A DNA stretch of 35,438 bases from Paracoccaceae bacterium (lineage in GTDB: Bacteria; Pseudomonadota; Alphaproteobacteria; Rhodobacterales; Rhodobacteraceae): NCBI GenBank assembly GCA_007120685.1, contig SKNG01000261.1, forward strand, positions 1-35,438, written 5' to 3'. The translations under genes were made by a program, and so were the position numbers. Shown one piece after another: positions 1 through 35,438 of the stretch (position 1 is the stretch's first letter; every line of letters starts with the position of its first letter). The notes below the pieces were generated by a model that had not been told where the DNA came from, ran no database searches, and was given only the letters and a program-made list of their open reading frames with translations.

Positions 1-446
1 AACGCAGCGCCCGCGCCGTCTTCGTCGCCCGCCGCGCTCCGGGGCTGAAGCCGCGCGACCTGTGCACGCCCGCCGCCGAAGTGGCCGCTGCGATGGCCGC
101 GCTCGCCCAGCGGATCGAGGCGTTGTGGCGGGCCGCCGAGCCCGCCCCGCCGTCGCCCGATGCCGCTTTCGCGCAGCTGGCCGAGGTCAGCCACGGGTTC
201 CTGGCTGTGCACCCCTATGTCGACGGCAACGGCCATGTCTTCCGCCTGACGCTGCCGGTATTCGCCGCCCGGCTGGGGCTGGCGGCGCGGCCGGACTGGA
301 CCGCGCACCCCCGGCCCTATGATCATGTCCTGAGCCTGTGCCTGCAATGGTATCCGCATCACCCACTGCTGCTGGCCTGCTACCTGCGCCGGTGGTTCGA
401 CCCCGCCGCGACAAGGGACAATGCCAGCCGCCTGACACGCCCCTGA
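1..446 (+). CDS. Fic domain protein, C-terminal part (gene starts before the window)
   Basis: The reading frame is open from base 3 to the TGA at 444-446, so only the C-terminal end is present. It carries a Fic active-site signature, HPYVDGNGHVFR, encoded at 210-245. The catalytic His, the Asp of the D/E position, the GNG loop and the last Arg are all there. The family consensus is HxFx(D/E)GNGRxxR, and the first Arg of that consensus is His here. Fic enzymes transfer AMP or another nucleotide-derived group to hydroxyl side chains of target proteins; some act as toxins, others as regulators. The R-to-H change sits in the anion-binding loop and could alter activity or donor choice. The target cannot be told from this fragment. 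The gene ends only about 30-50 bases before the giant inverted repeat, so its mRNA could run into that element. Confidence 0.8.
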   Translation, partial: RSARAVFVARRAPGLKPRDLCTPAAEVAAAMAALAQRIEALWRAAEPAPPSPDAAFAQLAEVSHGFLAVHPYVDGNGHVFRLTLPVFAARLGLAARPDWTAHPRPYDHVLSLCLQWYPHHPLLLACYLRRWFDPAATRDNASRLTRP

Positions 447-499
447 CAGCCAGCTTCCTTATTTCCGCCAGATTTTCGCGCAGACTGGAACGGGCGAAA

Positions 500-3420
500 C
501 GAGTGATCGAGTTGCCCGTGAAATCGCTGCGGCCATCAGCGCCGCAGACGTTGCAGAGGCCCGCAAGGACCCGATTTCCCATCAACCCGTGATCTCGTCG
601 CGCGTTCGGCTGCCGGTGGCTGCGTCCCTCAAGGGATTGCCACCGTCTGCCGGATCGCGATCGCAGGTGTTGAGGACGACCAGACCGTTTCGACCGTCGT
701 TCTGGCATCGGGGCAGCCGTTCGGCCCGCTCGCACGCTATCGTGCGTTCGGGAAAGGCGAACGCGCAGCTCGTGATGCGGAATGTCTGACGGAACCGGTT
801 GTCGGTCGGATGTGTCGCGGCGGTCTGGCTGCCGTCTGCAAACCCTGCCCGGAAAGGGGCGGTTGCAGCAGCAACAGGCACCGTGACGCATGGAGAGAGA
901 AGGAAGGAGACAAAGACTGCTTGTGACGTGAAACCGACTGTCGAGCGCCCGGCCTGACCCCAAGGGGAAGGAATGGGACATCGAAGGTTCGGCGCAACGT
1001 CCAGGGCTTGCGGACCGAAACCGGCCGCCCGCTGCCATCGGCACCCGTCAGGGGGTCGGACCGGCAGTCGGCCAACGGTTTACCGGACATCCCGCGTCTG
1101 CCCTTGCCCGTCGCCCTGTCGCACCCCGTTCTGGCTTTGCCAGGGCAAGGGGCGGCAGCGCGGGGCAGAGGTGGAACGGGGGTTCGGGGGCGGTTTTCCG
1201 CGTGTGGTGGGGTATGCATGTCATGCCTTTCCCGTGCGACGGAGAGCGGCTTGTTCAGAGGGTCACGGATGCGACCGAACTGACGATGATCGGATTGTTT
1301 CCGATGGTGGACGGAAGGATCACGCGCCTGGCCAGACTGCGCCGCGGATGCCGGCTTGCAAACCCCGAAAGGGCGGCGCAAGCTTGGACATCCCGGGTCG
1401 GTTCCTGGTAGCGATGGGCGTGGTTTTCCGGCACTGGACAGGGGTTCAGGGCAGACTGGTGACGGTCTGGCGGGTAACGGGGCAGGCGAAGCCGCCCGGT
1501 GATACCGCCGCCGAAACCGGCCCTTGCCAGGAACACCTGCCAGGGCAACGGATGAAGCACCCATTGCGACGGGTCGAACCAAGATGCCTGCACCTGCCAG
1601 CCCCTTTGGGCGAACGGGCGCAAGGGATCAAGGGGACGGCCCCGACGGGTGGAAAGACGGTCCAGAGCCGAGACGGAAGCACGATCCGTTCGCGGGCACC
1701 GGGGCGAGGAGGCGGGCGCTTATGCGTCAGCCTTCAGGCCGCCGACCTGTGAACCGGATCGGGGCAACCGGATCGACGCTGGGATGTCGTGAAAAGGTCA
1801 CGCTTGCGGCGCTGCTGCCTGTGTCACCGGGTAACCTGGAAAAGGTTGCCATGGTGGCGGGGCAAGGGGCGTCGCAGGAAACGGACCGGCGGTCAACGGA
1901 CCGGACAGACAAAGCCGAGAGCACCGAGAGTCAGCACCAGCTGAGTCGATGCCACCCGGGCCTGGCCAACCCCCGGCAAGGTAACGGTGTTCAACGCCAA
2001 GTCTGTACCGCCCAATGACCGCAGGTTCACTGCGCCGATGCTTGCTGACGCAGCATCCCGAAACGCACGGTCAAGTTGCCGTTGCACCAGGGATGCCGCC
2101 GAGAGGATCGGCAATCGACCATCACACGGCATCCCGTTCCGGATCCGGCGTACCCCGACCGCGAAGCAAACCGGCGGTGGGTGTGAAGACAAAGGTGCAT
2201 GAACAATGCCCCCTTCGCCCCATCGCCCGCAACGTGGATCGAGATCGCCGATTCGGCAACGGACAGTCAAACCCGCCTGACCAGGACCGCACCCGCGAGA
2301 CCAGACGCCAACCGCCCTGAAGGGTGGCAACGGCAGGGATCGACGGCAAGGCCTGTCACGGTGGGTGGTTCATCCACTGCCACGGCAGGGGTTTCGGCAA
2401 GGGCCGGTAACGGTGGCGGCACGCCGGCGGGGATGACTTTCCCGTCGCTTGTCGGACCAGAACCATCCTGCGCTGAAATCCTGTCCGGTGTCGGCAAACC
2501 GTGCCCATGGCACCAGGACCGACCCGCGATGTTCCGGCAAGCGCCGCCCCTGAAGGGCACGCAAACCGGCATCCGGGGAGGGGACTGGCCAGCCACGTGG
2601 CCTGGCCCGACACCGACGGAGGCAAGACGACAATCGGCAGCACGGACGCAGCCGGGACCGGACGGACAGACCGCTCCGGTTCGCTCGGGCAATAGCATGC
2701 AGGTCATGCCTTGCCCGTGCGGCAAACCGCCCCGGAACCCCGCGTTCCGCCTCTGGCCCGCCTTGCGGCCCCGCACCCCGGCACATGCCCGGACGCGGTG
2801 GCAGGCATGGCGCGGTGCAGGGCAGACACGGGATGACCGGAAAACCCAAGGCCGAATGCCGGCGCGGTCTCTGACCGGCTGGCGATGGCAAGGGCGAATG
2901 GTTTCGGCCCAAAGGCTGTGGACGGCACGGCGAACCGGAGATGGATCAGGCCACCCCCTTGGGGAAAGGCAGGGTGCAGCGCCGGTTGGCACCGTGTGGC
3001 AGGCAGTCGAAGGCTTCAACCTTCTTGAACCATGTGCATGGCGGCTTAGCGCCGCTTGCGGCTGTTCCTCATGGGGAGCGGTGCGCGGGCGGTGGCAAAG
3101 GCAGCCCGGCATATCCGGCTGACAGACGGAACCGAAGGACGGACGGCAAAGCGGCCGCGCCTCGCCAGACCCGGGCAGCGAAAGCTGCTGGCAGGTCAGG
3201 CGGTGCGCACCGGCGCCGGACGAAGGCGGAACGGTCTGGAAGCCCAGGGCACCGGCGAAAGCGGTCCGGACGGCGATACCGACCCCGACAAGGGGGCAAG
3301 GTCATCGGCGACCGGGCGCGACGACGAGCCCATGGCAAGATGAAGGAGATGGGGCGCCTGCGGGCCTCCATTCATTTCCGGTTGCTCTGATACGAGATCC
3401 GTTTCATTGACTCGGGTCGC
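500..3420. repeat. Giant imperfect inverted repeat (palindrome), two arms of about 1.4 kb
   Basis: Reading the left arm (about 500-1926) against the reverse complement of the right arm (about 1985-3420) gives a continuous alignment. Anchor pairs are: 519-523 with 3402-3406; 556-565 with 3359-3368 (10 identical bases); 680-689 with 3230-3239 (10 identical); 1083-1103 with 2820-2840 (19 of 21); 1345-1401 with 2519-2575 (57 bases without a gap, about 75% identical by hand); 1516-1528 with 2396-2408 (13 identical); 1891-1895 with 2016-2020; 1905-1910 with 2001-2006. The paired coordinates add to 3925 at the outer end and 3911 near the centre, so arm lengths have hardly drifted. About 58 bases at 1927-1984 separate the arms. 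Transcribed from either strand it would fold back into one very long interrupted stem. I do not recognise the family. Confidence 0.85.
1927..1984. other. Central spacer (loop) of the giant inverted repeat
   Basis: This is the stretch left between the innermost pairs that I can align (caccg at 1922-1926 with cggtg at 1985-1989). It has some local self-complementarity of its own, such as GGGCCTGGCC near 1968. In an RNA it would form the terminal loop region. The exact limits are uncertain by about 10 bases. Confidence 0.6.
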
Positions 3421-3430
3421 ATGCGCAATG

Positions 3431-3480
3431 ACGAAAAACGGGCCTTGTGATAGGCCCGTTTGCACGCGCCTTGGAAGGCG
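3431..3480. terminator. Two-hairpin terminator-like module at the right end of the palindrome
   Basis: The first hairpin has a perfect 9-bp stem: AAACGGGCC at 3436-3444 pairs with GGCCCGTTT at 3453-3461 around an 8-base loop. A second hairpin, CGCCT/AGGCG, follows at 3467-3480. Read on the minus strand, the first stem is followed directly by TTTTT, so it looks like an intrinsic terminator for leftward transcription. On the plus strand it has only a short GTTTG tail, so termination there would be weaker. The same two-hairpin module occurs at 30976-31022 in the opposite orientation. It begins about 15 bases after the palindrome arm ends. Confidence 0.6.
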
Positions 3481-3557
3481 ATTAACTCCTGCGCCTGCCG
3501 AAGCGATCAGCCGGAAACGGTGTGACATCCCTCGCAGTACTGTCGCCAGGCGGGCGG

Positions 3558-3586
3558 TTGTGCCAGGTCCGTAGTGCCCCTATCTA
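3558..3586 (+). promoter_or_regulatory. Candidate sigma-70 type promoter for the ParB-like gene
   Basis: TTGTGC at 3558-3563 and TATCTA at 3581-3586 are separated by 17 bases, a good housekeeping-sigma match. The start of transcription would fall near 3593. That leaves a leader of about 25 bases before the ATG at 3618 and so supports that start over the ATG at 3594. Confidence 0.45.
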
Positions 3587-3617
3587 ATCCGGCATGACCC
3601 GCGACAGGAGCGCCGAC

Positions 3618-5003
3618 ATGCCCCCCAGTGCCGCCCAGCCAGTCAGCACGGCCGCGCCCCTGGCGCAGCCGCGGCCGGAGTCAGAGCGCGCCGCCATGCT
3701 GGCCGAGGCCGCTGCCGGCCGCGAACCCACGTATTTCGTCCCCATGCCCGACGGCATGCGCCGGCTGCCGGTGGTGCATGTTCCCGCCGACCTGCCGGTC
3801 TACCGGTTCGACAACGGCCGGCTGATCGCCGAACTGCACGAGCATGTGCATGCTGCCGGCGGCGACTTCGACGCCCTGCGCCGCAAGGCCCAGAGCGGCG
3901 AGACCCAGGCGCTGCTGCATCGGCTCCTGATGGCGCATGCCGGCGATGAGCGCGGGCCGATCCTGCAGGAACTGCGCCGCCTGCGCCAGCAGACGGAACC
4001 GCTGCTGGTCACCGCAGGCGGAGAAGTGATCAACGGCAACCGGCGGCTGGCAGCGATGCGCAGCCTTCTGGCCGAGGACGCCGGTCACTTCGACTGTTAC
4101 GCGCAGGTGGCCGTGGCGGTGCTGCCAGGGGACTGCCCGCCGGCGGATATCGACTTCATCGAAGCCGCGCTGCAGATGGCACCGGAAACCAAGCTGGGCT
4201 ACGGCTGGGTGAACCGCCGCCTGAAACTGCGCCGTCAGGTGGAGGAATTGAAATTGCCGCGCGACTGGGTGATGGCAGCCTATCAGATCGACGATCCGGC
4301 GCAGGTGGACCGGGAACTGGGCGAACTGGCCCTGGCCGAGCAGTTTCTGCGCGATCGCCTGCATCAGCCGGATCACTTTGCGGCGATCGCCGATGCCGAG
4401 GCGCTGTTCGTGGCCTTGCACGCGCAGCTGCAGGACCTGGCGCCCGCCCTGCGCGCGGTGTGGCAGAGCATCGGTTTCGCGATGATCCAGGCCCGTGACG
4501 CCCTGATCAAGGAGATCGGCGGCAGCTATCCGTTCGAGCCCGCAGTGCCGCGTCACCTGCCCAGCCTGGCGCTACGCCGATTCGCGCAGGAAAAACTGCA
4601 TGCGGAAACCGAAACCGAGGATGAAGGGGCGGCGCCGTCCGGCGGGTTGCTCGACGACCTGCGCGCCTTTTTCGACGGTTGCGGGCCGGATGACACCGAT
4701 GCGCTGCGCGACCTGACCGAGGTGATGCATACGATCCGTGAAGAGCAGCGCGAGGCGGAAAAGCCTGCAGTCATGCTGCAGCGGGTGCGGCGGGCACGCG
4801 CGCAGATGGACCGGTTGACGCCCGAGCGCCTGACCGCCGGGCAACGCAACGCGCTGCGCAGCGAGGTGGCGGCGATTCAGGCGCAGGCTGCCTATCTGTT
4901 GGGCGAGGCACCTGAGCATCGCTTCGAGCAGCGCAAGACCACGATGGTGAGGGCCGTGTCCGGCTACCTGCGCCGCTGGCGCGAGACCTCGGCAGGGGGC
5001 TGA
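3618..5003 (+). CDS. ParB-fold-like protein of unknown function, 461 aa
   Basis: I chose the ATG at 3618 because AGGAG at 3606-3610 lies 7 bases upstream. The earlier in-frame ATG at 3594 has no ribosome site. Residues 134-150 (GGEVINGNRRLAAMRSL) match the ParB/sulfiredoxin-fold signature, in which a hydrophobic strand leads into G-x-x-x-x-N-G-x-R-R-x-x-A. In ParB-type proteins this segment is part of the nucleotide-binding pocket. The preceding RFDNGRLIAEL (63-73) resembles the first part of such domains. The rest (about 190-461) is helical, charged and unfamiliar, with no clear helix-turn-helix. It is not the chromosomal ParB, because there is no parA beside it. It stands alone, next to the giant inverted repeat and convergent with a transglycosylase. 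Possible roles are DNA or RNA binding, nuclease, or nucleotide hydrolase. None is shown by the sequence. Confidence 0.7.
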   Translation: MPPSAAQPVSTAAPLAQPRPESERAAMLAEAAAGREPTYFVPMPDGMRRLPVVHVPADLPVYRFDNGRLIAELHEHVHAAGGDFDALRRKAQSGETQALLHRLLMAHAGDERGPILQELRRLRQQTEPLLVTAGGEVINGNRRLAAMRSLLAEDAGHFDCYAQVAVAVLPGDCPPADIDFIEAALQMAPETKLGYGWVNRRLKLRRQVEELKLPRDWVMAAYQIDDPAQVDRELGELALAEQFLRDRLHQPDHFAAIADAEALFVALHAQLQDLAPALRAVWQSIGFAMIQARDALIKEIGGSYPFEPAVPRHLPSLALRRFAQEKLHAETETEDEGAAPSGGLLDDLRAFFDGCGPDDTDALRDLTEVMHTIREEQREAEKPAVMLQRVRRARAQMDRLTPERLTAGQRNALRSEVAAIQAQAAYLLGEAPEHRFEQRKTTMVRAVSGYLRRWRETSAGG

Positions 5004-5057
5004 GCCGCCACCCGCCTGTCTGCCCGCCCGCAGGCCCGCCCTGTCGGTAGCCGCTGA

Positions 5058-5963
5058 TCAGGGCGCCGCCGCCGCAGCCCGGCTGGCGCTGCTCGGCCCC
5101 GGGGAGGTGGCAAAGACACAGGGGTCGCCCGGCAGCTCGACCGGGGTGGCGCAAAGGCCGCGCGCCACGTTCCAGGCCGCCAGCACGCGGGGCACGTAGT
5201 CGCGCGTCTCGGCAAAGGGGGGCACGCCGCCGTTGCGCCGCACCGCGCCCTCGCCGGCATTGTATCCGGCAAGCGCCAGCACCAGATCGCCGCCGAATTC
5301 GCCCAGCAGCCAGTCCAGATAGGCGATGCCGCCGCGCAGGTTCTGCGCCGGGTCGAAGGCGTCGGAGACTTCGAACCGGGCCGCCGTGGCGGGGATCAGC
5401 TGCATCAGCCCCTGCGCGCCGGCGCGGCTGACCGCATCCACCCGCCCGGCCGATTCGACCGAGATGACCGCCAGCGCCAGCGCCGGCGATACCCGCGTGC
5501 CGATGCTGGCGCGCAGAATGTCGGGCCCGTGACGGTCGGCGATGGCCTGCAGATGGGACAGGCGCGGCTCTGGGACGCGGTCAGCGCCGTCCGGCGGGGC
5601 GCCGAGGGCCTCCATCGACAGCAGGAAACGGCCGTCACGCGCCTCCAGATCCGCCGGGACCCGGGACCAGAACCAGCCGAAGCGCGCCGTCGCGGGGGTG
5701 GCCGGCGCGCCGTTCCGGGGGGTGGTGTTCTCGGCTCCGGGGGATGCGGGCCGCGGCGCCGACGCAGCGGGCGGCGCGATTCGGCGCGCCTGCTCCTCGG
5801 GGTCGATTTGCACGGTGATGCGCGGGCCGGTGCCGCCGGGGGCGACGGTGACACGACGAAAGGTGAAATCCTCTTCGGCTGCCCAACCGGCCGTTGTGGT
5901 GCCGGCAAGGGCCAACACCAGCGGCAAGACGCCAGAAGCCAGAAAACGGGTTGCGCTGCTCAT
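5058..5963 (-). CDS. Lytic transglycosylase, SLT domain, exported
   Basis: The protein has 301 aa. It begins with a signal peptide (hydrophobic stretch about 9-27, AWA before AEEDF), so it acts in the periplasm. A Pro/Ala-rich linker (about 60-95) precedes a soluble-lytic-transglycosylase domain from about residue 140 to 270. The catalytic Glu is E170 in ISVESAG, followed by the family motifs GAQGLMQLIP (182-191) and AGYNAGEGAV (232-241). Such enzymes cleave the MurNAc-GlcNAc bond of peptidoglycan to 1,6-anhydro products. It is divergent from the flp pilin gene and convergent with the ParB-like gene. Transglycosylases near trans-envelope machines often open the wall for assembly, so a link to the tad pilus is reasonable but only inferred. 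The ribosome site before ATG 5963 is weak. Confidence 0.88.
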   Translation of the reverse strand: MSSATRFLASGVLPLVLALAGTTTAGWAAEEDFTFRRVTVAPGGTGPRITVQIDPEEQARRIAPPAASAPRPASPGAENTTPRNGAPATPATARFGWFWSRVPADLEARDGRFLLSMEALGAPPDGADRVPEPRLSHLQAIADRHGPDILRASIGTRVSPALALAVISVESAGRVDAVSRAGAQGLMQLIPATAARFEVSDAFDPAQNLRGGIAYLDWLLGEFGGDLVLALAGYNAGEGAVRRNGGVPPFAETRDYVPRVLAAWNVARGLCATPVELPGDPCVFATSPGPSSASRAAAAAP

Positions 5964-6274
5964 GCCCGATCTTTGTTTTTCTTAAACCCTTGTGACAGAT
6001 ACTGCGACGAATCGCAATTCTCTTGCAGCGTTTCGGCCCGGCGATGGGCCAGAAATCGGAAACGCTACGCGCAGCTTTCAGCGAATTGTTTCCGCTAGGA
6101 AAATACTGCGCGATGATTTCCCGCAAGTGCCACGCAAAGACCGTAATCCGCCCCATTCCGGCCACGGTTCAGGGTCAAACAGTTTCCAGCCAAGCGGGCA
6201 CCGACCCCAACCAAATCAACCTTCGGTTCCCAGAGCGCGGCGTCAACAGAGTGCAATGAAACTGGAGAGAGCAC
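5964..6274. promoter_or_regulatory. Divergent control region between the transglycosylase and flp, with a nested hairpin
   Basis: There are 311 bases between two divergent genes, so promoters for both must lie here. I could not pick convincing -35/-10 pairs. A nested inverted repeat occupies 6027-6066: AGCGTTTC (6027-6034) pairs with GAAACGCT (6059-6066), and inside it GGCCC (6035-6039) pairs with GGGCC (6046-6050). It could be an operator or a leader structure. The sequence ATGAAACTGG occurs twice, at 6256 and 6275, the second copy being the pilin start. Confidence 0.5.
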
Positions 6275-6490
6275 ATGAAACTGGTTGCGATGATCAAGAA
6301 CTTCCACAACGACGAATCGGGCGCCGTGACGGTCGACTGGGTCGTACTGACCGCCGCCATCGTCGGCCTGGGCATCGCCGTTGTCGCCTCGGTCTCGGGC
6401 GGTGTCGGGACGCTGGGCGACAACATCTCGAGCGCGCTGAGCGGTGCCTCTGTCGCCACGCCGGGCGGCGAAGACGGCCTGGGCTTCTGA
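6275..6490 (+). CDS. flp: Flp-type major pilin prepeptide
   Basis: The protein is 71 aa, a usual size for Flp pilins. A short basic leader (1-16) ends in ESG, where the prepilin peptidase should cut between G16 and A17. A hydrophobic helix (about 17-41) follows, and a small, Gly-rich tail ends the protein. Classical Flp pilins have Glu-Tyr five and six residues after the cut; here the same place holds D21-W22, a conservative variant. GGAGAGA at 6264-6270 is the ribosome site. It is the first gene of the tad locus and is followed by a strong terminator. It is therefore probably expressed far above the machinery genes. The mature pilin polymerises into the adhesive Flp pilus. Confidence 0.9.
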   Translation: MKLVAMIKNFHNDESGAVTVDWVVLTAAIVGLGIAVVASVSGGVGTLGDNISSALSGASVATPGGEDGLGF

Positions 6491-6519
6491 TCGGCCGCGC
6501 CTGATCGAAGCAAGAGAAG

Positions 6520-6555
6520 AAAAGAGCCATGTCGAAAGGCATGGCTCTTTTTTTT
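6520..6555 (+). terminator. Strong intrinsic terminator after flp
   Basis: A 12-bp perfect stem, AAAAGAGCCATG (6520-6531) with CATGGCTCTTTT (6540-6551), has an 8-base loop and an unbroken T run to 6555. It should end most transcripts that start at the flp promoter and set the ratio of pilin to assembly proteins. Confidence 0.93.
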
Positions 6556-6707
6556 GTTTTCGCCCCTGACGGTGCCGACGCTGATCTACATGGGGGCGGT
6601 CATAATTTGGTCCAAGTTGTCAGCCATGCTGCCGTCATGGCGGCAATGCTGCCCCGGTCTGGAAAGCGTCCTGTTCCGGTTAGGTTTTTTCGCTGAAGAG
6701 GTGAATC

Positions 6708-7541
6708 ATGCGCGTGACACAACTGGCCGTTCTGGGCATCGGCGTGGCCCTGGCAGGCTTCGGGGTCTATATGGCGCAATCCTATGTCGCACAGACGCAG
6801 GCGGCGATTGCCGCCGCGCAGGCCCAGCGGGACAATCAGCCGGCAATCGAAACGCGCGAGGTGCTAGTCGCCGCCCGGGCGCTGCGCTTTGGCGAGCCGA
6901 TAACCGAGGATGTCGTGCGCGCCGTGCCCTGGCCGGCGGACGCCCTGCCGCCGGACGTCTTTCAGGACATGGCAGCGCTTCTGCCCGTAGCCGGACGCCC
7001 GCGCGTGGCGCTGCGCGCCATCGAACCGATGGAACCGCTGATGCGGGTCAAGGTCAGCGAGCCCGGCCAGTCTGCCGGCATTGCCGCCACGCTTTCGCCG
7101 GGCATGCGGGCCTTTACCATCCGTATCGATTCCTCCAGCGGCATCTCGGGCTCGCTGCGTCCGTCCAACCTGGTTGATATATACTGGACGGGGCGGGGCC
7201 GCGACGGCGAGGTGACGCGGCTGATCGGCAGCAATGTGCGGATCATCGCGCTGGACGAGAACGCCGATCAGGACCGCGATTTCACCGGCGTGCCGCGTTC
7301 GGTCACCATCGAGGGCACGCCAGAGAAGGTTGCCACGCTGGCTCAGGGGCAATCGACCGGACGGTTGTCATTGTCGCTGGTGGGGCTGGACGATGCGTCC
7401 GACCTGTCAACCTTCGAGGTGGACCGCCGTTCGCTTCTGGGTTTTGCGCCAGAGGCCGCGCCGACACAAGAGGAACGCTGCAGCATCCGCACCCGGCGCG
7501 GCAACGAGGTGGTTCTGATCGAAATCCCCTGCACCAACTGA
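6708..7541 (+). CDS. cpaB: Flp pilus assembly protein CpaB/RcpC
   Basis: The protein has 277 aa. A single N-terminal hydrophobic segment (about 5-22) anchors or exports it, so it works in the periplasm. A SAF domain (about 47-115, beginning TREVLVAARALRFGEPI) is followed by the RcpC-type region with SGSLRPSNLVDIYW. Two cysteines near the end (C258 and C275) could form a disulphide. CpaB is thought to help assemble or gate the CpaC secretin. AGAGGTG sits just before ATG 6708. It follows the flp terminator, so it needs read-through or its own promoter in the 217-base gap. That gap also holds a short CATGCTGCCGTCATG-type imperfect repeat near 6625. Confidence 0.9.
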   Translation: MRVTQLAVLGIGVALAGFGVYMAQSYVAQTQAAIAAAQAQRDNQPAIETREVLVAARALRFGEPITEDVVRAVPWPADALPPDVFQDMAALLPVAGRPRVALRAIEPMEPLMRVKVSEPGQSAGIAATLSPGMRAFTIRIDSSSGISGSLRPSNLVDIYWTGRGRDGEVTRLIGSNVRIIALDENADQDRDFTGVPRSVTIEGTPEKVATLAQGQSTGRLSLSLVGLDDASDLSTFEVDRRSLLGFAPEAAPTQEERCSIRTRRGNEVVLIEIPCTN

Positions 7542-7844
7542 TCCGCCGGGTAGTCCCTGCCTGGTACGATCCTCGCCCGTCCGCGTCTGGCGCGGCGGGC
7601 GTGCAGGAAAGGCAGGTCGGGTGCGTCAGCGACACGAGTTGTTGCCGTCGCGCCACGGTCTAGCCCCTCTATCTAGCGTCTGCTGGCCCTTTACATACCA
7701 CAAATCGAACATTGATCGGCGAAAGACTTTAAAAGCGCCCTACAAGCATTTGATTCTTGCAATAAAGATCGAATGCATGCATCTTTCTGATCCAAAGGGG
7801 GCCGCTAGACGCCTCAATGTTGGTGATCGAAGAGGCAGGATCAC
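7542..7844. promoter_or_regulatory. Intergenic region cpaB-cpaC with palindromes, probable second promoter region
   Basis: This is a 303-base gap inside an otherwise tight locus. The right half is clearly AT-richer than its surroundings (7685-7800), as promoter regions are. It contains the perfect 10-bp palindrome ATGCATGCAT at 7773-7782, inside a wider inverted repeat AAAGAT (7764-7769)/ATCTTT (7781-7786). I see no clear -35/-10 pair and no gene. Confidence 0.45.
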
Positions 7845-9260
7845 ATGAAATCGGGTAAACTTTTCGCCGCAGGCCTGCTGGGGCTGTCGCTTGCCGGTCT
7901 GGTGGCGCCGGTGGCCGTGCAGGCACAATCGCAGGCGCTGCGCATCACCAATGGCAGCTTCAGTCAGACCCTTGAAGTGGCAATGAACCGCGCGGTGGTC
8001 GTCGACAGCGAGGTCCCCTTCGCGGAACTCTCCATCGCCAATCCGGGCATCGCCGACATTTCCACCCTGTCGGACCGGTCGATCTATGTGCTGGGCAAGG
8101 CGCCGGGGCGCACCACACTGACCATCCTGGCGCCCGATGGCAGCTTAATTTCCAACGTCGAGGTGCGGGTCACACCGGACCTCGCCGAATTCCGCGAGCG
8201 CCTGCGCCAGATTCTGCCCGGCGAATCGATCGAGGTGCGCTCGGCCAATGATGGTATCGTGCTGTCCGGCAACGTCACCTCGATCTCGCGGCTGGACGCG
8301 GCGCTGCAGCTTGCCGAACGCTATGCGCCGGGGCGGGTGTCCAACCTGATGAGCGTCGGCGGCACCCAGCAGGTGATGCTGCGCGTGCGGTTTTCGGAAG
8401 TGCAGCGCAACGTGGCCCGCAACCTGGCGGCCAGCCTTGCCGTTGGCAGCACCAGCCCTTCAGGTTCGTTGCTGGGCAGCGGGGGCTTTTCTTCCGTCGA
8501 TACCGCGCGTGCAGCGCTTTCGGGCAACCCGACGGCCTCTGGCGCGCCGCGTGCCGGTGTCATCAGCGGCTCGCTGGGCATCGGCAGCGTGCAGTTTCAG
8601 GTGTTGCTGGAAGCGCTGGAAAGCAACGGCCTGGCGCGCACCTTGTCCGAGCCCAGCCTGACCGCGCTGTCAGGCCAGGAGGCGGACTTTCTGGCCGGTG
8701 GCGAATTCCCGGTGCCGGTACTGGCCGAAACCGGGCAGGTGACCATCGAATACCGCCCCTTCGGCGTGCAGCTGGCCTTCACCCCGCGCGTGCTCGACGG
8801 CGATGTGATCAATCTGATCCTCAACGCCTCGGTCAGTTCGATCGATCCGTCAACGGTGGCCGCTACTGGTGGCGGGATCCAGATCCCGGCCTTCCGTCGC
8901 CGCCAGACCTCGACCACGGTGGAACTGCGCGACGGCGAGAGCTTTGCCATCGCAGGATTGTTGCAGGATGATTTCCGTGGCGGCACCCGCGCTGTGCCCT
9001 GGCTCAGCGAAATTCCCGTGCTGGGTGCGTTGTTCCGCAGCGCCGAATACCAGCGTGACCAGAGCGAGCTGATCATCTTCGTCACCGCCCATCTGGTTAC
9101 CCCCACCCGTGGCGAGGCACTGATGATGCCCACCGACCGGGTGCGCCTGCCGAACGAAAGCGAGCTGTTCCTGTCCGGCCGGCTGGAAGGTCGCAACGAC
9201 CCCGCCGCAGAGGTGGCACGCCAGGACTTTCGCGGTGGCTACGGCTACGTGATGGATTGA
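7845..9260 (+). CDS. cpaC: Flp pilus secretin CpaC/RcpA
   Basis: The protein has 471 aa with a cleavable signal peptide (about 1-28, ending VQAQ). A secretin N-domain (about 40-110, with VPFAELSIANPGIADI) and a BON-like segment (about 112-185) lead into the secretin domain (about 235-430). The domain ends with the family signature VPWLSEIPVLGALFRS. It forms the ring in the outer membrane through which the pilus passes. GAGGCAGGA lies ahead of ATG 7845. The stop overlaps the region upstream of the next gene, whose ATG is 30 bases on. Confidence 0.93.
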   Translation: MKSGKLFAAGLLGLSLAGLVAPVAVQAQSQALRITNGSFSQTLEVAMNRAVVVDSEVPFAELSIANPGIADISTLSDRSIYVLGKAPGRTTLTILAPDGSLISNVEVRVTPDLAEFRERLRQILPGESIEVRSANDGIVLSGNVTSISRLDAALQLAERYAPGRVSNLMSVGGTQQVMLRVRFSEVQRNVARNLAASLAVGSTSPSGSLLGSGGFSSVDTARAALSGNPTASGAPRAGVISGSLGIGSVQFQVLLEALESNGLARTLSEPSLTALSGQEADFLAGGEFPVPVLAETGQVTIEYRPFGVQLAFTPRVLDGDVINLILNASVSSIDPSTVAATGGGIQIPAFRRRQTSTTVELRDGESFAIAGLLQDDFRGGTRAVPWLSEIPVLGALFRSAEYQRDQSELIIFVTAHLVTPTRGEALMMPTDRVRLPNESELFLSGRLEGRNDPAAEVARQDFRGGYGYVMD

Positions 9261-9289
9261 TCAGGACGCAGGGAACGAGGGAGCGCCCC

Positions 9290-9907
9290 ATGCCGATAAC
9301 CCGCCGTTTCTTCCTGGCCGCGCTGGCCGCCGTTCCGGTTGCCGCCTGCGACAGGGCTCTTCCGATGGGCGAGGACGGCCTGATCGGAGGGCTGGGCGAG
9401 CCGTCCGACCACAACCTGAGGGTGCAGACCGGGCAGTTGCCCTATGCCATGAACCTCGGCGAGCGCTTCGCCCGCGAAGTGCCGACCACGATCAACTTTG
9501 CCTTCGACAGCGCCGCGCTGGATGCCGAGGCGCAGGGGATCCTGCGCCGTCAGGCCGGCTGGATGCGGCAGTTTCCGGAACTGTCTTTCCGGGTCTTCGG
9601 CCATGCCGATCTGGTGGGGCCATCGGCCTATAACCGCCGGCTGGGGATGCGCCGGGCACGCGCCGCCGTGGCCTATCTGCGCCGTCAGGGCGTTGGCCAG
9701 GCAAGGCTGGAGGCCGTTGTCTCGTTGGGCGACACCCAGCCGTTGATCTTTACCCGTGGGCGCGAGCGACAGAACCGGCGGGTTGTGACCGAGGTGTCGG
9801 GCTTCATGCAGCGCCATCCCACGGTGATGAGCGGCCAGTATGCGCAGATCATCCAGCGCGAATTCGTCGAAAGCGCGACCTGGGAACATCCCTTGACCCG
9901 GCGCTGA
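9290..9907 (+). CDS. OmpA-family lipoprotein of the tad locus
   Basis: I chose ATG 9290, with AGGGAG 6-7 bases ahead. An in-frame TTG at 9257 would overlap cpaC and has no ribosome site. The protein has 205 aa. Its lipoprotein signal ends in VAAC, with the lipidated Cys at C20. An OmpA C-terminal, peptidoglycan-binding domain runs from about 67 to 165, with TINFAFDSAALD and the later HADLVGPSAYNRRLGMRRA segment. It probably ties the secretin complex to the wall. In Caulobacter-type loci the position after cpaC is held by cpaD. Here this gene stands there, an arrangement I know from Rhodobacteraceae. The hairpin at 9939-9985 follows. Confidence 0.87.
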   Translation: MPITRRFFLAALAAVPVAACDRALPMGEDGLIGGLGEPSDHNLRVQTGQLPYAMNLGERFAREVPTTINFAFDSAALDAEAQGILRRQAGWMRQFPELSFRVFGHADLVGPSAYNRRLGMRRARAAVAYLRRQGVGQARLEAVVSLGDTQPLIFTRGRERQNRRVVTEVSGFMQRHPTVMSGQYAQIIQREFVESATWEHPLTRR

Positions 9908-10240
9908 CGGACCGCACGCGCAGCAATCCTGTTCCGCGCCGATGACGCCGCGCCCGGCCGCAAGGCCGCGGCGCGGCGTCATCGGCTTGCGCGCGTCGGG
10001 CCTGGGCAGCATGTGCCGACGGCTGATTTCCACAGTGGCGACAAGCCTGTCCTGAACAGGGAAATCGTTCGCGAATTTACCCGTTTTGGCCCCAATCTCG
10101 CCAAGATCATCGTCAAACATCAAGGCATGCCAGGGTACTTGCCGCTGGCCGACCCGCCACATTTGCGGGCCGGGCAGTGGTTCAGGCCCCGATCCTGACC
10201 AGTGCCTCTTGCCGGAAGGCATGCAAACGAGGAGACGATG
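9908..10240. promoter_or_regulatory. Intergenic region before cpaE with a terminator hairpin
   Basis: These 333 bases hold a very stable hairpin (9939-9985, listed separately) and the short repeat CCTGT/ACAGG near 10047. A 61-codon open frame at 10013-10198 has no ribosome site and no recognisable product, so I do not call it. A promoter for cpaE onward is expected here but I could not place it. Confidence 0.45.
9939..9985. terminator. Very stable hairpin with GCAA tetraloop after the OmpA-type gene
   Basis: The 16-base arm CCGATGACGCCGCGCC (9939-9954) pairs perfectly with 9970-9985. A further 5-bp inner stem (CGGCC/GGCCG) is closed by a GCAA tetraloop at 9960-9963, with one bulged C. There is no T run, so it may stabilise the 3' end of the upstream mRNA or assist factor-dependent termination. 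Confidence 0.7.
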
Positions 10241-11491
10241 ATGTCCAGCACTGCCGCGATGAAGCCGGAAACGGCCCCCATCCGCGCCTGCACCGTATCG
10301 CGGGACGTTCAGAATTTCGATCTGCTGATCGAGGACATGGAAATGGAACTGGGCGAGGCCTGGGGCGATCTCACCCTGTCGAACGCCATGAAGTTCCTTG
10401 ATCAGCCCGACGCCCGCAATCTGGAATTCCTGGCCATCGCGCTGGATGACGAGGATGCGGGCAGCATGCCGCAGATCGAGGCGATCATCCAGCGGGCGCG
10501 CGGGTTGAACATCGACGTGATCCTGATCGCCGAGGAACTGGGACCCATTGTCCTGCACCGGCTGTTGCGCTTCGGCGCCAGCGATTTCGTGCCCTATCCG
10601 CTGCCGGAAGGCGCGCTGCATGACGCGATCGAGCGTACCCGGCAGGCTAGCTTCACCCCCGGTGCCGGGGCCAACGGCACGGCGCCCCCGCCTGCGCCGC
10701 ATCTGGGCGGCAAGAAGGGCACCGTCCTGGCGGTGCAACCGCTGGCCGGCGGTGCCGGGGCCACAACCTTCGCGGTGAACCTGGCCTGGGAACTGGCCGG
10801 TCAGGGCGGCAACGAGGCGCCTTCCGTCTGCGTGCTCGATTTCGACCTGCAGACCGGCTCGGTTTCCACCTATCTGGATCTGGCGCGCACCGAGCGGGTG
10901 TTCGAACTGCTGTCGAACACCGCCGTAATGGACCGGGATTTCTTCCTCAGCACGCTGCAGACCTATAACGAGAAGCTGAAGGTGCTGACCGCCGCTGCCG
11001 ACATGCTGCCGCTGGATCTGATCACGCCTGACGATATCGAACGGGTGGTCGAGATGGCGCGGGCCAATTTCGACTTCGTCGTGATCGACATGCCCGGCAC
11101 CGTGGTCCAGTGGACCGAGACCGTGCTTTCCGCGGCCGATTGCTATTTCGCCATGATGGAGCTGGACATGCGCTCGGCGCAGAACGCGCTGCGCCTGATC
11201 CGCGCCCTGAAGGCCGAGGAACTGCCGATGGACAGCCTGCGCTATGTCCTCAACCGCGCGCCGAAATTCACCGACCTTTCGGGCAAGGCCCGCGCCCGCC
11301 GAATGGCCGAAAGCCTGGACATCTCTTTCGAGATGATGCTGCCCGACGGCACCTATCAGGTGACCCACGCCAATGACCACGGCCTGCCGCTGGCGGAGAT
11401 GGCACCGAAGAACCCGCTGCTGAAGGAAATCCGCAAGACCGCGCAGGCGATCATCGAGTCGCGCCGGAACGCGGCCCAGGCCGCGGCCTGA
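10241..11491 (+). CDS. cpaE: Pilus localisation ATPase CpaE/TadZ
   Basis: The protein has 416 aa from ATG 10241. GAGGAG at 10229-10234 is 6 bases ahead; the ATG at 10238 is the alternative. Residues about 15-135 form the receiver-like N-terminal domain, and about 158-400 a MinD/ParA-type ATPase. The P-loop reads LAGGAGATTFAVN (168-180): both lysines of the usual deviant Walker A motif are missing, as in other CpaE/TadZ proteins. It is therefore likely to bind nucleotide weakly or act mainly as a scaffold. The next motifs, VLDFDLQTGS and VVIDMPG, are intact. It marks the cell site where the tad machine is built. It is followed by cpaF after 11 bases. Confidence 0.92.
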   Translation: MSSTAAMKPETAPIRACTVSRDVQNFDLLIEDMEMELGEAWGDLTLSNAMKFLDQPDARNLEFLAIALDDEDAGSMPQIEAIIQRARGLNIDVILIAEELGPIVLHRLLRFGASDFVPYPLPEGALHDAIERTRQASFTPGAGANGTAPPPAPHLGGKKGTVLAVQPLAGGAGATTFAVNLAWELAGQGGNEAPSVCVLDFDLQTGSVSTYLDLARTERVFELLSNTAVMDRDFFLSTLQTYNEKLKVLTAAADMLPLDLITPDDIERVVEMARANFDFVVIDMPGTVVQWTETVLSAADCYFAMMELDMRSAQNALRLIRALKAEELPMDSLRYVLNRAPKFTDLSGKARARRMAESLDISFEMMLPDGTYQVTHANDHGLPLAEMAPKNPLLKEIRKTAQAIIESRRNAAQAAA

Positions 11492-11502
11492 GGGGGACAG
11501 AC

Positions 11503-12968
<1,466 letters not shown>

Positions 12969-12972
<4 letters not shown>

Positions 12973-13937
12973 ACATCGATCCAACCCTCGTCATCTATAT
13001 CCTGATCTTCGCCGGCATCCTGCTGCTGGTCGAGGCGATCTATCTGATGATCTTTGGCCGCTCGATCAGCCTGCATAGCCGGATGAATCGCCGCCTGGAA
13101 AAGATGGATGCCAAGAACAGCCGGGTCGAGGTGATCGAATCGCTGCGCAAGGAGATCACCCAGCACCAGCGCAGCACGGGCATTCCCTTCTACTCGCTGC
13201 TGGCCGAAAAGGCGCTCAAGGCGCAGATTGCCTTTTCGCCCCTGATGCTGATTTTGATGATGGTGGTCCTGGCCGGTACCGCCTTCCTGGCGCTCAGCCT
13301 GGCGACCGAGGCCGCGACCAGTTTGCGCGCCGGGCTGTCGGTGGTGATGGGGGTGGGGGCGATCTGGTTCTGGGTCTCGTCCAAGGCCAACAAGCGGCTG
13401 AGCATGATCGAGTCACAGTTGCCCGACGCCATCGATCTGATCGTGCGCGGGCTGCGCGTGGGCCATCCGTTCAGCCATGCGCTAAGCGCCGCCGCGCGCG
13501 AGATCGCGGACCCCTTGGGCACCGAACTGGGCCTGATCGCCGACGAGGGCGCCTATGGCCGCGATCTGGGCGAGGCGCTGATGGCCTTTGCGCAACGCAT
13601 GGACATGCAGGACCTGCGTTTTCTGGCGGTGGCAGTCAGCATCCAGCAGCAGTCCGGCGGCAATCTGGCCGATATCCTGGACGGGCTGTCGAAAGTGGTG
13701 CGCGCCCGGTTCAAGCTGTTCCGGAAGGTCAGGGCCATTACCGCCGAGGCGAAATGGTCCGGCATGTTCCTGTCCGGCTTTCCCATCGTGGCGATGCTAA
13801 TGATCTCGCTGATCAAGCCGGACTATTATGACGACGTCAAGGAGACCGCGCTGTTCGTTCCCATGGCGCTCGTGGTGTTCGCCCTGTTGATCGTGAACGT
13901 GCTCTACATGCGCAAGATGGTCAACATCAAGGTCTGA
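12969..13937 (+). CDS. tadB: Inner-membrane platform protein TadB
   Basis: The protein has 322 aa. Membrane segments are at about 5-28, 77-97 and 100-125, with two more near the C-terminus (about 265-285 and 295-315). Between them lies a type II secretion F domain (about 155-265), with DAIDLIVRGLRVGHPFSHAL and later SIQQQSGGNLADIL. With TadC it forms the platform on which CpaF acts. The start ATG 12969 overlaps the cpaF stop by 4 bases. Confidence 0.93.
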
Positions 13938-13953
13938 GCGGAGAGGACAGCAG

Positions 13954-14931
13954 ATGGATACGTTTTTTCAGGGTCTTACGATGCCGCTTGGGATGACCGT
14001 TCTGATCGCTGTGGCGGGGATGTTCCTGGTCGGTTTCTCGGTGGTCGGTGGCCGGCAGGAAAGGCCCGATCCGATGACCCGCCTGCGCGAACAGGTGCGC
14101 ACCGGCCGTTCCGCCCCGCGCAGTACGCTGTCTCGGCGCGAGGAGTCGAACGAGCTTCAGAAGCGGCTGGAAAAGTTCAAGTCGTTCCTTGAACCGGCCA
14201 CCGAACAGGAACGGGATGCCGCGCGGCTGGAAATGATCCAGGCCGGCTACGTGGGCCGCAACGCGGTGCGCGATTTCCACGCTGCGAAATTCATCATGGC
14301 GCTCGGCGGGTTGTTGCTGGGGCTTGCCTTCTTCATGGTGACGTCGGACGATCAGGAACGGTCGCTTCTGATGACCGTGCTGCCGATCATGGCGCCGACG
14401 CTGGTGGGCTATTACGTGCCCATCTACTGGGTCAACAAACGCCGCGCCGAACGTCAGGATCAGATTGCCTCCGGCTTTCCGGACGCGCTGGACATGCTGC
14501 TGATCTGCACCGAGGCCGGGCAATCGCTGGATCAGTCCATCAATCGTGTCGGCAAGGAATTGCAGGCCGGCTACCCGGCACTGGCCGAGGAATTTGCCAC
14601 CGTCACGCATGAGACCCGCGCCGGCAAGGACCGGATGGAAGTGCTGAAGGACATGGGCGAACGCTGCGGTAACCCGGATATCCGATCCTTTGCCACGGTG
14701 ATGATCCAATCGGCGACCTATGGCACCTCGGTCGCCGATGCGCTGCGCGTCTATGCCGCCGAAATGCGTGACAAGCGCGTCATGCTGGCCGAGGAAAAGG
14801 CCAATGTGCTGCCTACCAAGTTGACACTCGGCACAATGCTGTTCACCGTGCCCCCGTTGCTGATCATCCTGGTCGGCCCCTCGGTGCATGGCGTGGTCAC
14901 TATGCTCGGTTCGTCAGATTTCGGCCTGTGA
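13954..14931 (+). CDS. tadC: Inner-membrane platform protein TadC
   Basis: The protein has 325 aa and is paralogous to TadB. Hydrophobic segments lie at about 8-28, 112-130, 135-155 and 290-315, and the T2SS F domain is at about 165-285 (DALDMLLICTEAGQSLDQSI). It pairs with TadB in the inner membrane. A GGAGAGGA ribosome site lies in the 16-base gap after tadB. The stop TGA overlaps by one base the ATG of the next gene. Confidence 0.93.
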   Translation: MDTFFQGLTMPLGMTVLIAVAGMFLVGFSVVGGRQERPDPMTRLREQVRTGRSAPRSTLSRREESNELQKRLEKFKSFLEPATEQERDAARLEMIQAGYVGRNAVRDFHAAKFIMALGGLLLGLAFFMVTSDDQERSLLMTVLPIMAPTLVGYYVPIYWVNKRRAERQDQIASGFPDALDMLLICTEAGQSLDQSINRVGKELQAGYPALAEEFATVTHETRAGKDRMEVLKDMGERCGNPDIRSFATVMIQSATYGTSVADALRVYAAEMRDKRVMLAEEKANVLPTKLTLGTMLFTVPPLLIILVGPSVHGVVTMLGSSDFGL

Positions 14932-15497
14932 TGGCCAGACGCTGCGCGGTGGCTGTGCTGGCCTTGGCGCTGGCCGGTTGTGCCGGCGGCGGGGATAACC
15001 CGCTGTCAGACTTCCCGCCTGACCGCTTGCCGGGCGGCGCGATTAGCATTGACGAGGCCGTGGACGGGCTGGAGGTCGGTCACCGCCTGATGGCGGCGGG
15101 CGAGTTCGATCTGGCGCTCAGTGCCTATTTCCGCGCCGCCGCGCAGCAGGGGCCCACGGTTGATGTGCTGTCGGCCATCGGTTCAGCCAATCTGCGGCTG
15201 GGACGGTTGGGTCAGGCCGAACAGATGCTGCGCCGCGCTGTCGAGCGTGATCCGGAATTCGTGCCGGCGCTCAACAACCTGGGCGTGGTGATGGTGGAAC
15301 GCCAGCAGTGGGGGCAGGCGCGGCACTATTTCCAGACCGCCTTTGCCGTCGACAGTGGTCGCGCGCCAGAAATTCGCGAAAACCTGCGACTTGCGCTCGC
15401 AAATCTGCAGGATTCGGGCTATAGTGAGCAAAACAACGATAATTTCGCTCTGGTACGGCGCGGCGACGGACGTTTCCTTCTTCTCGCTACACCCTAG
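14931..15497 (+). CDS. TPR-containing lipoprotein of the tad locus
   Basis: The protein has 188 aa. The signal peptide ends in LAGC, with the lipidated Cys at C17. Tetratricopeptide-like helices follow (about 48-150; for example AIGSANLRLGRLGQAEQMLRRAVERDPEFVPALNNLGVV). It is coupled to tadC, since its ATG overlaps the tadC stop. A GTG three bases earlier is the alternative start. Tad loci usually carry one TPR lipoprotein, TadD, thought to be a pilotin-like or assembly factor. This locus has two in tandem, and either could be the functional TadD. Confidence 0.85.
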   Translation: MARRCAVAVLALALAGCAGGGDNPLSDFPPDRLPGGAISIDEAVDGLEVGHRLMAAGEFDLALSAYFRAAAQQGPTVDVLSAIGSANLRLGRLGQAEQMLRRAVERDPEFVPALNNLGVVMVERQQWGQARHYFQTAFAVDSGRAPEIRENLRLALANLQDSGYSEQNNDNFALVRRGDGRFLLLATP

Positions 15498-15522
15498 AGC
15501 ATCGAGCAGTGAAGGAACCGAC

Positions 15523-16365
15523 ATGCGCTCTATCCAGCGGGTAGCAGTATGTCTGCTGGCGCTTGGCCTTCTGGCCGGGTGCGAGCAGTCTCGTCACGCA
15601 CAGACGGCGCGGGCCATCGACAGCGTTGCCGATATAGACCAGGAAAACATGGCCGAAATGATGCTGGCCGTTTCCGACCCGCGCGAGGCGGTGACCTGGT
15701 TTCGTCAGGCCGCCGACGCCGACCCCGAAAGGCTGAGTTTGCAGCGCGGCCTGGCCCGCTCGCTGGCCCGTTCGGGGCAGGCAGAGGAGTCGATACCGGT
15801 CTGGGACCGCGTGATCGCCCATGCCGAGGCGACGCTGGACGATCAGGTGCAACTGGCCGATGCCCATATCCGCGCCAGCAACTGGGATCAGGCGCGCGCC
15901 GTGCTCGATGCCATCCCGCCCACGCATGAAACCTATCAGCGCTACCGGCTGGAGGCGATGCTGGCCGACTCCCGGCAGCAATGGGACCGCGCCGACCATT
16001 TCTACGAGGTCGCCGCCGGCCTGACCCCGCGGCCCGCCGGGGTTCTGAACAACTGGGGCTTTTCGCGCCTGACCCGAGGCGATGCGCGCGGTGCCGAGCG
16101 GCTGTTCATCGATGCCCTGCGTCACCAGCCTTCGCTCTATACTGCCAAGAACAACCTGGTGCTGGCCCGCGCCGCGCAGCGCCGGTACGAACTGCCGGTC
16201 ATGGAAATCACCCAGACCGAACGCGCGCAGCTTCTGCACACCATGGCACTGGCGGCGATCCGGCAGGGCGATGTCTCGGTCGGCCGGGCGCTGTTGCAAG
16301 AAGCCATCGCCACCCATCCGCAGCATTTCGAGCCCGCGGTGCTGGCACTGCGCGCGCTGGGCTGA
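15523..16365 (+). CDS. tadD: TadD-like TPR lipoprotein
   Basis: The protein has 280 aa. ATG 15523 was chosen because GAAGGA (15511-15516) lies 6 bases ahead and the protein then begins with a lipoprotein signal ending LAGC (C20). The rest is a series of TPR-like helix pairs (about 45-275), including PREAVTWFRQAADADPERLS and RGDARGAERLFIDALRHQPS. TadD is needed for Flp pilus assembly in Aggregatibacter and is thought to act at the outer membrane or periplasm. It is shorter on similarity than on context, so the symbol rests partly on its position between the TPR gene and the peptidase gene. Confidence 0.82.
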   Translation: MRSIQRVAVCLLALGLLAGCEQSRHAQTARAIDSVADIDQENMAEMMLAVSDPREAVTWFRQAADADPERLSLQRGLARSLARSGQAEESIPVWDRVIAHAEATLDDQVQLADAHIRASNWDQARAVLDAIPPTHETYQRYRLEAMLADSRQQWDRADHFYEVAAGLTPRPAGVLNNWGFSRLTRGDARGAERLFIDALRHQPSLYTAKNNLVLARAAQRRYELPVMEITQTERAQLLHTMALAAIRQGDVSVGRALLQEAIATHPQHFEPAVLALRALG

Positions 16366-16381
16366 CGGCGGGACCGGGCAG

Positions 16382-16882
16382 ATGATGATGTCGCAATCCG
16401 CCTCCGCCGCGCTCTGGCTGCTTGTCCTTGCCACGCCGGTTGCGCTTTGGGTCGTCTACAGCGACCTGAGATCGATGCGCATTCCCAACCTGGCGGTGCT
16501 GGCGCTGCTCGTCATCTTCGCGGTGGTTGGCCTTCTTACCCTGCCGATATCCACCTGGGCCTGGGCCTGGCTGCATTTCGCGGTGGTGTTGCTGATCGGC
16601 TTCCTGCTCAGCCTCACCGGCGGGTTCGGTGCGGGCGACGCCAAGTTCGCCGCTGCCATGGCGCCCTTCGTGGCACTGGGCGATCTGCGGCTTTTTCTGG
16701 TGTTGCTGGGCGCGGTGATCGTCAGCGCCTTCGTCGCGCATCGGCTGGCGCGCCGCATTACCCCCCTTCGGCGCCTCGCCCCGCATTGGGAAAGCTGGGA
16801 ACGAAAAGAGTTCCCGATGGGCCTCGCGCTGGGTCCGACGTTAATCTTTTATCTGGCTTTGGCCAGCATCTATGGCAGTTGA
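16382..16882 (+). CDS. cpaA: Prepilin peptidase CpaA/TadV
   Basis: The protein has 166 aa and is a polytopic membrane aspartic protease of the short Flp type, without the N-terminal methylase part of PilD. The two catalytic aspartates are visible: D28 in YSDLRSMRIPN and D86 in GFGAGDAKF, the GxGD motif. It removes the leader of the Flp pilin. There are three in-frame ATGs in a row (16382, 16385, 16388) and the ribosome site is poor, so the start is uncertain by two codons. It lies 16 bases after tadD. Confidence 0.92.
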   Translation: MMMSQSASAALWLLVLATPVALWVVYSDLRSMRIPNLAVLALLVIFAVVGLLTLPISTWAWAWLHFAVVLLIGFLLSLTGGFGAGDAKFAAAMAPFVALGDLRLFLVLLGAVIVSAFVAHRLARRITPLRRLAPHWESWERKEFPMGLALGPTLIFYLALASIYGS

Positions 16883-16918
16883 CCGGCCTCAGCCCGGCCT
16901 TGTAGCAGGAGTCTTGTC

Positions 16919-18238
16919 ATGAACATCATGGCCAATCACCCCGCCATCACCCCGCCGCCGCTGCCGGCAAAGCTGGAGAACAACAATCTTCCGCTTACGC
17001 TGATGCGCGACATCCTGATGAAGACCATCTATCGACGCTCGCTTACCAGCGCTTCGGAAATCGCCAAGGCCGTCTGCCTGCCGTTTGCCCAGGTCATGGA
17101 ACTGATCGATGCCGCCCGCGCCGAGCATTTGCTGGAGGTCACGGGCAGCCTTCATGCCAATAGCGACAACAAGGAGATCGGCTTTCAGTTGACCGAGGCG
17201 GGCCGCCGCCACGCGCTGGCCGCTTTGGCGCTGTCGGAATACTACGGGCCGATGCCGGTGCCGCTGGATGATTACGCCCAGCAAGTGAAACGCCAGTCGA
17301 TCCGCAGCATCAGGCTGACCCGCACCGAATTGCAGAAATCGATGGGTGACCTGATCCTGCCGCCGGGGCTGATGGCGACGCTGGGACCGGCGGTCACCTC
17401 GGGCCGGTCGATCCTGCTCTACGGTCCGCCGGGCAACGGCAAATCCTCCATCGCCAATGGCATCCGCGATGCGCTGGGCGATCATATCTATGTGCCCCAT
17501 GCCGTGGCCCATGCCGGGCAGGTGATCGCCGTCTTCGATCCGGTGGTGCACAACCTGGTGCCGGAACCGGCCGAGACCGGCAATCGCCTGCGGCTGAGCA
17601 GCTTGCGCCATGACCCCCGCTATGTGCTGTGCGAACGCCCCACGGTGATGACCGGGGGCGAACTGACGCTGGACATGCTGGAGCTGAAATACAACGCCAC
17701 TGCCCGCACCTATCAGGCGCCCTTGCAGTTCAAGGCTACCGGCGGCGTGTTCATCGTCGACGACCTTGGCCGCCAGGAAGAGCCGCCCCAGGCGTTGATC
17801 AACCGCTGGATCGTGCCGATGGAGATGAATTACGACATCCTGTCGCTGCAATCGGGCGAGAAGTTCCTGGTGCCCTTCGATACGCTGGTGATCTTTTCCA
17901 CCAACTTCCACCCCAACGAGATCTTCGACCAGGCCGCGCTGCGCCGGATCTTCTACAAGATCAAGATCGACGGGCCGGACCAGGAGGATTTCCTGAAGAT
18001 TTTCGCCCTCGTCGCGCGCAAGCGCCGGATACCGCTGAACGAGGATGCGCTGATCCATCTGCTGGAAAAGAAGTATCCCGCCATCGACAATGTCTATGCC
18101 AATTATCAGCCGATATTCCTGATCGACCAGATGATCTCGATCTGCCAGTTCGAAGGCAAACCCTATCACATGACGCCCGCCCTGATCGATCGGGCCTGGG
18201 ACAACATGTTCGTCCGCGACGAGGAGATCGTGAAATAA
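16919..18238 (+). CDS. AAA+ ATPase with N-terminal winged-helix-like region
   Basis: The protein has 439 aa, with CAGGAG 7 bases before ATG 16919. Residues about 28-105 look like a winged helix (helices around SASEIAKAVCLPFAQVMELI, then LTEAGRRHAL). The ATPase part has Walker A GPPGNGKSS (169-177), Walker B GVFIVDDLGRQ (276-286), a sensor-1-like VIFSTN (324-329) and Arg residues in LRRIFYKIKI (341-350). This suits a remodelling ATPase, soluble and cytoplasmic. It follows the tad genes by 36 bases, so it may be co-transcribed. What it acts on is unknown to me; regulation or assembly of the pilus is only a guess from position. Confidence 0.8.
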   Translation: MNIMANHPAITPPPLPAKLENNNLPLTLMRDILMKTIYRRSLTSASEIAKAVCLPFAQVMELIDAARAEHLLEVTGSLHANSDNKEIGFQLTEAGRRHALAALALSEYYGPMPVPLDDYAQQVKRQSIRSIRLTRTELQKSMGDLILPPGLMATLGPAVTSGRSILLYGPPGNGKSSIANGIRDALGDHIYVPHAVAHAGQVIAVFDPVVHNLVPEPAETGNRLRLSSLRHDPRYVLCERPTVMTGGELTLDMLELKYNATARTYQAPLQFKATGGVFIVDDLGRQEEPPQALINRWIVPMEMNYDILSLQSGEKFLVPFDTLVIFSTNFHPNEIFDQAALRRIFYKIKIDGPDQEDFLKIFALVARKRRIPLNEDALIHLLEKKYPAIDNVYANYQPIFLIDQMISICQFEGKPYHMTPALIDRAWDNMFVRDEEIVK

Positions 18239-18313
18239 CGCAAGGTCCGGGTTGCAGGGCCGTGGCCTGCAAGGTCTGATGTGCGCGCCACCGCCGTCAC
18301 GCAGGAACCTGCC

Positions 18314-18742
18314 ATGTCCGAGCATCCCATCGCCCCGCATCTGCAGGCCAGTTTCGACCGGCAGACGATGATGGCCACCTTTGGCGCCACGCTGGTCTCC
18401 GCCGCCGATGGCCGCGCCGTGATCCGGGCACCATTGATGCCAGGTGTTCGTCAGCAGCACGGCGCCGGGCATGCGGCCCTGGCCTTCGGCATTGGCGACT
18501 CCGCCGCCGGCTATGCCGCGCTGTCACTCCTGCCCGGGGGGCGCGAGGTGATGACGGCCGAGATCAAGATCAACCTGCTGTCGCCCGCGCTTGGTGACTG
18601 GTTCGAGGCCACAGGCGAGGTGGTCAAGGCGGGCCGCCGCCTGAGCGTGGTGCGCGCCGAGGTGGTGGCGATCACGGGCACAGCGCGCAAGACCATCGCC
18701 ATCCTGCAGGGCACCATGGTCCCGGTCGACCCGGCACCCTGA
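18314..18742 (+). CDS. PaaI-type hotdog-fold thioesterase
   Basis: The protein has 142 aa, the normal size for a single hotdog domain. The catalytic-region motif QQHGAGHAAL (47-56), with D62 on the following helix, resembles the HGG...D pattern of the PaaI/YdiI acyl-CoA thioesterases. The usual HGG is HAA here. These enzymes hydrolyse acyl- or aryl-CoA in the cytoplasm; the substrate is not predictable. AGGAA precedes ATG 18314; a GTG at 18281 is a poorer start. The gene is convergent with folD. Confidence 0.8.
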   Translation: MSEHPIAPHLQASFDRQTMMATFGATLVSAADGRAVIRAPLMPGVRQQHGAGHAALAFGIGDSAAGYAALSLLPGGREVMTAEIKINLLSPALGDWFEATGEVVKAGRRLSVVRAEVVAITGTARKTIAILQGTMVPVDPAP

Positions 18743-18760
18743 GCGGCCTGAACACGACAG

Positions 18761-18795
18761 AGGGGGACGGGCTTTCGAAACCCTTTTCCGTTCCC
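18761..18795. terminator. Possible terminator between convergent thioesterase and folD
   Basis: GGGGACGG (18763-18770) can pair with CCGTTCCC (18788-18795), with one G-U. The loop contains CTTTCGAAA, which also occurs in the hairpin module at 30998-31021. Moderate T content (CCCTTTTCC) follows the inner part. It lies where two convergent transcripts meet. Confidence 0.35.
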
Positions 18796-18817
18796 GACCC
18801 CTCAGGCGGATACCGTA

Positions 18818-19705
18818 TCAGGCCGTCAGCCCTTCGGGCTCGGGCAGCCCATGCGCGCGGCAGGTGGCGGTCAGCGTATTGGCCAGCAGGCAGGCAATCG
18901 TCATCGGCCCCACCCCGCCCGGCACCGGGGTAATCGCCCCGGCCACCGCCGCCGCGCTGTCGAAATCCACATCACCTACCAGCCGTGTGCCGCCCTCATG
19001 CGCTACCCGGTTGATGCCCACATCGATCACCGTCGCGCCCGGCTTGATCCAGTCGCCCGGCACCATCTGCGGCCGGCCCACGGCGGCCACCAGAATATCC
19101 GCCCGCCGGCAGACATCGGGCAGATCACGCGTACGCGAATGCGCCACCGTCACCGTGCAACTGTCGCCCAGCAGAAGCTGCACCATCGGCTTGCCGACGA
19201 TGTTCGACCGGCCCAGCACCACAGCCTCCAGCCCCGAAAGCGACCCCAGATGATCGCGCAGCATCATCAGGCAGCCCAGCGGCGTGCAGGGCACCATCGC
19301 CTTCTGCCCCGTGCTCAGCAGCCCGACGTTCGAAATATGGAACCCGTCCACATCCTTGGCCGGATCGATGGCGTTGATCACCAGATCGCTGTTCAGATGG
19401 CCCGGCAGCGGCAGTTGCACCAGGATCCCGTTCACCGCCGGGTCGGCGTTCAGCTGCGCGATCAGATCCAGCAGCGCGGCCTCGCCCGTATCCGCCGGCA
19501 GGCGATGCTCGAAGGACCGCATCCCCACCTCGACCGTCTGTCGGCCCTTGGAGCGCACATAGACCTGGCTGGCCGGGTCCTCGCCCACCAGCACCACTGC
19601 CAGCCCCGGCACGATCCCGCGCCCGGCCAGCCCCGCCACACCCTCGGCCACTCGCGCCCGCACCCGCGCCGCAAAAGCCTTGCCGTCGATGATCGCCGCG
19701 CCCAT
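18818..19705 (-). CDS. folD: Bifunctional methylene-THF dehydrogenase / methenyl-THF cyclohydrolase
   Basis: The protein has 295 aa. The start is the ATG at 19703-19705 ([11 protein letters not shown]), with AAGGGG ahead. It interconverts 5,10-methylene-, 5,10-methenyl- and 10-formyl-tetrahydrofolate with NADP in the cytoplasm. Family residues are in place: Y49 and K53 in [10 protein letters not shown] (catalytic Tyr/Lys), the [12 protein letters not shown] dinucleotide-binding segment and the C-terminal [10 protein letters not shown]. It sits directly downstream of fhs on the same strand. The pair forms a one-carbon route from formate and serine-derived units. Confidence 0.96.
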
Positions 19706-19779
19706 GCCTGCCCCTTTCTGCCCCCATACGGGCGGCACTATCCCAACGCGCCGGCCCACACCAGCAATGCAGACCCCGC

Positions 19780-19850
19780 CCTTCATCTTGCCTTAGATAC
19801 TCAAGGCCGCAGGCCGGCGGCGAAGGGGGCTCGATGCCCCCGCCGCCGCC
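19780..19850 (-). repeat. GC-rich intergenic repeat, copy 1
   Basis: This lies in the fhs-folD gap. On the minus strand it reads GGGGGC hairpin (19825-19841), then a GGCC hairpin, then GAGTATCTAAGGCAAGATGA. The same order, hairpin with a GGGGGC/GCCCCC stem, second small hairpin, (G/A)TATTT-like box and CAAG(A)-rich tail, recurs at 22209-22272 and 24886-24947. It may also serve as a terminator for fhs. Confidence 0.6.
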
Positions 19851-19867
19851 ACCCCCGTCACCCGGCC

Positions 19868-21544
19868 TCAGAACAACCCTTCCACGAAGCCCGCCTCGCC
19901 GATGCGGATACTTTCGGCCGCCGGCTGACGCGGCAGGCCCGGCATGGTCATGATCTCGCCGCAGATCACCACGATGAACCCCGCCCCCGCCGAGAGCCGC
20001 ACCTCGCGCACCGGCACCGAATGACCCACGGGCGCGCCCCGCAGGTTCGGGTCGGTGGAAAACGAATACTGCGTCTTGGCCATGCAGACCGGATAATCGC
20101 CGTAACCCGCCGCCTCCCAGGCGCGCAACTGATCGCGGATCGCCTTGTCCGCCAGCACCGCATCGGCGTGATAGATGCGCTTGGCGATGGTCTCGATCTT
20201 CTCGAACAATCCCATCTCGTCAGGGTAGAGCGGCGCGAAGGCCGACGCTCCACTATCGGCCAGTTCCGCCACGCGCTGCGCCAGCGCCTCCACCCCGGCG
20301 CTGCCCTCGGCCCAGTGGCGGCAGACTATCGCCTCGGCCCCCTGCTCGGCGACATAGGCCTGCACGGCGGCGATTTCGGCCTCGGTGTCGGAATGGAAAT
20401 GGTTGATCGCCACCACCACCGGCACGCCGAAGCCCTTCACATTGGCGATGTGCCGGCCCAGGTTGGGGCAGCCGCGCTCCACCGCCGCCACATCCTCGGC
20501 CCCCAGATCGGCCTTGGCCACGCCACCGTTCATCTTCATCGCCCGCACCGTGGCCACGATAACGGCGGCAGCCGGGCTCAGCCCCGCCTTGCGGCACTTG
20601 ATGTCGAAGAACTTCTCCGCTCCCAGATCGGCACCGAACCCGGCCTCGGTGACCACGTAATCGGCCAGTTTCAGCGCCGTGCGCGTAGCGATCACCGAAT
20701 TGCAGCCATGCGCGATATTGGCGAAAGGCCCGCCATGGACAAAGGCCGGGTTGTTTTCCAGCGTCTGCACCAGATTGGGCTGCATCGCATCGCGCAGCAG
20801 CACCGTCATGGCGCCATCGGCCTTCAAGTCACGCGCGTATACCGGCGTCCTGTCGCGCCGATAGGCCACCACGATATCGCCCAGCCGCGCCTGCAGGTCA
20901 TCCAGATCCCGCGCCAGACACAGGATCGCCATCACCTCGGAGGCCACGGTGATGTCGAACCCCGTCTGCCGGGCAAAGCCGTTGGCCACGCCGCCCAGGC
21001 CCACCACCACATCGCGCAGCGCGCGGTCGTTCATGTCCATCACCCGGCGCCAGACGATGCGGCGCTCATCGATCTCCAGCGCGTTGCCCCAGTAGATGTG
21101 GTTATCGATCATCGCCGACAGCAGGTTATGCGCGGCGGTGATGGCGTGGAAATCGCCGGTGAAATGCAGGTTCATCTCTTCCATCGGCACCACCTGCGCA
21201 TACCCGCCCCCGGCCGCCCCGCCCTTCATGCCGAAATTCGGGCCAAGGCTGGCCTCGCGGATGCAGATCGCTGCCCGCTTGCCGATCCGGTTCAGCCCGT
21301 CGCCCAGGCCCACGGTGGTGGTGGTCTTGCCCTCGCCCGCCGGCGTCGGGTTGATCGCCGTGACCAGGATCAGCTTGCCATCCGGCCGCTCGGCCAGGCT
21401 GTCGATGAACCCCTGCCCGATCTTGGCCTTGTCATGGCCATAGGGCAGCAGATGCTCGGCCGGGATGCCCAGCTTCTCGCCCACCTGCTGGATCGGCTGC
21501 TTTCTCGCCTCGCGGGCGATTTCGATGTCACTCTTGAAGGCCAT
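19868..21544 (-). CDS. fhs: Formate-tetrahydrofolate ligase
   Basis: The protein has 558 aa, the normal length for the monofunctional enzyme. It makes 10-formyl-THF from formate, THF and ATP in the cytoplasm. The nucleotide loop [10 protein letters not shown] (67-76) and the following [11 protein letters not shown] are typical, as are [19 protein letters not shown] and [22 protein letters not shown] precedes ATG 21544. It is followed by folD after a 162-base gap holding an intergenic repeat. Confidence 0.97.
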
Positions 21545-21684
21545 GCCGGTCTCCTGCTGGGCTGGGGCGTTGCCGGTCCTGCATAGGCAGATGCCGGGCG
21601 GCGGTGAACACCGTTTGCGACGCCTCGGCGCCGGATTTCGGCAAGCGCGGTTTCCGATAGGTCACAGGCAGCCGCGTAAGCCGC

Positions 21685-22194
21685 TCACCCCACCCAGGGC
21701 TGGGGCTGTTGTGCATAGCCGATATAAAGCGGGTGCTTCGGATGCCCCGCCTGACTCAGCCCAAGATTAAAGAGCGGCCGCCCGGTCGCGCGCAACAGCC
21801 GCGCCACCGCCGGGCCACGGCCCAGATGCGCCCCATGCGTGCCCCAGGCGCAGACAATCGTGTCGGCCCAGCCCGCCCCCTCAGTGATCACCGCGTCATT
21901 CTCCGGCCCCACCGGGTCGGCCTGTGCCCGCATCACACGCGGGTCGGTGGCGCGAAAGGCGAAGATGTTGCACACCCTGAAGGCCCCGAACCCCAGCGCC
22001 CGCGCTCGCCTCTCGCAGCGTTCCACCGTGGGGTCGTTCTGCACCTCGGTCGCGGTCGAGGGGTTGAGCATGACGAACAGGACCCGCCCCGCGCCCGCCT
22101 CCCAGACCCGCGTCAGCGCGTAGCGATAATGCAGACAGGGCGAATAGACCGCCACGCTATCGGCATCGCCCTTCCGATGTTCCCGCGTGATCAT
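21685..22194 (-). CDS. DUF1643 family protein
   Basis: The protein has 169 aa. Family marks are VMLNPSTATE (41-50), the NDPTVERC segment and the C-terminal HPKHPLYIGY (151-160). The function of DUF1643 is not established. Members are small soluble proteins with conserved Asn, Ser, Arg and His that suggest an enzyme. It lies alone between matB and fhs on the same strand as both, so it could be co-transcribed with matB. Confidence 0.85.
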   Translation of the reverse strand: MITREHRKGDADSVAVYSPCLHYRYALTRVWEAGAGRVLFVMLNPSTATEVQNDPTVERCERRARALGFGAFRVCNIFAFRATDPRVMRAQADPVGPENDAVITEGAGWADTIVCAWGTHGAHLGRGPAVARLLRATGRPLFNLGLSQAGHPKHPLYIGYAQQPQPWVG

Positions 22195-22208
22195 GGCGGC
22201 CCGGCTGC

Positions 22209-22272
22209 CTTCATCTTACTGAAAATACGCCGGGGGTGAATTGGCCGCAGGCCAAGAGGGGGCAGCGCCCCC
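22209..22272 (-). repeat. GC-rich intergenic repeat, copy 2
   Basis: GGGGGC/GCCCCC stem with loop AGC at 22258-22272, a second hairpin TTGGCC/GGCCAA at 22241-22255, then (minus strand) CCCCCGGCGTATTTTCAG and AAGATGAAG. It lies between matB and the DUF1643 gene, in the same orientation as the other two copies. Confidence 0.65.
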
Positions 22273-22279
22273 TTCCCTC

Positions 22280-23803
22280 TCACCCCGCTGCAAACTGCCC
22301 TGCAAAGCGCTCGCGCAGCGCCGCTTTCTGCACCTTGCCCATCGTGTTGCGCGGCAGTTCCGGCACCACCGCAACCGCGCGCGGCTGCTTGAAACGGGCC
22401 AGACTGTCCCCAACCGCCGCCATCACTGCCCCCGGCTCCAGTACCGCGCCTGGCTCCGGCACCAGCACAGCCAGCACCGCCTCGCCCAGATCGGAATGCG
22501 GCACGCCGATCACGGCGCTTTCCTGCACCCCGGGCAGAGCATCCAGCACCAGTTCCACCTCCTTGGGGTATATGTTGTAGCCACCGGCGATGATCAGATC
22601 CTTCTGCCGACCGACGATCTGCAGATAGCCATCGGGATCGAACCGCCCCAGATCGCCGCTGATGAAGAACCCGTCGGCCCGGATCTCGGCCGCGGTCTTT
22701 TCCGGCATCTGCCAGTAGCCCTGAAACACATTCGGCCCGCGCAACTCCACCATGCCGGTCTCGCCCCGCGCCAGTTCCGCGCCGGTCTCCGGGTCGGTGA
22801 TGCGCACCTCCACCCCCGGCAGGGGCGGGCCCACTGTGCCCGCGCGCCGCTCGCCGGCATAGGGGTTCGAGGTATTCATGTTGGTCTCGGTCATTCCGTA
22901 GCGTTCCAGGATACGCTGCCCGGTACGCGCCTCGAATGCCGCATGCGTCTCGGCCAGCAGCGGGGCCGAGCCGGAGACGAAGAGCCGCATATGCGTGACC
23001 AGATCACGTGTCAGGCGGGGATCGTCCAGCAGGCGCGTATAGAAGGTCGGCACCCCCATCAGGCAGGTGGCACGCGGCATCCAGGCGATCAGCGCCTCCA
23101 CGTCCAGCCGGGGCAGGAAGATCATGCTGCCGCCCGAGGCCAGCACCGTGTTGGTGGCCACGAAGAGCCCGTGGGTATGAAAGATCGGCAGCGCGTGCAG
23201 CAGCACGTCGAGGTCGGTGAAGGCCCAGGCCTCGGCCAGCACCTCGGCATTCGACAGAAGGTTTCTCTGGCTGATCATCGCGCCCTTGGACCGGCCCGTA
23301 GTGCCCGAGGTATAAAGCAGCGCCGCCAGATCATCCTCGGCGCGGGGGGTGGCGGTTTCGCGCGGCGCCGCGGCGTGCATTGCTTCGGCGAAGCTGCCCC
23401 TGCCATCGGCGCCCAGCGTCAGCATCCGCGCCCCGCAACGCGCGGCCACCGGCGCCATCACCCCCTCGCGGCCCGGGTCAGCCAGAAACAACGCGGCGCC
23501 GGCGTTTTCAAGGAAATAGGCCACTTCCTCGGCCGTGTAGGCGGGGTTCAGGGGCAGAAACACCACCCCCGCCATCGCCGCGCCGTAGAACAGGGCCAGC
23601 GCCTGCGGACTCTTTTCCACCTGTGCGGCCAGCCGGTCGCCGGGCCGCAGCCCCTGCGCATCCAACGTGCCGGCAATCTGTGCGCAAAGACCGTAGAAGC
23701 CCGCGCCACTGAGCGTGCCACCGTCGGGCAGATGCAGGAACGGGTCCGCGCGCCCTTTCAGCGGGGCCAGCAACCGGTCGTGCAGCGGGTTCGTGTCAGT
23801 CAT
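22280..23803 (-). CDS. matB: Malonyl-CoA ligase (malonyl-CoA synthetase)
   Basis: The protein has 507 aa and belongs to the acyl-adenylate (ANL) superfamily. ATP motif YTSGTTGRSKGAM is at 164-176, followed by the ERYGMTETNMNTSNPY region, which is the malonyl-CoA synthetase type, then SGDLGRFDPDGYLQIVGRQKD and the C-terminal lysine K490 in NTMGKVQK. It activates malonate to malonyl-CoA with ATP and CoA. I started it at ATG 23803 (GGGAGGG ahead), which leaves 131 bases to the divergent arginase gene. No malonyl-CoA decarboxylase gene is adjacent in this window. Confidence 0.88.
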   Translation of the reverse strand: MTDTNPLHDRLLAPLKGRADPFLHLPDGGTLSGAGFYGLCAQIAGTLDAQGLRPGDRLAAQVEKSPQALALFYGAAMAGVVFLPLNPAYTAEEVAYFLENAGAALFLADPGREGVMAPVAARCGARMLTLGADGRGSFAEAMHAAAPRETATPRAEDDLAALLYTSGTTGRSKGAMISQRNLLSNAEVLAEAWAFTDLDVLLHALPIFHTHGLFVATNTVLASGGSMIFLPRLDVEALIAWMPRATCLMGVPTFYTRLLDDPRLTRDLVTHMRLFVSGSAPLLAETHAAFEARTGQRILERYGMTETNMNTSNPYAGERRAGTVGPPLPGVEVRITDPETGAELARGETGMVELRGPNVFQGYWQMPEKTAAEIRADGFFISGDLGRFDPDGYLQIVGRQKDLIIAGGYNIYPKEVELVLDALPGVQESAVIGVPHSDLGEAVLAVLVPEPGAVLEPGAVMAAVGDSLARFKQPRAVAVVPELPRNTMGKVQKAALRERFAGQFAAG

Positions 23804-23861
23804 GCCTGGGCCCTCCCGTCCGCTGGCATAGCGCGCCCTCGTGCCCCGGTCCAGAAGCGGG

Positions 23862-23881
23862 ATTGCATCGCGGGATGCAAT
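23862..23881. promoter_or_regulatory. Perfect 8-bp inverted repeat, possible operator
   Basis: ATTGCATC (23862-23869) and GATGCAAT (23874-23881) flank GCGG. The site is in the 131-base gap between the divergent matB and arginase genes, about 54-60 bases from each start. That is a usual place for a dimeric repressor or activator serving both. The protein that would bind it is not evident. Confidence 0.45.
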
Positions 23882-23934
23882 GCCTGCCGATATGCCCGAT
23901 ACTGCGGTGACTGCAGCCATGAACGGAGCCCGCC

Positions 23935-24873
23935 ATGACCCAACGCCACTGCATCCTGATCGGCGCGCCGGTCGACAGCGGCCAGCGCCGCCCCGGCTGC
24001 CTTATGGGCCCCGCCGCGCTGCGCGTCGCGGGTATCGCCGAGACGCTCGCCAGCCTCGGTCACCAGGTCGAAGATCGCGGCGACCTCAGCCCCGGCCCCC
24101 CACCGCCTGACGCGCATCACCCCAACCCGGCGCTTCACGCGCTGCCGGAAACCATGGCCTGGCAGCAGACCCTCGCCCGCGCGGGCCTTGCCGCGCTGCA
24201 AGACGGCATGCCGATCTGGCTGGGCGGCGATCACAGCATGTCGCTGGGCACGCTCGCGGCCTCGGCCGCGCATGCGCAGGCCGAAGGCCGCCCGCTCTTC
24301 ATCCTCTGGCTGGACGCCCATAGCGATTTCCACACGCTGAACAGCACCCAAAGCGGCAACCTCCACGGCACCCCCATCGCCTATGCGGCGGGCCTCGATT
24401 GCGCCCCGCTCCCCGCTTTCCCGGCGCCCGTGCCGCCCGAGAACATCTGCCTCTTCGGCATCCGCTCGGTCGATCCGGCCGAACATGCGTCGCTGCTCGC
24501 CCATGACATCACTCCCTGCGACATGCGGGTGATCGACGAACAGGGCATCACCGCCCCCCTGCGCGCCTTCCTGGACCGGGTCGCCACGGCAGGGGGCCAT
24601 CTGCATGTCTCGCTCGATGTCGATTTCCTGGACCCCGGCATCGCCCCGGCGGTCGGCACCACCGTCCCCGGCGGCACCAGCTTCCGCGAGGCGCATCTGG
24701 TCATGGAACTGCTGCACGAATCCGGCCTCGCCACCGCCATCGACCTCGTCGAACTCAACCCCTTCCTGGATGAACGCGGCCGCACCGCGCATCTGATGGT
24801 CGATCTGCTTGCCTCGCTGATGGGGCGTAAGGTCTTCGACCGCCCCACCCGCGCCTGGCGCGGCCGCGCCTGA
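23935..24873 (+). CDS. rocF: Arginase
   Basis: The protein has 312 aa. It hydrolyses L-arginine to ornithine and urea with a two-manganese centre. All metal-ligand motifs are visible: GGDHS (97-101, H100), DAHSDFH (127-133; D127, H129, D131) and SLDVDFLDP (226-234; D228, D230). The 9-residue loop after DAHSDFHT, with N and S, fits arginase rather than agmatinase. CGGAG lies ahead of ATG 23935. No urease or ornithine cyclodeaminase gene is adjacent. Confidence 0.93.
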   Translation: MTQRHCILIGAPVDSGQRRPGCLMGPAALRVAGIAETLASLGHQVEDRGDLSPGPPPPDAHHPNPALHALPETMAWQQTLARAGLAALQDGMPIWLGGDHSMSLGTLAASAAHAQAEGRPLFILWLDAHSDFHTLNSTQSGNLHGTPIAYAAGLDCAPLPAFPAPVPPENICLFGIRSVDPAEHASLLAHDITPCDMRVIDEQGITAPLRAFLDRVATAGGHLHVSLDVDFLDPGIAPAVGTTVPGGTSFREAHLVMELLHESGLATAIDLVELNPFLDERGRTAHLMVDLLASLMGRKVFDRPTRAWRGRA

Positions 24874-24885
24874 CGGCAGCGCAGT

Positions 24886-24947
24886 CTCTCTTTGCTCTTC
24901 AAATATCCCGGGGGGGACGGCGCAGCCGACGGGGGGCAGCGCCCCCC
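24886..24947 (-). repeat. GC-rich intergenic repeat, copy 3
   Basis: GGGGGGC/GCCCCCC stem with loop AGC at 24931-24947, a second hairpin CGGC/GCCG at 24918-24928, then (minus strand) CCCCGGGATATTTGAAGAGC. It lies between the convergent arginase and mazG genes and may serve both as a terminator. Confidence 0.65.
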
Positions 24948-24961
24948 ACCGCCCTCACCGC

Positions 24962-25777
24962 TCACGCCCCCCGCTCGGCCTGCTTGGCGGCGTCCCACAG
25001 CGCATCCATCTCGGCCAGATCGCTGTCCTCGGGCCGTCGCCCCTGCGCGGCCAGCGCTGCCTCGATGGCCCGGAACCGGCGCACGAATTTCCCGTTCGCC
25101 GCCCGCAGCGCCACCTCCGGGTCCACCTTCAGATGCCGCGCCAGATTGGCGATGACGAACAAGAGATCCCCCATCTCCTCGGCCACCGCCTCGGCCGGCA
25201 GGGCATCATGCGCCTCGGCCAGTTCGCGCGCCTCCTCGGTGATCTTCTCCACCACCTGGCCGATATCGGGCCAGTCGAACCCCACCCGCGCCGCCCGCTT
25301 CTGCAGCTTCACCGCCCGCATCAACGCCGGCAGGGCCAGCGGCACATCGTCCAGCACCCCGGTCTGCGCCCGCGCCGCGCGCTCACGCGCCTTCTGCTCT
25401 TCCCAGGCATCGACCTGCGCCTCGGCCGAGCGCGCCGCCGCATCCCCGAACACATGCGGATGGCGAGAGACCATCTTGTCGGCGGCATCGTGGATCACGT
25501 CGTCGAGCGTGAAATGCCCCGCCTCGCCCGCCATCTGCGCGTGATAGACCACCTGGAACAGAAGATCGCCCAATTCGCTGCGCAGCCCCGGCCAGTCGCG
25601 CCGGGCGATCGCGTCGGCGACCTCATGCGCTTCTTCAATCGCATAGGGGGCGATGGAGTCGAAATCCTGCTCCAGATCCCAGGCGCAGCCACCCTCGGGC
25701 TCGCGCAGCCGGCGCATGATTTCCACAAGCCGGGGCATCCCGCCTTCGGGGTCGTGGATCAAGGGGTCTTCCGCCAC
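24962..25777 (-). CDS. mazG: Nucleoside triphosphate pyrophosphohydrolase MazG
   Basis: The protein has 271 aa and is the two-domain MazG. It hydrolyses NTPs to NMP and PPi and is thought to clean abnormal nucleotides and to influence ppGpp levels. Each half has the helical EExxE...ExxD metal motif: EEAHE (48-52) with ELGD (68-71), and later EEARE with EEMGD. I chose GTG at 25777 because GGGAGA lies 7 bases ahead. A TTG at 25810 would overlap the T run of the gltA terminator. There is no strong promoter in the short gap, so it may depend on gltA read-through. Confidence 0.92.
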   Translation of the reverse strand: MAEDPLIHDPEGGMPRLVEIMRRLREPEGGCAWDLEQDFDSIAPYAIEEAHEVADAIARRDWPGLRSELGDLLFQVVYHAQMAGEAGHFTLDDVIHDAADKMVSRHPHVFGDAAARSAEAQVDAWEEQKARERAARAQTGVLDDVPLALPALMRAVKLQKRAARVGFDWPDIGQVVEKITEEARELAEAHDALPAEAVAEEMGDLLFVIANLARHLKVDPEVALRAANGKFVRRFRAIEAALAAQGRRPEDSDLAEMDALWDAAKQAERGA

Positions 25778-25808
25778 TGCGCCATCTCCCACTACGCTTT
25801 GTTCATGC

Positions 25809-25834
25809 AAAAGGGGCGGGGATCACCCCGCCCC
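25809..25834 (-). terminator. Intrinsic terminator of gltA
   Basis: On the minus strand a perfect 9-bp stem (GGGGCGGGG/CCCCGCCCC at 25813-25834, 4-base loop) is followed by TTTT. It ends 32 bases before the mazG start. Confidence 0.85.
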
Positions 25835-25858
25835 GAAGCCGTCATCCGGCAACCGCCT

Positions 25859-27154
25859 TCAGCGGTCCTCGACCTCGATGTAGCCGCGCCGCGGCTCGCC
25901 GGTGTAAAGCTGGCGCGGCCGGCCGATCTTCTGCTGCGGATCGGCGATCATTTCCTTCCACTGCGAAATCCAGCCCACCGTGCGCGACAGCGCAAAGATC
26001 GGCGTGAACATCGCGGTGGGGAAGCCCATCGCTTCCAGCATGATGCCGGAATAGAAATCGACATTCGGATAGAGCTTTTTCTCGACGAAATACTCGTCCT
26101 CCAGCGCGATGCGCTCCAGCTCCTTGGCGACCTTCAGGGTCTCGTTGTCGGCGATGCCCAGAAGCCCCAGCACTTCATCGGCGGACTGTTTCATCACCTT
26201 CGCGCGCGGATCGAAATTCTTGTAGACGCGGTGGCCGAAGCCCATCAGGCGGAAGGGATCGTCCTTGTCCTTGGCGCGCTTGATGTATTCCGGGATGCGG
26301 TCGACCGTGCCGATCTCGCGCAGCATCTCCAGACAGGCCTGGTTTGCGCCGCCATGCGCGGGCCCCCACAGGCAGGCGATGCCGGCGGCGATGCAGGCAA
26401 AGGGGTTCGCGCCCGAAGAGCCCGCCAGCCGCACCGTGCTGGTCGAGGCATTCTGCTCATGATCGGCATGCAGCATCATGATCCGGTCCATGGCGCGCGC
26501 GAGGATCGGGTCGACAACATAATCCTCGGCCGGGACCGAGAAGCACATGTGCAGGAAATTACCCGCATAATCCAGGCTGTTCTTCGGATAGACGAAGGGC
26601 TGACCGATGGAATACTTGTGCGCCATGGCGGCGATGGTGGGCAGCTTGGCGATCATCCGGATCGCCGCCACCTCACGCTGCCAGGAGTCGTTGATATCGG
26701 TCGAATCGTGGTAGAAGGCCGACATCGCGCCGACCACGCCCACCATCGTGGCCATCGGATGCGCGTCACGGCGGAACCCGCGGAAGAAGTTGTGCATCTG
26801 CTCATGCACCATCGTGTGGCGGGTCACACGGGTTTCAAAGTCCAGCATCTGCGAAGCGGTCGGCAATTCGCCGTACAGCAGCAGGTAGCAGACCTCCAGG
26901 TGATGCGATTTCTCGGCCAGCTCGTCGATCGGATAGCCGCGATAGAGCAACTCGCCCTTGTCGCCGTCGATATAGGTGATGTTCGATTCGCAGGCCGCGG
27001 TCGAGGTAAAGCCCGGGTCGAAGGTGAACACGTCCCCCTGCGCGTAAAGCTTGCGGATATCGATCACATCCGGACCAACGCTGGGCGAATAGATCGGCAT
27101 GTCGATCGTCTTGTCGCCAAAGGTCAGCGTCGCGGTTCCTTTTTGGTCGGCCAT
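25859..27154 (-). CDS. gltA: Citrate synthase
   Basis: The protein has 431 aa, the size of the Gram-negative, hexameric, NADH-sensitive type. It condenses oxaloacetate and acetyl-CoA in the TCA cycle. The catalytic triad is in place: H267 in GPAHGG, H308 in [10 protein letters not shown] and D366 in [14 protein letters not shown] precedes ATG 27154. It follows gltX on the same strand after 58 bases and has its own terminator. Confidence 0.97.
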
Positions 27155-27212
27155 GGCAATCCCTCGCTCTTGTCTGTCCTGCTCCGCCCGGTGTCCCGGT
27201 GCGGCGCGGCTG

Positions 27213-28640
27213 TCAGTCGGCAGTCAGGCCGCAGGCATCGGCCAGTCGCGCCAGGGTTTCGTCGCGTCCCAGAACGATCATCATGTCGAAAACGCTTGGC
27301 GTCACGGTTCGCCCGGCCAAGGCGGCGCGCAGCGGTTGCGCCAGCTTGCCCAGGCCCAGACCGTGCGCCGCAGCAGCCGCGCTCACAATGGATTCAAGAC
27401 CCTCGCGTGTCCAGCTAGCATTTCGCAACTGCGGCGTCAATTCTGTCAGTATACCACGGGATACATTGTCAAGGGCCGCGGTTGCCTTCTGATCCGGTTC
27501 CAGCGGGCGTGTTGCCAGAACGAAGTGCAGTTTTTCAAAGAGTTGCGTGTAGGATCGCGCCCTTTCCTTTGCCAGCGGCAGCGCCGCTTCTATCAGGGTA
27601 AGACGGTCTGCTGGCAGGGGGCCTGCGCCACTGGCGGTCAGATAGTCGCGCATTCCCTGCAGCACCGCAGCATCCGGCATGGCCGAGAAATGAAGCCCCG
27701 TCAGATGGTCCAGCTTCTTCAGGTCCAGCCTTGCGGGCGCGCGGTTGATACCGTTCAGGTCGAACCAGTCCAGCGCTTGTGCGTCGGTGAAGAACTCGTC
27801 GTCGCCATGGCTCCAGCCCAGCCGGGCCAGATAGTTGCGCAGCGCCGGCGCGGGGTAACCCATGCGGGCGTATTCCTCCAGCCCCAGCGCGCCGTGGCGT
27901 TTGGACAGTTTCTTGCCGTCCGGGCCGTGGATCAGCGGGATATGCGCCCAGACCGGCTCTGCCCAGCCCATCGCCCGGTAGATCTGGGCCTGCCGCGCGG
28001 CGTTGTTCAGATGGTCGTCGCCCCGGATGACATGCGTTACCCCCATGTCATGGTCATCCACCACCACCGCCAGCATATAGGTGGGCGTGCCATCGGATCG
28101 TAACAGCACCATGTCATCCAACTGGTCACTGCCGAAGGTCACCTGGCCCTGCACGGCGTCCTTGATCACCGTCTGCCCGTCGCGCGGCGCCTTCAGGCGG
28201 ATCACGAAGGGTGCATCGGGGTGGCTGGCCGGATCGGCATCGCGCCAGGGGCTCTGGAACAGGGTCGAGCGCCCCTCGGCCCGGGCGGACTCGCGGAAAC
28301 TCTCGATTTCCTCCTGCGCGGCGAAGCACCTGTAGGCATGGCCGCTGGCCAGCATGGCGCGGGCGACCTCGGCATGGCGGGGGGCGCGGGCGAACTGGCT
28401 GACCGCCTCGCCATCCCAGTCCAGCCCCAGCCAGCGCAGCCCGTCCAGGATCGCCGCCGTGGCCTCGGGCGTGGACCGGGCGCGGTCGGTATCTTCGATC
28501 CGTAGCAGGAACTGCCCGCCCCGGCCGCGCGCATAGAGCCAGTTGAACAGGGCGGTGCGCGCCCCCCCGATATGCAGAAAGCCGGTGGGCGAAGGGGCGA
28601 AACGGGTAACGACCGGGCTGTCGGTCGGCGTCTGGCGCAT
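27213..28640 (-). CDS. gltX: Glutamyl-tRNA synthetase
   Basis: The protein has 475 aa and is a class I synthetase. The HIGH motif is HIGG (23-26) in [19 protein letters not shown], and the KMSKS motif is KLSKR (244-248). It charges tRNA-Glu in the cytoplasm; in alphaproteobacteria the same type often also charges tRNA-Gln before amidation. The start ATG 28640 has AGAGGA about 9 bases ahead. Longer frames run upstream toward 28922 but cross the divergent promoter region and have no support. It is divergent from comEC. Confidence 0.95.
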
Positions 28641-28762
28641 CAAGGGACATCCTCTCGGCGTGTTCGTCGGGGCCACGTTGACGGTCTGCGTTAACCTTCT
28701 GGAAACCATGCGGCCGCTACAGTTGGAAGATGGTCTAGGCAAACGAACGGGCAAGAACAAGG

Positions 28763-30898
28763 GTGCCGGCATACGCTGCGATACGTCCCCTGACGGGCTG
28801 GCGCGGCATACTGTCGGGCCGGTTGTCGGCACTGGTGAGTGCGCCGCTGACGGCGCTGGCGGCGGCGCGGGGGCGGTTGTTTCCCTTTGTGCCGGTGCTG
28901 CTGGCGTTGGGGATCGGGGCATATTTCGCCCTGCCGGCCGAACCGGGCGCGGGAAGTTTCACGGCGCTGGCGGCGGGCGCGTTGGCGACGGGCGTGGCCG
29001 GCATCATCGGGCCGGAACGGCTGCGGCCGCTGTTTCTGGCGCTGATGCTGGTGCTGTCGGGCCTGCTGGTGGCGGGCTGGCGCGCACATGCGAGCGCCGC
29101 GCCGGTGCTGGGCTGGCGCTATTACGGCCCGGTCGAGGGGCGGGTGGTGCGCATCGACCGCTCGGTGTCGGATGCGCTGCGCCTGACGCTGGACCGTGTG
29201 GTGCTGCATGACGTTGCGGTGCATCGGGTGCCGGAACGGGTGCGTGTATCGATCCATGGCGAGCGGCCGGACATCGACCCGGTGCCGGGCATGCGGGTGG
29301 TGCTGACCGGCCATCTGTCCCCGCCCGGCGGCCCGGTCGAACCCGGCGGCTTCGACTTCCGCCGCCTGGCCTGGTTCGACCGGTTGGGCGCGGTGGGCTA
29401 CACGCGCAGCCCGGTGCTGGCCATCGCGCCACCGGAGCCGGGGCCGGCGCTGGCGGTGGAGCGGTTGCGCATGCGAATGAGCGCGGCCCTGCAGGACCGA
29501 CTGCCGGGCGAGGCCGGGGGCTTTGTCGCCGCCATCCTGACGGGTGACCGCGCGGGCGTCAGCCAGGACACGACAGAGGCGCTGCGCCGATCCAACCTGG
29601 CGCATCTTCTGGCTATTTCCGGGCTGCACATGGGGCTTCTGACCGGGATCGTCTATGGCGCGCTGCGGCTCGTGCTGGCGCTGGTGCCGGTGGTTGCGCT
29701 GCGCCTGCCGGGGCGCAAGCTGGCCGCAGCGGGGGCGCTTGCGGCGGCGGTGTTCTATCTGGCGCTCTCGGGCGGCAACGTCGCCACCCAGCGGGCCTTC
29801 GTGATGGTGGCGGTGATGCTGGGCGCGGTGCTGTTCGACCGGCGCGCGATCTCGCTGCATTCGGTCGCGCTGGCCGCGCTGCTGATCCTGCTATGGCGGC
29901 CCGAGGCGCTGCTCTCGCCGGGTTTCCAGATGTCCTTTGCCGCCACCACGGCGCTGGTTGCGGTCTTTGCGGCCCTGCGTGACTGGCGCCGTGCGCGGCC
30001 GCGTGGGCGCGCCCCGCCGAGCTGGCCGAAACGGCTGTTGCTGGGGATTGGCTCGGTAGCACTATGCTCGCTGGTGGCGGGGCTGGCCACGGCGCCGGTG
30101 GCGGCGGCGCATTTCCACCGCATCGCCGATTACGGGCTTCTTGCCAATATCCTGTCGGTGCCGTTGATGGGCACGCTGGTGATGCCGGCGGCGGTGCTGG
30201 CGGCAACGCTCTGGCCCCTGGGGCTGGAAGGGGCGGGGCTGTGGCTGATGGCGGCGGGCGTGCAGTGGATCCTGGGCGTGGCGCATTGGGTGGCGGGGTT
30301 GGACGGCGCGGTGCGCTGGGTGACCACGCCGCCCGGCTGGGTGCTGCCGGGCATGGCGCTGGGGGTGTTGTGGCTGATCATGTGGCGCGGCCGGGCGCGA
30401 TGGGCGGGGGCGCTGGTGGCCGCGGCCTGTCTGGCGGGCTGGGGGCAGGCGCCGCGCCCGGCGCTGCTGATCGCCGAAAGCGGCGGGCAGGTCGGCGTCA
30501 TGGGGCCCGAGGGCCGCGCCCTGTCCCGTCCACGGGGCGAGGGGTTCGTGGTGCGCAACTGGCTGGCTGCCGATGGCGACGCGGCCAGCGCGGAAGAGGC
30601 CGCGGCCCGGCCCGGCCCGGGTGGGGAGGCGCTGGCGGCGGGGTTCGCGCTGGGCGGCACGCGCTTCGTCCATCTGACCGGGCGCGGTGCGGCGGACCGA
30701 GTGGGGGAAGCCTGCGCAGCAAGTCAGGTGGTGATCCTCTCGGTCGCCGCCCCACCGGATCGGCCCGCCGGCTGCCGGATCATCGCCCCGTCCGATCTGC
30801 ACGAAAGCGGCGCGCTGGCGGCAAGCCTGCGGGGGGATGATCTGCACTGGCGTCGCGCGCGGGATGTGGCGGGCAGGCGGCCTTGGACGGGGTATTGA
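28763..30898 (+). CDS. comEC: ComEC/Rec2 family DNA-uptake channel protein
   Basis: The protein has 711 aa with many membrane segments (about ten). An N-terminal DUF4131-type region (about 35-215) is followed by the competence domain (about 245-510), with [14 protein letters not shown] near 281-294. The C-terminal part (about 560-711) is short and has no metal-binding HxHxDH motif, so a full metallo-beta-lactamase domain is absent, as in many alphaproteobacterial ComEC proteins. It moves single-stranded DNA across the inner membrane in natural transformation. The GTG at 28763 is the first start after an in-frame TAG at 28736. It has a weak ribosome site, so a later start is possible. Confidence 0.88.
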
Positions 30899-30975
30899 GA
30901 AAGACGATCGGCGCGGTCGGGGCGGTGCATGCTGCACGGCGCTTGCGCTTGATCGGGTCGGCAGACGTCCCGGCA

Positions 30976-31022
30976 ACGCGCCTTCGAAGGCGCGTGCAAA
31001 CGGGCTTTCGAAAGCCCGTTTT
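30976..31022 (+). terminator. Two-hairpin terminator module after comEC (second copy)
   Basis: The first hairpin is ACGCGCCTT/AAGGCGCGT (30976-30995). Two bases on is the second, AAACGGGCTTT/AAAGCCCGTTT (30998-31021), ending in TTTT. It is perfect where the copy at 3431-3480 is partly degenerate; the two copies lie in opposite orientation. Confidence 0.75.
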
Positions 31023-31088
31023 GCGCCCATGCGGTAATGCGTGAACCAGTCGGTTGAAGACCCTGTCGCGCCTCGGCAAGGCTTGCGG

Positions 31089-31122
31089 CGCTCGGGTGCC
31101 GGCAAAGTCCGACACCCGAGCG
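31089..31122. terminator. Hairpin downstream of clpB
   Basis: CGCTCGGGTG (31089-31098) pairs perfectly with CACCCGAGCG (31113-31122). It is 18 bases past the clpB stop. No T run follows on the clpB strand, so it is a 3'-end stabiliser or a weak terminator. Confidence 0.5.
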
Positions 31123-31139
31123 TGGTTTGTGACGGCAGA

Positions 31140-33767
31140 TCAGTGCACCACGGTCATCCGCGGCGGGGCATCGCTGTCACCCGGGTCGACCCCGGCGGCG
31201 CGGCCGGCGATCACCAGCCCGTCCGGCCCTGCCGTCACCGGCACGGTGGCGCCGTCCATGATTTCGCCGCTCAGCAGCATTTGCGCCAGCGGGTCCTGCA
31301 GATGGCGCTGGATCACCCGCTTCAGCGGTCGCGCGCCATAGACCGGGTCATAGCCCTTGTCGGCCAGCCATTGCCGGGCGCCCGCGTCGAGGTCCAACGA
31401 GATCTTGCGCCCCGCCAGCCGCTTCAGCAGCCGCGCCATCTGGATATCGACGATCCCGTCCATATCCGCCCGGCCCAGCCGGTCAAAGATCACCGTCTCA
31501 TCCAGCCGGTTCAGGAACTCGGGGCGGAAATGCGCCCGCACCGCCTCCATCACCTGCGCGCGGGCCAGGGCCGCATCGCCGCCCTCGGGTAACTGGCTCA
31601 GCGCCTGGGACCCGAGGTTAGAGGTCAGCACGATCAGCGTCTGCTTGAAGTCCACCGTGCGGCCGTGGCTGTCGGTCAGCACCCCGTCATCGAGCACCTG
31701 CAACAGCACGTTGAACACGTCCGGGTGCGCCTTTTCCACCTCGTCAAAGAGCACCACCTGATAGGGCCGGCGCCGCACCGCTTCGGTCAGCACGCCGCCT
31801 TCCTCATAGCCGACATAGCCCGGGGGCGCGCCGATCAGCCGCGCGACCGCGTGCTTTTCCATGAATTCCGACATGTCGATGCGCACCATCGCGCTGTCAT
31901 CGTCGAACAGGAATTCGGCCACGGCCTTGGTCAGTTCGGTCTTGCCCACCCCGGTGGGGCCCAGGAACAGGAAGCTGCCCAGCGGCCGCCCCTCGTCATT
32001 CAGCCCGGCGCGGGCCCGGCGCACGGCATTGGCCACCGCGCGCACCGCCTTGTGCTGGCCGATGACGCGCTTGTGCAGGCCCTCTTCCATGCGCAAGAGC
32101 TTCTCGCGCTCGCCCTCCAGCATCTTCGAGGTCGGAATGCCGGTCCAGCGCTCCACCACCTCGGCGATCTGTTCGGGCCGGACGGCATCGCCGACCATCT
32201 TCTCGGCCTCGCGCGCCTCGGCCTCGGCCAGGTTGCGCTCCAGTTCCGGGATGCGGCCATATTGCAACTCGCCGGCCTTGGCGAAATCGCCCTGCCGCTT
32301 GGCCTGGTCCAGTTCGGCCCGCGCCCGGTCTAGCTGCTCCTTCAACTCGCGCGCGGCCTCCAGCCGGTCACGCTCGGCCTGCCATTGGGCGGTCATCTCT
32401 GTGGAACGCTGCTGCAACTCGGCCAGTTCGCCCTCCAGCTTTTCCAGCCGGTCGCGCGAGGCGGCGTCGTCTTCCTTCTTCAGCGCCTCGGCCTCGATCT
32501 GCTTTTGCAGGATCTCGCGGTCCAGCGCGTCCAGTTCCTCGGGCTTCGAGTCAATCTGCATGCGCAGCCGGCTGGCGGCCTCGTCCATCAGGTCGATGGC
32601 CTTGTCCGGCAGGAAACGGTCGGTGATATAGCGGTTTGACAGCGTCGCCGCCGCCACCAGCGCCGAATCGGCGATGCGCACGCCGTGGTGCAGCTCGTAT
32701 TTTTCCTTGATGCCGCGCAGGATGCTGATCGAGTCCTCAACCGTCGGCTCGGAAATGAACACCGGCTGGAAGCGCCGGGCCAGCGCCGCGTCCTTCTCCA
32801 CATGCTTGCGGTATTCATCCAGCGTCGTGGCACCCACGCAGTGCAACTCGCCCCGCGCCAGGGCCGGCTTGATCAGGTTGGCGGCATCCATTGCGCCTTC
32901 GGATTTGCCGGCGCCAACGAGCGTGTGCATTTCGTCGATGAAGAGGATGATCTCGCCCGCCGCGGCCGTGACCTCGTTCAAGACGCCCTTCAGGCGCTCC
33001 TCGAACTCGCCGCGATACTTCGCCCCGGCGATCAGCGCGCCCATGTCCAACGCCAGAAGCTTCTTGTCGGCCAGGCTTTCGGGCACGTCGCCGTTGACGA
33101 TGCGCAGCGCCAGCCCCTCGGCGATGGCGGTCTTGCCGACGCCGGGTTCGCCGATCAGCACCGGGTTGTTCTTGGTCCGGCGGCTCAGCACCTGCATGGC
33201 GCGGCGGATTTCCTCGTCACGGCCGATGATGGGGTCGATCTTGCCCTCGCGCGCGGCCTCGGTCAGGTCATGGGCGTATTTCTTCAACGCCTCATAGCTG
33301 TCCTCGGCACTGGCAGAATCCGCCGTGCGGCCCTTGCGGATGTCGTTGACGGCGGCGTTGAGCGCCTGCGCGGTCACCGCGCCTGCGTCCAGCGCGTCCT
33401 TGGCCGGGCTTTTCACCATGGCCAGCGCCATCAGGATGCGTTCGACCGGCACAAAGCTGTCGCCGGCCTTCTGGGCGATCTTTTGCGCCTCATCCAGCAC
33501 CCGCATCAGCGCCTGTTCGGTATAAATCTGGCCTGCATCGCCGGAAACCTTCGGCAGCTTGCCCAGCGCCAGATCATTGGCCTGTGCCACCCGTTCCGGC
33601 GCGCCGCCGGCGCGGCGGATCAGATTGGCGGCCATGCCCTGTTCGTCATCCAAGAGCGCTTTGAGCAGATGCTCGGCGCCCAGGCGTTGATGGCTTTCGC
33701 GCATGGCGATGGTCTGGGCGGCCTGCAGGAAACCCCGCGCCCGTTCGGTGAATTTTTCCAGGTTCAT
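31140..33767 (-). CDS. clpB: ATP-dependent disaggregase ClpB
   Basis: The protein has 875 aa, the full length of the family. The N-terminal Clp repeat domain is at about 1-145. The first AAA+ module has Walker A GEPGVGKT (206-213). The long coiled-coil middle domain (about 405-530) sets ClpB apart from ClpA and ClpC. The second AAA+ module has Walker A GPTGVGKT (603-610). It works with DnaK to dissolve protein aggregates after heat stress in the cytoplasm. GAGGAGA precedes ATG 33767, and a sigma-32-like promoter lies just upstream. Confidence 0.97.
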
Positions 33768-33847
33768 TGCTGTCTCTCCTCGTCAAGCGCCCGTGGCTCG
33801 GCGGGGCCTGCCAGTCAGCACCCCGCCCGTTCGGGCCTCACCCGAGG

Positions 33848-33876
33848 ATTTGGGAAGCGAGAGCGACCGTTGCAAG
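33848..33876 (-). promoter_or_regulatory. Candidate sigma-32 (RpoH) heat-shock promoter of clpB
   Basis: On the minus strand, CTCTTGCAA (core CTTGCA, 33871-33876) is followed after 16 bases by CCCAAAT (33848-33854). The RpoH consensus is CTTGAA, 13-17 bases, CCCCAT-T. It lies about 80 bases before the clpB start, and heat-shock control is what is expected for this gene. Confidence 0.55.
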
Positions 33877-33900
33877 AGGGCAACAGTCCGAATTCGCGCC

Positions 33901-35256
33901 TTACGCCTTTGCCAGCGCGGCCTCGCGGATGGTGCCGGCCACGGTGCCCAGCACATCGTCAAGCAGGGCCTCGTCCTCGGCCTCGACCATGACGCGGATC
34001 AGGGGTTCGGTTCCGGAGGGGCGGATCAGCAGCCGCCCCCGCGTGCCCAGCCGGGCGGTCTGATCGGCGATGACCGCCTTCACCACAGGCTGGGCCAGCG
34101 AGGCACTGGCCGAGGTGCAGCGGATGTTTTCCAGCCGCTGCGGCACCGGGGCGAAATTACGCGCCAGCCTGGACGCGGGTTGGCCGGTTTCCACCATCGC
34201 CGCCAGGAACTGCAGCGCGGCGATAAGCCCGTCACCGGTAGTGGCATGGTCGGTCATCACGATATGGCCGGATTGCTCGCCGCCCAGGTTCCAGCCACCG
34301 CTGCGCATGCGCTCCACCACATGGCGGTCGCCGACGCGTGTGCGCTCCAGCCGCAGCCCGTGGCCGGTCAGGAAATGCTCCAGCCCCAGATTCGACATCA
34401 CGGTGGCGACCAGCGTGCCGTCCTGCAGCCGCCCCGCCTGCGCCCAGCGGCGGGCGAACAGCGCCATGATCTGGTCGCCATCGGCCACCGTGCCCTGTTC
34501 GTCGATAAGGATAAGCCGGTCGGCATCGCCATCCAGTGCGATGCCCAGATCGGCGCCGGTTTCGCGCACCAGCGCCGCTGCGGCCTGGGGATGGGTGGAG
34601 CCGCAATCGCGGTTGATGTTGAAGCCGTCGGGCTTGACCGCCATCGGCACCACTTCGGCGCCCAGTTCCCAAAGCACCTCTGGCGCGGCCTTGTAGGCGG
34701 CGCCATTGGCGCAATCGACCACCACCTTCAGCCCGGACAGCGTTTTCCGGCGCGGGAAGGTGGTCTTGGCGTATTCGATGTAGCGCCCCAGCCCGTCGTC
34801 CAGACGTTTCGCCCGCCCGATCTCATCGGGCGGGGCAGGGTGCAGCCCGTTGTGGAACAGCGCCTCTATCCCTGCCTCTGCCTGATCCGACAGCTTGAAG
34901 CCGTCGGGGCCGAAGAACTTGATTCCGTTGTCGTGATGCGGGTTGTGGCTGGCGGAAATCATGATGCCCAGATCAGCGCGCATGGACCGGGTCAGATAGC
35001 CCACGGCAGGTGTCGGCACTGGGCCCAGCAGGAGCACATTCATGCCGGTGGAAATCAGTCCCGCCGACAGCGCGTTTTCCAGCATGTAGCAGGACCGGCG
35101 CGTGTCCTTGCCGATCACCACGCGGTGCCCGTTCTGCCCGTCCCTGCGGAAATAGCGCCCCGCCGCCGCGCCCAGCTTCAGCGCCGCCTCTGCCGTGATC
35201 GGAAAGCTGTTTGCCGTGCCGCGCACCCCATCGGTGCCGAAAAGCCTGTCTGCCAT
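33901..35256 (-). CDS. glmM: Phosphoglucosamine mutase
   Basis: The protein has 451 aa. It converts glucosamine-6-phosphate to glucosamine-1-phosphate for UDP-GlcNAc and cell-wall synthesis. Its active-site serine, which is phosphorylated, is S103 in [15 protein letters not shown]. The metal loop DGDADR and the C-terminal phosphate-binding [14 protein letters not shown] are also present. AGGAA lies ahead of ATG 35256. It is upstream of clpB on the same strand with a 133-base gap. Confidence 0.97.
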
Positions 35257-35309
35257 GGTGTTCCTGTCCCGCCTTGCCCGATTTGCCGGTGCTTGCTGCC
35301 TTTAAGCAA

Positions 35310-35339
35310 AGTTTACCCCCAGCCGTATCCCCAGCGCAA
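35310..35339 (-). promoter_or_regulatory. Possible promoter of glmM
   Basis: On the minus strand TTGCGC (35334-35339) and TAAACT (35310-35315) are 18 bases apart, about 55 bases before the glmM start. The match is moderate. In the remaining 182 bases to the window end I see no gene. Confidence 0.35.
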
Positions 35340-35438
35340 GGCATGCCGCCGGTGGTTCCCCGCGCATCGGCGCTGGCCCGCGCAAAGCTTGCCGCCGGGC
35401 ACAGGCATGTTAAACCGGCGGAAACGGCGACAACCGGG

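Follow-up and report, generated by a model that had tools for sequence, protein, structure and literature searches.

A standalone ParB-like protein in a Paracoccaceae genome with relatives in restriction-type operons

What does a ParB-like protein do when no parA gene accompanies it? Clamps of the ParB type act in the segregation of chromosomes, in nucleoid occlusion and in the silencing of plasmid genes. The window analysed here, a stretch of 35,438 nucleotides from a Paracoccaceae draft genome, encodes a 461-aa protein that carries the ParB-type motif GGEVINGNRRLAAM and has no adjoining parA. A first-pass annotation, made from the letters of the DNA, described it as an orphan ParB-fold protein; both the open reading frame and its clear signature were verified in the sequence, and the description is right in essence, though it misses a predicted DNA-binding domain, a link to restriction operons and the genome-wide occurrence of a nearby hairpin. 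The gene and its ribosome-binding site are located as follows.

3618..5003, + strand: solo ParB-like gene, from ATG 3618 to the end of the stop codon at 5003, 461 aa (defined from the sequence and from orthologues L008, L009, L010, L018, L069 and L073)
3605..3609, + strand: AGGAG ribosome-binding site for ATG 3618 (read from the sequence)

The start at ATG 3618 is favoured over an alternative in-frame ATG at 3594 because AGGAG lies 8 nt before it; the sequence upstream of ATG 3594 offers no comparable ribosome site. The gene therefore has a ribosome site of its own, as first proposed, while the promoter proposed alongside it found no backing, with no sigma-70-like site upstream in a scan that covers alphaproteobacterial promoters poorly. 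Near-full-length orthologues with 69-75% identity are present in three other assemblies (L008, L009 and L010), and more diverged ones (47-55% identity) in genomes G200, G310 and G763. Comparison of the window gene with its 69-75% orthologues gave dN/dS values of 0.19-0.26, and the four closest solo genes gave 0.15-0.26 pairwise; the gene is under purifying selection, and these values and identities mark it as more than a chance open reading frame. Within its own genus, represented by metagenome-assembled genomes labelled Pararhodobacter and Rhodobacteraceae, the gene occurs patchily (five of 19 genomes) and is therefore accessory.

The predicted structure of the protein divides into the following regions.

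3726..4175, + strand: residues 37-186, ParB/Srx-type NTP-binding fold (AlphaFold, pLDDT mostly 74-96; Foldseek; hhalign)
4206..4355, + strand: residues 197-246, predicted ParB/KorB-type helix-turn-helix region (AlphaFold, Foldseek and an HTH_ParB match in a relative)
4356..5000, + strand: residues 247-461, C-terminal half, entirely helical, its long helices at 360-398 and 407-427 (AlphaFold)
4911..4991, + strand: residues 432-458, additional basic amphipathic helix at the C terminus, chiefly a feature of the solo clade (AlphaFold)

The AlphaFold model, built on a 19-row alignment, reached a pLDDT of 81.7 and a pTM of 0.71. The 15 best PDB matches found with Foldseek are all ParB or ParB-N structures, several of them nucleotide-bound, with the CTP-gamma-S-bound ParB of Myxococcus at the top, and hhalign aligned the region of residues 37-186 to a RepB/ParB-like protein at 91% probability. 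The TM-scores of these ParB matches, normalised by query length, are only 0.15-0.29, as would be expected if the domain arrangement differs. The longer Foldseek alignments, of about 200-300 columns, continue past the nucleotide-binding part and also cover the DNA-binding helices of ParB, which correspond to predicted helices at residues 197-210, 215-221 and 227-246. A distant relative from one of the operons described below, modelled separately (pLDDT 83), matched KorB (8qa9, E 1.6e-4), Noc and Spo0J, and also the KorB operator-binding domain (1r71) with weaker E-values and high probability. One family member matched Pfam HTH_ParB at 1.8e-4. The structure search thus backs the ParB-like fold first read from the motif, and the accompanying statement that no helix-turn-helix is recognisable is probably wrong, since the window model aligns into the DNA-binding helices of ParB and the operon model also matches KorB and Noc structures. 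Judged by these models, the window protein very probably combines a ParB-type fold with a helix-turn-helix. In its predicted structure the NTPase fold precedes the helix-turn-helix, as in canonical ParABS ParB, and the fold together with a GxxR P-motif places it in the broad ParB-CTPase fold superfamily.

The C-terminal half of about 215 residues was rightly set outside familiar families, as profile searches and Foldseek matched it to no named family or known fold. By alignment, it is common to the operon relatives along most of its length. The terminal helix at 432-458 (hydrophobic moment of about 0.5) is missing from the operon model and is reduced in one orthologue (L073).

Three motifs line the predicted nucleotide pocket.

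3813..3821, + strand: Box I, N66-G-R68, with N66 and R68 nearly invariant in family alignments
4035..4046, + strand: Box II P-motif GNRR (GxxR), residues 140-143, located by alignment
4161..4175, + strand: Box III remnant E182-x-x-L-Q186 in place of ENxQR, with E182 and Q186 invariant in alignments

Box II reads GN[R/T]R instead of GERR in all seven solo and 29 of 30 operon members, so that the GxxR P-motif is retained in 36 of 37 family members, with the catalytic Glu of GERR replaced by Asn in the window protein; the ENxQR of Box III is missing in all 37. In Caulobacter ParB, the substitution E102A of the GERR Glu yields a protein that binds CTP without hydrolysing it and stays locked on DNA, whereas N136A and R139A weaken or abolish CTP binding (PMC8367383). 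Loss of the GxxR Arg is described as abolishing NTP binding by other ParB-fold proteins in the text of the orphan-ParB survey (PMC12704722). Compared with these Caulobacter mutants, the retained GxxR makes NTP binding by the window protein plausible, and loss of the GERR Glu makes CTP hydrolysis doubtful, with a rate that would be slow or nil. With ENxQR lost, the pocket might also be empty or bind another NTP.

A survey of gene neighbourhoods, proposed in the first-pass annotation along with structure and profile searches, connected the protein to an operon family. Profile searches of genomes at order, class and phylum level, plasmids, phages and IMG/VR contigs recovered about 30 distinct distant relatives on plasmids, prophages and chromosomes, mainly in Alphaproteobacteria and also in Streptomyces and Streptococcus. 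The window protein is homologous to these operon versions along most of its length, with 19-33% identity and E-values down to 1.2e-33. Their genes follow the order methyltransferase, restriction endonuclease, ParB-like protein (about 390-475 aa), SNF2 helicase (about 590-660 aa) and NOV_C/DUF3883, the last presented in the literature as a new REase domain (PMC3710099). In every operon-type relative with a long enough contig, the SNF2 gene lies directly downstream of the ParB-like gene, overlapping or nearly touching it, and the NOV_C gene comes next; nearly all have a methyltransferase and/or endonuclease gene near this trio. The methyltransferases are of N6/N4 or C5 type, and the type II endonucleases fall into three or more groups: BglII-like, BanI/DpnII-like and another PADLOC REase_II type. 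ParB-SNF2-NOV_C is thus a constant core around which endonuclease and methyltransferase types interchange. Plasmids and phage-like contigs carry operon copies, also within the bacterial family of the source genome. Streptococcus prophage Javan191 and related viral contigs (L017, L088-L094) have the version whose endonuclease is BanI/DpnII-like and whose methyltransferase is of C5 type. A more distant pair, a 331-aa ParB-like gene adjoining a 492-aa helicase gene (L079:7523-9993), is possibly a further branch of the family. PADLOC models cover the neighbour genes in the operon, and none matched its ParB-like protein. Among the papers covered by a full-text search, none was found to describe the operon, and a keyword search found no SNF2/NOV_C restriction operon in the main text of the orphan-ParB survey (PMC12704722). 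A restriction-modification operon with this core is apparently undescribed so far.

The window gene itself has no SNF2 and NOV_C genes downstream. In a maximum-likelihood tree of seven solo and 30 operon proteins, a branch with 100/100 support separates the solo proteins, as a single group, from all the operon proteins. This solo clade is common to two alphaproteobacterial families. A homologue of the operon helicase was found in none of the seven solo genomes and in all five operon control genomes. The source genome, which is 80% complete, has no NOV_C domain above threshold; five of the six other solo genomes are 99-100% complete. Searches with tblastn found no traces of helicase, NOV_C, methyltransferase or endonuclease within the window, the neighbourhood survey recognised no other operon parts beside solo genes, and no solo copies were seen among the plasmids and viral contigs searched. 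The solo protein therefore likely descends from an operon-type ParB-like subunit. With a tree rooted at its midpoint only, loss of partners is the likelier direction of change, from operon to solo, because the operon is spread widely and reaches two other phyla. Partner loss might also describe a decaying remnant of a restriction operon, with which the missing partner genes and about 3 kb of ORF-poor DNA upstream would agree. This reading is disfavoured because purifying selection was found: the gene is intact in seven genomes, its dN/dS is about 0.2, its motifs and C-terminal half are conserved, and its clade spans two families, all of which makes decay very unlikely.

The surroundings of the gene bear on whether it could serve partition. 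Downstream of it come a convergent gene for a lytic transglycosylase and then a tad/Flp pilus locus (together at 5058-14931, the latter with RcpC, secretin, OmpA, CpaE, CpaF and TadB), and the solo gene shares no operon with either. Its orthologues mostly have different and varied neighbours; the exception is L008, with the same transglycosylase and tad genes and two extra genes between. No parA adjoins the solo gene, as first noted; one has to go about 5 kb, to cpaE in the pilus locus, to reach a ParA-like gene. Upstream, the region at 450-3560 comprises about 3.1 kb without a credible ORF and contains an imperfect long inverted repeat (945-1563 versus 2362-2977, 626 nt, 71% identity). Before it, a partial Fic/DOC protein is encoded at 81-446 (PF02661, E 1.5e-5), whose motif HPYVDGNGH has His at the usual Fic Arg. 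The palindrome reported next to the gene is a hairpin.

3436..3461, unstranded: hairpin AAACGGGCCT-N6-AGGCCCGTTT with 10-bp arms, a dispersed element

The palindrome does exist, and its core has about 25 further copies in the genome (about 26 in total), in many of which a short run of T follows the stem, while none of its kind was found upstream of the five other solo genes checked; on both grounds it was rejected as a ParB site. The surrounding region (3424-3480) is a dispersed repeat, because it recurs with 82% identity at 30979-31033 and, over 92 nt, with 80% identity on a different contig (L123). The hairpin resembles a terminator or a REP element and is unspecific to the solo gene. The ParB fold and the predicted helix-turn-helix would suit a protein that partitions an integrated element or a replicon, yet the solo genes have no parA neighbour and no palindromic site common to their upstream regions, the sequence of the window protein has no ParA-binding motif, and the genes lie in chromosomal pilus or sugar-nucleotide neighbourhoods. 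Such a function is very unlikely. The protein departs from a canonical ParABS ParB in having no adjoining parA and in carrying GNRR and ExxLQ in place of GERR and ENxQR.

We favour, with a probability of roughly 0.5, a standalone NTP-switched DNA-binding clamp with a regulatory or marking role. The ParB-type nucleotide pocket and the ParB/KorB-type helix-turn-helix would together provide NTP-switched DNA binding, and the long helical C-terminal half probably dimerises the protein into a clamp. Its ancestor would have been a ParB-like subunit encoded in a multi-gene operon of restriction type; there, the most likely role of this subunit is to load on DNA and to license the translocase and nuclease or set their position. 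In the solo lineage the partners would have gone and the ParB-like protein been kept by selection, most likely as a clamp on DNA by which chromosomal sites are regulated or marked, in the manner of Noc, KorB and VirB. More tentatively, the ParB-like clamp, SNF2 translocase and NOV_C nuclease may form the constant core of an unnamed restriction or defence type, with type II endonuclease and methyltransferase as interchangeable modules; the window protein would then be its domesticated clamp subunit, acting by itself on the chromosome and locked because NTP hydrolysis has been lost.

With its patchy distribution and varied neighbours, the solo gene could be accessory or defence cargo just as well as encode a regulator of the chromosome. 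As a defence component, the solo protein would sense or mark invading DNA and cooperate with a host nuclease or translocase encoded elsewhere; alternatively, it would itself be a nuclease or an NTP-depleting enzyme. All distant relatives sit in restriction-type operons, the gene is patchy within its genus, and ParB/Srx proteins of conflict systems have been proposed as nucleases or NTPases (PMC10853773); but solo copies were not seen in the viral contigs and plasmids searched, no operon part was recognised beside them, and no nuclease motif was identified in the protein. Taking both versions together, we consider a defence component unlikely. A decoy or immunity protein would join or block incoming operon-type SNF2/NOV_C complexes and so shield the host or resident elements. 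This would suit a protein with the architecture of an operon subunit and no enzymatic partners, as would the spread of the operon by plasmids and phage-like contigs, some of them in the same bacterial family, but the 19-33% identity to the operon versions makes cross-assembly doubtful and the idea improbable.

A conserved operon in which a ParB clamp is joined by an SNF2 motor, a protein resembling nucleases and restriction enzymes that can be exchanged would represent a new use of such clamps in DNA defence, and the solo clade would illustrate a defence subunit turning into a protein of the host. Because the core stays constant while the enzymes are swapped, this question is open to standard plasmid and phage assays.

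Single-protein searches of Pfam, NCBIfam, PADLOC, PHROGs and PDB sequences gave nothing above threshold, and no confident match to a well-studied housekeeping family emerged. PF02195 found no chromosomal ParB of the host in the incomplete genome. DndB, GmrS (DUF262) and DdrB-ParB (PF18763) also belong to the ParB superfamily, the first two within DNA-modification or restriction systems; the DGQHR or DGQQR motif of DndB and GmrS occurs in none of the 37 family members, and PF18763 scored 12.9 bits against a Pfam cut-off of 27.6. The GCHR active-site cysteine motif of sulfiredoxin is likewise absent from all 37. An FrmR match (E 0.0035, profile positions 376-429) reflects helical similarity unsupported by the fold search and was treated as chance. 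HEPN-ParB fusions are known (PMC3710099), and inspection by eye showed no HEPN-type motif in the C-terminal half.

The orphan ParB-like proteins, as presented in the text of PMC12704722 (PNAS 2025), resemble the window protein in having a ParB fold without parA and a diverged Box III. With KorB, Noc, VirB and chromosomal ParB it shares the NTPase fold followed by a helix-turn-helix domain and the GxxR P-motif, and ParB, KorB and Noc provide the best PDB matches. In contrast to these known clamps, it has GNRR rather than GERR, lacks ENxQR and parA, and ends in a long helical half that matches no known fold. The operon-linked ParB-like subunits are homologous to it over most of their length and have the same predicted architecture, from which the window protein differs in being encoded by a standalone gene and in carrying the extra terminal amphipathic helix.
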